A stretch of 64,000 nt of DNA from Williamsia maris. Lineage in GTDB: Bacteria > Actinomycetota > Actinomycetes > Mycobacteriales > Mycobacteriaceae. The stretch covers positions 558,001-622,000 of the forward strand of contig NZ_JAMTCJ010000004.1 in NCBI RefSeq assembly GCF_024171815.1. Reading direction: 5' to 3'. Made by a program: the position numbers and the translations under genes. Below the pieces are notes generated by a model. That model was not told the DNA's origin. It searched no databases and saw only the letters and a program-made list of their open reading frames with translations. Shown here piece by piece: positions 1 through 64,000 of the stretch; position 1 is the first letter of the stretch; each line of letters begins with the position of its first letter.

Positions 1-864
1 GTCGAAGCGCAGGTCGGGCTTGTCACTGCCGAAGCGACGCATGGCCTCGGCGTAGGTGATCCGCGGCAGCGGGGTGGGCACCTGGTAGCCGACGAGGTCC
101 CACAGGGCGACGAGGATCTGCTCGGCGAGCGCGATGATGTCGTCCTGGTCGACGAAGCTCATCTCGACGTCGAGCTGGGTGAACTCGGGCTGCCGGTCGG
201 CGCGGAAGTCCTCGTCGCGGTAGCAGCGCGCGATCTGGTAGTACCGCTCGAGCCCACCGACCATCAGCAGCTGCTTGAACAGCTGCGGACTCTGCGGAAG
301 GGCGTAGAACGAGCCGGGGCGCAGACGGGCGGGGACGAGGAAGTCACGTGCACCCTCGGGCGTCGACCGGGTCAGCGTCGGGGTCTCGACCTCGATGAAG
401 TCGTGGCCGGCGAGCACCGAGCGCGCGGCGGCGTTGGCTTTCGACCGCAGACGCAGGGCCTTGCCCGGGCCCTCACGACGCAGGTCGAGGTAGCGGTAGC
501 GCAGGCGCGCCTCCTCGCCGGGCTTCTCGTCCAGCTGGAACGGCAGGGGCGCGGACTCGTTGAGCACCACCAGTTCCCCGGCGTTGAGCTCGACCGCGCC
601 GGAGGAGAGGTTCGGGTTCTCGCTGCCCTCGGGGCGTGCCTCGATCGTGCCGGTCACCTGCACGCAGTACTCGGCGCGCAGTCGGTGGGCCGCCTCGGCG
701 ACCTGCTCGTCACGGAAGACCACCTGCAGCAGACCCGAGCTGTCGCGCAGATCGATGAAGATCACCCCGCCGTGATCACGGCGACGCGCCACCCAGCCGA
801 CGACGGTGACGGTGTCACCGGCGTTGTCGGCTCGCAATGATCCGGCGAAATGGGTGCGCAGCAC
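1..864 (-). CDS. aspS: Aspartyl-tRNA synthetase, N-terminal part (cut by window edge)
   Basis: Charges tRNA-Asp (or tRNA-Asp and tRNA-Asn in organisms with GatCAB) in the cytoplasm. The visible 288 codons hold the N-terminal OB-fold anticodon-binding domain (about residues 1-110) and the start of the class II catalytic core, including the motif 2 region [19 protein letters not shown] near residues 212-230. The rest of the gene, including the bacterial insertion domain and motif 3, lies beyond base 1. The start is GTG (reverse of 862-864), preceded by a GGAAGGA ribosome site five bases upstream. The family is normally about 590 residues, so roughly half is present. Confidence 0.97.
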
Positions 865-994
865 GGGAGTCCTTCCGATGGCGTCGCCGTGGCGATCGCC
901 GATGTGGATGCATGGGTCTTGGGTACGGGACGAGGGTCATCCTACGTAGCATGAGGAACCCATCACGAATGCGTTGTCGTCGAACAGGAGAGTC

Positions 995-1867
995 ATGACG
1001 TTCCAGGGCAACGGACCGTTGGACACCAGCGGTGTCTCCGGGGGCGGCGGGGGCGGTGGTCGCGGCCGGATCGCCCTCGGCGGCGGCGCGAGCATCGTGG
1101 TGGCGATCGTCGCGATCCTGTTCGGGGTCAACCCCGGCGACATCCTCGGCGGCGACAGCAGCGGTGGCTCGACCGCCGGCTCCGGATCGTCGAACAGCGC
1201 CATCCAGAGCCAGATCGACAGCTGCACCATCGAGAAGGCGAACTCCGACACCATCTGCCGCATCGTCGCCACGAAGAACAGTCTCGACCGTGTCTGGCCG
1301 ACCCTGATGCCGAACTACACGAAGCCCGAGACCGTGATCTTCGCCGATGCCGTCGACACCGGCGGGTGCGGCTCGGCGACGTCGGCGGTCGGGCCGTTCT
1401 ACTGCCCGGGCGACCAGACGGCGTACTTCGACCCCACCTTCTTCACCACTCTCGCCGACCAGCTCGGTGGCAGCGATGCGCCGCTGGCCCAGGAGTACGT
1501 GGTGGCCCATGAATTCGGGCACCACGTGCAGAACCTGCAGGGGACCATGGACAAGGCGCAGAAGCTCGGATCCCGTGGTGCCACATCGGGATCCGTGCGT
1601 CTCGAACTGCAGGCAGACTGCTACGCGGGCGTCTGGGCCGAGCACGCCGACAAGGGGCCGGACGCGTTGCTCGAACCGCTGACCCAGCAGCAGATCGGTG
1701 ACGTGATCACCACCGCGAAGGCCATCGGCGACGACACCCTGTCGGGCAAGAACGATTCCGAGGGGTGGACGCATGGGTCGGCGGCGCAGCGGACGAGGTG
1801 GTTCACCACGGGCTACCGGTCCGGCGACCCCGCGAGCTGCGACACCTTCTCCACTAACCGCCTCTGA
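995..1867 (+). CDS. Membrane-anchored neutral zinc metallopeptidase (YpfJ family)
   Basis: A 290-residue protein of the neutral zinc metallopeptidase (YpfJ) family; the M. tuberculosis Rv2575 protein at this position is similar by my recollection. The N-terminus has a glycine/arginine-rich stretch followed by one hydrophobic anchor (about residues 29-46), so the rest is probably outside the membrane. The zinc site HEFGHH starts near residue 172 (HExxH with catalytic Glu). The ATG at 995 is chosen over in-frame upstream starts because AGGAG lies at 986-990. It is transcribed away from aspS. Substrate unknown. Confidence 0.88.
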   Translation: MTFQGNGPLDTSGVSGGGGGGGRGRIALGGGASIVVAIVAILFGVNPGDILGGDSSGGSTAGSGSSNSAIQSQIDSCTIEKANSDTICRIVATKNSLDRVWPTLMPNYTKPETVIFADAVDTGGCGSATSAVGPFYCPGDQTAYFDPTFFTTLADQLGGSDAPLAQEYVVAHEFGHHVQNLQGTMDKAQKLGSRGATSGSVRLELQADCYAGVWAEHADKGPDALLEPLTQQQIGDVITTAKAIGDDTLSGKNDSEGWTHGSAAQRTRWFTTGYRSGDPASCDTFSTNRL

Positions 1868-1878
1868 CCCCACCGCTG

Positions 1879-2057
1879 TTGGGCCGTCGTCTCGCCGGGT
1901 TGGGCCGTCGTTGCTCCGGGTTGGGCCATCGTTTCGCTGTGTTGGGCCATCGTTTCGCTGTGTCGGGCGCCACGGCCCAACACACGACAACAAGAGCCCA
2001 ACACGCGGGAACGAGGGCCCAACACGCGAACGTCACGGCCCACCGCGCGAGGGCGAT
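1879..2057. repeat. 21-bp-period inverted repeat array between two genes
   Basis: The core TTGGGCC (or a close variant) recurs at 1879, 1900, 1921, 1942 and 1963, exactly 21 bp apart. After a centre near 1971 the reverse complement GGCCCAA (or variant) recurs at 1974, 1995, 2016 and 2037, again exactly 21 bp apart. The units starting at 1921 and 1942 are identical over all 21 bases. The arms face each other, so RNA or single-stranded DNA could fold; the nearest pair (1938-1948 with 1974-1984) gives an 11-bp perfect stem. Position after a stop codon fits a terminator. The strict two-helical-turn period would also suit a phased protein-binding array. Confidence 0.9.
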
Positions 2058-2089
2058 CAGCGATGCATCCGGCATGACCATCTGATTGC

Positions 2090-3763
2090 ATGGATGCCAT
2101 GACCGGTCCCGACTCCCCGCGCACCCCCACCGCCATCGACGCGATCGCCGACGACTTCCTCACCCGGGCGTGTGTCGCCGATCCGGTGTTCTCGACCCTG
2201 ACCGGGGTGAGCGGAAACGACCACGCCCTGACCGACTACTCCCCCGGCGCCATCGACGACCGCGCCGCACTCACCCGGGACACTGTGCGTGCGTTGGCCT
2301 CAGCCACCCCGGTCGATGAGGTCGACCGGGTGACGGTGGCGACGATGACCGATCAGCTCGGCCGCGGACTCGCCGTGGACGAGGCCGGCCTGCGGACCGG
2401 TGAGGTCAACGTCATCGAGTCCCCGCTGCAGTCGATCCGGGATGTGTTCGATCTCATGCCCGTCGACACCGACGAGGATCGTTCGACGATGCTCGCCCGT
2501 GTCCGCGCCGTCCCCGAGAGCGTGGACTCGATCGTCGAGGGCCTACGGCATCGGATCGCCGCCGGACCACCACCGGCGCGCCGCCAGGTCGAGCTGGTGG
2601 CCGGGCAGGCGGCGGACGCGGCGTCCGCGCTGCTGAGCAACATCGACCGCGCCCTCGACACCGACTCCAGGTATTCGACCGACTTCGCCGCCGGCCACAG
2701 CCGTGCGGGCGCCGCGTTCGACAGACTGCGTGCCGTGCTCACCGACGAGGTGCTGCCGACCGCGACCGAGGCCGACGGGGTCGGGCGCGATCGGTACCGA
2801 CTGCACTCGGCGGAGTTCGTCGGCACCGACATCGACCCCGACGAGGCCTACCTGTGGGGCCTCGACCACCTCGAATCGATTGTGGCCGAACAGAAGACGC
2901 TCGCCGAGCAGATCGCGCCGGGAGCGGGGGTGGCCGGCGCACTGGCCGCCCTCGACGCCGACCCCCGCTACCAGATGACCGACCGGGACGCGTTCGTCGC
3001 CTGGATGCAGGAGCTCTCCGACCGGGCGACGACCGGGCTCGCGGGCACCCATTTCGACATCCCTACCGCGCTGACCAGCATCGAGTGTCGGCTCGCGCCC
3101 TCGGCGACCGGGACCATTTACTACACGATGCCCAGCGAGGACCTGAGCCGTCCCGGCCGCATGTGGTGGTCGGTGCCGCCGGAACAGACGGTCTTCCACA
3201 CCTGGCAGGAGACCACCACGGTCTTCCACGAGGGTGTGCCGGGACACCACCTGCAGCTGGGCCAGGCGATGACCAGCCCCGAGCTCAACCGGTGGCGCAA
3301 ACTCGCGTCGTTCACCTCCGGTCACGGCGAGGGGTGGGCGCTCTACGCCGAGCGCCTGATGTCCGAACTCGGCTGGCTCGACGACATCGGTGACCGGATG
3401 GGAATGCTGGATTCGCAACGCCTCCGGGCCGCCCGCGTCGTCGTCGACATCGGCGTGCACTGCGGTCTCACGGCCCCCGACTCCGTCGGCGGCGGCACCT
3501 GGGACGCCGACAAGGCGTGGACGTTCCTGTGCGACGCGGTTGCGATGGACCGGTCGGTCCTGCGCTTCGAGCTCAACCGCTACCTCGGATGGCCCGGGCA
3601 GGCGCCGTCCTACGCTCTCGGACAGCGGGTCTGGGAGCAGGCGCGCGCGGAGTTCCTGCGCACGCACCCCGACGCCGACCTCAAGGACTTCCACTCCCGG
3701 GCGTTGCGCCTGGGAGGGGTCAGCCTCGACGTGCTGCGTGCGGAGCTGATCGGCCGGACGTAG
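2090..3763 (+). CDS. DUF885 family protein, putative zinc peptidase
   Basis: 557 residues, full length for the DUF885 family, whose members look like zinc-dependent carboxypeptidases. The metal motif HEGVPGHH begins near residue 380 and a second conserved block, GHGEGWALYAERL, follows near residue 411, as is typical of the family. No signal peptide is visible, so a cytoplasmic protein is likely. ATG at 2090 and ATG at 2099 are both in frame; neither has a clear ribosome site, and the longer one is given. Expression could be affected by the 21-bp repeat array just upstream. Substrate unknown. Confidence 0.85.
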   Translation: MDAMTGPDSPRTPTAIDAIADDFLTRACVADPVFSTLTGVSGNDHALTDYSPGAIDDRAALTRDTVRALASATPVDEVDRVTVATMTDQLGRGLAVDEAGLRTGEVNVIESPLQSIRDVFDLMPVDTDEDRSTMLARVRAVPESVDSIVEGLRHRIAAGPPPARRQVELVAGQAADAASALLSNIDRALDTDSRYSTDFAAGHSRAGAAFDRLRAVLTDEVLPTATEADGVGRDRYRLHSAEFVGTDIDPDEAYLWGLDHLESIVAEQKTLAEQIAPGAGVAGALAALDADPRYQMTDRDAFVAWMQELSDRATTGLAGTHFDIPTALTSIECRLAPSATGTIYYTMPSEDLSRPGRMWWSVPPEQTVFHTWQETTTVFHEGVPGHHLQLGQAMTSPELNRWRKLASFTSGHGEGWALYAERLMSELGWLDDIGDRMGMLDSQRLRAARVVVDIGVHCGLTAPDSVGGGTWDADKAWTFLCDAVAMDRSVLRFELNRYLGWPGQAPSYALGQRVWEQARAEFLRTHPDADLKDFHSRALRLGGVSLDVLRAELIGRT

Positions 3764-3778
3764 AGCGGTCCGTCGCGG

Positions 3779-5047
3779 CTACCCGCGCAGGCCGGCCGCG
3801 ACGTCGGCGACGACCGCGTCGAGTGCCACGGTGCGCTGCGACCCGTCGGCCAGGTCCTTGACCTCGATCTGACCGGCGTCGAGCTCCCGGTCACCGAGCA
3901 CGAGCGCGAACCGTGCCCCGGACCGGTCGGCGCCCTTCATGGCGCCCTTGAGCCCACGGCCGCCGTAGGAGAGGTCGGTGCTGACGCCCTGGGCGCGCAG
4001 TTCGCCGGCGAGGACCACGAGACGGTCGAGGGCCGCGGCGCCCATCGGCACGCCGTAGACCTGGCAGCGGGCCGCCCCGAGATCGGCGACCTCCTCGGCC
4101 TCCAGTGCGAGCACCGTGCGGTCGACGCCGAGTCCGAAACCGATGCCCGACAGCTCCTGTTTGCCGCCGAGCTGACTCATCAGCCCGTCGTAACGACCGC
4201 CGCCACCGATACCCGACTGCGCGCCGAGCCCGTCGTGGACGAACTCGAACGTGGTCTTCGTGTAGTAGTCGAGCCCGCGGACCAGGCGCGGGTTGACCTC
4301 GTAGGCGACGCCGAGGCGGTCGAGGTGTCCGCGGACGGACTCGAAGTTCTCGCGGACCGAGTCCGACAGGAAGTCGATCATCAGCGGGGCGTCGGCGGTG
4401 GCGGCCTTGATCTCCGGCCGCTTGTCGTCGAGGACGCGCAGCGGGTTGATCTCGGCACGCCGGCGGGTCTCGTCGTCGAGGTCGAGACCGAACAGGAACG
4501 CCTGCAGCGCCTCGCGGTAGGCCGGGCGGCAGGTGTCGTCCCCCAGCGTCGTGATCTCCAGGCGATAGCCGGTCAGCCCGCACCGACGGAAACCCTCGTC
4601 GGCGATCGCGATCACCTCGGCGTCGAGTGCGGGGTCGTCGACTCCGATGGCCTCGACACCGACCTGCTGGAGCTGCCGGTACCGACCGGTCTGCGGCTTC
4701 TCGTACCGGAAGAACGGGCCTGCGTAGCTCAGCTTGACCGGCAGGGCACCACGATCGAGCCCGTGCTGCAGCACCGCGCGCATGACGCCCGCGGTCCCCT
4801 CGGGTCGTAGGGTGACCGAGCGGTCCCCGCGATCGGCGAAGGTGTACATCTCCTTGGAGACGACGTCGGTCGACTCCCCGACCCCGCGCGCGAACAGCGC
4901 GGTGTCCTCGAAGATCGGCAGTTCGATGTGGGCGTAGCCGGCGAGCCGCGCGGCACGCGTCAGTTCGTCCCGGACGGCGACGAATCGCGACGACGCCGGT
5001 GGGATGTAGTCGGGAATCCCTCGCGGCGCCTGGAATTGCGCAGTCAC
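3779..5047 (-). CDS. hisS: Histidyl-tRNA synthetase
   Basis: 422 residues, the usual size for bacterial HisRS. Class II motif 2 ([13 protein letters not shown]) is seen near residue 80, the HisRS-specific [15 protein letters not shown] near residue 257, and GGGGRYDGL followed by [10 protein letters not shown] in the motif 3 region. The C-terminal part is the anticodon-binding domain. The start is GTG at 5045-5047; the stop of the upstream hydrolase gene (5044-5046) overlaps it as GTGA, so translation is probably coupled. It converges on the DUF885 gene with only 15 bp between the stops. Confidence 0.97.
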
Positions 5048-5766
5048 AGTCCGTGACGTCCTTTCGTGGGTGAATCGGCCGCGGCGTCGGACACCCCGGG
5101 GAGTCCGACGAGGAACGGGTTGGTGGTCCGCTCCTGGCCCACCGTGGTCTGCGGACCGTGGCCGGGCAGGACCTGGGTGTCGTCGGTGCGCCGCAACAGG
5201 GTGGTGGCGATGCTCCTCAGCAACTGCTCGTGGTCCCCACCGGGCAGATCGGTCCGCCCGATCGACCCGGCGAACAGCACGTCGCCGGAGAAACACACGG
5301 GCAGTGTCGCGCCCTCGGTCGGGACGTCGACGGTGAGCAGGACCGAGCCGCGGGAGTGCCCGGGCGCCGCGACCACGTCGAAGTCGATTCCGGCGAGTTC
5401 GACGTCCTCTCCGTCGACGAAGTCGATGACCTTCTCCGGCTCACGGAACACCATGCCGCCGATGACCGATCCGAGGGCCGGACCGATCCCGGATGCGGGG
5501 TCGGCGAGCATCGGGCGGTCCTCGGGATGGATGTAGGCGGGGATCGAGTACTCGTCACACAGATCCGCGGCGTCCCAGGTGTGATCGAGATGACCGTGGG
5601 TGAGCAGGACGGCCACCGGCGTCAGCGAGTGCTCGGCGAGGATCGACCGCACCTGGGCGGCGGAATCCTGTCCGGGATCGATGATGACGGCTTCGGAGCC
5701 CGGCTGCTCGGCGACCACGTAACAGTTGGTCGCGAACATGCCGGCGGCGAAACCGGTGATCAGCAT
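5044..5766 (-). CDS. MBL-fold metallo-hydrolase, glyoxalase II-like
   Basis: A 240-residue metallo-beta-lactamase-fold hydrolase. The metal-binding THGHLDH (HxHxDH) lies near residues 56-62, a downstream His is in APGHSRGS, an Asp in [15 protein letters not shown], and the last His in VLPGHGPQT. This pattern fits the glyoxalase II / hydroxyacyl-thiol hydrolase branch; the matching M. tuberculosis gene (Rv2581c) carries that label. GGAG lies seven bases before the ATG. It is coupled to hisS by a GTGA overlap. Since actinobacteria use mycothiol rather than glutathione, the true thioester substrate is uncertain. Confidence 0.85.
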
Positions 5767-5972
5767 CGAGTGCTCCTTCGGGTTGGTCGGGGTACATCAT
5801 CGCAAACATTCGTGCGGGTGCCGTCCGGGGCGACCCGCCGGTGCCCACTGAGGATGTTCACAGGGTGTCCTGGCACACTTTCACCGGCAGTGGTGCCACC
5901 GGCGCCTCATCTACGAGTTCGACGATCGGAATGCGCGATGCGTTCCGCATCTGTCGATGGAGGGATCGCGGC

Positions 5973-6995
5973 TTGCCCAGCAACGAGCAACCCAGCAACG
6001 ACCAGCCCACGAACGAGCAGCGCCGCCAGGACGCGAAACGCAAGCTCGAGCAGCGCCTGGAGACCCAGCAGGCCGCAGCACGCAAACGCAAGATCATCAT
6101 CGTGTCGTCGTCGGTGATCGTGGTGTTGGTCGTCGCCGCGGCGGTGACCACCCTCGTGGTCAACAAGGTGCTCGACGACCGCGAGAAGGCCCGCTACACC
6201 GCCTGCGCCTACACACCGACCCCGGCGGACGCGAACCCGTTCGCCCAGGCGCCGCAGGTCCCGCCGAACCTCCCCGCCGCCCAGCAGGTGCTGGCCAAGG
6301 AGTTCGTCGACAACTTCACCGCGGGCAAGTCCAAGCAGCGCACGGCCACGATCCCCGCCGACCGTGAACTGAAGAAGGGCGAGCTGACCGCACAGTTCAC
6401 CACCAGCCAGGGGCCGATCACGATGACCCTCGACCGGTCGTCGGCCCCCTGCAACGTGGCCGCGGTGACCACGCTGATCAAGCAGAAGTACTACGACAAC
6501 ACCACGTGTCACCGGATGACCGAGGGCGGCACCGGCAAGATCGCCGTGCTGCAGTGTGGCGACCCCACCGGGACCGGTGCGGGCGCGCCGGGCTGGAGCA
6601 GCCCCGACGAGTTCCCCACCGACCTCAAGGTGATCCCGCAGAGCCAGCAGCTCGCCGCTATGGGACTGCCCAACTCGGCGATCTATCCGCGCGGGACCGT
6701 CGCGATCGCCAACAGCTACCAGCCCGGACAGGGCGGTCAGGCCAGCGGCACGAACACCGGTTCGGCGCAGATGTTCCTGGTGATCAACGACAGTGAGCTC
6801 CCGCCGAACTACAGCGTCGTGGGCAAGGTCGACGAGAACGGCCTCAAGGTGCTCGACACCGTCTACAAGGGCGGCATCAACCCGGGTATCCGGCCGAGCC
6901 AGGACCCGAACACCGGCGCCGTGACCTACGCACCGACCCCCGGTGACGGTGCGCCGAAGCTGCCCGTCGAGATCAAGACGGTCACCGTCAGCTGA
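5973..6995 (+). CDS. ppiB: Membrane-anchored cyclophilin-type peptidyl-prolyl isomerase
   Basis: 340 residues: a charged cytoplasmic N-terminus rich in Gln, Arg and Lys (1-40), one transmembrane helix (about 41-63), then a linker and a cyclophilin domain (about 130-338) that should lie outside the membrane. Cyclophilin landmarks are CHRM (catalytic Arg), VLQCGDPTGTG and SAQMFLV. The start is TTG at 5973, chosen because GGAGGG sits at 5959-5964 and because the protein from here, LPSNEQ..., matches the start known for mycobacterial homologues. It probably helps fold exported proteins. Confidence 0.9.
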   Translation: MPSNEQPSNDQPTNEQRRQDAKRKLEQRLETQQAAARKRKIIIVSSSVIVVLVVAAAVTTLVVNKVLDDREKARYTACAYTPTPADANPFAQAPQVPPNLPAAQQVLAKEFVDNFTAGKSKQRTATIPADRELKKGELTAQFTTSQGPITMTLDRSSAPCNVAAVTTLIKQKYYDNTTCHRMTEGGTGKIAVLQCGDPTGTGAGAPGWSSPDEFPTDLKVIPQSQQLAAMGLPNSAIYPRGTVAIANSYQPGQGGQASGTNTGSAQMFLVINDSELPPNYSVVGKVDENGLKVLDTVYKGGINPGIRPSQDPNTGAVTYAPTPGDGAPKLPVEIKTVTVS

Positions 6996-7003
6996 CACCG
7001 ACC

Positions 7004-7037
7004 GGTCCGACCGCGCCGGATCCGGTGCGGTCGGACC
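7004..7037. terminator. Bidirectional hairpin terminator between ppiB and rel
   Basis: Arms 7004-7017 and 7024-7037 (GGTCCGACCGCGCC against GGTGCGGTCGGACC) pair over 14 positions with one mismatch around a GGATCC loop. The hairpin lies between the converging stops at 6995 and 7063. No T-tract follows, as is common for actinobacterial terminators. Confidence 0.7.
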
Positions 7038-7062
7038 GACTCTCGTCGGTCTTCCCGCGGTC

Positions 7063-9429
7063 TCAGGAGGCCGAGGTCACCCGGTAGACGTCGTAGACGC
7101 CCTCGACGTTGCGCACCACGTTCAGCACGTGTCCGAGGTGCTTCGGGTCGCCCATCTCGAAGGTGAACTTGCTGATGGCCACCCGGTCCCGGCTCGTCGT
7201 CACCGACGCCGAGAGGATGTTCACCCGTTCGTCGGCCAGCACCCTTGTCACATCCGAGAGCAGACGCGAACGGTCGAGGGCCTCGACCTGGATCGCCACG
7301 AGGAACACCGACGACGGCGACGGGGCCCATTTCACCTCGATGATGCGTTCGGACTGTTCCTGGAGCGCATCGGCATTCGTGCAGTCGGTGCGGTGCACGC
7401 TGATGCCACCACCGCGGGTGACGAACCCGAGGATCTCGTCCCCGGGCACCGGGGTACAGCACTTCGCCAATTTGGCCAGCACCCCGTCGGCCCCGGGGAT
7501 CACGACACCGGCGTCACCGGTCTGACGCGGCCGGGTCGGCATCGTCGACGGCGTCGACCGTTCGGCGAGTTCCTCCTCGGCGTCCTCGAGTCCGCCCAGT
7601 GCCGCGACCAACCGGCCGACGACGTGTCGGGCCGAGACATGTCCCTCACCGATCGCGGTGTACAGCGCCGACACATCGGCGTAGCGCAACTCGGTGGCGA
7701 TCGACCCCATGGACTCGGCACTCATCAAGCGCTGCAAGGGCAGTCCGCCACGGCGGACCTCCTTGGTGATCGCGTCCTTGCCGTTCTCGAGCGCCTCCTC
7801 GCGGCGCTCCTTGGCGAACCACTGACGGATCTTGGTCTTCGCCCGCGGCGACACCACGAACGTCGCCCAGTCGCGCGACGGCCCGGCGTTGGGGGCCTTG
7901 GAGGTGAACACCTCGACCACCTCGCCGTTCTCCAACGTGCGCTCGAGGGCGACCAGCCGACCGTTGACGCGGGCACCGATGCATCGGTGGCCGACCTCGG
8001 TGTGCACGGCGTAGGCGAAGTCGACCGGCGTGGACCCGGCGGGCAGTGTGATGACGTCGCCCTTGGGGGTGAACGCGAAGATCTCCTTGACCGCGAGGTC
8101 GTAACGCAGCGACTCGAGGAACTCCCCCGGGTCGGCGGCCTCCCGCTGCCAGTCGAGCAGTTGGCGCATCCACGCCATGTCGTCGATCTCGGCGGCGTCG
8201 TCGGTCTTGCCGCCGTTACGACCCCGGGTCTCCTTGTAGCGCCAGTGCGCGGCGATCCCGAACTCGGCGGTGCGATGCATGTCCCGGGTGCGTATCTGCA
8301 CCTCGAGCGGCTTGCCCTCGGGTCCGATGACGGTGGTGTGCAGCGACTGGTAGACACCGAAACGCGGCTGGGCGATGTAGTCCTTGAACCGGCCGGCCAT
8401 CGGCTGCCACAGCGAGTGCACGACTCCGACCGCGGCGTAACAGTCGCGGATCTGCTCGCACAGGATCCGCATGCCGACCAGGTCGTGGATGTCGTCGAAC
8501 TCGCGGCCCTTGACGATCATCTTCTGGTAGATCGACCAGTAGTGCTTCGGGCGGCCCTCGACGGTGGCGTCGATCCGGGACCCGTCGAGCGCCTTGGTGA
8601 TCTCGGTGCGCACCTTGGCGAGGTAGGTGTCGCGCGACGGCGCCCGGTCGGCGACGAGGCGCACGATCTCCTCGTACCGCTTCGGGTGCAGGATCGCGAA
8701 CGACAGGTCCTCGAGCTCCCACTTGACCGTGGCCATGCCGAGTCGATGGGCCAGCGGCGCGATGACCTCCAACGTCTCGCGGGCCTTGCGGGCCTGCTTC
8801 TCCGGCGGCAGGAAACGCATCGTGCGCATGTTGTGCAGACGGTCGGCGACCTTGATCACCAGCACGCGGGGGTCGCGGGCCATCGCGATGATCATCTTGC
8901 GGATGGTCTCGGCCTCGGCCGCGTTGCCCAGCGCGACCTTGTCCAGCTTGGTGACCCCGTCGACGAGATGCGCCACCTCGTCGCCGAAGTCGGCGGCCAG
9001 CGCGTCGAGGCTGTAGCCGGTGTCCTCGACGGTGTCGTGCAGCAGGGCCGCGGTCAGCGTCGTGGTGTCCATGCCGAGATCGGCGAGGATCGACGCGACG
9101 GCCAGCGGATGGGTGATGTAGGGATCACCGGATTTGCGGAACTGGCCCTCGTGGTACTGGTCGGCGACGTCGTAGGCGCGCTGCAGCACGACCACGTCGG
9201 CCTTGGGGTACAGGTCGCGGTGCAGGGCGACGAGCGGCTCGAGGACCGGCCGGATGGGGTTGCGGGTGGCGGTCATCCGCCGCGCCAGGCGGGCCCGCAC
9301 CCGGCGTGAGGTCGAGGACGACGACGCGACCGTGGAGCGCAGTCCGGACGTCTCACCGGTCCCGTTCTCGCCGGACGCCTCGGTCGGCGACGACTCGTTC
9401 GATTCGCGGACCGTCGGGGGCTCGGTCAT
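7063..9429 (-). CDS. rel: Bifunctional (p)ppGpp synthetase/hydrolase Rel
   Basis: 788 residues, the full-length long RelA/SpoT homologue architecture: HD hydrolase domain (HDTVEDT near residue 132), synthetase domain (GRFKDY near residue 347, the RxKD signature of bifunctional enzymes), TGS domain (about 450-510), a Cys/His cluster (KCCTPVPGD) and a C-terminal ACT domain (about 695-787). It makes and breaks the stringent-response alarmone. Of the in-frame starts, ATG at 9427-9429 is preferred because GAGGAGG lies five bases upstream; the GTG two codons earlier is too close to it. The apt gene lies just upstream on the same strand, as in mycobacteria. Confidence 0.97.
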
Positions 9430-9511
9430 GCGCACCTCCTCGCCACGGGGTCGTGAACTGCTCGTCGGTCGGGCCGGACCGGACTGTCGGACTTCCTCGC
9501 GATCGTAGTCC

Positions 9512-10075
9512 TCACCCTGCCGCGAGACTGGTCAGGACGAGGTCGCGGTGCGCGGACTCCACGGCGTCGCGTCCCGGCAGGCCGTCGATCTCCATGACCA
9601 CCACCGCGGTGGGCACGACCGCGCCCGCCGCCTCCAACAACCCGATGGCGGCGTTGAGTGTTCCACCGGTGGCGAGTACGTCGTCGACGACCAGCACCCG
9701 CCGGCCGTGCAGATCGACTCCGTCGGCGGGCACCTCGAGGCTGGCGGTGCCGTATTCCAGGTCGTAGTCGGCGCTGCGCACCGGCGGCGGCAGCTTGCCC
9801 GCCTTGCGGATGGCCAGCACCCCGACACCGAGTTGCAGCGCGATGGCACCGCCGAGCAGGAAGCCACGCGCGTCGATCCCCGCGACGAGGTCGATGTCGC
9901 CACCGGCCTGCGCCAGCGCCGTCGTCACCGCCGACAGGCCCTCGGCGTCGGCGAGCACCGGGGTGAGGTCCTTGAACGCGATCCCCGGGCTCGGGAAGTC
10001 CGGGACGAGACGGGTGTGCCGGGCGATGGCCGCCCGGGCCCGGTCGGCGGCGTCGGTGATCTGGGTGTCGGTCAT
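9512..10075 (-). CDS. apt: Adenine phosphoribosyltransferase
   Basis: 187 residues. Salvages adenine to AMP with PRPP in the cytoplasm. The PRPP-binding motif [11 protein letters not shown] is at about residues 129-139, and the hood-region motif [17 protein letters not shown] near the N-terminus is characteristic of Apt. The start ATG at 10073-10075 has GGAGG just upstream; in-frame codons further upstream look like non-coding extension. It sits between rel and an exported lipoprotein in a long minus-strand run that continues from yajC-secD-secF, the same order as in M. tuberculosis. Confidence 0.94.
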
Positions 10076-10133
10076 CTGGCCTCCGGTGATGCGGTGGGTG
10101 GGGTGGTCGGTCGCGGGTCGGGACACGGGCGCA

Positions 10134-11819
10134 TCAGTTGCGGCTCCACCGGTCCATGTTCCAGCCGGTGCCGCTGCGGGCGACACCCGGCACCGCGGCG
10201 GTCATCTCGGCGCTGCCGCCTCGGGTGCGCGGGGTGGCGAACAGCGGGAGCGCGGGCAGCTTGGTCCACAGGGCGTTCTCGACCGACCGCACGAGGTTCA
10301 GCCGCAGCTCCTCGTCATCGCTGACCGCGAGGCGGTTGATCGCCGCCGACACCTGCGGGTCGACGAAGCGGTCGATGTCGGCGGGGTCGCCGGCGACGAA
10401 GGCGTAGCTGTCGCGGGTCGGGTCGAGGGCTCCCGACGCCGCAGTGGACGATCCGGTGGTCAGGACCAGCGCGTCGACACCCGCGTCGAAGGTGGGACGG
10501 GCCTGCGGAACGGCCTGCACCCGTACGCCTGCGGCCGAACACGACTCGGCAATCGCGGCGATCATCGCGGCGCGGCGGGCGTCCGGTTCGACGAACCCGA
10601 TCCGTACGGTGATCTCCCGGCCGAGGGCACCGCGGGCCCGGGGGATGTCGACGCGGGCGAAGTCGGAACCGTACTGCGCGTTGAGTTCGGCCGCGGCGAC
10701 GTCGCCCGGGCCGATCAGGTGCAGATTCCACGGGTCGGCGCCGTACCCGAAATCAGCGGCGAGTCGGTCGCGGGGCACGCAGGCCGCCACCGCCCGGCGG
10801 GTGGCCGGGTCGGCGAACACCCCGGTGGTCGCGAACACGAGCTGGTCCACCGCGGGTCCCGGATCCTGTTGGGTGGCCGGCTGTCCCACGGTCGGTGTCG
10901 TGGTCGAGGTCGACGCTCCGTCGGTGCTCTCGTAGGTACCGGTGGCCACGTCGACGACCTCGGCGTCGTCGTCGGCGAGCACCGACGATCCGGCCGACCC
11001 ACGCGGCCAGACGGTGATCGCCTTCTCCTGCGGCGCCTCACCCCACCAGCGCGGGTTCGCCTCGAGCTGCACCGCGCCGTCCCGGGTGACCGAGGTGAGG
11101 CGGTAGGGCCCCGCGGACGGGAACAGTTTCTCGTCGACCGATCCTGCCTTGAGATCCCACCCGGTGTTCCAGAACCGGGCGATCGCGCCGAGCGGGCCGG
11201 TCGAGCGGGCCCGGATGGGTGAGATGACCGAGCCGACCCCGGCCGCGCGGGCCGCGACGTGCGCCGGCATCAGGGTGCCCGCACCGAACAGTGCGGCCCA
11301 GTCGCGGTACGGGCGATCGGCGGCGAACGTCACCGTGGCCGAACGCTGCCCGTCGGCGCAGTCCACGGTGTCGATGTCGCGGTAACCGGCCGTCGTGGCC
11401 GGCGCGAATCCGGGGAACCGTCCGCTGTTCGCCGCCCACGCGAGCACGAGGTCGTCGCAGTCGAGGGCCGAGCCGTCGGAGAAGGTCGCGGCGGGGTTGA
11501 CGTCATAGCGCACGACCAGCCGATCGGGGTCACCCGGCACGACGGTGGCGGTGCCCACGTCGGGGTCGGCGACGACTCGTCCGTCCGGGCCGAGATAGCT
11601 GAACCCGCCGAGCGTACGGGTGAACGCCATCAGCGCACCGCCGGAGGAGCCGGCCGTGCTCGCGGAGTTGTAGGTGCTCAGGGTCGCGTCGGTGACGTAG
11701 TCGATCCCGTCGGGTTCGGACGCACCTGAACACGAGGTCACTCCGGCGATCACGGCCGCGACGATCGCGATCACCATGACGCCGCGCCGTGCGGGGCGGA
11801 TCCGTGTCGAGGCGCCCAC
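10134..11819 (-). CDS. Extracytoplasmic solute-binding lipoprotein (family 5)
   Basis: 561 residues with a lipoprotein signal: Arg-rich start (RIRPARRG), hydrophobic core and lipobox VTSC followed by Ser/Gly. The rest resembles substrate-binding family 5 (peptide/oligopeptide) proteins of ABC importers, with a disordered Thr/Ser-rich patch in the middle (STSTTTPTVG). No permease or ATPase genes are adjacent, so it may be an orphan receptor. It lies directly behind secF with a 14-bp gap, which mirrors Rv2585c behind secF in M. tuberculosis. GTG start; no good ribosome site seen, so translation may depend on the upstream gene. Confidence 0.82.
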   Translation of the reverse strand: MGASTRIRPARRGVMVIAIVAAVIAGVTSCSGASEPDGIDYVTDATLSTYNSASTAGSSGGALMAFTRTLGGFSYLGPDGRVVADPDVGTATVVPGDPDRLVVRYDVNPAATFSDGSALDCDDLVLAWAANSGRFPGFAPATTAGYRDIDTVDCADGQRSATVTFAADRPYRDWAALFGAGTLMPAHVAARAAGVGSVISPIRARSTGPLGAIARFWNTGWDLKAGSVDEKLFPSAGPYRLTSVTRDGAVQLEANPRWWGEAPQEKAITVWPRGSAGSSVLADDDAEVVDVATGTYESTDGASTSTTTPTVGQPATQQDPGPAVDQLVFATTGVFADPATRRAVAACVPRDRLAADFGYGADPWNLHLIGPGDVAAAELNAQYGSDFARVDIPRARGALGREITVRIGFVEPDARRAAMIAAIAESCSAAGVRVQAVPQARPTFDAGVDALVLTTGSSTAASGALDPTRDSYAFVAGDPADIDRFVDPQVSAAINRLAVSDDEELRLNLVRSVENALWTKLPALPLFATPRTRGGSAEMTAAVPGVARSGTGWNMDRWSRN

Positions 11820-11833
11820 CGATTCGGGGCGGG

Positions 11834-13060
11834 TCAGTTGCTGCGGCGGCGTTTGCCGGACGGACGCACGTCGTCGGCAGTGGACCGCTTGGTGGTGTCC
11901 ACCGCGGCCGACCGACGCGATCCCGAACCCGCGCCGACACCGGCCGGGACCGGTGCGATGTCGGATCCCGAGCGACGGGCCAGCACCTTCGCGGTGTGCT
12001 GCTTGATGTCGGTGCGACGTTCCTTGAGCGTGACCAGCAGCGGCGTGGCGAAGAAGATCGACGAGTACGCACCGACGACGACACCGACGAGCTGGATCAG
12101 ACCGAGGTCCTTGAGCGTTCCGACGCCGAGCAACCAGACGGCGATGATCATCAGCGCGATGATCGGCAGCACCGAGATGATGGTCGTGTTGATCGACCGC
12201 ATCAGTGTCTGGTTGACGGCGAGGTTGGCCTGCTCGCCGTAGGTTCTTCGGGTCGTGTGCAGCACGGCACGGACGTTCTCCTCGACCTTGTCGAAGACGA
12301 CGACGGTGTCGTAGAGCGAGAAGCCCAGGATCGTCAGCAGTCCGATGACGGTGGCCGGGGTGACCTCGAAACCGACCAGCGAGTACACGCCTGCGGTACA
12401 GACGATGTCGAAGATCAGCGACGCCATCGCCGCGACCGACATCTCCTTGTCGAAGCGGACCGCGATGTAGATCAGGACGATCACCAGGAACACGGCCAGC
12501 GCGAGCAGCGCCTTCTCGGTGATCTCACCGCCCCACGTCGAGCTGACGTCGGACGAGTTGATGTCGTTGGGGGTCAGCTCGGGGCCGAACCGTTGCGCCA
12601 GTGCCGCCGTGATCTTCTCCGTCTCGGCCTGGTTGAGCGTCTCGGTGCGGATCTGGACGGTCTTCGACGCACCCGACCCGGCGGTCTGCACCGTCTGCGG
12701 GTCGCTGCCCATCGCCTCGGAGAACGTGTCCTCCACGGCCGAGACCGAGGTCTGGCTGGTCGATTTGAACGAGATCTGGGTGCCGCCCTCGAAGTCGATG
12801 CCGAGGGTGAAGCCACGAACGGCGATGCTGATCAGGCAGATCGCGATGATCGCGGCGCTGACGAGGTACCACATCTTGCGCTTGCCGACGATCTCGAAGG
12901 CGCCGGTGCCGGTGTAGAGCCGCGACAACAGTGAGTGCTTCTGGGCGACGGCGCGGTTGCGGTCCTCGGTGGTCTGGTCGAAGACCGGGGTCTCGTCGCG
13001 GACGGAGCGCCCGGAGTCCTCGCGACCCGAGTCGTCGCGTCCTGAGGTCTCTCTGGCCAT
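11834..13060 (-). CDS. secF: Protein translocase subunit SecF
   Basis: 408 residues. Membrane partner of SecD that uses the proton-motive force to help SecYEG export. The hallmark GIDFEGGTQISF follows the first transmembrane helix, and four to five further helices form the RND-type C-terminal half. An acidic, Arg-rich N-terminal extension (about 50 residues) and a basic C-terminal tail ending SGKRRRSN are typical of actinobacterial SecF. The ATG overlaps the secD stop by one base (TGATG), so the two are coupled. Confidence 0.96.
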   Translation of the reverse strand: MARETSGRDDSGREDSGRSVRDETPVFDQTTEDRNRAVAQKHSLLSRLYTGTGAFEIVGKRKMWYLVSAAIIAICLISIAVRGFTLGIDFEGGTQISFKSTSQTSVSAVEDTFSEAMGSDPQTVQTAGSGASKTVQIRTETLNQAETEKITAALAQRFGPELTPNDINSSDVSSTWGGEITEKALLALAVFLVIVLIYIAVRFDKEMSVAAMASLIFDIVCTAGVYSLVGFEVTPATVIGLLTILGFSLYDTVVVFDKVEENVRAVLHTTRRTYGEQANLAVNQTLMRSINTTIISVLPIIALMIIAVWLLGVGTLKDLGLIQLVGVVVGAYSSIFFATPLLVTLKERRTDIKQHTAKVLARRSGSDIAPVPAGVGAGSGSRRSAAVDTTKRSTADDVRPSGKRRRSN

Positions 13061-14628
13061 CAGACGGTCTCCTTCTGCAACGAGGCCGCGTCGGCGGCCG
13101 CCTGACGGCGTTCCTTGGCCACGTCGGTGACGGCACCGAGGCCGTTGACCGACGGCTTGGACAGGAACGTCGACCGGCTCGCAAGCGCCACCAACGGATG
13201 GGTCACGAGGAACACCACGACGAGGTCGAGGATGGTGGTCAGGCCGAGGGTGAACGCGAAACCACGCACCTCACCGATGGCCAGGAAGTAGATCGCGGCG
13301 GCGGCGATGAAGCTGACCGCGTTGCCCGACCAGACCGTTCTCCGCGCCCGCACCCAGCCTCTGGGCACCGCGGACCGGAAACTTCGGCCCTCACGCATCT
13401 CGTCCTTTATTCGTTCGAAGTAGACGACGAACGAGTCGGCGGTCATGCCGATACCGATGATCAGACCGGCGATGCCGGACAGGTCGAGGGTGAAGCCGAT
13501 GTAGCGGCCGAGCAGCACCATGATCCCGTAGACCATCAGCCCGGCCACGATCAGCGACAGCATCGTGAGGAAACCGAGCATGCGGTAGTACAGCAGCGCG
13601 TAGGCGAGGACGGCGATGAGTCCGATCGCGCCGGCGATCAGGCCGGCCCGCAGTGATGCGAGTCCCAGTGTGGCGGAGACAGTCTCGGCGTCCGACGAGC
13701 TGAACGACAGGGGCAGCGAGCCGTACTTGAGCACGTTCGCGAGGTCCTTGGCGCCGGACTGGTTGAAGTTTCCGCTGATCTCGGTGCTCGGGGTGTTGAT
13801 CGCGCCCTGGATCTGCGGGGCGCTGACGACACGGGAGTCGAGGGTGAACGCGGTCTGCTTGCCGATGTTGGCGCCGGTGTACTGCGGCCAGAAGTCCTTG
13901 GCCCGGTTGCGGAACTCGACGTTGACGATCCACGCGCCACCCTGCGAGCTGGTGGTCGCGCTCGCGTCGGCGATGTCGCGGCCGTCGATGATCTGCGGGC
14001 CGAGCAGGTAGACCTGGGTGCCGTCCTGGCTGCACGCGACGAGGTACTGGGAGGGGTCGTCGTTGCCCTGCAGCGGGTCGGTGGCGCGGGTGCTGCAGTC
14101 GGTCTTGGCCAGCTGCGGGGTCAGTTTCGCGACCGCCGCCTGGTTGGCCGCGGCGTCACCGGCCGGGGCCTGACGCAGTGCCTTCGCCGCGGCAATGGCC
14201 TGCGCGGCGGTCTGATCCGCGGGCGGGGTCACGGGCTGCTGCGGTGCGGCGGCCTGCACGGTCTCGACCGGACGAACGTAGAGACGGGCGGTCTGGCCCA
14301 GAGACCGGGCCTGCCGTCCGTCGGTGCCCGGGACGGTGATCACGAGGTTGTTGCCGTCGGTGATGACCTCGGAACCGCCGACACCGAGGCCGTTGACGCG
14401 CTGCTCGATGATCTGCTTGGCCTTGTCGAGCTGGTCCTTGGCCGGCGCACTCCCGTCCGGTGTGCGCGCGGTGAGCGTCACGCGGGTGCCGCCCTGCAGG
14501 TCGATGCCGAGCTTCGGTTCGGGTTTGCCGCCGCCGGTGAAGAACACCAGCCCGAAGACGATGGCCATCAACAGGAAGAAGATGGTCAACATCCGCACGG
14601 GCGGGATCTCGCGATTGGACGATGCCAC
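13060..14628 (-). CDS. secD: Protein translocase subunit SecD
   Basis: 522 residues. Contains the signature [14 protein letters not shown] after the first helix, a large extracytoplasmic P1 region with an Ala/Gln/Pro-rich stretch, and five C-terminal helices with [19 protein letters not shown], the conserved SecD membrane motif. The start is GTG at 14626-14628 (VASSN...), supported by a GGAG upstream at the expected distance and by the M. tuberculosis homologue, which also begins VASS. Codons upstream of this look non-coding. It precedes secF with a one-base overlap and follows yajC across a region with two strong hairpins. Confidence 0.95.
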
Positions 14629-14715
14629 GCTGCTTACGTCTCCTCGTATGAACTGGTGTGCCGACCCGGGCTGGATCCACTCACCGACGACGGGTGAAAA
14701 GTCGTCGGCCCGCAC

Positions 14716-14761
14716 GACAGGCTACGTGCCCGGTCTCGCGAACCGGGTACGTAGCCCTGTC
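14716..14761 (-). terminator. Long imperfect hairpin between yajC and secD
   Basis: The segment reads as an inverted repeat: GACAGGCTACGTGCCCGGT against ACCGGGTACGTAGCCCTGTC, about 19 paired positions with a one-base bulge and one mismatch around a CTCGCGA loop. It lies downstream of yajC and upstream of secD in the direction of transcription. No T-run follows. It may end or attenuate the yajC transcript, or be an RNA processing site. Confidence 0.6.
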
Positions 14762-14772
14762 GGACGTGGCGA

Positions 14773-14798
14773 TGGCCGCGACCCGAGGGTCGCGGCCA
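14773..14798 (-). terminator. Perfect 12-bp hairpin right after the yajC stop
   Basis: Arms 14773-14784 (TGGCCGCGACCC) and 14787-14798 are perfect reverse complements with a two-base loop in the DNA (the real loop will open a little wider). It starts five bases beyond the yajC stop at 14804-14806. It fits a terminator or a 3'-end stabiliser for yajC. Confidence 0.65.
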
Positions 14799-14803
14799 CT
14801 GCG

Positions 14804-15211
14804 TCACTTGTCGCTGTCGGCCCTCTTGTCGAGGGTCACCGTGTCGTCGGTGTCGTGATCGATCGACTCGAAGTCGTCGTGGGCCTCGAGCTCGTCGTCG
14901 GCGTCGAGATCGTCGAGACGCTCGGTGGCGGCACCGGGGAACGATGCGGCGAGGTCGTCGGCGTGCACGACCTCACGGACGGCCAGTCGGTTCCAGCGGG
15001 ACACGACGCCGGGCGCCAGCTCCAGGTCGACGACGCCGTCGGCGAGGCCGACGACGGTCGCGTAGGTGCCCGAGGTGGTCTGCACCCGCGCGCCCGGCTG
15101 CAGGGAGTCCTGCATCTCCTGCGCGGCGGTGGCGGCCTTCTTCTGGCGCCGGACGGACAGGAACATGAAGCCGACCAGGAAGATCAGCAGGATCGGGAAC
15201 AGGAATTCCAT
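14804..15211 (-). CDS. yajC: Preprotein translocase subunit YajC
   Basis: 135 residues. One N-terminal transmembrane helix (about residues 4-20), the short RRQKK basic stretch, then the YajC domain (GARVQTTSGTYATVVGL), followed by an acidic Asp/Glu-rich tail common in actinobacteria. It associates with SecDF in the membrane. It is the first gene of the yajC-secD-secF run on the minus strand. ATG start; a GAGGA lies about 12 bases upstream, a rather wide spacing. Confidence 0.92.
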   Translation of the reverse strand: MEFLFPILLIFLVGFMFLSVRRQKKAATAAQEMQDSLQPGARVQTTSGTYATVVGLADGVVDLELAPGVVSRWNRLAVREVVHADDLAASFPGAATERLDDLDADDELEAHDDFESIDHDTDDTVTLDKRADSDK

Positions 15212-15365
15212 GGTGTCGTTCAGTCCTCGTCAGGGTTGTCTGGGGAAAAGCGGTCGTCTCGGGTGGTGCATCGAAGAACGCGACATGGGTCACGCTGATG
15301 TACCAGTGTGCCACCTTCTCCCGGCACGTCCAGAATCCGCGGCATGACCTCGCACGATGACGGTT

Positions 15366-16478
15366 CTACAGGTCCGGGCCGAACAGGGTGTCGTCGTCGC
15401 GCACCCGAACGCCGAACGACGCGTTGAGGGCACCGGCGGGCGGGGTGAGATCCAGGTGGTGCCATGCGGCCGCGGTCGCGATCCGGCCGCGCGGGGTGCG
15501 TGCGATCATCCCGGCCCGCACCAGGAACGGCTCGCAGACCTCCTCGACGGTCGCAGGCTCCTCGCCGACCGCCACCGCGATCGTCGAGACCCCGACCGGT
15601 CCCCCGCCGAAACCTTTCACCAACGCGTTGAGGACCGCGCGGTCGAGGCGGTCGAAACCCAGTTCGTCGACGTCGTAGACCCGGAGAGCGGCCCGCGCGA
15701 CGTCGAGGGTGACCACGCCGTCCCCGCGCACCTCGGCGTAGTCGCGCACTCGACGCAGGAGTCGGTTGGCGATACGCGGTGTGCCGCGGGACCGTCCGGC
15801 TATCTCGGCGCCCGCTTCGCGGTTCATGGTGATGCCGAGAATCCCGGCGGACCGGGTGATCACCTGCAGAAGCTCGGATGCCTCGTAGAACTCCATGTGC
15901 GCGGTGAAACCGAACCGGTCGCGCAGCGGTCCGGTGAGTGATCCTGAACGTGTGGTCGCCCCGACCAGCGTGAACGGGGCCACGTCCAGCGGGATCGACG
16001 TCGCACCCGGGCCCTTGCCGACCACGACGTCGACGCGGTAGTCCTCCATCGCGAGGTAGAGCATCTCCTCGGCCGGCCGGGCGATCCGGTGGATCTCGTC
16101 GATGAACAGCACGTCGCCCTCGACGAGGTTGGAGAGCATCGCAGCCAGGTCACCGGCGCGTTCGAGAGCGGGACCCGACGTCACGCGGATCGCCGCCCCC
16201 ATCTCCCCGGCGATGATCATCGCCAGCGAGGTCTTGCCGAGTCCGGGCGGGCCGGACAGCAGGATGTGGTCCGGCGTGCCACCGCGACCGCGGGCGCCGG
16301 CGAGGACGAGTTCGAGTTGCTCGCACACCCGTGGTTGTCCGATGAAGTCGCCCAGGCTCCGTGGCCGCAGATTGGTGTCGAAGTCGCCGTCACCGGTCAC
16401 CGAGAACGGGCTCATGTCGCGGTCGTCGGGCTCACCGAACGCGTCGGTGCCGGGGTACGGCTCTGCTCCGTCGGTCAT
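15366..16478 (-). CDS. ruvB: Holliday junction DNA helicase RuvB
   Basis: 370 residues. AAA+ motor that drives branch migration with RuvA. Walker [10 protein letters not shown] lies near residues 75-83, Walker B FIDEIHR near 123, the arginine-finger/sensor region at LRDRFGF, and the winged-helix C-terminal domain contains [18 protein letters not shown]. About 25 extra residues precede the conserved core. The ATG (16476-16478) overlaps the ruvA stop (16475-16477) as ATGA, so translation is coupled in the ruvC-ruvA-ruvB order. Confidence 0.97.
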
Positions 16479-17077
16479 CGCGTGCCCTTCCCGAGCAGGG
16501 CGAGGCTCGCGCGCAGCGCCTTCGCCGAGTCCGCGTCCGGTTCGTCGGCGAGGACGCTCGCCACCGCCCGCTCGGCCGCAGGCAGGGGAAATCCGAGACC
16601 GGTGAGCGCTTCGACGACCTGGTCGTTGACACCCATCGGGACGCCGGCGCCCCCGAGGGACCGCGGTCCGGCACTGGGGCGGTCGACCTTGTCGCGCAAC
16701 TCGACCGTGAGTCGCTCGGCGACCCGTTTGCCGATGCCCGGGACCGTGCACAGCGCCTTGATGTCGGAGTCGGCCAGCGCCATCCGCAGGGAGTCGGGCT
16801 CGAGGACGGCGAGGGTGGCCATCGCCAACCGCGGGCCGACGCCGGTCACCGTCTGCAGCAGCGCGAACAGCTCCCGCGCGTCGGGCTCGGTGAACCCGTA
16901 CAGGGTCATCGAGTCCTCGCGGACGATCATCGTCGTGAGCAGCGTCATCTCCGAGCCGCGTGAGACCGCGCCCAGGGTCGACGGGGTCGCCAGTACGCGG
17001 TAGCCGACGCCTGCGCACTCGATCACCAGGTGGTCGAGTGCGATGTGCAGCACCGGGCCGCGCAACGACGCGATCAT
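16475..17077 (-). CDS. ruvA: Holliday junction DNA helicase subunit RuvA
   Basis: 200 residues. Tetrameric junction-binding protein. N-terminal OB-fold ([12 protein letters not shown]...), two helix-hairpin-helix elements (VTGVGPRLA and [12 protein letters not shown]) and a C-terminal domain that contacts RuvB. Its ATG (17075-17077) overlaps the ruvC stop as ATGA, and its own stop overlaps ruvB. Confidence 0.97.
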
Positions 17078-17655
17078 CGACGCACCCGGGCCCGGACGGG
17101 CGTGCCCGCGGCCTTGACCGCGGCGAGCCGCGACGCGGTGATCGCGGCGGCCCGGGCCTCGGCCTGCGCGAGGCGTTCGGCGGCGGGACCGCGCCAGCAG
17201 TGACAGATGGCCAATGCCAGCGCGTCGGCCGCGTCGGCGGGTTTGGGCTTCTCCTGCATCCCGAGGATGCGGGTGATCATGGTCGTCACCTGCGCTTTGT
17301 CCGCGCGTCCGCTGCCGGTCACCGCGGCCTTCACCTCACTGGGGGTGTGAAAGCGGACGGGCACGCCCCGCTGCGCCGCGGCGAGTGCGATCACGCCGGC
17401 GGCCTGGGCGGTGCCCATCGCGGTGCTCACCTGGTTCTGCGCGAAGACCCGCTCCACGGCGACGACGTCGGGGTGGTGGGTGTCGAGCCAGTGCACGGCG
17501 GCGGTGTGGATGGCCAGGAGCCGTTCGGCGAGGTCCATGTCGGCGGGGGTCCGCACCACGTCCACGTCGAGCGCCGTCACCGACCGCCCGGAACCGGACT
17601 CGACCAGCGCGATACCGCACCTGGTCAGACCCGGGTCGACACCCATGACACGCAC
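17074..17655 (-). CDS. ruvC: Crossover junction endonuclease RuvC
   Basis: 193 residues. Resolves Holliday junctions. The RNase H-like acidic residues appear as [10 protein letters not shown] (first Asp), VAVERVF (Glu) and the C-terminal [12 protein letters not shown] (two Asp). The start is GTG at 17653-17655 with GGAGG five bases upstream at 17661-17665; longer in-frame extensions have no family similarity. First gene of the ruvCAB operon. Confidence 0.96.
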
Positions 17656-17745
17656 ATGTACCTCCGAGCAGAAGCGAACAGTTGTTCGAGAGTCTAGCGG
17701 GGTCCGTGACGGCCGCACGGCAGCAACACGGGACAATCGACACCG

Positions 17746-18360
17746 ATGCCGACGTACCGACCGACCACTCCCGCCGACCTCGTGCAGGCGTGTGTCACGG
17801 CGTTCGCCGAACGCAGCGGCCCGGTCGTCGGGGCGATCGACGGCGCGGACGCGGCACACCCCGACCGACTCGCCGACGATGTCGCGGCGGCGTTGCGCGC
17901 ATCCGGGCGTCCGGCCGCGGTCGTCCGCGTCGTCGACTACATCCGCCCCGCCTCGGTGCGGATGGAGTTCGGCCGCACCGACACCGAGAGCTACCGGACG
18001 CTGTGGTTCGACTACGACGCCCTCGACCGCGAGGTGATCACCGCGGTCCGGGGCTCGGGCGTGTGGCTCCCCCGACTCTGGGACGAACGCACCGATCGCT
18101 CCCCTCGCGATCGACCGATGACGGCCGGACCCGATCAGGTGGTGATCGTCGCGGGCCCGATGCTGCTGGGGCGCGGGTTGGCCCTCTCCCCGACCGTCCG
18201 ACTGACGATGAGTGCGGCAGCGCTACGACGGACCACACCGTCGGACGACGAGTGGACTGTCGAGGCGGTCATCGAGCACGAGCGCTCCGTGCACGACGAG
18301 GCCGACCTGACCGTGCGCTACGAGCACGCCGACCGGCCGGCCATCAGGACCGAGGTCTGA
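17746..18360 (+). CDS. Uridine-kinase-like protein with a degenerate P-loop
   Basis: 204 residues. The layout resembles actinobacterial uridine kinase-like proteins: a strand and loop [12 protein letters not shown] where a Walker A would sit, then [30 protein letters not shown] and [13 protein letters not shown] in order. The usual GxxxxGK(S/T) is missing: there is no Gly-Lys-Thr in the loop, so ATP binding by the classical mode is doubtful. It is divergent from ruvC and sits before a VOC protein. Function unknown; the family call is from memory of similar proteins and is moderate. Confidence 0.6.
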
Positions 18361-18371
18361 CCCACGACCCG

Positions 18372-18377
18372 TACGGT
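18372..18377 (+). promoter_or_regulatory. -10 element (TACGGT) for a leaderless VOC gene
   Basis: TACGGT fits TANNNT and ends six bases before the GTG at 18384, the geometry expected when transcription begins at the start codon. There is no ribosome site in this gap, which decides the start. Confidence 0.6.
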
Positions 18378-18383
18378 CGGTGC

Positions 18384-18779
18384 GTGACCCACGCATCCGT
18401 CCCCACCGCCCACCTCGCGCTGGGCGCCGTCAACATGACCGCCGAACGTCCCGCCGACCTCGCGGCTTTCTGGGCACAGGTCATCGGGGGACGCGTCGCC
18501 GGCACCGCGGGTGAGAGCGTTTTCGTCGCCGCCGGTGACGGCGGTTTCGCCATGTTCTTCCGGCCACGGACTCATCCGCGACCCGCCGACCAGGACACTC
18601 ATCTCGACCTCACCGCCGTATGGGGCACGCGCGGGTCCGAGGTGGACAGACTCGTCGCACTCGGCGCCACCCATCGGTGGGACGTACTCGACGAGGTGCC
18701 CTGGGTGCAGTGGTCGACGCTCGCCGACCCGGAGGGCAATTTGTTCTGCGTCGCCGAGCACCCACCCGTCGACGACTGA
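18384..18779 (+). CDS. VOC superfamily (glyoxalase/bleomycin resistance fold) protein
   Basis: 131 residues, a single glyoxalase_6-like VOC unit: LGAVNMTAERPADLAAFWAQVIGG at the N-terminus, HLDLTA in the middle and WSTLADPEGNLFCVAEHP at the C-terminus, the last being the classic VOC ending with a potential metal ligand Glu. Many such proteins are uncharacterised dioxygenase or resistance-like enzymes; none can be assigned here. The GTG start is supported by a -10 element placed for a leaderless transcript. Converges with yebC. Confidence 0.8.
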   Translation: MTHASVPTAHLALGAVNMTAERPADLAAFWAQVIGGRVAGTAGESVFVAAGDGGFAMFFRPRTHPRPADQDTHLDLTAVWGTRGSEVDRLVALGATHRWDVLDEVPWVQWSTLADPEGNLFCVAEHPPVDD

Positions 18780-18808
18780 CTCCTACGGGCGTCAGCGAGG
18801 CAGGTGGG

Positions 18809-19564
18809 TCAGTCCTCGTCGAGTTCCGCGAGTACGTCGTCGCTGATGTCGACGTTGCTGTAGACGTTCTGCACGTCGTCGGAGTCCTCGAGGGCATCGA
18901 TCAGCTTGAACACCTTGCGGGCGCCGTCGGCGTCCACCGGCACCTCGACCGACGCACGGAAGCTGGCCTCGGCCGAGTCGTAGTCGATGCCCGAGCTCTG
19001 CAGGGCGGAGCGGACCGCGACGAGATCGGTCGGCTCGCTGATGATCTCGAAGGAGTCGCCGAGGTCGGTGATCTCCTCGGCACCGGCCTCGAGGACCGCG
19101 TCGAGCACGTCGTCCTCGGACTGGTCGGACTTCTCCAACGTCACCACGCCCTTGCGGGTGAACAGATAGGCCACCGACCCGGGGTCGGCCATGTTGCCGC
19201 CGTTACGGGTCATCGCGGTGCGGACCTCGCCGGCGGCGCGGTTGCGGTTGTCGGTCAGACACTCGATGAGCAGTGCGACACCGTTGGGGCCGTACCCCTC
19301 GTAGGTGATGTTCTGCCAGTCGGCGCCGCCGGCCTCTTCGCCACCGCCGCGCTTGCGGGCGCGTTCGATGTTCTCGTTGGGCACCGAGGACTTCTTGGCC
19401 TTCTGGATCGCGTCGAACAGGGTCGGGTTGCCGACGGGGTCGCCGCCGCCGGTCCGCGCGGCGACCTCGATGTTCTTCACCAGCTTCGCGAACATCTTGC
19501 TGCGCTTGGCGTCCACCACCGCCTTCTTGTGCTTGGTGGTGGCCCACTTGGAATGGCCGCTCAT
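18809..19564 (-). CDS. YebC/PmpR family protein
   Basis: 251 residues, typical length. It begins [14 protein letters not shown] and continues with the conserved KNIEVAAR and [12 protein letters not shown] regions, all family hallmarks. Members were named as transcriptional regulators; more recent work links some of them to translation elongation. In actinobacteria the gene usually lies near ruvC and pdxT, as here. AAAGGGG upstream of the ATG serves as ribosome site. A 193-bp gap separates it from pdxT, so it may have its own promoter. Confidence 0.95.
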
Positions 19565-19757
19565 CGCAGGTGCCCCTTTCTCACCCGATCACGCCCACGG
19601 CGTGTCGGGGTTTCTTCGCGTCGTCTCACACCTGTGCGGCCACGCCGCGCCCGTCGTCATCGGGGCGCGCAGCGGCGTCGGTGCCGAAGCGATCCTACCC
19701 GGACACCCCTGCGCCACCACGCATTCACACCCGTCGCCGATCGAGGACCCGCGGTCG

Positions 19758-20360
19758 TCACGCCGACCGGGTGATCATCTCCACGAAGTGGCGGTGGACG
19801 CGCCGGTCGCCGGTCACCTCCGGGTGGAACGAGGTGGCCAACACCTGGCCCTGGCGCACCGCGACCACCCGTCCGGCGGCCGGTCCGTTCGGCACGCGCG
19901 CCAGGATCTCGACGCCCTCGCCGGTCGCCTCCACCCAGGGGGCGCGGATGAAGACCGCCCGCATCGGGCCACCGGAGATCCCGGAGAGCTCGAGATCGGT
20001 CTCGAACGACTGCACCTGTCGCCCGAAGGCGTTGCGCCGCACCGTGATGTCGAGCGCGTCGAGATGATGGGCGTCCGGTCGGGTGTCGAGGACGTCGGAG
20101 GCGAGCAGGATCATCCCTGCGCAGGATCCGTAGGCGGGCAGCCCCTCGGCCAACCGGTCGCGCAGGGGATCGAGCAGGTCGAGCAACTCGAGAAGTCGGC
20201 TCATCGCGGTGGACTCCCCACCGGGGATGATGATGCCGTCGACCGCGGCGAGTTCGGCCGGACGCCGGACCAGGACCCCGCGCGCGCCCACCTCGTCGAG
20301 GGCGGCGATGTGCTCGCGCACGTCACCCTGCAGGGCGAGTACGCCGACGATGGGTTTCAC
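19758..20360 (-). CDS. pdxT: Pyridoxal 5'-phosphate synthase glutaminase subunit PdxT
   Basis: 200 residues, a class I glutamine amidotransferase that supplies ammonia to PdxS for vitamin B6 synthesis. GGESTAM is the family oxyanion motif, the nucleophile is the Cys in [10 protein letters not shown], and the His-Glu pair is in [15 protein letters not shown] near the C-terminus. The start is GTG (20358-20360), ten bases after the tesB stop, so it is probably co-transcribed with tesB. Confidence 0.96.
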
Positions 20361-20370
20361 CGCGTGTCGG

Positions 20371-21231
20371 TCACTTCGAGTCCTGGGCGCGCCTCGCGTG
20401 CTGGTCGACGGGCATCTGCCGACCGACGCGAGCGAGTCCCTCCTGGGTCACCGCGGCCACCATGCGGCCGGCGGCGTCGAAGATGCGGCCCTGGGTCAGG
20501 GCGCGGCCGTCGGCGGCCGAGGGCGAGGTCTGGTCGTAGAGCAACCACTCGTCGGCGCGGAACGGCCGGAGGAACCACATCGCGTGATCGAGCGAGGCGC
20601 TCTGCGGGTTGGCGTCGGGGTGGGCGACCTTCGCCGAACCGAGCAACGTCATGTCGCTCATGTAGGCCAGGGTGCAGACGTGGAAGACCTGGTCGTCGGG
20701 CAGCCGGTGCCGGTAGCGGAACCACACACGCTGCTGTGCGGCGAACCGTTCGTAGCGCACCATCTGCTCGTGCGGGACGATCCGGATGTCGAAGTTCTCC
20801 CACTCGCGGAACACCGATTTCTGGGCCTCGGTGCGGGTGAGGAACGGGTCGGCGATGCTCTCGGGGTCCGGCGCGGGCGGCATCTCGTCCTGATGCTCCA
20901 GACCGTCGGACGGGATGCCGAAGGACGCCGACATCGAGAAGATGGCCTCGCCTCCCTGCATGCCGGTGACGCGTCGCGTGCAGAACGACCGTCCGTCGCG
21001 GACGCGGTCGACCAGGAAGATCGTCGGCTGATCGGGGTTGCCCGGGCGCAGGAAGTATCCGTGCAGCGAGTGGACCCGGTAGGCCGGGTCGACGGTGTGC
21101 GTCGCCGACACCAGCGCCTGCCCCGCGACCTGTCCGCCGAACGTGCGCTGCAGCTGGCTGGCGTGCGCCCCGCCGCGGTAGATGTCCGCGTCGATCGTCT
21201 CGAGCTGCAGGATCTCCTCGATGGTCGCCAT
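20371..21231 (-). CDS. tesB: Acyl-CoA thioesterase II
   Basis: 286 residues with two hotdog folds, the TesB layout. Blocks such as [23 protein letters not shown] and [13 protein letters not shown] are characteristic. It hydrolyses acyl-CoA thioesters in the cytoplasm. ATG at 21229-21231 is chosen because GGAGGAG lies nine bases upstream; six more in-frame codons exist but lack support. The position between pdxS and pdxT is conserved in mycobacteria (Rv2605c). Confidence 0.93.
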
Positions 21232-21335
21232 GATGTGACTCCTCCTCATGCATGCGCACGCGGCTGGTCACGTGGCTTTCTCAACGGCTCAGTGTGTCAC
21301 CCGGTCGACGCGGTGATGTCCGCCATACCCGTGGC

Positions 21336-22118
21336 TCAGGCCACGACGGCGACGACGACGGTCACGTTGTCCCGTGCGCCCAACGACAGTGCCGCCCCGA
21401 CCAGCTCGGCCGCGATGGCTGCCGCGTCCGGGGTGGTGTCGGTGATGATCTGCGCGATCTCGGAATCCGGGAGCTCTCCGGTGAGGCCGTCGGAGCAGAC
21501 CAGGACCACGTCGCCGGGGATGACCGGAAAGGTGAAGAAGTCGGCTTCGGCGTCCATCCCGGCACCCAGTGCGCGTGTGATGACGTTGCGCCGCGGGTCC
21601 GTCCGGGCCGCCTCGGGGGTCAGGTAGCCGGCGTCGATCAGTTCCTGGACCTGAGAGTGGTCGGTGGTGACCTGTTCGATGTCCGACGCCGACCAGCGGT
21701 AGGTACGCGAGTCGCCGATGTTGAGGACCAACCAGTGCGGCTGCTCGTCGAAGGTCACCAGCAGTGCGCCGCTGACCGTGGTCCCGGCGCGGCGACCGTG
21801 ACTGGAATCGATGTTCTCGATGTCGTGTCGAGCGGTGTCGAGGGCGTCGAGCACCGCTGCTCTCGTCGTCGACCGATCGCTGGGGTGAACCGCGCCGAGG
21901 GCGTGTAACGCTGCCTCGCTGGCGATCTCGCCCGCGTCGTGCCCGCCCATGCCGTCGGCGAGCAGGTACGACAGGTCCGTCACCAGGGCGGCGTCCTCAT
22001 TGGCCTCGCGCACCAGACCGCGGTCGCTGACCGCGGCCCAGTCGACCCGCAGGCCGGCGAAGTCGTGCGTTCCCGACGTCGATGCGTTGCGCACCGTCGG
22101 GAACGGCCGGCCGGTCAT
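21336..22118 (-). CDS. PP2C-family Ser/Thr protein phosphatase
   Basis: 260 residues, a PP2C catalytic domain with all metal-binding blocks: VREANEDA, LADGMGGHDAGEIAS, GDSRTYRW, LVCSDGLTGELPDSEI and GARDNVTVVVA. No membrane helix or extra domain. It removes phosphate from Ser/Thr of proteins using Mn or Mg. The ATG at 22116-22118 has a GGGGGAG at a good distance; the GTG two codons earlier is too close to it. It lies inside the PLP synthase cluster between pdxS and tesB, with no kinase gene nearby in the window. Confidence 0.92.
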   Translation of the reverse strand: MTGRPFPTVRNASTSGTHDFAGLRVDWAAVSDRGLVREANEDAALVTDLSYLLADGMGGHDAGEIASEAALHALGAVHPSDRSTTRAAVLDALDTARHDIENIDSSHGRRAGTTVSGALLVTFDEQPHWLVLNIGDSRTYRWSASDIEQVTTDHSQVQELIDAGYLTPEAARTDPRRNVITRALGAGMDAEADFFTFPVIPGDVVLVCSDGLTGELPDSEIAQIITDTTPDAAAIAAELVGAALSLGARDNVTVVVAVVA

Positions 22119-22193
22119 CGCCACTCCCCCACGGGATCGACGACGACGTCCGGGTTCACGCGCGCGTTCACAGGCCCCCGCCCCATCGCGCCG

Positions 22194-23111
22194 TTACCAG
22201 CCGCGCTCGGCCAGGCGGTGATCCACCGGGAGCTGCTCGACGTTGATGCCGACCATGGCCTCGCCGAGTCCGCGCGACACCTTGGCCAGCACGTCCGGGT
22301 CGTCGTGGAAGGTGGTGGCCTGCACGATGGCGACGGCACGCTCGGCCGGGTTGCCCGACTTGAAGATGCCCGAGCCGACGAACACGCCCTCGGCGCCGAG
22401 CTGCATCATCATCGCCGCGTCGGCCGGGGTGGCGATGCCGCCCGCGGTGAACAGGGTGACCGGCAGTTTGCCTGCCGTGGCGACCTCGACGACGAGGTCG
22501 TACGGGGCGCCGAGTTCCTTTGCGGCGACGAACAGTTCGTCCTGCGGCATCGAGGTCAGGCGTCGGATCTCGTCGCGGATGGTGCGCATGTGCGTGGTGG
22601 CGTTCGACACGTCACCGGTTCCGGCCTCGCCCTTCGAGCGGATCATGGCCGCGCCCTCGGTGATCCGTCGCAGCGCCTCGCCGAGACCGGTCGCGCCACA
22701 GACGAACGGGACGGTGAAGTTCCACTTGTCGATGTGGTTGCGGTAGTCCGCCGGGGTGAGGACCTCGGACTCGTCGATGTAGTCGACGCCCAGGCTCTGC
22801 AGGATCTGCGCCTCGACGAAGTGACCGATGCGGGCCTTGGCCATGACCGGGATGGACACCGCGGAGATGATCGAGTCGATCATGTCGGGGTCGCTCATGC
22901 GCGAGACGCCGCCCTCGGCGCGGATGTCGGCGGGGACGCGCTCGAGCGCCATCACGGCGACCGCGCCTGCGTCCTCGGCGATCTTCGCCTGGTCGGCGGT
23001 GACCACGTCCATGATCACGCCGCCCTTGAGCATCTCCGCCATGCCGCGCTTGACCCGTGCGGTGCCCGCGCCGGTCGGCTGGGTGGATTCGGGTCCCTGG
23101 CTGTTACTCAC
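22194..23111 (-). CDS. pdxS: Pyridoxal 5'-phosphate synthase lyase subunit PdxS
   Basis: 305 residues, the TIM-barrel subunit that condenses ribose 5-phosphate, glyceraldehyde 3-phosphate and ammonia to PLP. Strongly conserved blocks include [39 protein letters not shown] and [11 protein letters not shown]. The start is GTG at 23109-23111 with GGAGGAG nine bases upstream; the reading frame further upstream is non-coding. It works with PdxT at 19758-20360, the two being separated by PP2C and tesB. Confidence 0.97.
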
Positions 23112-23299
23112 TGTGATGCTCTCCTCCACGGGTGCCGTGCGGCGCCGCGATTCTCGCTGTGTTCGGGCGGTGTCGGGGCCGCGGTGCGGTCCGACCGCGC
23201 CGGGGTGTCGGGACAATTCTAGGCCCACACCGTGCGCTGACCTGCACACGGCCGTCCGGTTCGCGAGAGCGATCCCGCGACGACCGGCTGGGTGATGAT

Positions 23300-23800
23300 T
23301 CAGATCACAACGCGTTCGACGATCTCGAGGTACCGCGGCATCTCGGCGGTCCCACCGAGCTGCAGCCACCGCACCGGTCGGCGGCCGCGCAGTGCGAGGG
23401 TGTCGCGTACCGCGTCGTTGTAGAACCGCCGGGAGATCATCACCCGAGCGTCGGCGTCGGCGAGTTCGGCGACCACCTGAGCACGCAGGGTGGACGTGTC
23501 GACCTGCGCGAGATGCGACGACACCTGGTTCTCGGCGGACTCCCGTGCGGTCCGGTCGGCGCGTTCGGCTCGGTCGGCGGCGGCGATCAGTTCCCGTCCG
23601 TCGGCACCGAGTCCGGCACCGATCGTGCGGGCGACCACGGCGCGACGGGCGAGCGCGGCATCGAGGGACTGCCAGGCCAGGTCGACACGGACGTGTAGCC
23701 GGTCGAGTCGGTTGGCGGTCTTGTAGATCCACCCGAACACGATCACCACCACCAGCACGACGATGCCGGTGACCAGGATCGTCAACGCCGAAACAGTCAT
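23300..23800 (-). CDS. LemA-like single-pass membrane protein
   Basis: 166 residues. One N-terminal transmembrane helix (about residues 6-25), then [28 protein letters not shown] and a coiled-coil-like Ala/Glu/Arg region, ending with [15 protein letters not shown]. The combination of helix, paired helices and FYNDAVR resembles LemA family proteins. In mycobacteria the gene at this place (Rv2609c, before pimA) is, by recollection, a longer membrane protein with a NUDIX domain; no NUDIX box is visible here, so it may be a shortened relative. AAGGGG lies six bases before the ATG. Confidence 0.7.
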
Positions 23801-23860
23801 CTTCTACCCCTTGGCCGGTGGTCGGTTCTTCGATCGGGTCGCGCTGAGGTCGGTTGCGGG

Positions 23861-24985
23861 TCAGTCACTGACGAACACGGGGTCGGCGCCCACGGTGACG
23901 GTCTCGTAGACCTGCAGGATCTGGTCGGCGATACGCGACCAGTCGTAGCGCTGGGCGCGGTCGAACGCGCGGGCGGTCAGCTCGGCGCGGGCGGCGTCGT
24001 CGCCGAGGAGGTCGATGACGCCCGCGGCGAGGGCCTGCCCGTTGCCGGTGGTCACCAGTCGTCCCGATCGGCCGTCGTCGAGGACCCGACGGAACGCGTC
24101 GAGTTCGCTGGCGACGACGGCAGCACCCGCGGCCATGGCCTCCACGAGCACGATCCCGAAACTCTCGCCGCCCAGGTTGGGCGCGCAGTAGACGTCTGCC
24201 GACGCCAGCGCGCGAGCCTTCGTCGCGTCGTCGACCTGTCCGAGGATGACGAGGTGATCGGCCAGCGTGCCCGCGCGACGGCGCAGCGCGCGCTCGTTGC
24301 CGCCGCCGACGACGAGGACGGTGACGTCGGGGAACCGGGAGACGATCGCGGGCAGCGCGCGCATCAGCACGTCGATGCCCTTGCGCGGCTCGTCGTACCG
24401 GCCGAGGAACAGCACCGTCCGTCCCTCGCGAGGGAACCCCTCGAGCGGCGTCGCCTCGGCGAAGGCGGCGACGTGGATGCCGTTGGGGATCTCGACCGCA
24501 TCCGACCCCAGTGATTCCATCTGCCAGCGGCGGGCCAGCTCGGAGACGGCGATCTTGCCGACGATGCGCTCGTGGTACGGACGCAGGATGCCCTGGAACG
24601 TGCTGAGCCACCAGGACCTCGTGGTCGAGGTGTGAAAGGTCGCCACGATCGGCCCCTGGGCCACCATCAACGACAGCATGGAGATGCTCGGGGCGTTCGG
24701 TTCGTGGACGTGCAGCACGTCGAACTCGCCGTCGCGCAACCATTCCCGGATCCGGGCGTAGGCCTTCGGCCCGAAGTTCACCCGGGAGATGGACCCGTTG
24801 TAGGGCACGGCCAACGCCGGCCCCACCGAGACTACGTAGTCCGGCAACGTGGTGTCGTCGCTCGCGGGCGCGAGGACGCTCACCGTGTGTCCGCGCTCGA
24901 TGAACACCTGCGCGAGTTCGACCACGTGGGCCTGCACACCGCCCGGGGTGTCGAAGGAGTACGGACAGATCATCCCGATCTTCAT
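23861..24985 (-). CDS. pimA: Phosphatidylinositol alpha-mannosyltransferase PimA
   Basis: 374 residues, GT4 family GT-B enzyme at the inner face of the membrane. It transfers the first mannose from GDP-mannose to phosphatidylinositol, starting PIM and lipomannan synthesis. Visible landmarks: the N-terminal [14 protein letters not shown] loop, [22 protein letters not shown] and the donor-site region [17 protein letters not shown]. Its ATG (24983-24985) overlaps the stop of the acyltransferase gene as ATGA, so pgsA-patA-pimA are coupled. Confidence 0.95.
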
Positions 24986-25893
24986 CGGCCGGGACTCTCG
25001 ATGCGTGCGCGTCGTTCGTCGGACCAGTCCGCCTCCCACAGCGGCTGGAGCATGTGCCAGTCCTGCGGGTGCGCGAAGATGTTGCGGGCGAAGGCGTCGG
25101 CCACGGCCTGCGTGGCCGGTCCGATGCCGTCCGAGACGTCGATCGGCGGGTCGCACAGGATCTGCGAGTCGGCGCCGTCGGTGAAGAAGTGGTGCACCGG
25201 CATCAATGCGGCGCCGGTGTCGATGGCCAGTTTGGCCGCGCCCGCGGGCATGCGGGTCGGCTCGCCGAAGAATTCCACCGGGACGCCGTGCTTCGCGAGG
25301 TCCCGCTCACCGAGCAGGCAGACGACACCGCCGTCGCGGAGGCGTTGCGCCAGTTGCTCATAGGGTGGGCGTTCGCCTCCGGAGAGCGGGAAGATCTCGA
25401 AGCCCAGGCTCTCACGGAAGTCGACGAACTTGCGGAACAGCGACTCGGGCTCGAGTCGTTCGGCGACCGTCGCGAACTGTCCGGTCCGCTGGACGAGCCA
25501 CACGCCGGCCATGTCCCAGTTGCCGCTGTGCGGCAACGCGAACACCACGCCTTTGCCCTTGGCGTAGGCGGTCTCGAAGTTCGCCAGATCCGGTGGCGCG
25601 ACGTACACCCGGGACGCCGCGGTGGCGAAGTCCATGGCGGGAAGACGGAACGCCTCGCACCAGTACCGGGCGTAGGACCGCATGGCATCGCGCATGAGGT
25701 CGGCCGGGACGTCCTCGGGCGCAACGCCCAACACTCGGGAGAGGTTGCGTCGCAGCTGGTCCGGTCCGCCGCGTGAGCCGACCCGCGACCCGACGGCGTC
25801 GAACGCGCGCCGCGCGGTCCGCTCGGGGAGTCGGCGTACCAGCGACCACCCCGCGCCGTAACCCCAATCGGCCACCCGTCCGCCGAGACTCAC
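24982..25893 (-). CDS. patA: Phosphatidylinositol mannoside acyltransferase
   Basis: 303 residues of the LpxL/HtrB-like acyltransferase family. The catalytic HxxxxD is seen as LPHSGNWDMAG. By position (Rv2611c in M. tuberculosis) it acylates the mannose of PIM using acyl-CoA. The start is GTG at 25891-25893, overlapping the pgsA stop as GTGA; the long in-frame extension upstream is only the opposite frame of pgsA. It is peripheral or membrane-associated. Confidence 0.93.
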   Translation of the reverse strand: MSLGGRVADWGYGAGWSLVRRLPERTARRAFDAVGSRVGSRGGPDQLRRNLSRVLGVAPEDVPADLMRDAMRSYARYWCEAFRLPAMDFATAASRVYVAPPDLANFETAYAKGKGVVFALPHSGNWDMAGVWLVQRTGQFATVAERLEPESLFRKFVDFRESLGFEIFPLSGGERPPYEQLAQRLRDGGVVCLLGERDLAKHGVPVEFFGEPTRMPAGAAKLAIDTGAALMPVHHFFTDGADSQILCDPPIDVSDGIGPATQAVADAFARNIFAHPQDWHMLQPLWEADWSDERRARIESPGR

Positions 25894-26591
25894 CTGGGCG
25901 GCTCGGATTCGGTGGTCTGCTCGGTGGTGGGCTGCCCGGTGGCGGTCTGCTCCGACTTGTCCTCGATCGGCAGCAGGTCGCGGGCACCCGGGGAGTTCGA
26001 GATGGAGAGCATGCGTTGGCCGACGGTGACGATGCTGCCCGCGGCGAGGGCCCACACCGCGACGTGGACGAGCCACGGCATCGCGAGCTGACTGAGTCCG
26101 GCGCCGACCAGGATGATGATGAGCCGTTCGGGCCGCTCGATCAGCCCGCCGTTGCCGTTCAGACCGCTCGCCTCGGCCCTGGCCTTGGCGTAGGAGATCA
26201 CCTGCGAGGTCACCAGGCAGATCATCAACCCGATGAACAGGATCGTGTGCTCCTCGTGCACGACGGCCCACCAGCCGAGTCCGGCGAAGATGGCGCCGTC
26301 GGCGATGCGATCGCAGGTGGCGTCGAGGACGGCTCCGAAGCGCGTTCCGCCGCCGCGGGCGCGGGCCATGGCGCCGTCGATCATGTCGAACATGACGAAC
26401 AGCCAGATGACCAGCGCACCGGCCAGCAGGTAACCCATCGGGAACAGGGTGACCGCAGCCGCGACCGACGCCACGGTGCCGATGATCGTCATGGCGTCCG
26501 GGGTCAGACCGACCTTGAGGAGGCTGCGGGCGATGGGCACGGTGATCTTGCTCATGCCTGCCCGGCCGGTGATGCTCAGAAAGCGTGCCAT
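25890..26591 (-). CDS. pgsA: CDP-alcohol phosphatidyltransferase, phosphatidylinositol(-phosphate) synthase
   Basis: 233 residues, about six membrane helices. The family motif D-x2-DG-x2-AR-x8-G-x3-D-x3-D is complete at DMIDGAMARARGGGTRFGAVLDATCD. With its neighbours pimA and patA this fits PgsA1, which makes phosphatidylinositol phosphate from CDP-diacylglycerol and inositol phosphate. It carries an unusually long, polar C-terminal tail rich in Thr, Gln and Glu. One base separates it from the HIT gene stop. Confidence 0.93.
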   Translation of the reverse strand: MARFLSITGRAGMSKITVPIARSLLKVGLTPDAMTIIGTVASVAAAVTLFPMGYLLAGALVIWLFVMFDMIDGAMARARGGGTRFGAVLDATCDRIADGAIFAGLGWWAVVHEEHTILFIGLMICLVTSQVISYAKARAEASGLNGNGGLIERPERLIIILVGAGLSQLAMPWLVHVAVWALAAGSIVTVGQRMLSISNSPGARDLLPIEDKSEQTATGQPTTEQTTESEPPR

Positions 26592-26592
26592 G

Positions 26593-27150
26593 TCAGTCCC
26601 CGAGTGCCGTCCAGGCGTCGGCGAGCAACGAGCGGGTGTCGCGCAGCAACTGCGGCATCACCTTCGTCTCACTGATCACCGTGATGAAGTTGGCGTCGCC
26701 GCCCCACCGCGGGACGACATGTTGGTGCAGGTGCTCGGCCAGCGACCCGCCGGCCGCGGTCCCGAGGTTCAGCCCCACGTTGAACGCGTGCGGTCGTGAC
26801 ACCGTCTTGATGGCCCGGATCAACTTCTGGGTGAAGGCCATCAACTCGGCGCTCTCGGCCGGTGTCAGATCCTCGAGGTCGGCCACCTGCCGATACGGCA
26901 CGATCATCGAATGACCCGGGTTGTAGGGGTAGAGGTTGAGCACCGCGTACACCGACTCCCCGCGCGCAACGACCAGACCGTCCTCGTCGGACAGCCGTGG
27001 TATGTCGAGGAACGGGTGGCTCGACGCCGCCGACCCGGAGTCGGATCCCTTGACCGCGGAGGTGATGTAGGACATCCGGTGCGGACTCCACAGACGCGAC
27101 AGCCGGTCGGGTTCGCCGGCGCCGCTGTCGCGGATCTGCTCCTCGGTCAC
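26593..27150 (-). CDS. HIT-family nucleotide hydrolase/phosphorylase
   Basis: 185 residues. The histidine triad [10 protein letters not shown] lies near residue 137, with the upstream [11 protein letters not shown] and [11 protein letters not shown] that complete the fold. The orthologue by position (Rv2613c) is known as a diadenosine tetraphosphate phosphorylase, so Ap4A breakdown is the best guess. The GTG start (27148-27150) overlaps the thrS stop as GTGA. It links thrS to the PIM operon. Confidence 0.92.
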
Positions 27151-29231
27151 TGTGCTCCGGCGCCGCTCGTGGTCGCGGTGTCGGCGAGGTGCGCGAAGTA
27201 CTCCGCGCTCGGCGACTCGTTGCGTCGTGCCGACACCCAGTCCGACACCGCGGCGACCGCCTGATCGACCGGAACACCGTTGACCTGGGTGCCGTCGCGG
27301 AAGCGGAAACTGACGGCGTCGGCCTGCAGATCGCGGTCGCCGGCGAGCATCATGAACGGGACCTTACCGGTCGTGTGGTTGCGGATCTTCTTCTGCATGC
27401 GGTCCTCGGAGTGGTCCACCTCCGCGCGGATACCGGCGGCGCGCAGCTTCCCGACCACGCCCTGCAGATGCGCGGCGTAGTCCTCGGCCACCGGGATGCC
27501 GACCACCTGAACCGGGGACAGCCAGGCCGGGAACGCGCCGGCGTAGTGCTCGGTGAGGACTCCGAAGAAGCGCTCGATCGATCCGAACAGTGCGCGGTGG
27601 ATCATCACCGGCCGGTGCTTGGCGCCGTCGTTGCCGGTGTACTCGAGCTCGAAGCGGTCGGGCAGGTTGAAGTCGAGCTGGATCGTCGACATCTGCCAGT
27701 AGCGCCCCAGGGCGTCCTTGACCTGCACCGAGATCTTCGGGCCGTAGAAGGCCGCGCCCCCGGGGTCGGGCACGAGGGTCAGACCCGAGTCGGCCGCGAC
27801 CGCAGCGAGCGTCGCGGTCGCCTCCTCCCAGACCTCGTCGGAGCCGACCGACTTCTCCGGGTTGCGGGTCGACAGCTCCAGGTAGAAGTCGTCGAGTCCG
27901 TAGTCCTTGAGCAGGTCGAGGACGAAGGTGAGCAGCGAGGTCAGCTCCCCCGCCATCTGGTCGCGGGTGCAGTAGATGTGCGCGTCGTCCTGGGTCATCC
28001 CGCGGACGCGGGTCAGCCCGTGGATGACGCCGGACTTCTCGTACCGGTAGACCGACCCGAACTCGAAGAGCCGCAGGGGCAGTTCGCGGTAGGAACGCCC
28101 ACGCGCCCGGAAGATCAGGTTGTGCATCGGGCAGTTCATCGGCTTGAGGAAGTAGTCCTGGCCGGGCTTGCGGATCGTGCCGTCGTCGTTGAGTTCCTCG
28201 TCGACGTGCATCGCCGGGAACATGCCGTCGCGGTACCAGTCCAGGTGACCGGAGACCTCGAACAGGTGTCCCTTGGTGATGTGCGGGGTGTTGACGAACT
28301 CATAGCCGGCGGCGGAGTGACGGGCCCGCGAGTAGTCCTCGAGCTCCTTGCGGATGATCCCGCCCTTGGGGTGGAACACCGGCAGTCCCGAGCCGAGTTC
28401 GTCGGGGAAGCTGAACAGGTCCAGTTCGACGCCGAGACGACGATGGTCGCGACGCTCAGCCTCGGCGAGCAGCTCGAGGTAGGCATCCTGCGCCTCGCTG
28501 GACTCCCACGCCGTTCCGTAGATGCGCTGCAGGCCTGCGTTGGCCTGGTCGCCGCGCCAGTAGGCGGCGGAGCTGCGGGTGATCTTGAACGCGGCGATGT
28601 ACTTGGTGGTCGGGACGTGCGGCCCGCGGCACAGATCGCACCAGATCAGTTCGCCGGTACGGGGATTGAGGTTGTCGTACGCGGTGAGTTCACCGCCGCC
28701 GACCTCCATCACCTCGGGGTCGTCGGCCGAGCCCTTGTCGTCGACGAGTTCGAGCTTGTACGGCTCGTCCGCCAGTTCGGCCTTCGCCGCGTCGAGAGAG
28801 TCGTAGACCCGTCGGGAGAACCGCTGACCCGACTTGATGATCTGCTTCATCTTCTTCTCGAGCGCCACGAGGTCGTCCGGGGTGAACGGGTCGGCGACGT
28901 CGAAGTCGTAGTAGAAGCCGTCGGTGATCGGCGGCCCGATGCCGAGCTTGGCGTCGGGGAACAGTTCCTGGACGGCCTGGGCCAGCACATGCGCCGCCGA
29001 GTGCCGGATGACGCTGCGGCCCGCATCGCTGGCCGCGATGACCGGTTCGACGTCGACGTCGACGTCCGGGGTCCACGAGAGATCGCGCAGGGCGCCCTCG
29101 GGATCGCGGACGACCACGACCGCGCCCGGCCCCTTGTTCTCGGCGCCGGCCTCGCGGAGCGCGGTGCCCGCCGTGGTCCCGGCCGGCACACGAATCGTGG
29201 CTGGACTGGCGACTACGGAATTCTCGGGCAC
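27147..29231 (-). CDS. thrS: Threonyl-tRNA synthetase
   Basis: 694 residues, full length: an N-terminal TGS domain, an editing domain with the [17 protein letters not shown] zinc/water-binding block, a class II core with [10 protein letters not shown] (zinc Cys) and [13 protein letters not shown], and a C-terminal anticodon-binding domain. The start is GTG (29229-29231) with GGAG eight bases upstream. First gene of a five-gene overlapping operon leading to pimA. No T-box leader is evident in the 145 bp upstream. Confidence 0.97.
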
Positions 29232-29376
29232 GGTGTCAGCTCCTCAGATGTGGTGACCTCGGTGATCACAGACAAAATCGACCACCACGGCGACCGGCCG
29301 CGGCAATCAACCCCATGATCGTATCGGCCCCGGCCACGGCTTTTCGCGCGCGTCGACCCCGGTGCGGTCCCGACGA

Positions 29377-29841
29377 TCAGAAGATCGGGCTCTGGAGCCA
29401 GCTCCATTCGAGGCCGACCCAACCCCCGGCGAGCTTCAGGGCACCGAGGATCCACAGGGTCGCGAGCACGATCGCGAAGGTGAACACGCCGAAGAGCAGC
29501 TGGACGGACCAGTGTTGCTTCTTGAGCCAGTCGGCGAACGCGTCGTACTTGGCGCGGGCGAAGATCAGCAGTCGGTGCGCCCAGGAGAACTCGGTCGCGA
29601 GGATGCCGAGGCCGGCGAAGACGATCAGCCAGCCGGGGCCCGGGTACGGGATCGCGATGATGCCGACGACGAGGACCGCGGCGCCGATGACGCCGACGCC
29701 GATCCGGTAGACCAGGTTGAGCGTGGGCTTCTCGGCGATCTTGTCCCGCCGACGCTGCAGCGCGTCGGGCAGCAGACCGCCGGGATCGTCGGACGGTGCG
29801 TCGGCATCGGGGCGGGCGGTGGACTCCGATTGGTCGGTCAT
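29377..29841 (-). CDS. PGPGW-motif membrane protein (TIGR02611 type)
   Basis: 154 residues. An acidic, Asp-rich N-terminus, then about three transmembrane helices with PYPGPGWLIVFAGLGILATEF between the first two, the hallmark of the putative PGPGW transmembrane family. Function unknown. ATG at 29839-29841 is used; a GAGGA lies about 12 bases upstream. It is located behind a tRNA-Val gene on the same strand and before thrS. Confidence 0.8.
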   Translation of the reverse strand: MTDQSESTARPDADAPSDDPGGLLPDALQRRRDKIAEKPTLNLVYRIGVGVIGAAVLVVGIIAIPYPGPGWLIVFAGLGILATEFSWAHRLLIFARAKYDAFADWLKKQHWSVQLLFGVFTFAIVLATLWILGALKLAGGWVGLEWSWLQSPIF

Positions 29842-29962
29842 CGCTGGCGTGGTCCTCACTCGGTGCCGATCCGCGTGTGCGGCGGATATGTCGGGTTCAA
29901 CCCTACGGTCACCGGTCTCCGGCAGGAATCGATCGGAAGATGGAACTCGCGATGCGAGGGGG

Positions 29963-30034
29963 TGGTCCCGGCTGGGATCGAACCAGCGACCTTCCCGGTG
30001 TGAACGGGACGCTCTTCCACTGAGCCACGGGACC
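29963..30034 (-). tRNA. tRNA-Val (CAC)
   Basis: Full cloverleaf on the minus strand: acceptor GGTCCCG/CGGGACC, D arm GCTC...GAGC, anticodon stem TCCCG/CGGGA with loop TTCACAC giving anticodon CAC, T arm GCTGG TTCGATC CCAGC. The 3' CCA is not encoded in full. Confidence 0.95.
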
Positions 30035-30196
30035 GTTGCGGCGAAATACCAACGCGCCGACGACCGCTGAACTTTATCACGCGGGTGCACCCCCGCCCCA
30101 AATCGCCACCCGGGCCACACCTGGGAGCACGATCGATGTGCCGGAACTCCCGGATTCACCGGACTTTCACCTCAGCTTCGCTTGTGACCTGCGGAT

Positions 30197-30224
30197 TTGT
30201 TGCGTAGCCCTGGATTCGGATAAT
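30197..30224 (+). promoter_or_regulatory. Probable promoter of the tRNA-Gly/Cys/Val cluster
   Basis: TTGTTG (30197-30202) and GATAAT (30219-30224) are 16 bp apart, close to SigA consensus. Transcription would begin near 30231, about 38 bases before tRNA-Gly. The rest of the 234-bp gap between the divergent tRNA genes (30035-30268) shows no gene. Confidence 0.65.
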
Positions 30225-30268
30225 GTTTCACAGCGCACCGCGAAGCCGTTTACGGCAGCGCGGGGCAC

Positions 30269-30341
30269 GCGGACGTGGCGCAGCTGGTAGCGCACAACCT
30301 TGCCAAGGTTGGGGTCGCGGGTTCGAATCCCGTCGTCCGCT
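30269..30341 (+). tRNA. tRNA-Gly (GCC)
   Basis: Acceptor GCGGACG/CGTCCGC, D arm GCGC/GCGC, anticodon stem CAACC/GGTTG with loop TTGCCAA giving GCC, T arm GCGGG TTCGAAT CCCGT. The 3' CCA is not encoded. First of three tRNA genes in a row. Confidence 0.96.
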
Positions 30342-30359
30342 CGGAGAAGATGTCACCGT

Positions 30360-30433
30360 GGCGGTGTGGCCGAGTGGTGAGGCAACGGCCTGCAAAGCCG
30401 TGCACACGGGTTCGATTCCCGTCGCCGCCTCCA
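30360..30433 (+). tRNA. tRNA-Cys (GCA)
   Basis: Acceptor GGCGGTG/CGCCGCC, anticodon stem ACGGC/GCCGT with loop CTGCAAA giving GCA, T arm ACGGG TTCGATT CCCGT, and an encoded CCA at 30431-30433. It begins 19 bases after tRNA-Gly. Confidence 0.96.
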
Positions 30434-30458
30434 CGCAGTGTTTTCCAACTACATACCC

Positions 30459-30533
30459 GCGCGATTAGCTCAGTGGGAGAGCGCTTCCCTGACACGGAAG
30501 AGGTCACTGGTTCAATCCCAGTATCGCGCACCA
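30459..30533 (+). tRNA. tRNA-Val (GAC)
   Basis: Acceptor GCGCGAT/ATCGCGC, anticodon stem CTTCC/GGAAG with loop CTGACAC giving GAC, T arm ACTGG TTCAATC CCAGT, encoded CCA at 30531-30533. Last of the cluster. Confidence 0.96.
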
Positions 30534-30549
30534 CGTTTCACGCAGGTCA

Positions 30550-30577
30550 GGCACCCGACTCGGGTGCCTTTCTTGTT
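30550..30577 (+). terminator. Rho-independent terminator of the tRNA cluster
   Basis: GGCACCCG-ACT-CGGGTGCC (30550-30568) is a perfect 8-bp stem followed by TTTCTTGTT. It is the one classical intrinsic terminator with a T-rich tail seen in the window. Confidence 0.9.
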
Positions 30578-30578
30578 G

Positions 30579-31412
30579 TCAGGGCCGCGCCCACCGCGAT
30601 GAGCCCAGACGATGGTCATCGTCGGCGGCGCCCACGACATCCCCCAACCACCCGGCGAACCACCCCGGCATCTCGATGTGCGGCATGTGCGCGACCCGCT
30701 CGAGCACGGTGATGGTCGCCAGAGGCGACAGTTCCGCGCTTTCACGGGCGATCGCGGCCGGGATGGGGTCGAGCGCCCCGTGTAGATGATGGACCGGAAC
30801 CGGCAGTGCGGCGAGAGTTGCGCGAGGATCCGCGATCAGCGCGTCGTCGGCGATCGCGATCGCCTCGGCGCGCATCTCCCGCATCTGCTCGGCGACCCAG
30901 TCATGGACACGCGGTCCGACGAGCGGGCCGAACCACCCGGGCGTGACAGCCTTGATCGTCGATTCCGGATCGGTGCGCAGCCCCTCGACCATCGCGGTCA
31001 TCGCGGCGGCGAGCTCGGGGACGGTGACCGGCGCGTGCGAGGCGCCACCGACCGAGACCACGGCGCGCACCGACTCCGGGGCCCGCGCAGCCACCGCGAC
31101 GGCGACGAGGGCTCCGACCGAACTACCCACGATGACAGGACGATCGAGCGACAACCGACCGATCACGGCGGTCACGTCGGACACGTTGTCGTTCAGTGAA
31201 CTCGAGGTCGAGGCGCCTGATCGACCGTGGTTGCGTGCGTCCAGCGCGACGACGCGGTGACGACGATCGAGCATCGCGAGCATCGGTTCCCACACACGGG
31301 CGGTCGTACCGAAGCTGTGCAGCAGGACGATGTCGACCCCACGCTCGACAGATGTGTCAGCGGGTCGATCGGTGTAGTGAAGGACGGTGTGATCCATGTC
31401 GATGAGAGGCAT
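30579..31412 (-). CDS. Alpha/beta hydrolase
   Basis: 277 residues. The fold's landmarks are LLHSFGTTARVWEPM (oxyanion loop), DARNHGRSG, the nucleophile elbow VGSSVGALVAV, the acidic residue in LHGALDPIP, and the His in ERVAHMPHIEMP, so the triad looks complete. Substrate unknown. The start is ATG at 31410-31412; no clear ribosome site is seen and the ATG six codons later is an alternative. It is divergent from a LysR regulator 82 bp away, which is the likely controller. Confidence 0.82.
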   Translation of the reverse strand: MPLIDMDHTVLHYTDRPADTSVERGVDIVLLHSFGTTARVWEPMLAMLDRRHRVVALDARNHGRSGASTSSSLNDNVSDVTAVIGRLSLDRPVIVGSSVGALVAVAVAARAPESVRAVVSVGGASHAPVTVPELAAAMTAMVEGLRTDPESTIKAVTPGWFGPLVGPRVHDWVAEQMREMRAEAIAIADDALIADPRATLAALPVPVHHLHGALDPIPAAIARESAELSPLATITVLERVAHMPHIEMPGWFAGWLGDVVGAADDDHRLGSSRWARP

Positions 31413-31494
31413 GTGATCAGCACACCGTCGCGCAGCCGCACGAACAACGAGCACTTCGCGACTAGTCTCATCACGAGAACTGATGGGTGGGCGC

Positions 31495-32373
31495 ATGGAA
31501 CTCAGGCAGGTGCGGTACTTCATCGCGGTGATCGACACCGGGAGTTTCACCGGTGCCGCCGCGTCGTTGTCCATCGTGCAATCCGCGGTGAGCCAACAGA
31601 TCTCCCGCCTCGAACGCGAGCTCGGCACCGACCTGTTCGACCGGAAGCGCCGAACAGTGCAGCTCACCGTCACCGGCAGACAGTTCGAACCGTTCGCCCG
31701 GTCGATGCTCGACACCGAGCGTGCCGCTCGGAGCGCACTGTCGCCGTCCAGCCCGACAGGACCGACGCGAATCGGCGTGCCGACCGGACTGGGTGCACTC
31801 GTCACCGCAGCGATCAGTGCCGTGCCGCCGAGAGTGTTGCCCGCACCCGTCGAGGTGATCGGCGTCCCCAGCCCCGACCGCGAGCAGAAGGTCGTCGACG
31901 GAGAACTGGACGCGGCCATCGTCCGCACACACCCCACGCACTCAGACCTCGTCAGCTACGCGCTACCCGCCGATGAGCTTCTCGTGGTGGTCGCGACAGG
32001 CCATCCTGCGATATCCGTCGATCGAGTACGTCTCGCTGATCTCGCCGAGCATCCGCTCGTCTTCACCGTCGACGCGATCGGTGAACCCGTGTGCACCACC
32101 ACGATCGCGTCGTGTCGACGGGCGGGGATCGAGCCGCGCCTGCAGGTGCTGTCCCCCGGCGCCGATCCGCTCAGCGCGCTGACCACCGTCACCCATGCCT
32201 GGAGCGTGTTCTTCGCGGCCCACGCCCGGCAGCTCAACACCACCGCTCTCGGTATCGAGTTCGTGCGCTGCGATGAATCCATGACGATCGCCAAATCGGT
32301 GGTCGTGCGACGGGATCGAACCGACCTCGGCGCCCGTATCGCCGCTGCCATCAACGACGAGGAGAACCGATGA
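31495..32373 (+). CDS. LysR-family transcriptional regulator
   Basis: 292 residues. N-terminal winged helix (MELRQVRYFIAVIDTGSFTGAAASL, SAVSQQISRLERELG) and a C-terminal effector domain. ATG 31495 is preferred to ATG 31483 because MELRQ is the usual LysR start and GGGTGG lies just upstream. The neighbouring hydrolase is transcribed away from it, the arrangement LysR proteins usually control. Its stop overlaps the ATG of the phosphatase gene (ATGA), so the two are translated together. Confidence 0.9.
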   Translation: MELRQVRYFIAVIDTGSFTGAAASLSIVQSAVSQQISRLERELGTDLFDRKRRTVQLTVTGRQFEPFARSMLDTERAARSALSPSSPTGPTRIGVPTGLGALVTAAISAVPPRVLPAPVEVIGVPSPDREQKVVDGELDAAIVRTHPTHSDLVSYALPADELLVVVATGHPAISVDRVRLADLAEHPLVFTVDAIGEPVCTTTIASCRRAGIEPRLQVLSPGADPLSALTTVTHAWSVFFAAHARQLNTTALGIEFVRCDESMTIAKSVVVRRDRTDLGARIAAAINDEENR

Positions 32374-32882
32374 CCACCCACCCGACGTGGCCACATGACC
32401 GGCAACTACATGCGTGGTGGGTCACACCGGACCTTCTCGCCGGTGAGTACCCCGGCGACAAGCGATCCGACGCCGCGCGCGCCAAGATCGATCTGCTGTC
32501 CGACGCCGGGGTCACCGCGATCGTCGACCTGACGACGCGCGACGATCCCCTGCTCCCCTACGCCGAGCACCTGCCCGACACCATCGCCCACTGGTCTTTC
32601 CCGATCCCGGATCTCGGGGTGATCGACAATGCCGGCTACGACGCGATCCTCGCGTACATCGATGACGAGATCGCCCGTGACGGACGGGTCTACGTGCACT
32701 GCTGGGGAGGCGTGGGGCGGACCAGCACTGTCGTCGCGTGTTGGCTCGGCGCACAGGGGCTCGACCTTCAGAGCACCCTGGACCGCATCGACGAGCTGCG
32801 ATCGGGTACCCGCAAGAGCCACCGGCAGTTCCTACAGTCCGGCCCGCAACGTCGCCTGGTCGAGAGCCGGTTCATCGACTGA
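32370..32882 (+). CDS. Dual-specificity / tyrosine protein phosphatase-like protein
   Basis: 170 residues. The Cx5R phosphatase loop is intact as VHCWGGVGRTS, and IPDLGVID upstream supplies a possible general acid Asp. The overall pattern (WVTPDLLAGEYPG at the N-terminus, two helices after the P-loop) is that of small bacterial dual-specificity phosphatases. Coupled to the LysR gene by a 4-bp overlap. Whether it acts on protein, sugar or lipid phosphate cannot be told. Confidence 0.82.
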   Translation: MTTHPTWPHDRQLHAWWVTPDLLAGEYPGDKRSDAARAKIDLLSDAGVTAIVDLTTRDDPLLPYAEHLPDTIAHWSFPIPDLGVIDNAGYDAILAYIDDEIARDGRVYVHCWGGVGRTSTVVACWLGAQGLDLQSTLDRIDELRSGTRKSHRQFLQSGPQRRLVESRFID

Positions 32883-32916
32883 GGCCATCGGAGCGGCCTC
32901 GAGAAGCCGCCGCTTA

Positions 32917-32933
32917 ATGACAATGGTTATCAT
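32917..32933 (+). promoter_or_regulatory. Zur-like operator overlapping a leaderless -10 element
   Basis: ATGACAATGGTTATCAT is an inverted repeat (ATGACAA, three-base centre, TTATCAT) close to the Zur/Fur-type box of actinobacteria. Its last six bases, TATCAT (32928-32933), fit a -10 element, and exactly six bases later comes the ATG at 32940. A repressor here would sit on the polymerase site. Zinc control is inferred from the motif and from the CobW-type gene it precedes. Confidence 0.75.
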
Positions 32934-32939
32934 CTAGCG

Positions 32940-34091
32940 ATGACCGCAACCCCTCTCCTTCCCGTCACGGTCCTGTCCGGCTTCCTCGGCGCCGGGAAGA
33001 CGACACTGCTCAACCACGTGCTGGCGAACCGAGAGGGACGCCGTGTGGCCGTCATCGTCAACGACATGAGCGAGGTCAACATCGACGCCGCGCTGATCGA
33101 CGGCCCTCGCGGCAAGAGCCGACTCGATCGCACCGAGGAGAAGCTCGTCGAGCTGACCAACGGGTGCATCTGCTGCACCCTGCGCGAGGATCTCGTCGAA
33201 TCGGTCGGAGCCCTTGCGGCACAGGGGCGATTCGATCAGCTGATCATCGAGTCCACCGGGATCTCCGAACCGATGCCCGTCGCGGCCACCTTCGACTGGG
33301 AGTTCGAGGACGGCACCCGCCTCGGCGACGTCGCGCGACTCGACACCATGGTGACCCTGGTCGACGCGTCGACGATCCTGCGCGAGATCGCCACGGGCGA
33401 CACCCTGCAGCGCCGATCCCTGCAGGCGGCCGAGGGCGATGAACGCACGATCTCCGACCTGTTGGTCGACCAGGTCGAGTTCGCCGACGTCCTCGTCGTG
33501 AACAAGATCGATCTGGTCAGCGACACCGTCGTCGGCGCCGTCGAGGCGACCCTGCGCCTGCTGAACCCGCACGCGCAGATCATCCGCGCCCGTGGCGGCG
33601 TGGTCGAGCTGGACCGGGTCCTCGAGACCGGGCTCTTCGACCCCGATCTCGCCGCCGACCATCCCGACTGGGCGACCGAACTCGCGGGCGGTCACACGCC
33701 GGAGACCGAGGAATACGGCATCTCGTCGACCACCTACCGGGCCGACCGCCCGTTCCACGCCGCCCGCCTGGCAGTGGCGCTCGGCGAACTGCGGGGCGTC
33801 CTGCGCAGCAAGGGTTTCTGCTGGGTGGCGTCGCGGGCCGACGTGGTGGCGATCTGGTCGCAGGCGGGACCGAATCTGGTGATCGAACCCGCGGCCCTCT
33901 GGTCGGCCGTCCCCGACGAGACTCCCGGTCAGGAGATCGTGTTCATCGGCGTCCACCTCGACCCGAGTGCGATCGCAGGCCTGCTCGATCCAGCGCTGTT
34001 GACCGACGACGAGGTCGCCGCGGGCGCGGGCGCCTGGCGGCGGTACGACGACCCGCTGCCCGCCTGGGGCCCCATGCCGCACGGCCACTGA
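32940..34091 (+). CDS. CobW/COG0523 GTPase, probable zinc metallochaperone
   Basis: 383 residues. G-domain with Walker [14 protein letters not shown], the metal-binding CxCC as [18 protein letters not shown] (NKxD) and a C-terminal CobW domain. Family members move zinc (or cobalt, nickel) to client proteins under limitation. No ribosome site is present; the ATG follows a -10 element by six bases, so the mRNA is probably leaderless, and a Zur-like box covers that promoter. Together these point to zinc-starvation induction. It is not near cobalamin or nitrile hydratase genes. Confidence 0.9.
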
Positions 34092-34109
34092 CCGCGGACA
34101 CGTGCCACG

Positions 34110-34571
34110 TCAGGCGACCGACCGGCCGTCGGCTCGGGGATCGCTCACCTGAACCAGATCCACGGCGTTGGCCCGGAAGATCGGCTCGATCGCCACGCCG
34201 GCGAGGTCGGCCGCGGTGGTGAACAGCCGGGCCCAGCCCCGATCCCAGGGGGTGATCGCGTCGGCGCCGGGCCGGGTGATGAGCATCGCGACGCTCACCA
34301 CGTCGTGTCCGTCGATCACGTCGGACAACCGGTACATCAGCAGGTCGGCGAGGTAGGGCTCGGGCGGTCCGTCGAGTGGGAGTTGGTTGAGCGCGGGCAG
34401 GATGTGCCCGGTGGTGTCGACGAAGGCGAACCACAGCAGTCTCTCGGAGAACCCCAGCGGCCCCATCAGGGCCCGCCAGCGCTCACGGAGTTCGTCGCCG
34501 GTGTGAAAGGCCTCCGAGGCCGTGGCGATGTTCGGGATGGGGTCGGGCGAGGACGTGGGGTTCGATGTCAT
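34110..34571 (-). CDS. Conserved actinobacterial protein of unknown function
   Basis: 153 residues. I recall similar actinobacterial proteins with the pattern FVDTTGHILPALNQ, SVAMLITRPGADAI, DRGWARLF and a C-terminal IFRAN, but no function is attached to them. No signal or membrane helix. The start ATG at 34569-34571 gives MTSNPTSSPDP; no ribosome site is visible, and a GTG three codons upstream is an alternative. It converges with the CobW gene. Confidence 0.65.
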   Translation of the reverse strand: MTSNPTSSPDPIPNIATASEAFHTGDELRERWRALMGPLGFSERLLWFAFVDTTGHILPALNQLPLDGPPEPYLADLLMYRLSDVIDGHDVVSVAMLITRPGADAITPWDRGWARLFTTAADLAGVAIEPIFRANAVDLVQVSDPRADGRSVA

Positions 34572-34612
34572 GCGGAGCACTGTGCGCCGACGGCGCGGAT
34601 TCGCCAAAGATG

Positions 34613-34640
34613 TTGTCCACAGGCGTCTTTCCTGTGGACA
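34613..34640. promoter_or_regulatory. Inverted pair of DnaA-box-like sites in a divergent gap
   Basis: TTGTCCACA (34613-34621) is an exact match to the high-GC actinobacterial DnaA box. The second arm, CCTGTGGACA (34631-34640), reads CTGTCCACA-like on the other strand, one base off. TGTCCACAGG and CCTGTGGACA form a perfect 10-bp inverted repeat with a seven-base spacer. The site lies between the divergent starts at 34571 and 34705. Confidence 0.6.
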
Positions 34641-34704
34641 GAGCAGTTGACATCTACGACGGACGCGGTGTGAGCTGAACCGTTGGGCCGTCGCCGCCGC
34701 GCGT

Positions 34705-35265
34705 GTGCTGGAATCAGTGACCGTGCCCGCAGATCTGATCGTCACCATCGACACCGACGCCGAGCTCGCCGACGACTTCGCGGCCGTCGCCGCGGTCACG
34801 TTCCCGCTGGCATGTCCGCCCGGCACCACCGACGCCGACACGGCCGAACACATCGCCCGGCACCTGACCGCCGCGCGTTTCCGCGACCATCTCGCATCAC
34901 CGGACCACGACGTCCTCGGGGCGCGCGTCGACGGCGCACTCGTCGGTTACGCGCTTGTCGACCACACCGGCCCCACCGATCCCGAGGTGTGTGCGGTGGT
35001 CACCGCGAGCCCGGTGTCGGAGGTGTCGAAGATGTACGTCCTCCCCGAGGCCCACGGCACGGGGGCGTCGCACGCACTGATGGACCGGGCGCTGATCTCG
35101 GCGCGTGAACGCGGCAGTGTCGCAACGTGGTTGGGCGTGAGCAACGTGAACCTACGTGCGCAGAGGTTCTACTCCAAGATGGGCTTCACCCAGGTGGGCC
35201 ACAAGTCGTTCTGGCTCAACGGAGACGAGCAGCGCGACTTCGTGATGCTCCGGCCGATGGACTAG
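34705..35265 (+). CDS. GNAT-family N-acetyltransferase
   Basis: 186 residues. A GNAT fold with VSKMYVLPEAHGTGASHALMD (acetyl-CoA pyrophosphate loop, with GTGAS in place of the usual Q/RxxGxG/A) and VSNVNLRAQRFYSKMGF near the C-terminus. Substrate unknown; M. tuberculosis Rv2669 sits in the same place. GTG codons at 34705, 34717 and 34723 are possible starts; none is clearly favoured. Its TAG overlaps the zapE stop in the opposite direction: both end in the same CTAG. Confidence 0.8.
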   Translation: MLESVTVPADLIVTIDTDAELADDFAAVAAVTFPLACPPGTTDADTAEHIARHLTAARFRDHLASPDHDVLGARVDGALVGYALVDHTGPTDPEVCAVVTASPVSEVSKMYVLPEAHGTGASHALMDRALISARERGSVATWLGVSNVNLRAQRFYSKMGFTQVGHKSFWLNGDEQRDFVMLRPMD

Positions 35266-36275
35266 GTGGCCTTCTCCGCGAAGCGCGACAAGGCCAACAG
35301 ACGAGAGGTCGCGCGCAGATACTTCTTGCGGTATCCGCCTGCCAACATCTCCTCGGTGAAGATCTCGTCGAGCTTGCACCCGGAGACCATCAACGGGATG
35401 CCCGCGTCGTACAGCCGGTCGGCGAGGACGACCATCCGCAGCGCGACGGTCTGATCCGACGCCGGGTGCACGTTCGACACGCACACCAGGGTCACCCCGT
35501 CGACAAGTGCCTTGTACTTCGACGGGTGCAGCTTGGCGAGGTGGGCGCACAGCTCGTCGAAGTCGTCGAGGGTGGCACCCTCGGTCTTCTCGGCGAGCGC
35601 GCGCAGGTCCTCGTCGGAGGCGGGATCGGGTGCCGGCGGGAGGTCGCGATGGCGGTAGTCCGGGCCGTCGACCCGGATGGTCTCGAACACGCCGGAGAGC
35701 TTGCGGATCTCGCGCAGGAAGTCCTGTGCGGCGAACCGACCTTCTCCGAGCTGTCCCGGCAGGGTGTTCGACGTGGCCGCGATCGACACGCCCTGCGCGG
35801 TGAGCTCGGTCAGCAGTCGCGACACCAGCATGGTGTCTCCGGGATCGTCGAGTTCGAACTCGTCGATGCAGATCACACTGTGTTTCGACAGCCGCTCGAC
35901 CGATGCGGTGAAGCCGAGTGCCCCGACGACATGGGTCACCTCGACGAACGTCGCGAACGCCTTCGGCTCGGGCATGAGGTGGTAGATCGAGGCCAGCAGG
36001 TGGGTCTTGCCCACACCGAAGCCGCCGTCGAGGTAGATGCCGACGCCCTGGCTGGGGCTGCGCTTGCCGAGCATGCTGCGTTTGCCCTCACGCGCCTTGC
36101 GTGCCTTGGTCACGAATTCGCGCCCGGCCTCGACCGCGGCGGCCTGGCTCGGCTCGTTCGGATCAGGGATGTAGCTCTCGAAGCTGACCTCGTCGAACAT
36201 CGATGGCGGAACCATCTCGTCGACCAGTGCCTCGGGCGGCACCTGGGGAGTGCGATCGCTCAACCGTGCCGTCAT
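35262..36275 (-). CDS. zapE: Cell division protein ZapE / AFG1-like ATPase
   Basis: 337 residues of the AFG1/ZapE AAA family. Walker A GGFGVGKTHLLAS near residue 85 and Walker B VICIDEFELDDPGD are intact. In E. coli ZapE acts on the FtsZ ring; the role in actinobacteria (Rv2670c) is not settled. The start ATG (36273-36275) is six bases after a TACTGT -10 element, so it is probably leaderless; a longer in-frame extension exists but would start inside the divergent promoter. Confidence 0.93.
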   Translation of the reverse strand: MTARLSDRTPQVPPEALVDEMVPPSMFDEVSFESYIPDPNEPSQAAAVEAGREFVTKARKAREGKRSMLGKRSPSQGVGIYLDGGFGVGKTHLLASIYHLMPEPKAFATFVEVTHVVGALGFTASVERLSKHSVICIDEFELDDPGDTMLVSRLLTELTAQGVSIAATSNTLPGQLGEGRFAAQDFLREIRKLSGVFETIRVDGPDYRHRDLPPAPDPASDEDLRALAEKTEGATLDDFDELCAHLAKLHPSKYKALVDGVTLVCVSNVHPASDQTVALRMVVLADRLYDAGIPLMVSGCKLDEIFTEEMLAGGYRKKYLRATSRLLALSRFAEKAT

Positions 36276-36281
36276 GTCCCG

Positions 36282-36287
36282 ACAGTA
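36282..36287 (-). promoter_or_regulatory. -10 element (TACTGT) for leaderless zapE
   Basis: On the minus strand TACTGT ends exactly six bases before the zapE ATG. The facing gene at 36310 has a weaker TAAGAA/AAGAAT at a similar distance, all inside a 34-bp divergent gap. Confidence 0.6.
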
Positions 36288-36309
36288 GCCAGGCCGTAAG
36301 AATGATCTC

Positions 36310-37032
36310 GTGTACCTCTTGGATAAAGCGACCCAGCTCACAGTCGACCGCGCGACGCTGACCGACCTCTACGCGTACCCGCCGGCCCCGGACCTCGACG
36401 GGCGGTGCCACCTGGTCGCGAACATGGTGACCTCCCTCGACGGTGCCGCCATGGTCGGCGGGGTCTCGGGTGCCCTCGGCGGCGACGGCGACCACGAGAT
36501 CTTCGAACTCCTCCGGGAACTGTGCGACGTGGTGCTGGTGGGGTCGGGAACCGTCATCGGCGAGGACTACGGACCGATCCGCGGTGATTCCGATGCCGAC
36601 ACCGCGCCACGGCTGGCCATGGTGTCGGGGTCGCTGAGCATCGATCCCGCGCAGGGCAGTGTCGCCGCACCCACCACGGTGATCATGACCTGCGCTTCGG
36701 CGCCCGAGGAGAATCGCCGTCGCCTGCTCGACGTCGGCGCGACACTCGTCGACTGCGGCGAGACCGAGGTCGAACTCCCCCGCGTCCTGTCCGCACTGGC
36801 CGACCGCGGCCGCAATCGGGTGCTGTGCGAGGGCGGGCCGGGTCTGCTGGCCAACCTGTACGCCGCCGACCTGGTCGACGACCTCTGCGTCACCATCGGG
36901 CCCACCATCGTCGGCGGCTCGGCCGGGCGCATCACCCATGGTCCCGACGGTGCACCGACCCGACAGATGCGTCGGGCCCACGTGCTCGCCGACGACGAGG
37001 GCTACTTGTTCACGAGGTGGGTGCGCGCCTAG
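36310..37032 (+). CDS. RibD C-terminal-type pyrimidine reductase
   Basis: 240 residues of the RibD C-terminal (dihydrofolate-reductase-like) fold: NMVTSLDGAA at the substrate site, LVGSGTVIGEDYGPIR, and the NADPH loop CEGGPGLLANLYA. No deaminase domain is present. The M. tuberculosis counterpart (Rv2671) is annotated RibD and is known to substitute for dihydrofolate reductase when overproduced; whether this holds here is unknown. GTG start at 36310; no ribosome site, so possibly leaderless. Confidence 0.88.
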   Translation: MYLLDKATQLTVDRATLTDLYAYPPAPDLDGRCHLVANMVTSLDGAAMVGGVSGALGGDGDHEIFELLRELCDVVLVGSGTVIGEDYGPIRGDSDADTAPRLAMVSGSLSIDPAQGSVAAPTTVIMTCASAPEENRRRLLDVGATLVDCGETEVELPRVLSALADRGRNRVLCEGGPGLLANLYAADLVDDLCVTIGPTIVGGSAGRITHGPDGAPTRQMRRAHVLADDEGYLFTRWVRA

Positions 37033-37070
37033 TGCCGACGCGCCCACGCCGGCACCGCCGACGGAGCCAC

Positions 37071-37076
37071 TAGGCT
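37071..37076 (+). promoter_or_regulatory. -10 element (TAGGCT) for a leaderless lipoprotein gene
   Basis: TAGGCT ends six bases before the ATG at 37083, with no ribosome site between, fitting the leaderless pattern. Confidence 0.55.
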
Positions 37077-37082
37077 CGCGGC

Positions 37083-38657
37083 ATGCGCTCTGTCTTGCCG
37101 GTTCGACTGCTGTGCGCGCTGTCGGTGGTCGTGGCGCTGGCCACCGGATGCGCCGTCGGCCCGGACACCGGCCCGGCGCTGGTCATCGACAACGGCAACG
37201 ACGGCAACGGACCGGCCTCGAGTGCCGGCCCGCCCCCGCCGCCGCAACTGACGGCACCGAACGCGGACCTGGCGTGGAAGCCGTGCGCGAGTCCGGTCAC
37301 CGCCCGCTTCGGTCTGCCCGCGGTACCTGCGGGCGTGCTGGTCGACTGCGCCGACTACCAGTCGAGCATCACCCCCGGCGTCGCCACCATCGACGCGGTC
37401 GTCGTGTCAGCCGTGCGTGTGCGCCTCGCCGCGACCCCCGCCACGGCCGCTCCGCTGGTCCTCACCTCGGGCACCGACATGCCGTCGGCGCTGACCGCGA
37501 TGTTGCTCGCGTCCGCTCCGGGCCGCTCCCTGCTGTCCGACCACCCGATCGTCGCCGTCGACCGCCGCGGCATCGGTGAGAGCTCGCCGTTGGACTGCCT
37601 GACCGTCCGCGAGCGCAACGCGTTGCTGGACAACGGTTTCGACAGCAGCGACATCGCCGGCGGTGACGCATCTCGACAGCAGCGACTGATCTCGACCGCA
37701 GCCGAGGCCGCGGACGGGTGCTCGGAGACGATCAGTCCGTACCAGGTGGCGTTCACCGCCGCGAACGCCGCGAGCGACATCGAACGACTCCGCACCATCT
37801 GGAAGGTCGATCGGATCGGGTTGCTGGGTGTCGGATCCGGGGCCGATGTTGCGCTCGCTTATTCGGGCCTCTACCGCAACCGCGTCGGACGCGTTGTCCT
37901 CGACACCCCCACCCCCTATCTCACCTCCGCCCGGGTACGCGGCCAGCAACTCGCCGCAGGCACCGACGCGGCGTTGGCCCAGTTCGCCACCCTCTGCGCC
38001 GCTGCGCGCTGCGCGCTGGGGTCCGACCCGCGCCGAGCCATCACCGGACTGATCGCGCAGGCCGCCCAGGGGCGGTTGGCGACGCTGTCGGACGCCGACG
38101 TGCTCAGCGCGCTCACCACCGAGCTGGCGGTGACCACCTCCGATCGTGCCGCGACCGTGACCCGTGTCGCGACACTGCTGCAGTCGGCCATCACCGGCGA
38201 CGTCGCCCCGCTGACCGCAGCGGTCGCGCGCGCACGGGCCATCCGCGGCAGTGACGGACAACTGCTGTCGCGCTGTAACGACACCTCGCAACCGGTGGGC
38301 CAGAACGAGATCGGCGACCTGGTGACCTCGTGGACCCAGCAGTACCCGCTCACCGGCGCCGACACGGCGCTGTCGCTGCTGCGATGCAACGGGTGGCCGG
38401 CCGGACCGGCCGCGCCGCGACCCACCGGTTTCGACGTCGCCGTCCTGGTCCTCAACGGGGGCACCGACACGATCAACGGCGCCACCGGCGTCGGTGCGGT
38501 CGAACCACTCATCCTCGCGGCGAGGGGAACCTCGAGCACCGTCACCTGGGACGGCCTGGGCTACTCGGTCGCCGCCCACTCCGACTGCGCGGCCGACATC
38601 GTCGGGCGCTACGCGAACACCGGCACCGTGCCGGACACCGGCGCCTGCCCGTCCTAG
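37083..38657 (+). CDS. Exported lipoprotein of the TAP-like alpha/beta hydrolase family, probably inactive
   Basis: 524 residues. Lipoprotein signal with lipobox LATGC near residue 21. The fold follows the tripeptidyl-aminopeptidase-like (SCP/TAP) hydrolases: VDRRGIGESSPLDC, then the elbow region LLGVGSGADVAL, then VLNGGTDTIN and GLGYSVAAHSDCA. Where active relatives have G-x-S-x-G, this reads G-V-G-S-G, placing Gly at the nucleophile; where they have GHG near the end, this has GYS. The acidic residue remains. By eye the triad is lost, so a structural or binding role is possible. Syntenic with Rv2672. Confidence 0.8.
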   Translation: MRSVLPVRLLCALSVVVALATGCAVGPDTGPALVIDNGNDGNGPASSAGPPPPPQLTAPNADLAWKPCASPVTARFGLPAVPAGVLVDCADYQSSITPGVATIDAVVVSAVRVRLAATPATAAPLVLTSGTDMPSALTAMLLASAPGRSLLSDHPIVAVDRRGIGESSPLDCLTVRERNALLDNGFDSSDIAGGDASRQQRLISTAAEAADGCSETISPYQVAFTAANAASDIERLRTIWKVDRIGLLGVGSGADVALAYSGLYRNRVGRVVLDTPTPYLTSARVRGQQLAAGTDAALAQFATLCAAARCALGSDPRRAITGLIAQAAQGRLATLSDADVLSALTTELAVTTSDRAATVTRVATLLQSAITGDVAPLTAAVARARAIRGSDGQLLSRCNDTSQPVGQNEIGDLVTSWTQQYPLTGADTALSLLRCNGWPAGPAAPRPTGFDVAVLVLNGGTDTINGATGVGAVEPLILAARGTSSTVTWDGLGYSVAAHSDCAADIVGRYANTGTVPDTGACPS

Positions 38658-38696
38658 TCCTCGGGGTGCCGCGGGCAGATCGGGCGCACGCCGTAG

Positions 38697-38702
38697 TACG
38701 GT
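38697..38702 (+). promoter_or_regulatory. -10 element (TACGGT) for leaderless aftC
   Basis: TACGGT ends six bases before the GTG at 38709 and there is no ribosome site. This supports GTG 38709 over the ATG at 38742. Confidence 0.55.
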
Positions 38703-38708
38703 TCGCGG

Positions 38709-39902
38709 GTGCCGGTTGCCGACAGACGTCTGTTCCCGACCATGGACATATCGCGGATAGCGTCTGTGGTGCTGTGGCCGATCTCCATACTCCTGATCAT
38801 CCAACGGTCGATCATCCTCGGGGTCAACGGCGACCGGACCGATGACTTCACCCCGGTCTACAACGCCGCGCTGCGGTTCCTGCGCGATCAGCCGGTGTAC
38901 GCCGAGAACTACAACACCGTCGATCCGCACTACCTGTACCCGCCGTCGGGGACGCTGCTCATGGCGCCGTTCGCCTACATCGACCCCGAACGCGCGCGGT
39001 GGCTGTTCATCGGGGTCTCGGTCGTCGCCCTCGTCGTCTCGGCCTGGCTGCTGGTCAAACTCTTCGGTTTCGCGGTGTCGTCGGTCGCGTTCCCGGCCGT
39101 GCTGTTCTTCTTCTTCAGCACCGAGACGGTCGCGCACACGCTGATCTTCACCAACTTCAACTCGTTCGTGCTGCTCGGCGAGCTGGCGTTCATGCTGCTC
39201 GCGCTTCGCCGACGCGATCTGTGGGCCGGTGTCCCGCTGGGCATCACGTTCGCGGTCAAGCCGGTGCTCGCGGTGCTGCTCCTGCTGCCGCTGCTGAACC
39301 GTCAGTGGAAGGTCTTCATCGGTGCCGTCGGTGTGCCGCTGGTGCTGACCGCTCTGGCCTGGCCGATCAGCGTCGACCCGATGTCGTTCGTCAAGCGGAC
39401 CGTCCCGTATCTGACCGAGGCGCGTGACTACTACAACAGCTCGATCGCGGGCAACGGCGCCTATTTCGGGGTGCAGTCGTGGCTGATCTATGTGCTGCGC
39501 ATCGCGTTCGTGCTGATGGCCGTGTTCAGCCTGTGGTTCCTCTACAAGCACTACCGCAAGACCGACGAGCTGCTGTGGATGGCGACGTCGTCGGGTGTCC
39601 TGCTCGGCACGTCGTTCCTGGTTCTCGGACTGGGCCAGGGCTACTACTCGATGATGCTGTTCCCGCTCCTGATGACCGTCGTGCGTCCCGGTTCGGTGAT
39701 GCGCAACTGGCCCGCATGGCTCGGTGTGTACGGCTGCATGACGTTCGACGCCTTCTACTCCACGCGCTGGGCGGCATTCGGACGCGCACTCGAATACAAC
39801 AAGGTGACCTGGGGCTGGTCGCTGTTGATGATCGTCGTGTTCTGCGTGCTGCTGTTCCGTCATCTGGACCTGCGGCGCGATCGCGCTACCGTAGAGGTAT
39901 GA
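38709..39902 (+). CDS. aftC: Arabinofuranosyltransferase AftC
   Basis: 397 residues, GT87-type membrane glycosyltransferase with about ten helices. It follows mycobacterial AftC closely: GDRTDDFTPVYNAALRF with the catalytic-region Asp pair, PHYLYPPSGTLLMAPF, TNFNSF and RNWPAWLGVYG. AftC adds the alpha-1,3 branch to arabinan of arabinogalactan and lipoarabinomannan using decaprenyl-phosphoryl arabinose. The start is GTG, fixed by a -10 element six bases upstream. Its stop overlaps the msrB ATG (ATGA). Confidence 0.92.
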   Translation: MPVADRRLFPTMDISRIASVVLWPISILLIIQRSIILGVNGDRTDDFTPVYNAALRFLRDQPVYAENYNTVDPHYLYPPSGTLLMAPFAYIDPERARWLFIGVSVVALVVSAWLLVKLFGFAVSSVAFPAVLFFFFSTETVAHTLIFTNFNSFVLLGELAFMLLALRRRDLWAGVPLGITFAVKPVLAVLLLLPLLNRQWKVFIGAVGVPLVLTALAWPISVDPMSFVKRTVPYLTEARDYYNSSIAGNGAYFGVQSWLIYVLRIAFVLMAVFSLWFLYKHYRKTDELLWMATSSGVLLGTSFLVLGLGQGYYSMMLFPLLMTVVRPGSVMRNWPAWLGVYGCMTFDAFYSTRWAAFGRALEYNKVTWGWSLLMIVVFCVLLFRHLDLRRDRATVEV

Positions 39903-40321
39903 GCACAGAGTCCAACACAGGCCACACCGGTACCGAACTGACCGACGAGCAGTGGCGCGAGAAGCTCACCCCGGAGGAGTACCGCGTGCTGCGGCAGGCG
40001 GGCACCGAGGCGCCGTTCGTCGGCGAGTACACCGACACCACCACCACCGGTGTCTACCGCTGCCGGGCGTGTGACGCCGAACTCTTCCGCAGCGACCAGA
40101 AGTTCGAATCGCACTGCGGGTGGCCGTCGTTCTTCAGCCCGCTCGCCGGTGAGTCGATCATCGAGAAGGTCGACCGCTCGATGGGCATGAAGCGCACCGA
40201 GGTGCTGTGCGCGAACTGCGGCAGCCACCTCGGACACGTCTTCGAGGGCGAAGGCTACGACACCCCCACCGACCTGCGGTACTGCATCAACTCGGTGTCG
40301 ATGCGCCTCGAAGAGGCCTGA
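39899..40321 (+). CDS. msrB: Peptide methionine-(R)-S-oxide reductase
   Basis: 140 residues. Repairs oxidised methionine with the R configuration. Two zinc-binding CxxC pairs (CRAC and CANC), the substrate pocket block CGWPSFFSP, and the catalytic Cys in RYCINSVSM are present. The ATG overlaps the aftC stop by four bases, so the pair is coupled, as in M. tuberculosis (Rv2673-Rv2674). Confidence 0.96.
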   Translation: MSTESNTGHTGTELTDEQWREKLTPEEYRVLRQAGTEAPFVGEYTDTTTTGVYRCRACDAELFRSDQKFESHCGWPSFFSPLAGESIIEKVDRSMGMKRTEVLCANCGSHLGHVFEGEGYDTPTDLRYCINSVSMRLEEA

Positions 40322-40330
40322 CCGGACCGG

Positions 40331-41026
40331 TCAGGGCAGCGCGCTCACCAACTGCTCGACCTCGACCCGCGGCCCGGTGAAGAACGGGGTCTCCTCCCGC
40401 ACGTGCATCCGGGCCTCGGTGGCACGCAGATCGCGCATCAGGTCGACGATCCGGTGCAGCTCCGGCGCCTCGAAGGCCAGCAGCCACTCGTAGTCGCCCA
40501 GGGCGAACGACGAGACCGTGTTCGCGCGGACGTCCTTGTACTCCCGCGCGGCCTTGCCGTGATCGGCCAGCATCGTGCGGCGTTCGGCGTCGGGCAGCAG
40601 GTACCACTCGTAGGACCGGACGAACGGGTACACGCAGATGTAGCGCCCGGGCTCCTCGCCCGTGATGAACGCGGGCAGGTGACTCTTGTTGAACTCGGCC
40701 GGACGGTGCAGCGCGACGTTGCTCCACACGGCGTTGCTCGCGCGACCTAGCGCGGTGGTGCGCCGGAAGTCGGCGTACGCGCGCTGCAGGTCCTCGACGT
40801 CCTCGGCGTGCCACCAGATCATGTAGTCCGCGTCGGCGCGCAGACCTGCGACGTCGTAGAGGCCACGGACGACCACGTTCGTGGTCTCGAGCTTCTCGAA
40901 GAACGTGCGGGTGTCGGCGATCAGCTCGTCGCGCTGTTCCGGTAGCTCACCGGGACGAACCGAGAAGACCGAGAACATCAGGTAGCGGACCGTCGAGTTG
41001 AGTTCGGCGTAGTCGAGGCGGGTCAT
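40331..41026 (-). CDS. chdC: Coproheme decarboxylase ChdC (HemQ)
   Basis: 231 residues of the chlorite dismutase-like family. It turns coproheme into heme b with peroxide, the last step of the coproporphyrin-dependent route. The [12 protein letters not shown] segment carries the reactive Tyr region, and [12 protein letters not shown] carries the proximal His. Its ATG (41024-41026) overlaps the hemY stop. With hemY and hemE it forms a minus-strand heme operon; the ferrochelatase is not in the window. Confidence 0.94.
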
Positions 41027-42429
41027 GGTTCCATCGTGCCACCGGCGCTCGCGCCCGCCGACGCGAGATCGGTCACCACCTGCCCGACGGCCACCCCGGC
41101 CCGGGCGATGCAGGCAGGTACACCGACCCCGTCGTAGGCCGACCCGCACAGGGCCAGGCCCGACGGGCGGTGCGCGGCCAGCTCCGCGATGACGTCGCGG
41201 TGGCCCGGGGCGTAGCGGGGCAGTCCCACCGGCCAGCGTTGGACGGCCGCGTCGATCACGTCGCCCGGTGTCAACACCGGTCCGGAGCCGGTCAGCTCGA
41301 CGACGGTGCCCAGGTCGGTGATCGCGGCGTCGATCAGGGCCCGGTCGGGTGTGTCGTCCACGGGATCGCCGAAACGACCGAACGACGCCCGCACCAGGCC
41401 GGGGCCACCGGCCAGATGCGACCACTTACGCGACGACAGGGTGATGGCCTTTGCCGTGGTCGTCTCACCGGTGGCCACGAGTACCCCCGAATGGTCCGGC
41501 AGGTCGACGCCGGGGGCGATCGCGAGCAGGACCAGTGCCGAACTCGCGGTCTCGATGCGTCCCAGTGGCGCGGCGAGGCCGGGCGCACCGACCGCGAGCA
41601 GGTTCGCCGCCGCCGGCGCGGGCAGCGCCACGATCACGGCGTCGTAGGCCACCTCGTCGACAGTCCAGCCGTGGTCGTCCGGGGTCAGCGCGCCGATCGG
41701 GTGGTCGAGATGTAGACGTGCCCCGGATGTCTCGACAAGCCGATCGACGAGCAGCCGGTATCCCCCGTCCAGCGCCCCGAAGACGGGTGCGGACGACGAC
41801 GGCGGCAGCAGCGAGGTGACCGCGGCGCCGAGGCTGTCCGCGCCGGCGTCGAGACGGGCAGCCAACTGCGGCAACGCCGCGCGCAGGCCGATGTCGTCCG
41901 ACCGGCTGGAGTAGACCCCCGACAGCATGGGATCGACGCTGCGGTCGACGACCGAGCGTCCGAAACGGTCGGCGACGAACTCCCCGATCGAGACGTCACC
42001 GTCGGACGACCAGTCCAACTCGCGGGTGGCCTCGCCACGCATCCGGTCCCGATCGGCCGGGATGATCAGCTCGTCGACCGCCGACACGTCGGCGGGGACA
42101 CCCATGAGGGTGGGTCGGGGCAGCGGATGCAGGCGCCCACCGGCCAGCACCGCGGGCCGACGTGTCGTGGGCGTGACGACGTGATCGGTCAGCCCCAGCT
42201 CGTCGATGAGCGCGACGGCCTCCGGTCTGCGCACGATGAACGACTCGGCGCCGGAGTCGAGGAGCAGTCCGTCGACCCGTTGCGACGCGAGCAGCCCGCC
42301 GGGCGACGACGACGCCTCGAAGACGTCGATGACCGCGTGCGGCCCCAGACGTTGTCGCAGACGCAGCGCGGCGACCAGCCCGGACACCCCGCCGCCGATC
42401 ACCGCCACCCGCGGTTCGGACTCACTCAT
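41023..42429 (-). CDS. hemY: Coproporphyrinogen III / protoporphyrinogen oxidase (HemY/CgoX)
   Basis: 468 residues. FAD-dependent enzyme with the dinucleotide fold [17 protein letters not shown] at the N-terminus and a C-terminal FAD closure [18 protein letters not shown]. Gene order with hemE and chdC indicates the coproporphyrin branch, so the substrate is probably coproporphyrinogen III. It begins 12 bases after the hemE stop and its own stop overlaps chdC as ATGA. Confidence 0.93.
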
Positions 42430-42441
42430 CGCGCGACGGGC

Positions 42442-43482
42442 TCACAGTGAGTGGACCAGCTCGACGATCTTGGTCAGGACGTCGGGATCGGTCGCGGGCA
42501 GGACGCCGTGGCCGAGGTTGAAGATGTGCCCGCCGGCACCGGCGGCGACCGCCCGATCCCCCTCGGCGACGATGCGGCGCACCGACGCCGCGACGGTGTC
42601 CCAGGACGCGGCGAGCATCGCGGGATCGAGATTGCCCTGCAGTGCCTTGCCCCCGCCGACACGGCGACCGGCCACGTCGAGCGGGATCCGCCAGTCGACG
42701 CCGACCACATCGGCACCGACGTCACCCATGGCGTGCAGCAGCTCACCCGTCCCGACCCCGAAGTGGATGCGCGGGCGGCCGAAGTCGGCGACCTCGGCCA
42801 GCACCCGCCTGCTGTGCGGGGCCACGAAGTGCTCGTAGTCGGCCAGCGACAACATCCCCGCCCAGGAATCGAACAGCTGCACCGCGTCGACGCCGGCCTC
42901 GAGCTGCACGCGCAGGAAGGTGATGGTGATGTCGGCCAGGGCGCCGACCAGCTCGTGCCAGGTGTCGGGATCGCCGTGCATCAGTGCCTTGGTGCGCTCG
43001 TAGTTGCGGCTCGGCCCGCCTTCGACGAGATACGAGGCGAGCGTGAAGGGCGCACCGGCGAAGCCGATGAGGGCCGTGGCGTCGTCGAGCTGCTCGCGGA
43101 TCGCGCCGATCGCATGGCCGATGGACCCCACCGCCTCGGGGACGAGGCGCGGAAGCGCACGGACTGCGGCGCGGTCACGGACCGGCGAGGCGATGACCGG
43201 GCCGGTGCCGGTCACGATGTCGAGGTCGATGCCGGCGGCCTTGAGCGGCACGACGATGTCGGAGAACAGGATGGCCGCGTCCACGTCGTGCCTGCGGACC
43301 GGCTGCATCGTGATCTCGGCGACCATGTCGGGGTCGAAGCAGGACTCCAACATCCCGCGACCGGACCGCAGCGCCCGGTACTCGGGCAACGATCGTCCCG
43401 CCTGCCTCATGAACCACACGGGGCGACGGCTGGGTCGCTCTCCGGTGGCGGCGGCGATCAACGGCTTCCGGAGCTGGGTCAT
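42442..43482 (-). CDS. hemE: Uroporphyrinogen decarboxylase
   Basis: 346 residues. Converts uroporphyrinogen III to coproporphyrinogen III. N-terminal [16 protein letters not shown] and [16 protein letters not shown], then the DSWAGMLS block, are the defining motifs. ATG (43480-43482) is used; a GTG one codon earlier is possible. First gene of hemE-hemY-chdC. It is divergent from the DUF3000 gene with about 70 bp between. Confidence 0.96.
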
Positions 43483-43542
43483 CACGGTCTCAATGCTGCC
43501 ACGGCTGCGGCGCGCCTCCTACCTCCGGCCGCCCGGGCCGCC

Positions 43543-43548
43543 TACGGT
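43543..43548 (+). promoter_or_regulatory. -10 element (TACGGT) before the DUF3000 gene
   Basis: TACGGT ends seven bases before the GTG at 43556, the same hexamer found before the VOC gene and aftC. It fits a leaderless start. Confidence 0.5.
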
Positions 43549-43555
43549 CGCTCGT

Positions 43556-44149
43556 GTGACCTCACCCGGGGCTTGCGCGGAGCCTGTCGATTTCCGTAGC
43601 GCTGTCGACTCGATGCATCAGGCCCGTATCCGTCCGGAGATCGAGGTCGGCAGCATCCGACCGCCGCAACGTCTGGCCCCCTACAGCCATGCGCTCGGCG
43701 CCGAGGTGCGCCAGCCCGAACCCGACGGCGAGGTGCCCACCGACTCCGAGGGCAGCGCCTTCGGCCGCCTGATCCTGCTGCACGACCCTGACGGCCACGA
43801 GGCCTGGAACGGGACGATGCGTCTCGTGGCCTTCGTCCAGGCCGAGGTCGAAGCCGCGCTCGCCACCGATCCGCTGTTGCCCGAGGTGGCGTGGAGTTGG
43901 TTGGCCGAGGCGCTCGCCGACACCGAGATCACCGCGCTCGGGGGTACCGTCACATCGACCACCTCGGTCCGATACGGCGACATCTCCGGTCCGCCACGTG
44001 CGCATCAACTCGAACTCCGCGCGTCGTGGACGGCCACCGGGATCGCCCTCGCCGGTCATGTCGAGGCGTTCTGTGAGGTCCTCTCGTCCGCAGCGGGGCT
44101 TCCGCCGACCGGGGTCACCAACCTCGGCGTCGGCACCACCGCCCCGTAG
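43556..44149 (+). CDS. DUF3000 family protein
   Basis: 197 residues. An actinobacterial protein always met beside rnd and dxs (Rv2680 in M. tuberculosis). Contains IRPPQRLAPYSHALGAEV, FGRLILLHDPDGHEAWNGTMRLVAFVQAEVE and RAHQLELRASWT. No known catalytic motif, signal or helix. GTG start set by the leaderless -10 element; the in-frame extension upstream lies opposite hemE. Followed at 12 bp by rnd, so probably co-transcribed. Function unknown. Confidence 0.82.
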   Translation: MTSPGACAEPVDFRSAVDSMHQARIRPEIEVGSIRPPQRLAPYSHALGAEVRQPEPDGEVPTDSEGSAFGRLILLHDPDGHEAWNGTMRLVAFVQAEVEAALATDPLLPEVAWSWLAEALADTEITALGGTVTSTTSVRYGDISGPPRAHQLELRASWTATGIALAGHVEAFCEVLSSAAGLPPTGVTNLGVGTTAP

Positions 44150-44161
44150 ACAAGGCACCCG

Positions 44162-45463
44162 ATGACCGAATCCGGTCCCCCCGACGTCCCCACACCCGAG
44201 AACGAGTCCGTCGACTCCCCCGTGGTCGACGAGCCCGAGATCACGCCGCTCACCGAGCCGGTCGAGGGTGTCCCGCCCGTACTCAGCACCCCGGCCGAGT
44301 TCGCCGACGCGGGTGCGCGTCTCGCCGCCGGTGAGGGACCCATCGCCCTGGACACCGAGCGTGCCTCGGGTTTCCGCTACTCCGGCCGGGCCTACCTGAT
44401 CCAGATCCGTCGGCGCGGGACCGGATCGTTGTTGATCGACCCGATCGACCACCCCGATGCCCTCGGCCCCGTGATCGAGGCGCTCGACGGTCCGCAGTGG
44501 GTGTTGCACGCCGCCGATCAGGATCTGCCGTGCCTGCGCGAGCTCGGTTTCGTGTGCGCCGACCTCTTCGACACCGAACTCGGCGGACGCCTGCTCGGCA
44601 TCCCCCGGGTCAACCTGGCGGCGATGGTGGCCCACCACCTCGGGCTCGGCCTGGCCAAGGGCCACGGGGCCGCCGACTGGTCCCGCCGCCCACTGCCCGA
44701 CGACTGGCTGAACTACGCCGCCCTCGACGTCGAGGTGCTGGTGGAACTGCGCGACGCGGTGGCCGCCGAGCTCGTCGCGACGGGCAAGGACACCTGGGCG
44801 GAGCAGGAGTTCGACCACGTACGCATCAAGCCCGACCCCGCACCGCGGGTGGATCGCTGGCGGCGGACCTCGTCGCTGCACACGGTGAAGTCGACCCGTG
44901 CCCTCGCCGCGGTGCGCGAGTTGTGGACCGCGCGTGAGGAGATCGCGGTCGCCCGCGACATCGCCCCGGGTCGGGTCCTGCCCGACTCGGCGATCGTCGC
45001 GGCGGCCCTTGCCGCTCCGCGCACCGTCGACGACCTGACCGCCCTCCCGGTGTTCGGCGGCCACCGCCAGCGCCGTCAGGCACGTCGCTGGCTCGATGCG
45101 CTCGAGCGTGCCCGACGCCTCCCCGATTCCGAACTGCCACCACGTTCGGCCGGCGGCGTGGGCCTGCCCGCGGTCAACCGCTGGGCGGGACGCAATCCAG
45201 AAGCAGCGCAACGACTCTCGGCCGCTCGCACCGGTCTCGCGGAGACGTCCGAGCGGGTCGGCACACCGGTGGAGAACTTGCTACAGCCTGACCTGCTGCG
45301 GCAGATCTGCTGGGACGGGGTGGCCGAACCGGTCACGATCGAGGCGATCGACGATCGACTCGCGAAGGGCGGGGCCCGGCCGTGGCAGCGCGATCTGTGC
45401 GCGCCGCTGCTGCTGACCGCGTTCACCGAGCCACCCGAGGTCGAACCCGCCTCGGAGGCCTGA
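44162..45463 (+). CDS. rnd: Ribonuclease D (3'-5' exoribonuclease)
   Basis: 433 residues. DEDD exonuclease core: IALDTERASGF (D-x-E), VLHAADQDLPCL (Asp) and LNYAALDVEVLVEL (Y-x3-D), then one HRDC domain (about 230-310) and a C-terminal extension. A 40-residue acidic N-terminal tail precedes the core. Likely role in tRNA or other stable RNA 3' processing. It ends four bases before the dxs stop on the opposite strand. Confidence 0.93.
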   Translation: MTESGPPDVPTPENESVDSPVVDEPEITPLTEPVEGVPPVLSTPAEFADAGARLAAGEGPIALDTERASGFRYSGRAYLIQIRRRGTGSLLIDPIDHPDALGPVIEALDGPQWVLHAADQDLPCLRELGFVCADLFDTELGGRLLGIPRVNLAAMVAHHLGLGLAKGHGAADWSRRPLPDDWLNYAALDVEVLVELRDAVAAELVATGKDTWAEQEFDHVRIKPDPAPRVDRWRRTSSLHTVKSTRALAAVRELWTAREEIAVARDIAPGRVLPDSAIVAAALAAPRTVDDLTALPVFGGHRQRRQARRWLDALERARRLPDSELPPRSAGGVGLPAVNRWAGRNPEAAQRLSAARTGLAETSERVGTPVENLLQPDLLRQICWDGVAEPVTIEAIDDRLAKGGARPWQRDLCAPLLLTAFTEPPEVEPASEA

Positions 45464-45467
45464 CCGA

Positions 45468-47426
45468 CTACTGCTGTTCGGCGCGGCGGCGCGGGGCAGG
45501 CTGTTGGTCGGCGGGCTGGGGGTCGGTGACGTCGTCGACCGGGGACGACGACTGCATCGTCGACACCGTCGAGGTGATGGTCCGGGCGATGTCCTGGGCG
45601 GTGAGGCCCAGATCGCCGAGCAGTTCTCCCCGACTCCCGTGGGTCAGGAACTCCTGCGTGATGCCGAGATTGTGGACCGGGACGTCCAGACCGGCGGTGC
45701 GCAGCCGGTCCCCGATCGCCGATCCGACCCCGCCGTGCACTCCGCTGTCCTCGACCGTGACCACCAGCCGGTGGGTCCGCGCGACGTCGACGATCGAGTC
45801 GGCGACCGGCAGCACCCAGCGCGGATCGACGACCGTGGACTCGATCCCCTGCCGGGCGAGACGTTCGGCGGTGTCGACGGCCAACGCGCAGAACGCGCCG
45901 ACGCCCACGATGAGCACGTCGGAGGCCTGCGGGCTGGAACGGTAGAGGATGTCGGTACCGTCGCCGAGACGTTCGACCGACCGGATGTCCTCGGGCACGG
46001 CTCCTTTGGAGTACCGCAGGGCGGTGGGCCCGGTGTCGGTGTCGAGGGCCTCGCCGAGTTCCTCGCGCAGCCGGACCGCGTCGCGGGGTGCGGCGACGCG
46101 GAGTCCCGGGACCAGCGCCATCAGGGACAGGTCCCACATGCCGTGGTGACTCGGGCCGTCCGGACCGGTCACGCCGGCGCGGTCGAGGACCAGCGTCACC
46201 GGTTGCTTGAGCAGCGCGACATCCATGAGCAACTGGTCGAACGCGCGGTTGAGGAACGTCGAGTAGATGGCGACGACGGGGTGCATCCCACCCAGCGCCA
46301 AGCCTGCGGCCGAGGTGAGGGCGTGCTGCTCGGCGATGCCGACGTCGAACAGACGGTCCGGGAAACGTTCTCCGAACGGTGCCAGGCCGGTGGGGCCGGC
46401 CATGGCCGCGGTGATCGCGACGATGTCGTCGCGTCGCGAGCCGGCCTCGAGCAGGGCGGCGGAGAACACCGACGTCCAGTCCTGGGGCGGGACGCTGGTC
46501 GCGCGCCCGGTGAGCGGGTCGCTGATGCCGATGGCGTGCATCTGGTCGGCCACGTCGGCCTCGGCGGGTGCGTACCCCATGCCCTTGCGGGTCACGGTGT
46601 GCACGATCACCGGGCCGCCGAACGACTTGGCGTGCGCGAGCGCGGTTTCGAGTGCCTCGAGATCATGCCCGTCGACGGGGCCGACGTACTTCACGCCGAG
46701 GTCGGTGAACATCGCCTGCGGGGCGAGGAAGTCCTTGATGCCGCTCTTCATGCTGTGCAGCACCGCGTAGGCGAGCGATCCGACCATCGGCAGCCCGGTG
46801 AGTACGCGGCGACCGTCGTCGAGGAGCTTCTCGTAGCCCGGCTGCAGCCGCAGGCCGGCCAGGTGACTGGCCAGGCCACCGATCGTCGGCGCGTAGGAGC
46901 GGCCGTTGTCGTTGACCACCACGACCAGCGGGCGATCTCCGGCGGCGATGTTGTTCAGCGCCTCCCAACACATGCCACCGGTGAGTGCACCGTCCCCGAC
47001 CACGGCGACGACGTGGCGCTGCTCGTCCCGGAGCTCGAAGGCCTTCGACAACCCGTCGGCGTAGGACAGCGACGCCGACGCGTGCGACGACTCGACCCAG
47101 TCGTGCTCGCTCTCGGCGCGTTCCTGGTATCCGGTCAGGCCGCCGCGCTGGCGCAGGGTGTCGAACTGCTCGCGACGACCGGTGACGATCTTGTGCACAT
47201 ACGACTGATGCCCGGTGTCGAAGATGACTGCGTCGGACGGGGAATCGAAGATCCGGTGGATCGCGAGCGTCAGCTCGACCACGCCGAGGTTCGGGCCGAG
47301 GTGTCCCCCGGTGGCCGCGACCTTGTCGATGAGGAACGCGCGGATCTCGCCGGCCAGATCGATGCACTCAGCGGCCGACAGGTCCTTGAGGTCCTGCGGC
47401 GAATCGATCCGATCCAACACACCCAT
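45468..47426 (-). CDS. dxs: 1-deoxy-D-xylulose-5-phosphate synthase
   Basis: 652 residues. First enzyme of the MEP isoprenoid route, needed here for decaprenyl phosphate and menaquinone. Thiamine diphosphate motif [16 protein letters not shown] is intact, as are the N-terminal [17 protein letters not shown] and the [12 protein letters not shown] block. ATG at 47424-47426 is used since GAAGGAG lies five bases upstream. A Pro/Arg/Gln-rich C-terminal tail extends beyond the transketolase C-domain. Confidence 0.96.
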
Positions 47427-47518
47427 CGACGCTCCTTCCACGTGCGTTCGGCCAGTCTACGGAAAGGCGGGGTGCCTGCGGCGTCACCGTCACGTGTCGT
47501 GGCCCACCGTGGCGGACT

Positions 47519-48853
47519 TCACCGGGTCGGGACGAGTGCCGCGATCGCCTCGACGTGATGGGTCATCGGGAAGGCGTCGAAGCCCTCGATCTCGACCGGC
47601 CGGTACCCGAGTTCCCGGTAGGTGCCGAGGTCGCGGGCGAAGGTGGCTGCGTCGCACCCGACGTGGATGACGAGTTCGGGCTCCGCGTCGCAGATGGCGC
47701 CGACGACCCCGCGTCCGGCACCGGAGCGCGGCGGGTCGACGACGACGATGTCGGGCGCGTCGAGGGTGTCGAGGGCGTCGGCGACGGGCGCGCGGACGAG
47801 CCGCACCCGGTCGTCATCGGCGAACGTGGCCTCGGCCGCGGTGACCGCGGCCGAGTCGGCCTCGACGACGAGTACCCGGTCGAGACCGTCGAGCTCGTCC
47901 ACGAGCTGCCCGGCGAACACGCCGACGCCTCCGTAGAGGTCCCACGCCACGCGTGCGCCCGGTGCGTAGGCCTGTGCCATCGACACCACCGTGGCGCCGT
48001 AGCGGCCGGGCGCTTCCCGATGGGCCTGCCAGAACGCGGTCACCGGGAGATCCCAGCGTCGGTCGCCGACACGGTGCACGGCCATGGCGCCGCCGGCGAT
48101 CACCGTCTCCACGCTGCGCGGTCGGGCGGCGCGTGAGCGCTGTGCGCGGCCGCGATCGCCGCTGAAGGACCGGTTGCTGCGTCGGCGTCCCTGCCGGTCA
48201 CGAGACCGTCGATCGGCCGGCTCGGGTGCTCCCGAGGCGGTGATCTCGGTGAGATGTCGCGCCCCGTCCGCGTCGCGCACGACGACGAGTTCGGAGCCGG
48301 CACGATATCGGTGCGCGGTGAGGTCGGTGAGCAGCCCGTCGACGGGTTGCGCGCAGTCGACGCCGACGACGATCGCGTCGGAGGCGTGTACGCGCATCCC
48401 GGGGGTGCCGGTGGCGTCGACACCCATCCGGACGCGGGTACGCCACCCGGTGGGTGCCCCGAGCGATCGGACCGGGACCTCGAACTGCCCGGCGTCGAAC
48501 CCGCCGACACGCTCCAGCAGGTCGCCGACCACGAGGCTCTTCATCGAACGGGCGTGGGTGTCGTCGACGAAGGACAGGTCGCAACACCCCGCCCCGGCCG
48601 CCGCGGCCGGACAGAGCGGGTCGATCCGATGGGGTGAGGGGTCGAGGATCTCGATGACCCTGGCGTGACAGAAGGAGGGCTTGCGGGCGTCGGTGACCTC
48701 GACGAGCACCCGCTCGTCCGGGAGGGCGTTGCGCACGAACACCGCACGGCCGTCGTGGCGTCCGACCACCACACCGCCGTGGGCCGCGCGCAGGCCGTCG
48801 ATCTCGAACCGGTCACCGGCGGTGACCGTCGAGTCGGGTCGCTGCTCGCTCAT
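47519..48853 (-). CDS. TrmA/RlmD-type class I RNA (uracil-5) methyltransferase
   Basis: 444 residues. N-terminal TRAM domain (about 10-75), then a Cys cluster C-x8-CC (LCPAAAAGAGCCDL), an Arg-rich insertion near residues 212-245, and a SAM-binding domain with LYGGVGVFAG, DPPRSGAG and the catalytic Cys in HVGCDAATFARDL. It methylates uracil in tRNA or rRNA; the exact target cannot be told. The ATG overlaps the stop of the permease gene (ATGA), a pairing shared with M. tuberculosis (Rv2689c-Rv2690c). Confidence 0.9.
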   Translation of the reverse strand: MSEQRPDSTVTAGDRFEIDGLRAAHGGVVVGRHDGRAVFVRNALPDERVLVEVTDARKPSFCHARVIEILDPSPHRIDPLCPAAAAGAGCCDLSFVDDTHARSMKSLVVGDLLERVGGFDAGQFEVPVRSLGAPTGWRTRVRMGVDATGTPGMRVHASDAIVVGVDCAQPVDGLLTDLTAHRYRAGSELVVVRDADGARHLTEITASGAPEPADRRSRDRQGRRRSNRSFSGDRGRAQRSRAARPRSVETVIAGGAMAVHRVGDRRWDLPVTAFWQAHREAPGRYGATVVSMAQAYAPGARVAWDLYGGVGVFAGQLVDELDGLDRVLVVEADSAAVTAAEATFADDDRVRLVRAPVADALDTLDAPDIVVVDPPRSGAGRGVVGAICDAEPELVIHVGCDAATFARDLGTYRELGYRPVEIEGFDAFPMTHHVEAIAALVPTR

Positions 48854-50877
48854 GTGTCGGCCGGACCGGAGGGGCCGTCACCGGGGACCATGCCGCGGCG
48901 GGTGTCGCCCGGTGCGTTGTAGACGCGATCGCGGTTCTTGCGACGGTCCGACGAACTCAACTGCCACGGCACCGAGGTCACCATCACGCCCGGCTCGAAC
49001 AGCAGGCGGCCCTTGAGTCGCAGCGCCGACTGGTTGTGCAGGATCTGCTCCCACCAGTGACCGACGACGTATTCCGGGATGAACACGGTGATGACGTCGC
49101 GGGGCGACTCACGTCGCAGCCGCCGCACGTAATCGATGACCGGACGGGTGATCTCGCGATACGGCGAGGCGATCACCTTGAGCGGGATCGAGATGTCGCT
49201 GCCCTCCCACTCGGCGACGAGGCGACGGGTGTCACGGTCGTCGACGTTGACCGTGATGGCCTCGAGGTTGTCCGGACGGGTCGCCCGTGCGTAGGCCAGC
49301 GCCCGCTTGGTGGGCAGGTGCAGCTTCGACACCAGGACCACCGAATGCGTACGGCTGGGCAGGATCGTCTCGAAGTCGGTGTTGTCGAGCTCGGTCTGCA
49401 CCGACGCGTAGTGCCGGTGGATGAGCTGCATCAGGATGTAGATGGCGACCATCGTGACGATCGCGATCCACGCACCGGCCAGGAACTTGGTGATGAGCAC
49501 GATGATGAGCACCGTGCCGGTCATGAGCAGGCCGATCGAGTTGATGACCCGCGACCGCTGCATACGGTTGCGCGCGCTCGGGTCGGTCTCGGTGCGCAGG
49601 TGACGTGTCCAGTGCCGGACCATGCCGATCTGGCTGAGGGTGAACGACACGAACACACCGACGATGTAGAGCTGGATCAGTGCGGTGACCTGGGCCCCGA
49701 AGGCCGCGACGAACACGATCGCGGCGATGGCGAGGAACAGGATGCCGTTGCTGAACGCCAACCGGTCGCCGCGGGTGTGGAGCTGACGCGGCAGGTAGCG
49801 GTCCTGCGCCAACACCGAACCGAGGACCGGGAAACCGTTGAACGCGGTGTTCGCCGCGAGAACGAGGATGAGCGCGGTGACGATGGTGATGAAGTAGAAG
49901 CCGGGCGTGAAGTCGCGGAACACCGCGTGTGCGAGCTGCGCCACGAGCGACTTCTGCTGGTAGTCGGCCGGTGCACCGATCAGGTCCTTGGCCGGGTTCT
50001 CCACGTACTTCGCGCCGATCTCGCGGGCGAGCACGATGATGCCCATCAGCAGCACGACGGCGATCCCGCCGAGCAGCAGCAACGTGGTGGCCGCGTTGCG
50101 CGACTTGGGCTTCTCGAAGGCGGGGACGCCGTTGCTGATCGCCTCGACACCGGTCAGCGCCGCACATCCGGACGAGAAGGCACGCGCGATCAGGAAGACG
50201 AACGCGATGCCGACGAGGTGACTGTTCTCGGCCTTCACGCCGAAATCGGCGGTGTCGGAGGAGACGTCGGTGCCCAGGATGAAGATCTGGATGAAGCCCC
50301 AGACCAGCATGACGACCATGCCGGCGATGAACGCGTAGGTGGGGATGGCGAACGCGGTGCCCGATTCGCGGATACCGCGCAGGTTGATACTCGTGATCAA
50401 CACGATGGCCGCGATGCAGAACAGCACGCGGTGCTGCTCGACGAACGGTATCGCCGAACCGATGTTCTCCGCAGCCGAGGAGATCGAGACCGCAACGGTG
50501 AGAATGTAATCCACGAGCAGGGCACTGCCCACGGTCAGTCCGGCGCGGGGCCCGAGGTTGACCGTCGCCACCTCGTAGTCGCCGCCGCCCGACGGGTAGG
50601 CGTGCACGTTCTGCCGGTAGCTGGCGACCACGACGACCATCACCACCGCGACGGCGAGACCGATCCACGGTGTGTAGGTGTAGGCCGAGAGGCCCGCGAC
50701 CGAGAGGACCAGGAAGATCTCCTGCGGGGCGTAGGCCACCGAGGACATCGCGTCCGAGGCGAACACCGGCAGCGCGATGCGCTTCGGCAGCAGCGTGTGC
50801 CCGAGTTTGTCGCTGCGAAACGGGGTACCCAGAACCATCCGCTTCGTTGCGACGGACACCTTCGACATTCGGGACAC
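48850..50877 (-). CDS. KimA-like APC-superfamily potassium permease
   Basis: 675 residues: twelve or so transmembrane helices followed by a cytoplasmic domain of about 160 residues. It matches the pattern I know for Bacillus KimA (YdaO): SDAMSSVAYAPQEI, SYRQNVHAYPSGGGDYEVA, SSGCAALTGVEAISNGVPAF and ILHNQSALRLKGRLLF near the end. KimA is a proton-coupled K+ importer controlled by c-di-AMP. GTG 50877 is chosen because a TATGGT element lies six bases upstream; there is no ribosome site. It is divergent from two TrkA-type genes. Confidence 0.85.
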   Translation of the reverse strand: MSRMSKVSVATKRMVLGTPFRSDKLGHTLLPKRIALPVFASDAMSSVAYAPQEIFLVLSVAGLSAYTYTPWIGLAVAVVMVVVVASYRQNVHAYPSGGGDYEVATVNLGPRAGLTVGSALLVDYILTVAVSISSAAENIGSAIPFVEQHRVLFCIAAIVLITSINLRGIRESGTAFAIPTYAFIAGMVVMLVWGFIQIFILGTDVSSDTADFGVKAENSHLVGIAFVFLIARAFSSGCAALTGVEAISNGVPAFEKPKSRNAATTLLLLGGIAVVLLMGIIVLAREIGAKYVENPAKDLIGAPADYQQKSLVAQLAHAVFRDFTPGFYFITIVTALILVLAANTAFNGFPVLGSVLAQDRYLPRQLHTRGDRLAFSNGILFLAIAAIVFVAAFGAQVTALIQLYIVGVFVSFTLSQIGMVRHWTRHLRTETDPSARNRMQRSRVINSIGLLMTGTVLIIVLITKFLAGAWIAIVTMVAIYILMQLIHRHYASVQTELDNTDFETILPSRTHSVVLVSKLHLPTKRALAYARATRPDNLEAITVNVDDRDTRRLVAEWEGSDISIPLKVIASPYREITRPVIDYVRRLRRESPRDVITVFIPEYVVGHWWEQILHNQSALRLKGRLLFEPGVMVTSVPWQLSSSDRRKNRDRVYNAPGDTRRGMVPGDGPSGPADT

Positions 50878-50883
50878 GTGGCA

Positions 50884-50889
50884 ACCATA
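50884..50889 (-). promoter_or_regulatory. -10 element (TATGGT) for the leaderless KimA-like permease
   Basis: On the minus strand TATGGT ends six bases before the GTG start at 50875-50877. A leaderless mRNA leaves no room for the c-di-AMP riboswitch that controls kimA in Bacillus. Confidence 0.6.
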
Positions 50890-50967
50890 GGGCGTGGTGA
50901 GTCCCCGGGCGACGCGGGGCGGTACGGTTCGATGCGCAGGTCGAAGCGCCTACCGAGGAGGCCGCAG

Positions 50968-51633
50968 GTGCGGGTTGTGATCATGGGGTGTGGCCGGGTC
51001 GGTTCGTCGCTGGCCCTCGCCCTCGAGGACAAGGGACATTCGATCGCCGTCGTCGACCGTGACGAGTCGGCGTTCCGTCGTCTCGGCCCCGGTTTCCGGG
51101 GTACGACGGTGCGTGGTGTGGGCTTCGACCAGGACATCCTCCGGTCGGCGGGCATCGCCGAGGCCGACGCGTTCGCCGCGGTGTCCTCCGGCGACAACTC
51201 CAACATCATCGCCGCGCGCGTGGCCCGCGAGACCTTCGGTGTCGAGAAGGTCGTCGCCCGGATCTACGACGCCAAACGCGCCGCGGTCTACGAACGGCTG
51301 GGTATCCCGACCGTCGCCACCGTCCCCTGGACCACACAGCGATTCGTCGCCGCGCTCGGCGAGGGCAGCCCCGCCACCGCGTGGCGCGACCCGTCCGGAT
51401 CGGTGGTCGTCACGCTGATGGCGTTCCACGAGTCGTGGGTCGGCCAGACGGTCAAGGCATTCCAGGAGGAGACCGGCGCCCGGGTCGCGTTCATCAACCG
51501 CCTCGGCAACGCCCTGCTCCCCGAACCCCGCACCGTGCTGCAGCAGGACGACAACGTCTTCGTGGCGGTGCTGCGCGACAACCGGGAGAACGCCGAGTCC
51601 ATCGCCGGCGCACAGCGGGACGCAGGCGCGTGA
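50968..51633 (+). CDS. ceoB: TrkA-type RCK potassium-uptake regulator, first of a pair (CeoB)
   Basis: 221 residues. N-terminal RCK Rossmann domain (VVIMGCGRVGSSLALALEDKG, GxGxxG) and a C-terminal RCK_C domain. Such proteins gate or activate K+ transporters in response to nucleotides. The GTG start has GAGGAG seven bases upstream; the open frame upstream lies opposite the permease gene and is non-coding. Paired with ceoC, as in M. tuberculosis Rv2691-Rv2692. No TrkH-type channel gene is in the window. Confidence 0.92.
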   Translation: MRVVIMGCGRVGSSLALALEDKGHSIAVVDRDESAFRRLGPGFRGTTVRGVGFDQDILRSAGIAEADAFAAVSSGDNSNIIAARVARETFGVEKVVARIYDAKRAAVYERLGIPTVATVPWTTQRFVAALGEGSPATAWRDPSGSVVVTLMAFHESWVGQTVKAFQEETGARVAFINRLGNALLPEPRTVLQQDDNVFVAVLRDNRENAESIAGAQRDAGA

Positions 51634-51715
51634 CCGCGTCCCGACCCCGGGCACAGATGTCCCGGTCCACCCGTCCGTCCATGCGCGGCACCAGCACAAC
51701 CGAGGGAACACGTCG

Positions 51716-52375
51716 ATGAAGGTCGCCATCGCCGGCGCCGGCGCGGTCGGGCGCTCGATCGCCCGCGAACTGCTCAGCAACTCCCACGAGGTGATGCTCC
51801 TCGAACGTCAGCTCGACCACATCGACTCCTCGGCCGTGCCGGGTGCGAGTTGGGTCAACGCCGACGCGTGCGAGCTCGACAACCTCGAACAGGCTCAGTT
51901 GCAGACCTACGACGTCATGGTCGCCGCGACCGGTGACGACAAGGCGAACCTCGTCGTCAGCCTGCTGGCCAAGACCGAGTTCGCCGTGGGACGCGTCGTG
52001 GCCCGCGTGAACGACCCCCGCAACGAGTGGCTGTTCGACGAGGCATGGGGTGTCGACGTGGCGGTCTCGACCCCGCGCATCCTGGCCTCGCTGGTCGAGG
52101 AGGCGGTGTCGGTGGGCGATCTGGTGCGACTGATGACGTTCCGGCAGGGGCAGGCGAACCTGGTCGAGATGACGTTGCCGCCCAACACTGCGTTCGCGGG
52201 AAAACCCGTGCGCAAGCTCGATCTACCGCGTGATGCAGCGCTGGTGGCGATCCTGCGGGGCGGACGCGTGATCGTGCCGCAGTCCGACGACCCGGTGGAG
52301 GGTGGCGACGAGTTGGTCTTCATCGCACCCGCGGAGGTCGAGGAAGCTCTCCGCGAGGCGATTCTCAATCTCTAG
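51716..52375 (+). CDS. ceoC: TrkA-type RCK potassium-uptake regulator, second of a pair (CeoC)
   Basis: 219 residues. RCK fold with VAIAGAGAVGRSIARELLSNSHEV at the N-terminus and a C-terminal RCK_C domain ending DELVFIAPAEVEEALREA. Close in layout to ceoB and 82 bp downstream of it, so the two probably form one unit. GAGGGA upstream of the ATG is the ribosome site. Its 3' end overlaps the DUF3159 gene by 11 bp on the opposite strand. Confidence 0.92.
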   Translation: MKVAIAGAGAVGRSIARELLSNSHEVMLLERQLDHIDSSAVPGASWVNADACELDNLEQAQLQTYDVMVAATGDDKANLVVSLLAKTEFAVGRVVARVNDPRNEWLFDEAWGVDVAVSTPRILASLVEEAVSVGDLVRLMTFRQGQANLVEMTLPPNTAFAGKPVRKLDLPRDAALVAILRGGRVIVPQSDDPVEGGDELVFIAPAEVEEALREAILNL

Positions 52376-53093
52376 AGGAGATCTCGCCGCTCGGCTCGGA
52401 ATCGGTGTCGGTGTCGGTGACATCGACGTCGGTGACCTCGGGGTCGAGCACCGACTCCTCGATGCGTTCGGCCCGACGTACCAGTAGCACGGTCGCGAGG
52501 GCGGCAAGTGCGGTCAAGGGCCAGCCCATCCCGATACGAGCTGCGGCGAGCAGGCCGGTCTGGTCCGAGTCGTAGAGGAACGACTGGACCAGGTACCGCA
52601 CCCCGAACAACGCGGCCCAGATCGCGGTGGCGATGTCGTAGGCGATCAGCGTGCGGCGGTGTTTGCGCCACGCGGTTCCGTTGGCGTTCACCACGTTCCA
52701 GATCACACCGACCAACGGCCAGCGCACCACGATGGACAGCACGAACACCCCGGCGTACAGCAGGGACGTCCAGATGCCGAACAGGAAGAAGCCCTTGGCA
52801 TCGCCGGTGCGGTGGGCGATGAACACGCAGATCGCCACGCCGAACAGTCCGGACACAGCAGGCTGGATCGGTTCGCGACGCAGGAGTCGGAACGCGAGGA
52901 CGGCGATGGCGACCGCGACGGCCGCGACGATGGCCGGGGTGAGGTCGAAGATCGAGTTGACCGTGACGAACACGACGATGGGGACCGTCGAGTAGATGAG
53001 GCCGGCGATGCCGCCCATCTGCTCGAGCAGGGTCGGGGCGACCCGTTCCACCTCGGCCGTCACCGTCGGGTCGGACTCGGGATCAGTCGTCAC
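52365..53093 (-). CDS. DUF3159 family membrane protein
   Basis: 242 residues with about six transmembrane helices (TVPIVVFVTVNSIF, AIVAAVAVAIAVLAFRLL, and others) and polar ends. DUF3159 is an actinobacterial family of unknown function, at this place in M. tuberculosis as Rv2693c. The GTG start (53091-53093) lies inside the 3' end of the OB-fold gene upstream (11-bp overlap), so the two are coupled. Confidence 0.85.
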   Translation of the reverse strand: MTTDPESDPTVTAEVERVAPTLLEQMGGIAGLIYSTVPIVVFVTVNSIFDLTPAIVAAVAVAIAVLAFRLLRREPIQPAVSGLFGVAICVFIAHRTGDAKGFFLFGIWTSLLYAGVFVLSIVVRWPLVGVIWNVVNANGTAWRKHRRTLIAYDIATAIWAALFGVRYLVQSFLYDSDQTGLLAAARIGMGWPLTALAALATVLLVRRAERIEESVLDPEVTDVDVTDTDTDSEPSGEISSRD

Positions 53094-53454
53094 CGAGGAG
53101 CTCGTAGTACGGGTTGTAGATCACCTTCGCGCCGTCTTTCTCGCCCAGACGACCGCGCACGGTGAGCTTGCGGCCGGGCTCGATGCCCGGGATGCGGTTA
53201 CGACCGATCCACTTCAGGTTGACCACGTCGGTGCCGTCGAAGAACTCGGCGACCACGCCGGTCTTGGCTGCCTTGGAACAGGTCTGGACCGAGCGGAGCT
53301 CGCCGAGCATGCTGACCTCTTCGCCCCGCGCGCAGTCACATGCGCGTTGGGCTCCGGTCGCCTGCGACTCCTCGGAGATCTTCTCGGCGTCGAGCTGCTC
53401 GAGATCCTCGGTGAGCCTCTTCGTGAGGCGTTTGAGGTATCCGGCTGCGGTCAT
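53083..53454 (-). CDS. Small OB-fold nucleic-acid-binding-like protein
   Basis: 123 residues. Contains GELRSVQTCSKAAKTGVVAEFFDGTDVVNLKWIGRNRI, PGRKLTVRGRL and YNPYYELL, the pattern of an OB-fold as in the anticodon-binding or RecG-like class. M. tuberculosis Rv2694c is the counterpart. GGTGGAG precedes the ATG at 53452-53454. The only obvious partner is DUF3159, whose start it overlaps. Ligand and function unknown. Confidence 0.82.
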   Translation of the reverse strand: MTAAGYLKRLTKRLTEDLEQLDAEKISEESQATGAQRACDCARGEEVSMLGELRSVQTCSKAAKTGVVAEFFDGTDVVNLKWIGRNRIPGIEPGRKLTVRGRLGEKDGAKVIYNPYYELLGDD

Positions 53455-53556
53455 CTCCACCCTTTCGGTGCCTACGGCACTGGGGCTGCGGTGCCCCTCT
53501 TGCGCCAGCGTAACCCCCGTCCGCACAACCCACCACCTGCGGGGCAGGATCGCGGT

Positions 53557-54315
53557 ATGACCGACTCCGACGCCGTGTCCGCGGCCACTCTGTCGAGGCC
53601 ATCTGCGCTGGTCGCGCTGCCGGGGACGGGATCCGACGCCGACTACGCCCGGCGGGCCTTCGCTCCGGCCGCGCAAGCACTGGGGGTCGAGCTGATCGCG
53701 GTGGACCCGACGGCCGACGGCATCGAGGCGGGATACCGACGGGCGCTCGACGCCGCGGCCGCACGGCACCGACACCTGCTCGTCGGCGGCGTGTCGATCG
53801 GGGCGTGCGTGGCCCTGGACTGGGCCGTGGACGACGACCGGTGTGTCGGTGTGTTCGCGGCGTTGCCGCCCTGGATCGACTCCGCGCGCGACGCCCCGGC
53901 CTCGCACAGCGCCCGGGCCACCGCGGCGCTCATCGACCGCCTCGGCCTGGACGGCGCGATCGAGGACATGGTCGCGGGCAGCCCGGCGTGGCTCGGTGCG
54001 GAGCTGCGTCGTTCGTGGTCGGCCATCGGGCCGGCGTTGCGGGCACACCTCGGCGAGGCCGCGGAGATGGCCGTCCCGACCCACGAGAGGATCGCCGCGC
54101 TGCGGGTCCCGCTGATCATCACCGCCGCCGTCGACGACCCGGTCCACCCGATCGCGGTCGCCCGACGCTGGGCGGAGTGCGCGACCATGTCGGTCCTGCG
54201 CTCGGTCACCCTCGAACAGTGGGGCGCCGACGCCGCGATCCTCGGTCGAGAGAGCGTCCAGGGATGGATCGCGATGACCGATGGGGACGATCCGTCGGGG
54301 TCTCAGCGCCCCTGA
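53557..54315 (+). CDS. Alpha/beta-hydrolase-fold conserved protein
   Basis: 252 residues. LVALPGTGSDADYARRAF at the oxyanion position, the elbow GGVSIGACVAL with Ser as nucleophile and LIITAAVDDPVHP as acid loop suggest an alpha/beta hydrolase. A conserved catalytic His near the C-terminus is not obvious (EQWGADAAIL in its place), so activity is uncertain. Counterpart of Rv2695 by position. ATG at 53557, six bases after CAGGAT, a weak -10-like hexamer. Its end overlaps the DUF3710 gene by 13 bp on the opposite strand. Confidence 0.72.
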   Translation: MTDSDAVSAATLSRPSALVALPGTGSDADYARRAFAPAAQALGVELIAVDPTADGIEAGYRRALDAAAARHRHLLVGGVSIGACVALDWAVDDDRCVGVFAALPPWIDSARDAPASHSARATAALIDRLGLDGAIEDMVAGSPAWLGAELRRSWSAIGPALRAHLGEAAEMAVPTHERIAALRVPLIITAAVDDPVHPIAVARRWAECATMSVLRSVTLEQWGADAAILGRESVQGWIAMTDGDDPSGSQRP

Positions 54316-55196
54316 CGGCGACGCAGACGCTGCAGAGCCGACCCCGACGAGCGGCGGGCCGGTTCCGGATCGGGCTCGGGTTCCGGTTCGACCTCGGCGA
54401 CGGGCTCGGGGGCCGGATCGGACTCGGCGATCACCTGGGCGCGGGCGATCTGCTCACGCGCTCCCTCACCCTCGGTCAGTGAGTCGATGACCAGCTCGTC
54501 GGACGAGGTCTGCTCCTCGACGTCGGATGCCACCGCGCCGGGCTCGACTCCCTCGGCGATGATGTGTTCCTGGGCCGCGGCCACCTGCTCGGCCAACACC
54601 GGCGGCAGGATGACCGGCAGCGCATCGCGGGGCGGGTGCGGATCGGAGCCACGACGCACGACCGACTCGCTCAGCACGGCACGCCCGACCGGGGCCAGGT
54701 CGTCGGCGAGTTCGGGTGGACCGCTGCACACGCAGCGCACCATCCACCGCGGGCCGTCGACACCGATGAACCGGTGCACCGCACCGGGGACGGTGGCGAC
54801 CACCTCGCGGCCCCAGTGCCCGTCCTCGATCGCGGTCTGGGCGCCCTCGGTCTGCAGCGACTCGACGAGTTCGCCCACGACCTCACGCCACATGCCCGGC
54901 GACCGCGGCGCGGCGAAGGCTGCGACGCTGATCCGTCCGTGTGGCGTCACGAGATACACCGCCTGCGGCTGGTGGTCGGCGGTCATCTCGACGGTCACCT
55001 GTCCGCCCTCGACCACCGGGACGAGAACCGACCCCAGGTCGAGATGCGAGTTGCCGAGGTCGATCTCGGACGCGAGGTCCTCGATGTCGTAGGGACCGCG
55101 TCCGGCGCCGATCTCCTCGCCGGGTCCGGTATCCGACCCCGCAGCGGGATCGACGTCGGTGGTGTCCTTGGAACGGGATCCGCGTCGCGCGGCCAT
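54303..55196 (-). CDS. DUF3710 family protein
   Basis: 297 residues. A highly charged N-terminus (MAARRGSRSKDTTDV), the core DUF3710 domain (VYLVTPHGRISVAAFAAPRSP, MWREVVGELVESL, VDGPRWMVRCVC), and an acidic then Pro/Glu-rich C-terminal half. Actinobacterial, function unknown; syntenic with Rv2696c. GAGGAG lies just before the ATG. It follows dut by six bases, so the two form an operon. Confidence 0.87.
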   Translation of the reverse strand: MAARRGSRSKDTTDVDPAAGSDTGPGEEIGAGRGPYDIEDLASEIDLGNSHLDLGSVLVPVVEGGQVTVEMTADHQPQAVYLVTPHGRISVAAFAAPRSPGMWREVVGELVESLQTEGAQTAIEDGHWGREVVATVPGAVHRFIGVDGPRWMVRCVCSGPPELADDLAPVGRAVLSESVVRRGSDPHPPRDALPVILPPVLAEQVAAAQEHIIAEGVEPGAVASDVEEQTSSDELVIDSLTEGEGAREQIARAQVIAESDPAPEPVAEVEPEPEPDPEPARRSSGSALQRLRRRQGR

Positions 55197-55202
55197 ATCT
55201 CC

Positions 55203-55703
55203 TCAGCCTTCTTCGTCCGGGGCGGGTCGGTCGGTCGCCGACAGCAGCGCATGTCCGCCGCTGGAACCGTAACCGCCTGCACCCCTGCTGGTCTCGTCGA
55301 GTGAGTCCACCTCGACGAATTCCGGTAGCTCGACCCGCTGCACGAGCAGCTGCGCGATCCGGTCGCCACGGGCGATCGAGATCGGTTCGCTCGGGTCGAG
55401 GTTGATCAGACACACCTTGATCTCGCCCCGGTAGCCGGCGTCCACTGTGCCCGGCGTGTTCACGATCGACAGGCCCGCACGGGCCGCGAGACCGGAGCGG
55501 GGATGGATCAGTCCGACCGTCCCCACGGGGAGCGCTATTGCTATGCCCGTCGGCACCAACACACGTGCGCCGGGCGCGAGGACGGTGTCGATGGCACTGC
55601 ACAGATCGACGCCGGCATCACCGGGATGGGCGCGCACGGGGACGGGGATCGTGGGATCGAGTCGCCTGAACGCGACCGTCCCCACCTGCACATCGACTGC
55701 CAC
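55203..55703 (-). CDS. dut: Deoxyuridine 5'-triphosphate nucleotidohydrolase
   Basis: 166 residues. Hydrolyses dUTP to dUMP to keep uracil out of DNA. The five family motifs are seen: [45 protein letters not shown] and the C-terminal [10 protein letters not shown]. Start GTG at 55701-55703; a TAGTCT -10 element ends six bases upstream, so it is probably leaderless. Leads the dut-DUF3710 operon. Confidence 0.96.
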
Positions 55704-55709
55704 GAACGC

Positions 55710-55719
55710 AGACTACGCT
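55710..55719. promoter_or_regulatory. Overlapping divergent -10 elements of dut and the DUF3093 gene
   Basis: Minus-strand TAGTCT (55710-55715) is six bases from the dut GTG; plus-strand TACGCT (55714-55719) is six bases from the GTG at 55726. They share bases 55714-55715. Only 22 bp separate the two start codons, so both genes appear leaderless and the polymerases should compete for the same spot. Confidence 0.65.
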
Positions 55720-55725
55720 GGAGCG

Positions 55726-56238
55726 GTGGCTTCGTTTTCATCGACCGACGCAAGGAATTCCCCGCCGGTCACCGACCGTTTCAGCGAGCGTCTGCGCGTC
55801 CCGTGGTGGTGGTGGCTCGCCGGGGCCGTGGTCGTCGCCGTCTTCGGGTACGAGCTGCAACTCTCACTGCACAAGGCGTCGTGGAGCCCCGTCGTCTACG
55901 TGATCCTGGCCCTGCTGGGCGCGTGGATGTTGTGGTCGATGGGCCGGGCGCAGATCCGCGTGAGCCCTGACGGCGAACTGTTCGCGCACAAGGCGCGTCT
56001 GCCCGCCACGGTGATCACCCGGGCGGCCACCATCCCCGCGACGGCCAAGAGTTCGGCACTGGGACGACAGCTCGATCCGGCCGCGTTCATGATGCACCGA
56101 GCCTGGGTGAAGACGATGGTCCTGCTCGTGCTCGACGATCCGGACGATCCGACCCCCTACTGGCTGGTCAGCACGCGCCGGCCCGGTGAGCTCATCGCCG
56201 CCCTCGGGATGCCCGACGCCGCGGCCGACGAGGCCTGA
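55726..56238 (+). CDS. DUF3093 family membrane protein
   Basis: 170 residues. Begins VASFSSTD; two transmembrane helices lie at RVPWWWWLAGAVVVAVFGY and the following VVYVILALLGAWML segment. DUF3093 proteins are actinobacterial, of unknown function, and M. tuberculosis Rv2698 lies beside dut in the same way. The start is GTG at 55726, fixed by the -10 element six bases upstream. It converges with the DUF4193 gene across a strong hairpin. Confidence 0.85.
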   Translation: MASFSSTDARNSPPVTDRFSERLRVPWWWWLAGAVVVAVFGYELQLSLHKASWSPVVYVILALLGAWMLWSMGRAQIRVSPDGELFAHKARLPATVITRAATIPATAKSSALGRQLDPAAFMMHRAWVKTMVLLVLDDPDDPTPYWLVSTRRPGELIAALGMPDAAADEA

Positions 56239-56265
56239 GGCCGACCCCGCTCGTCCGGAAACGAC

Positions 56266-56301
56266 GATGCGCCGACCCGCCCGTGGGCGGATCGGCGCAT
56301 C
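56266..56301. terminator. Bidirectional terminator between DUF3093 and DUF4193 genes
   Basis: Arms 56266-56282 and 56285-56301 pair over 17 positions with one mismatch (GATGCGCCGACCCGCCC against its near reverse complement). It lies between converging stops at 56238 and 56315. Confidence 0.8.
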
Positions 56302-56314
56302 GCTTGTGTAGTTG

Positions 56315-56614
56315 TCAGGCGCAGTCGACGCAGATGCGCGAGTTGCCGTTCTCCCGAGCCAGACGGCTGCGGTGGTACACGAGAAAACAACTCGTACAGG
56401 TGAACTCGTCGGCCTGCTTGGGCACGACACGCACCGAGAGTTCTTCACCGGAGAGGTCTGCTCCCGGGAGTTCGAACGACTCGGCGGTGTCGGCTTCGTC
56501 GACGTCGACCGATGCGGCCTGCGCCTCGCTGCGGCGTGCCTTCAGTTCCTCGAGCGAGTCCTCGCTGAGGTCCTCGGTCTCGGTGCGACGTGGGGCGTCG
56601 TAATCAGTTGCCAT
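56315..56614 (-). CDS. DUF4193 family zinc-ribbon-like protein
   Basis: 99 residues, small and acidic, with a C-terminal zinc-ribbon pattern CTSCFLVYHRSRL...CVDC. In actinobacteria the family stands next to dut and sigA (Rv2699c). The ATG at 56612-56614 gives MATDYDAP, with GGCGGAAA upstream as ribosome site. Function unknown; a transcription-related role is only a guess. Confidence 0.87.
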   Translation of the reverse strand: MATDYDAPRRTETEDLSEDSLEELKARRSEAQAASVDVDEADTAESFELPGADLSGEELSVRVVPKQADEFTCTSCFLVYHRSRLARENGNSRICVDCA

Positions 56615-56950
56615 GGGTTTCCGCCTTAACTTCAATACTTCCGACTAGCGCTGCCGCTCGGACATCTCACTTCGTGTCCGACGGCGCCATCACTGCCGTC
56701 GACCCGGTTTCTTCGAGTCGGCCGCTCTGCCCCAACACAACGACGGTTATGGGCAATTTGTTGCCCCAGCGGGGCGGAACTTCAGTGATGTCTGCCACAC
56801 CCGGCGAAACCGTGTTTCTGAGGCTGGAACCCGGGGAGCGGGCGAAGCGTAGCGCAATGGATTCCCAGGGTCAACAGCGAGTCGCAGGGTGGTGAGGGCC
56901 GGTCGACGTTTAGAGTGTGATGCGCTGCCCCGGAAGGTGTCGACACGACG
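56615..56950. other. 336-bp divergent regulatory gap before cei and DUF4193
   Basis: No open frame here looks like a real gene. The plus-strand hexamer TAGAGT (56911-56916) may be the -10 element for cei, giving a start near 56923 and a short leader that carries GGAAGG (56932-56937). A small inverted repeat, CGGACA with TGTCCG, lies near the DUF4193 end. Nothing else stood out. Confidence 0.5.
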
Positions 56951-57709
56951 ATGTCGGCCACGACGACGTCGCGGGCGCGGCCGACCCTCCGGAAGGATGT
57001 CAGACCCGTGGTTTCGCAGATCACCACCGGATTCCCCACCGACGATCACGGGCGGCCGTTCCGACGTCGCCGCTACATACCGTTCGCCATCGCGACGGTC
57101 GTGCTGCTCGTCGCGGGCATCGTCATCTGGGCGAGCGCGCTCGCCGACGGCGACTCCTCGTCGGTGAACACGGCCTGCAATCAGCCGCCCGCAGCGTCCA
57201 CCGACCCCTCGGCGGCCGCGGGCACCCCGACCTCCGCGGCGGCCGCCCCGTCGCTGACGACCGTCCCCGCGGCCGACCTGATCGACGTGGCACCGGGCGC
57301 GCTGTCCACCTTCCAGGTCCGCGTGCTCAACGCGTCGGCACAGCGGGGTCAGGCTCGGACCGTGCTCGACGACCTCACGTCGCAGGGGTTCACCCCGGCC
57401 ACCGACACCCCCTACGCCGACGACACGATCTACGACCAGAACCTCGCCTGCATCGGACAGATCCGGTTCGGGCAGGCCAGTCGCGCCGCGGCCGCCGCCC
57501 TCTGGCTGGCCGAGCCGTGCGCCGAACTGATCGACGACGGCCGCAGCGGCGCGGTTGTCGACCTGGTGCTGGGCACCGCGTTCACCAGCAAGGAGCAGTC
57601 GCAGGACGCCCAGGCCGCGCTCGAGTCCCTCCGGTCGGCGGACCCGAAGAACCCCAAGACCGGCGCCGATCCGGCCCTGGTCCGCGCGGTGCACAACTCC
57701 TCCTGCTGA
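56951..57709 (+). CDS. cei: Cell envelope protein with LytR C-terminal domain (Cei-like)
   Basis: 252 residues from ATG 56951. A basic cytoplasmic N-terminus (RRRRY), one transmembrane helix (about 42-60), an Ala/Ser/Thr/Pro-rich linker and an extracytoplasmic LytR_C-like domain with VLNASAQRGQARTVLDDL and several Cys. M. tuberculosis Rv2700 (Cei, cell envelope integrity) is in this place. GTG at 57008 has GGAAGGAT nine bases upstream and may be the true start (233 residues); the helix and domain are unaffected. Precedes suhB, convergent. Confidence 0.82.
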   Translation: MSATTTSRARPTLRKDVRPVVSQITTGFPTDDHGRPFRRRRYIPFAIATVVLLVAGIVIWASALADGDSSSVNTACNQPPAASTDPSAAAGTPTSAAAAPSLTTVPAADLIDVAPGALSTFQVRVLNASAQRGQARTVLDDLTSQGFTPATDTPYADDTIYDQNLACIGQIRFGQASRAAAAALWLAEPCAELIDDGRSGAVVDLVLGTAFTSKEQSQDAQAALESLRSADPKNPKTGADPALVRAVHNSSC

Positions 57710-57752
57710 CCGCCGCGTCCCATCCGACGCAGATCACACACGCCGACCCGGA

Positions 57753-58601
57753 TCAGGGCAGGGAGCCCAGCGCGCCGATCCGCTCGAGCAGCGCGGTGAA
57801 CTCGGTGGCGATCCCGGGGGCGACGGCCATGGTCACCGCACCGTCGGATCCGCGTGTCGCCGGTCCGGGCACGGTCACGACAGCCCCGGCCTCCTCGGCG
57901 ATCAGGGCGCCGGCGGTCCAGTCCCACGGGTTGAGTCCGTGTTCGAAGTGCGCGTCGACCGAGCCCGACGCGACCATGCACAGATCGAGCGCAGCGGATC
58001 CGACGCGCCGCAGGTCGCGGACCTGCGGGAGCAACTCGGCGATGACCGTTCCCTGCGCGCGGCGACGGTCTTCGTCGTAGCCGAAACCGGTCGCCACCAA
58101 CGCCAGCGCCACCGAGCTCACGTCGGTGCAGCGCAACGGCGTCGGCCCGGACCCGTCGTCGCGGAACGCACCGCCACCCCGCGTCGCCGAGTAGGTGATC
58201 CGACGGGCCACGTCGACCACGGCACCGGCGACCGAGACGCCGTCGACCTGCGCGCCCACCGACACCGCGTACGCCGGGATGCCGTAGAGGAAGTTCACCG
58301 TGCCGTCGATCGGGTCGACCACCCAGCGGACCCCCTCGGGCACCTCCAGGGTGCCGCCGTCCTCCTCGCCCAGGACGGTGTCGTCGGGCCGCAGGCGGGT
58401 CAGCGCCGCACGGATCAGGGTCTCGGTCTCGGTGTCGGCCACGGTGACCGGATCTGTCGGCGTGCTCTTCGTGCTGACCGACGACGACCGCGGCGGGGCC
58501 CCCGCATCGTCGAACAACTCGCCCCGGCGGACGCGGGCGTGGTCGGCGGCGGTCTCGGCGATCTCGATGGCGATGGCGGTCAGTTCCGCGGCGGATGTCA
58601 C
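57753..58601 (-). CDS. suhB: Inositol-1-monophosphatase family protein SuhB
   Basis: 282 residues. Metal-dependent phosphatase with GEEDGG, VVDPIDGTVNFLYGIP (DPxDGTxNF) and WDWTAGALIAEEAGA, all intact. It likely releases inositol from inositol phosphate, feeding phosphatidylinositol and mycothiol synthesis; some family members also act on NADP or fructose-1,6-bisphosphate. The GTG start has GAGG seven bases upstream. Divergent from ppgK, as in M. tuberculosis (Rv2701c-Rv2702). Confidence 0.93.
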   Translation of the reverse strand: MTSAAELTAIAIEIAETAADHARVRRGELFDDAGAPPRSSSVSTKSTPTDPVTVADTETETLIRAALTRLRPDDTVLGEEDGGTLEVPEGVRWVVDPIDGTVNFLYGIPAYAVSVGAQVDGVSVAGAVVDVARRITYSATRGGGAFRDDGSGPTPLRCTDVSSVALALVATGFGYDEDRRRAQGTVIAELLPQVRDLRRVGSAALDLCMVASGSVDAHFEHGLNPWDWTAGALIAEEAGAVVTVPGPATRGSDGAVTMAVAPGIATEFTALLERIGALGSLP

Positions 58602-58759
58602 CGGACAACCTCAGCACACGATGCATCGCGGTGTCGTCTCCGCCCGGTGGGGTGGTCGGACGGGGTCGGGCCGAATCACCGAGAGCAAGCGGCGCGCCGA
58701 CGGCATGACTAGCCTTGAGCGCGTACCGGAGTCGGACGATCGCATGGAGGACACACGTC

Positions 58760-59557
58760 ATGTCGCAAGCCGCCAGCCCGGGTGCGGACGCACCCATCAC
58801 CGACACGCTCGGACGCGCCTTCGGCGTGGACGTCGGCGGATCCGGCATCAAGGGCGGCATCGTCGATCTCGACACCGGTGAACTCATCGGCGACCGGTTC
58901 AAGGTGCTCACCCCGCAGCCGTCCACCCCGGCCGCGGTGGCCCAGGGCATCAAGGAGGTCGTCGACCACTTCTCCTGGGACGGCCCCGTCGGGGTCACCC
59001 TGCCCAGCGTCGTGTCCGGGGGCGTGGTCAAGACGGCCGCGAACATCGACAAGGGCTGGATCGACAGCGATCCCTACGCGCTGCTGACGGGCGTGCTCGG
59101 CGACCGTCCGCTCGCGGTCCTCAACGACGCCGACGCGGCCGGCATGGCCGAGGACGCGTACGGCGCGGGCAAGGACGCCAAGGGCATGGTCATGCTGCTG
59201 ACGCTCGGGACCGGCATCGGTTCGGCGATCCTGTTCCACGGCAAGCTGCTGCCCAACACCGAACTCGGACACATGGAGGTCGGCGGCAAGGAGGCCGAGC
59301 ACCAGGCGTCGTCGAAGATCAAAGAGGACAACGACTGGTCCTACGAGAAGTGGGCCGGGCATGTGTCGACGGTGCTCACGGCCTACGAGAACCTCTTCTG
59401 GCCCGATCTGTTCATCGCGGGTGGCGGCATCAGCCGCAAGGCACACAAGTGGATCCCACACCTCACCAATCGCACCCCGGTGGTGCCGGCCACGCTCCAG
59501 AACACCGCAGGGATCGTCGGCGCCGCGATGGCCGTCAACGCCCGTCTGAAGGTCTGA
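58760..59557 (+). CDS. ppgK: Polyphosphate glucokinase
   Basis: 265 residues, ROK family. FGVDVGGSGIKGGIVDLDTG at the N-terminus (phosphate 1), LNDADAAGMAE and LGTGIGSAIL in order. It phosphorylates glucose using polyphosphate or ATP, a trait of actinobacteria. ATG at 58760 has GGAGG nine bases upstream; the 15 in-frame codons before it are not supported. Lies before sigA, as in mycobacteria. Confidence 0.94.
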   Translation: MSQAASPGADAPITDTLGRAFGVDVGGSGIKGGIVDLDTGELIGDRFKVLTPQPSTPAAVAQGIKEVVDHFSWDGPVGVTLPSVVSGGVVKTAANIDKGWIDSDPYALLTGVLGDRPLAVLNDADAAGMAEDAYGAGKDAKGMVMLLTLGTGIGSAILFHGKLLPNTELGHMEVGGKEAEHQASSKIKEDNDWSYEKWAGHVSTVLTAYENLFWPDLFIAGGGISRKAHKWIPHLTNRTPVVPATLQNTAGIVGAAMAVNARLKV

Positions 59558-59638
59558 ACCGGTCCCCATCGACGCAGGTCCGGGCCATCGGTCGGGGTCG
59601 GTGGGCGTGGTGTGGAGACCGAGCGGCCCGAGAATCGT

Positions 59639-59644
59639 TACAAT
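59639..59644 (+). promoter_or_regulatory. Candidate sigA -10 element (TACAAT)
   Basis: TACAAT lies about 100 bp before the sigA start; the -35 region is weak. It would give a leader of about 90 bases in the gap between ppgK and sigA. Confidence 0.5.
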
Positions 59645-59742
59645 GTGTCAGTCGGCACCAGTTACCGGCCCTCAAGTCCCCGCTCCGCCGAGGTGATCGC
59701 TCGGTGTGAAGCCACATGTTTGAAGTCTGTGAAAGGTCGTAC

Positions 59743-61113
<1,371 letters not shown>

Positions 61114-61133
61114 TCGCATCCGTACGCACGACG

Positions 61134-61164
61134 GCGCCGCCCCGGAGATCCTCCGGGGCGGCGC
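61134..61164. terminator. Bidirectional terminator after sigA
   Basis: Arms 61134-61147 and 61151-61164 (GCGCCGCCCCGGAG and its exact complement) form a perfect 14-bp stem with a three-base loop. It lies between the sigA stop and the converging membrane-protein gene. Confidence 0.85.
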
Positions 61165-61197
61165 TGTCGTCTGTGGACCGACGGACGCTGCTCACGC

Positions 61198-61749
61198 CTA
61201 CGAGCGGACCCTGCTCCCCTGGTCGAACCATGCCCAGGCGGGTCCGGTCGCGAACCAGATCGCGGTGATGATGCCGAGCAGCGGGAAGATGCCGTACAGG
61301 TCGTGGGCCTGGTCGGTGTCGGCGACGGTGACGGCCAGACCCAGGACGGCGATCCCGGCGACACCGGCGGCCAGCAGCCATCGTCCGAATCCGACGATCT
61401 CGTTCCGCACGGCCTCCGGGCCGCGCTTCGGACGCGGTGTCGGCGCGGGGCCGTCGAAGAACCAGTGCGCACACCGCACGTCGGCCCACCGGATCATCGA
61501 GTGCCCGAACGCGACCGTCACCCCGAGGTAGATGCCCGCGATCCGGTGGATCTGTTCCACCGTCGCGCCGGAGTGCAGGTCCAGGGCGACCGCCACGAGG
61601 AGCACCAGATCGACGACCGGCACCATGCGCAGGATGATCGTCGACGCGCGGGGCGCGCGGAGGCCGTAGCGCACCGCGAGTCCGGCGAACACGACGACCC
61701 AGAAGCCGATCTCACAACCGATGATGACGAGGAGCACGGGGGATTCCAT
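61198..61749 (-). CDS. Small membrane protein of unknown function
   Basis: 183 residues with four or five transmembrane helices (SPVLLVIIGCEIGFWVVVFAGL, VVDLVLLVAVAL, WLLAAGVAGIAVLGLAV and others). MESPVLLV is the likely start at 61747-61749, preceded by GAGGGA. It resembles a family of actinobacterial membrane proteins near sensor kinases; no catalytic residue is clear. Convergent with sigA and divergent from the histidine kinase. Confidence 0.72.
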   Translation of the reverse strand: MESPVLLVIIGCEIGFWVVVFAGLAVRYGLRAPRASTIILRMVPVVDLVLLVAVALDLHSGATVEQIHRIAGIYLGVTVAFGHSMIRWADVRCAHWFFDGPAPTPRPKRGPEAVRNEIVGFGRWLLAAGVAGIAVLGLAVTVADTDQAHDLYGIFPLLGIITAIWFATGPAWAWFDQGSRVRS

Positions 61750-61893
61750 GTCCCTCAGCCTGATACGGATGCCCGGCGTGCACATCGGCCGCGCGCACGA
61801 GATCACCGCGCCCCCGTCATCACTTCGGACGATCCGCCCACCGTGTCGCACATGGTGTGATGGGTCGGTCCGGACGGGAAGGAGGCGGCGAGG

Positions 61894-63144
61894 ATGTGGA
61901 GTCGGATGGCCGGGCGGCCGCGTCTGCGTGACCTCGTCGTGTGTCTCGCGTTCCTCGCACTCGGCCTCGTCCTCTACGCCGCTGATCTGACCGTCATCGG
62001 CGGCAACTCCGGATCACCGTTCGACATGCCGCGCTGGCTCGCGCTGATCACCCTGGCCGCCGCGTGCGCCGTCCAGTCGATGCGGTCCACCGAACCCGGA
62101 CTGTCGTTCGCCCTGTGTCTCGTCGTCGTCGGGGTCGATGTCGCCCTCGCGCAGTCGATCTCGGTGTGGCTGGTGCTGTCCGATGTCGCCTACGCGGTCG
62201 CGCTGTACGCCGGCCGTCGTACCGTCCACGTGATGTACGCGACGGTCGGCGCGATCACCGTCCTCGCGGTCGCATCGGTGCTCGCCGTCGACGGCAGCTG
62301 GCGTTCGGTCCTGCTGATCCTGCTGTGGTTGCTGGCGCTGGTCATCTCCCCCATCGGATACGGACGGGCCATCGCCGAGCACCGGTTGGCCGCGCAGAGC
62401 GAACGCGAACGATCACTCGCCGTCGCCCAGCTCGCCGCGCGTGATCGCGCCGACGCCGTCGCCGACGAACGCCGCCGGCTGGCCCGCGATCTCCACGACA
62501 TCGTCGCCGGGCACCTCTCCGGCATCGCGCTGCAGTCGGCCGCGGCCCTGCGGGCCGGGCCCGGCTCACCGATCACCGCCGAGGTACTCGCGTCGGTGCG
62601 CAGCAACAGCGTGGAAGCACTGGGTGAGATGCGCACCATGATCGAGGTCCTCGGCGGCGTCGATGCGGAGACCGGGACCGACGGCGAACAGGAACAGAGC
62701 CGACGGACGGCATCCCTGCGTCGACTGGACCGTCTCGTGACCACTGCGCGCACCGCGGGGTCACCGGTGACGATCACCGGGTCGGCGCCGCCGGCACTCC
62801 CGCCGTCGGTCGACGTCTGCGCCTACCGGATCGTGGCCGAGGCGCTCACGAACGCCGCCAGGCATGCTCCGGCACAGCCGATCTCGGTCTCCCTGGATGC
62901 AACCGGCACCGACCTGGCCGTGACGGTGCGCAACCCGCTGACCGGCGGTGATCACCCGGCCGACACCGGGCGGCCGTCACACGGTCTGGTGAACATGGCG
63001 CTGCGGGCCGAGTCCGTGGGCGGGCGTTGCTCGGGCGGGCCGCAGGGCGACTGGTGGGTGGTCGATGCCTCGCTCCCCCTGCGATCCGACGGCACACCTG
63101 TCGATCACACACCGGGCGTCGACGCCCCGGGGGTATCGCGGTGA
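61894..63144 (+). CDS. Two-component sensor histidine kinase (HisKA_3, NarL-type)
   Basis: 416 residues. About five transmembrane helices at the N-terminus, a short linker, a HisKA_3 dimerisation domain with RRRLARDLHDIVAGHLSG (the phospho-acceptor His in LHD), and a HATPase domain with the N-box AYRIVAEALTNAARHA and the G-box SHGLVNMALRAESVGG. Signal unknown. AAGGAGG lies eight bases before the ATG. Its stop overlaps the regulator's GTG (GTGA). Confidence 0.93.
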   Translation: MWSRMAGRPRLRDLVVCLAFLALGLVLYAADLTVIGGNSGSPFDMPRWLALITLAAACAVQSMRSTEPGLSFALCLVVVGVDVALAQSISVWLVLSDVAYAVALYAGRRTVHVMYATVGAITVLAVASVLAVDGSWRSVLLILLWLLALVISPIGYGRAIAEHRLAAQSERERSLAVAQLAARDRADAVADERRRLARDLHDIVAGHLSGIALQSAAALRAGPGSPITAEVLASVRSNSVEALGEMRTMIEVLGGVDAETGTDGEQEQSRRTASLRRLDRLVTTARTAGSPVTITGSAPPALPPSVDVCAYRIVAEALTNAARHAPAQPISVSLDATGTDLAVTVRNPLTGGDHPADTGRPSHGLVNMALRAESVGGRCSGGPQGDWWVVDASLPLRSDGTPVDHTPGVDAPGVSR

Positions 63145-63791
63145 GCATCGGCGTGGTGATCGCCGACGATCACGCGGCCATCCGTTCCGGCCTGGCGCTG
63201 CTGCTCGGTCAGGTCGACGACATCGAGATCGTCGGTCAGGCCCGTGACGGCGACGAGGCGATCGAGATGGTCCACCGACTGCGCCCCGAGGTGGTGCTCA
63301 TGGACATCCGGATGCCCGGCACTGACGGCATCGCGGCCACCGCGGCGATCACCCGCGCGGACGCCTCCGCCGTACTCGTCCTCACCTCGTTCGACATCGA
63401 CGACAACGTCTTCGACGCCCTACGCGCCGGTGCGAGCGGATTCCTGCTCAAGACCGCGGAGACCGAGGACATCATCGACGCCATCCGTGCCGTCGCACGC
63501 GGCGACGCGGTGCTCGCGCCCGAGGTGACTCGCCGTGTCATCGCCCGCGCGACCGGACCGACCACCTCCCGTCCGACGACCCCGGACCGGCAGGGCGTCG
63601 ACCTCGGGGTGCTCACCGAGCGGGAGCGGGGCGTCCTGGACTGCCTCGGTGAGGGGCAGTCCAACGCCGACATCGCCCGCACCCTGTTCATCTCCCCCAC
63701 CACCGTGAAAACCCACGTGTCGCACATCCTGACCAAACTCGACCTGCAGTCCCGCGTGCAGGCGGCGATCGTCGCGCGCGAGTCCCGTTGA
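63141..63791 (+). CDS. LuxR/NarL-family response regulator
   Basis: 216 residues. Receiver domain with acidic pocket IADDHAAIRSGL, phosphorylated Asp in VVLMDIRMPGTDG, and Lys in LLKTAETED; C-terminal GerE-type helix-turn-helix LTERERGVLDCLGEGQSNADIARTLF...TVKTHVSHILTKL. It is the cognate partner of the kinase upstream, since the two overlap by four bases. GTG start. Targets unknown. Confidence 0.94.
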   Translation: MSIGVVIADDHAAIRSGLALLLGQVDDIEIVGQARDGDEAIEMVHRLRPEVVLMDIRMPGTDGIAATAAITRADASAVLVLTSFDIDDNVFDALRAGASGFLLKTAETEDIIDAIRAVARGDAVLAPEVTRRVIARATGPTTSRPTTPDRQGVDLGVLTERERGVLDCLGEGQSNADIARTLFISPTTVKTHVSHILTKLDLQSRVQAAIVARESR

Positions 63792-63840
63792 CCTCGGACT
63801 CAACCCGATCCCGGTGGTGTGTTTGTGATCCAATCGTGCG

Positions 63841-64000
63841 GTGCTGGGACTACTCCGACCATGCCTGCGTACATCCGATCCCGATGTGATCGAGCTGTGG
63901 CGCGCGCACATGTGCGGCGTGTGCCTCACCCTGCGGGACCGGCACGGCCAGTGGGCCAGGGCCACCCTCAACACCGACGCCATCGCGGCGTCGGTGCTCC
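63841..64000 (+). CDS. DUF5685 family protein, N-terminal part (cut by window edge)
   Basis: The first 53 codons of a gene that runs off the window: LGLLRPCLRTSDPDVIELWRAHMCGVCLTLRDRHGQWAR. The MCGVCLTLRDRHG block is the mark of actinobacterial DUF5685 proteins; function unknown. GTG start at 63841; TCCAAT six bases upstream is a weak -10-like hexamer, so a leaderless mRNA is possible. Confidence 0.7.
   Translation, partial: MLGLLRPCLRTSDPDVIELWRAHMCGVCLTLRDRHGQWARATLNTDAIAASVL

Follow-up and report, generated by a model that had tools for sequence, protein, structure and literature searches.

TTF-I bound to the tandem Sal boxes behind the rDNA acts as an orientation-dependent protein roadblock, and RIBs combine REP sequences with an IHF site. 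We know of no dispersed tandem array of the roadblock sort in bacteria and, to our knowledge, the way in which transcription is ended and convergent genes are separated in high-GC actinobacteria is poorly settled. In E. coli, according to titles among the references of one paper (PMC2817692), elements at 3' ends include RIBs, which are bound by IHF, and BIME-2, which is cut by gyrase. REP and BIME elements are described, in passages of two papers, as protein-binding sites suspected of roles in supercoiling, termination, and mRNA stability (PMC2817692, PMC3733652). Part of a further account states that protein roadblocks can stop the polymerase, that they have been suggested to help delimit transcription units in yeast, and that among yeast roadblocks, including Rap1, some are orientation-dependent (PMC10310618). 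No description of arrays such as those reported below was found in searches of open-access literature, judged by title and start of abstract.

The array considered here lies in the window, a 64,000-nt stretch of the Williamsia maris genome (G000), between a gene for a putative neutral zinc metallopeptidase (PF04228, Pfam E 1.7e-65; ORF call at 995..1867, + strand, stop codon at 1865-1867) and a gene for a DUF885 protein (PF05960, Pfam E 1.5e-147; ORF call at 2090..3763, + strand). Its sequence and coordinates, first reported in an earlier note, were confirmed, with a correction to the number of exact cores. In the forward arm (1878..1969, + strand), whose first core starts 12 nt past the final base of the stop codon, four of the five TTGGGCC-type cores claimed at a 21-bp step are exact (1879, 1900, 1921, and 1942), whereas the fifth, at 1963, is a decayed TCGGGCG with two mismatches. 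The inverted arm (1974..2044, - strand), which reads toward the forward arm at the same 21-bp step, was said to hold four GGCCCAA-type cores; those at 1974 and 2016 are exact, and those at 1995 (AGCCCAA) and 2037 (GGCCCAC) each carry one mismatch. The two adjacent units reported as identical over 21 bp are indeed so, and are those at 1921 and 1942. At the center (1963..1980), the first inverted core is offset by 11 bp from the decayed forward core and by 32 bp from the nearest exact one. Both flanking genes are on the + strand, so that the gap is tandem and the inverted arm lies in the 5' region of the DUF885 gene. The consensus unit is GTTGGGCC(S)TCGTT.., and the TGGGC core sits within GTTGGGCC in this array. 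An origin from phage or plasmid was rejected, as no DNA similar to positions 1870-2060 of the window was found among 50,697 phage and 72,556 plasmid records. A known RNA family was also rejected: the Rfam matches, to three miRNA-precursor models (E 0.002, 0.002, and 0.34), were all far below the gathering scores.

Throughout the W. maris genome, TTGGGCC-N14-TTGGGCC occurs 39 times (reversed-pattern control, 1), and the three-unit pattern TGGGC-N16-TGGGC-N16-TGGGC gives 109 matches (reversed control, 4), at least two of which (C1:391161 and C3:692717) resemble related coding sequence. Arm and gap counts for this genome are drawn from the three-unit matches listed, among which array gaps number at least 47 and hold at least 247 units. 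The same core and step are recovered without selection: in the intergenic part of an unselected, contiguous 400 kb of this genome, TGGGC at lag 21 ranks first among 1024 5-mers x 95 lags, with 13 pairs against a mean of 0.47 over lags, and lag 42 is likewise high. A de novo scan for arrays of any period in 400 kb found them in 7 of 195 gaps (shuffled, 0 of 195), and four of these seven belong to the TGGGC family (period 21 or 42).

Four TGGGC cores at 21-bp steps were also found in all eight Williamsia genomes (between 22 and 92 times per genome, against 0-3 for the reversed control), the matches of G006 and G007 being counts only, with their loci not read. The unique array that the earlier note would have reduced to a terminator is thus not what was found, as there are dozens of arrays in the W. 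maris genome and matches to the four-unit pattern in all eight Williamsia genomes. Across the family, the four-unit pattern occurs in 27 of 251 genomes in all; because several matches outside Williamsia resemble simple or coding repeats, and controls equal the matches in some genomes, credit there was limited to g5, g84, and g90, where the loci are few and were picked via the pattern itself. In G317 (genus g90), true 21-bp arrays occur with a different flank (L084-L088), e.g., GTCGGCTGGGCCCTTGTTCAC in L088. A slightly tighter two-unit TTGGGCC pattern was found in four of the eight Williamsia genomes (34 matches in G000, 20 in G003, 19 in G005, and 1 in G002) and in one of 298 genomes drawn from the order, namely the W. 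maris genome itself, in a draw that held no other Williamsia. A sequence-only two-unit model gave 55, 33, 28, and 4 matches in the set G000, G003, G005, and G002 and none in the other four Williamsia; 12 of 101 family genomes had a match to it at E 0.05, and reading the loci of the weak matches in G059, G345, G360, and G198 revealed no array.

A 400-kb sample of G006 (C1:1-200000 and C5:1-200000) showed no 21-bp TGGGC signal, although this genome has the most four-unit matches (92). Tandem arrays with periods of 13-30 bp occupy 16 of 212 gaps in that sample (shuffled, 0), and some of them may be coding. Prominent there (lags 22, 44, 66, and 88) are intergenic arrays of another family, which repeat the core GGCACG(N)TCG every 22 bp and were seen at G000:C1:359137-359238, G006:C5:130952-131303, and L017:1426-1470. 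In G005, L061 and L062 (contigs C71 and C80) carry the same array locus, perhaps through a redundant assembly end.

The constant part of the unit is TGGGC together with the step, which is smaller than the TTGGGCC first described. Wherever arrays were read, spacers differ by genome and by array (TGGGCCGTCGTT.., TGGGCACGTAA.., TGGGCGGTTGCGGAC..), genomes have their own dominant types, the spacers read within Williamsia fall into types such as STCGTTCYCCCGY, ACGTAAACCCGCCAGT, and GGTTGCGGACGTCGAS, and types mix in register inside a single array (e.g., C2:315105-315214). Behind the metallopeptidase gene, G000 and G003 have a TTGGGCC-type array, G002 has one of the TGGGCACGTAA type (by hand count, seven forward cores and four inverted ones, with one step of 20 bp), and G005 has a pair of TGGGCGGTTGCGGAC-type units; in G001, G004, G006, and G007 this gap is short and without an array. 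Replacement of the spacers with retention of the core and the step is hard to explain without selection on both. Divergence between orthologous arrays amounts to 15/318 positions (4.7%) in the core, 171/983 (17.4%) in the spacer, and 191/1542 in the flank, in 15 comparisons of which two are duplicates, several use a W. maris locus twice, and some have ragged alignments. Because arms were collected through their cores, conservation of the core within arrays is not independent evidence, and the comparison of orthologues is independent of that collection only in part: about half of the core changes could be hidden (a twofold inflation at most), and core divergence, if doubled, is still under that of the spacer.

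The opposed arms are related to each other by helical register. Measured between the forward and inverted cores that border the center, the offsets take the values 11, 12, 22, 31-34, 42, 44, 54-55, 75, and 98 bp, and in 36 convergent arm pairs from six genomes every offset modulo 21 falls in 0-2 or 10-14. At a period of 10.5 bp, R is 0.90 (Rayleigh p ~2e-13, 36 pairs), and a free scan of periods from 5 to 30, which used 55 instead of 98 for L179, peaks at 10.7 bp. Leaving out G003 and G005, which are nearest to W. maris by DUF885 protein, gives p ~3e-11. A lock to the 21-bp unit alone is insufficient as an explanation, because offsets in G002 and G004 that stand half a unit apart keep the helical register (at 10.5 bp, R is 0.95 in G002 and 0.85 in G004; at 21 bp it drops to 0.23 and 0.21, respectively), and the centers between arms are unlike in sequence. 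Some pairs are orthologous (the window array and L058; L019 and L051), so that independent pairs are slightly fewer, and a common ancestral two-arm element could account for part of the register. Both features of a phased array were found, in that sites stand at integral helical turns within arms and the register is kept across opposed arms.

Arrays sit close behind genes. The first core lies a median of 16 nt past the stop codon and within 30 nt in 93 of 129 cases, a few stop codons having been called inside the arm (distance -10); gene calls came from a simple codon-usage script trained on Williamsia, which placed 14 of 183 arms inside called genes. Among the array gaps listed for W. maris, convergent gaps make up 27 of the 43 that could be classified, compared with 17 of 195 in the background (gaps of at least 40 bp in a 400-kb sample of this genome; p 1.6e-13). 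Removal of duplicates reduced the arms from 183 to 177, of which 150 are from Williamsia; of these, 95 are in convergent gaps, 42 in tandem gaps (34 sense and 8 antisense), and 5 in divergent gaps, with the remaining 8 unclear. A count in which 149 of 169 arms stood behind a same-strand gene was discarded, since every arm in a convergent gap satisfies that criterion, and orientation statistics were confined to tandem gaps. Relative to the gene they follow, 34 of 42 Williamsia tandem-gap arms are in the sense orientation and 8 antisense (p 7e-5); W. maris alone has 12 sense and 3 antisense (p 0.035). Two-arm arrays in the genus are ordered -> <- in 39 cases and <- -> in one (before duplicate chains were removed). 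This polarity is not shared outside Williamsia, where tandem gaps hold 5 sense and 5 antisense arms and both of the two-arm arrays are <- ->.

The element is sparse: there are at least 62 arms in the W. maris genome, against 149 gene 3' ends with a gap per 400 kb, or ~1,800 per genome by extrapolation from that sample. So few gene ends carry an array that it is not a general terminator. A shared function of the carrier genes was rejected, as 10 genes picked from 54 entries (with duplicates) had no common theme at E 1e-10 and included transporters, a permease, carboxylases, KARI, LysR, an esterase, an amine oxidase, and one gene without a match. Between a forward arm and a distant inverted arm, three of nine scanned genes resemble MTES_1575/DUF559 endonuclease domains (L009:5917-6795, L166:3367-4065, and L191:3183-4067), with MTES_1575 scores below the curated cut-off and the DUF559 score in L166 above it; two of the ten MTES_1575 matches in W. 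maris lie between arms.

The large hairpin that the earlier note had offered as an equal explanation did not prove to be the common denominator. Under such a reading, the transcribed arms would pair into a long stem that serves as a bidirectional terminator or 3' stability hairpin at the RNA level. Any inverted repeat must fold well, and the window array does so (-126.8 kcal/mol, z -4.6); short stems also form at offset-12 centers (L163, L181, and L185), and in L087 of G317 (~3014-3090), unlike in Williamsia, opposed units with the same core, arranged <- ->, make a long hairpin (GGCCCACTCGACGGGG/CCCCGTCGAGTGGGCC). Among the gaps listed for W. maris, however, 15 of 47 have two arms by the criteria used and 32 have one, though some of the latter perhaps hold a decayed second arm. 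When 12 single arms were selected and folded, 11 gave structures no more stable than those of shuffled sequences (z -1.4 to 3.0), the exception being L220 (z -4.1). Spacers of same-locus arms, moreover, are less complementary than permuted ones in the TTGGGCC type (permuted arms equaled or exceeded the observed value in 1982 of 2000 trials, from 11 locus entries with L010 entered twice) and, with five loci per genome, in G001, G002, and G004 (4789, 4840, and 4292 of 5000). This is not seen in G003 (724/5000), and the mixed-type set from W. maris shows the opposite (0/5000), since the two arms at each locus there have the same type of spacer. The avoidance of complementarity between arms would be explained by the instability of long perfect inverted repeats in DNA. 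The helical register across arms is, finally, without meaning in RNA. No stem with a U-tract was found at 1800-2200 of the window. U-tract terminators are present at 6 of 53 W. maris array ends among those listed (one a duplicate), five of the six before the array, and at 10 of 149 control ends (5 of 34 convergent controls); at this similar frequency, arrays do not clearly replace such terminators. Fifteen arms start 56-85 nt past the stop codon, and nine of them (L015, L016 on both sides, L100/L183, L166, L204 on both sides, L214, and L219), which form five orthologous groups, all in Williamsia, follow a strong terminator-type hairpin (~-32 to -45 kcal/mol), with a clear T-run in L015, L100, and L166 and only TTC.. 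in others; in two loci the array stands between two hairpins. No such hairpin was found in the interval between stop codon and arm at L019-, L051+, and L200-, and at L056 and both arms of L190 this interval is itself array-like. At the nine arms, the array follows a terminator-type hairpin and does not replace it. Hence, although arrays do lie at 3' ends, as the earlier note had expected of a mere terminator, it does not follow that they are only that, and we regard the RNA hairpin as very unlikely to be the general explanation. At L016 (two-arm array at 6194-6402; G000:C3:394500-407500), the two hairpins that enclose the array are near-identical and mirror-arranged, an arrangement that suggests joint copying of terminator and arm.

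Other explanations differ in how they treat the core, the register, and the polarity. A selfish or neutral minisatellite, spreading as a repeat, tolerated at 3' ends, and keeping its core by recent copying only, would fit the likeness of adjacent units (spacer identity 0.62, vs. 0.55 between loci), the gains and losses of whole units in some orthologues (-21 in the orthologue of the window array, +21 in L018, and -42 in L019), and the genome-specific dominant spacers; yet unlike spacers share the core and the step, the core diverges far less than the spacer (4.7% vs. 17.4%), and the register extends across arms, all of which makes this account quite unlikely. That 21 bp equal seven codons, with TGG GCN specifying Trp-Ala in every spacer type, raises the thought of a coding repeat, a seven-residue Trp-Ala-x5 peptide made by stop read-through or from an unrecognised ORF, and distances after the stop codon have an in-frame excess (54 vs. 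36 and 31). This excess is mild and tied to a common distance of 10 nt, however, nine arms lie behind terminator-type hairpins, and no frame stands out, since among the 183 arms five frames are each open in 126-167 and the remaining one in 104; coding was rejected on these grounds and has a negligible chance of being correct. The closest rival is a topological or nucleoid anchor, at which a nucleoid protein or topoisomerase would absorb supercoils between convergent genes with no stopping of polymerase, since E. coli 3'-end elements bind IHF (RIB) or are cut by gyrase (BIME-2). The 3'-end position, the convergent gaps, and the helical phasing agree with it, and such roles are named for REP elements in parts of the literature (PMC2817692, PMC3733652). 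Against it, a supercoil sink has no need of the sense bias of 34 to 8 in Williamsia tandem gaps, the unit lacks palindromic symmetry, and the search of W. maris for a RAYT gene gave no match; we hold an anchor of this kind to be unlikely.

The best reading is that the element acts as DNA and not as RNA. A cooperative DNA-binding protein would be expected to produce just these traces, with sites facing one side of the helix within and across arms, a core that is short and conserved, and spacers that can change, and the array is probably a protein-bound DNA element of some function. The earlier note's suggestion of a cooperative protein on one helix face is favored by the register in 36 of 36 arm pairs and by the greater conservation of core than spacer, from which we infer the binding. 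A transcription boundary is suggested in addition by the position past stop codons and, at some loci, past terminators, by the sense orientation in Williamsia, and by the preference for convergent gaps. We therefore propose, with a probability of roughly 0.5, that the array may be a phased DNA platform on which a putative protein seals the ends of transcription units. In this proposal, each TGGGC would be one contact site for a sequence-specific DNA-binding protein, and the 21-bp step, at two helical turns, would set all sites of one arm on the same face. With the opposed arm in the same register, the protein could assemble cooperatively across both arms, and the resulting nucleoprotein array would act as a fail-safe roadblock, halting any RNA polymerase that reads through and separating neighboring units. 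Counting against this proposal are the lack of a shared polarity outside Williamsia, the small share of gene ends that carry an array, the similar frequency of U-tract terminators at array and control ends, and the G006 sample without a 21-bp TGGGC signal.

An element of this kind, found throughout the genus at the ends of genes, defined by its sequence and helically phased, would offer a direct handle on how transcription ends in actinobacteria. The array DNA could serve as bait for the protein, and half-turn shifts of one arm could probe the mechanism. It would, moreover, illustrate clearly how selection can preserve a 5-bp core and the helical pitch and leave the intervening sequence free to change.

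In comparison with known systems, the arrays resemble the REP/BIME elements of enterobacteria and pseudomonads in being extragenic, present in many copies, often clustered, composed of opposed units, and placed at 3' ends. They differ in that the REP/BIME unit is a palindrome of 20-40 bp, whereas the Williamsia unit is non-palindromic, with a 21-bp step, a 5-bp core, and a changeable spacer, and its arms are in helical register with each other. No match to RAYT (Y1_Tnp, PF01797) was found in the W. maris genome, in a search that was positive in 5 of 14 control genomes, and a mobile REP/RAYT system was rejected for this reason. The array lacks two defining features of REP/BIME, the palindromic unit and the RAYT, as well as the U-tract of intrinsic terminators. 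Intrinsic bidirectional terminators share with the arrays a place between convergent genes; they are set apart by the stem and U-tract absent from the window array, by the single arm in two thirds of the array gaps listed, and by the nine arms that lie behind a separate hairpin. The RIB/IHF sites of E. coli are likewise DNA elements at the 3' ends of transcription units, bound by an architectural protein according to part of one paper (PMC2817692), in contrast to the tandem phased cores and the putative protein of Williamsia. With the roadblock systems, Rap1 and TTF-I, the arrays would share sites that can stop the polymerase. We file the array in the broad kind of 3'-end protein-binding repeats, as which it appears to work. 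A more specific possibility, which we regard as doubtful, is that a dedicated protein reads TGGGC every two turns and polymerizes on one face of the DNA through both arms, forming polar barriers to transcription at dozens of unit ends; the array would then correspond, in bacteria, to the tandem terminator-protein arrays of eukaryotes, with a spacer that can be replaced wholesale between species.
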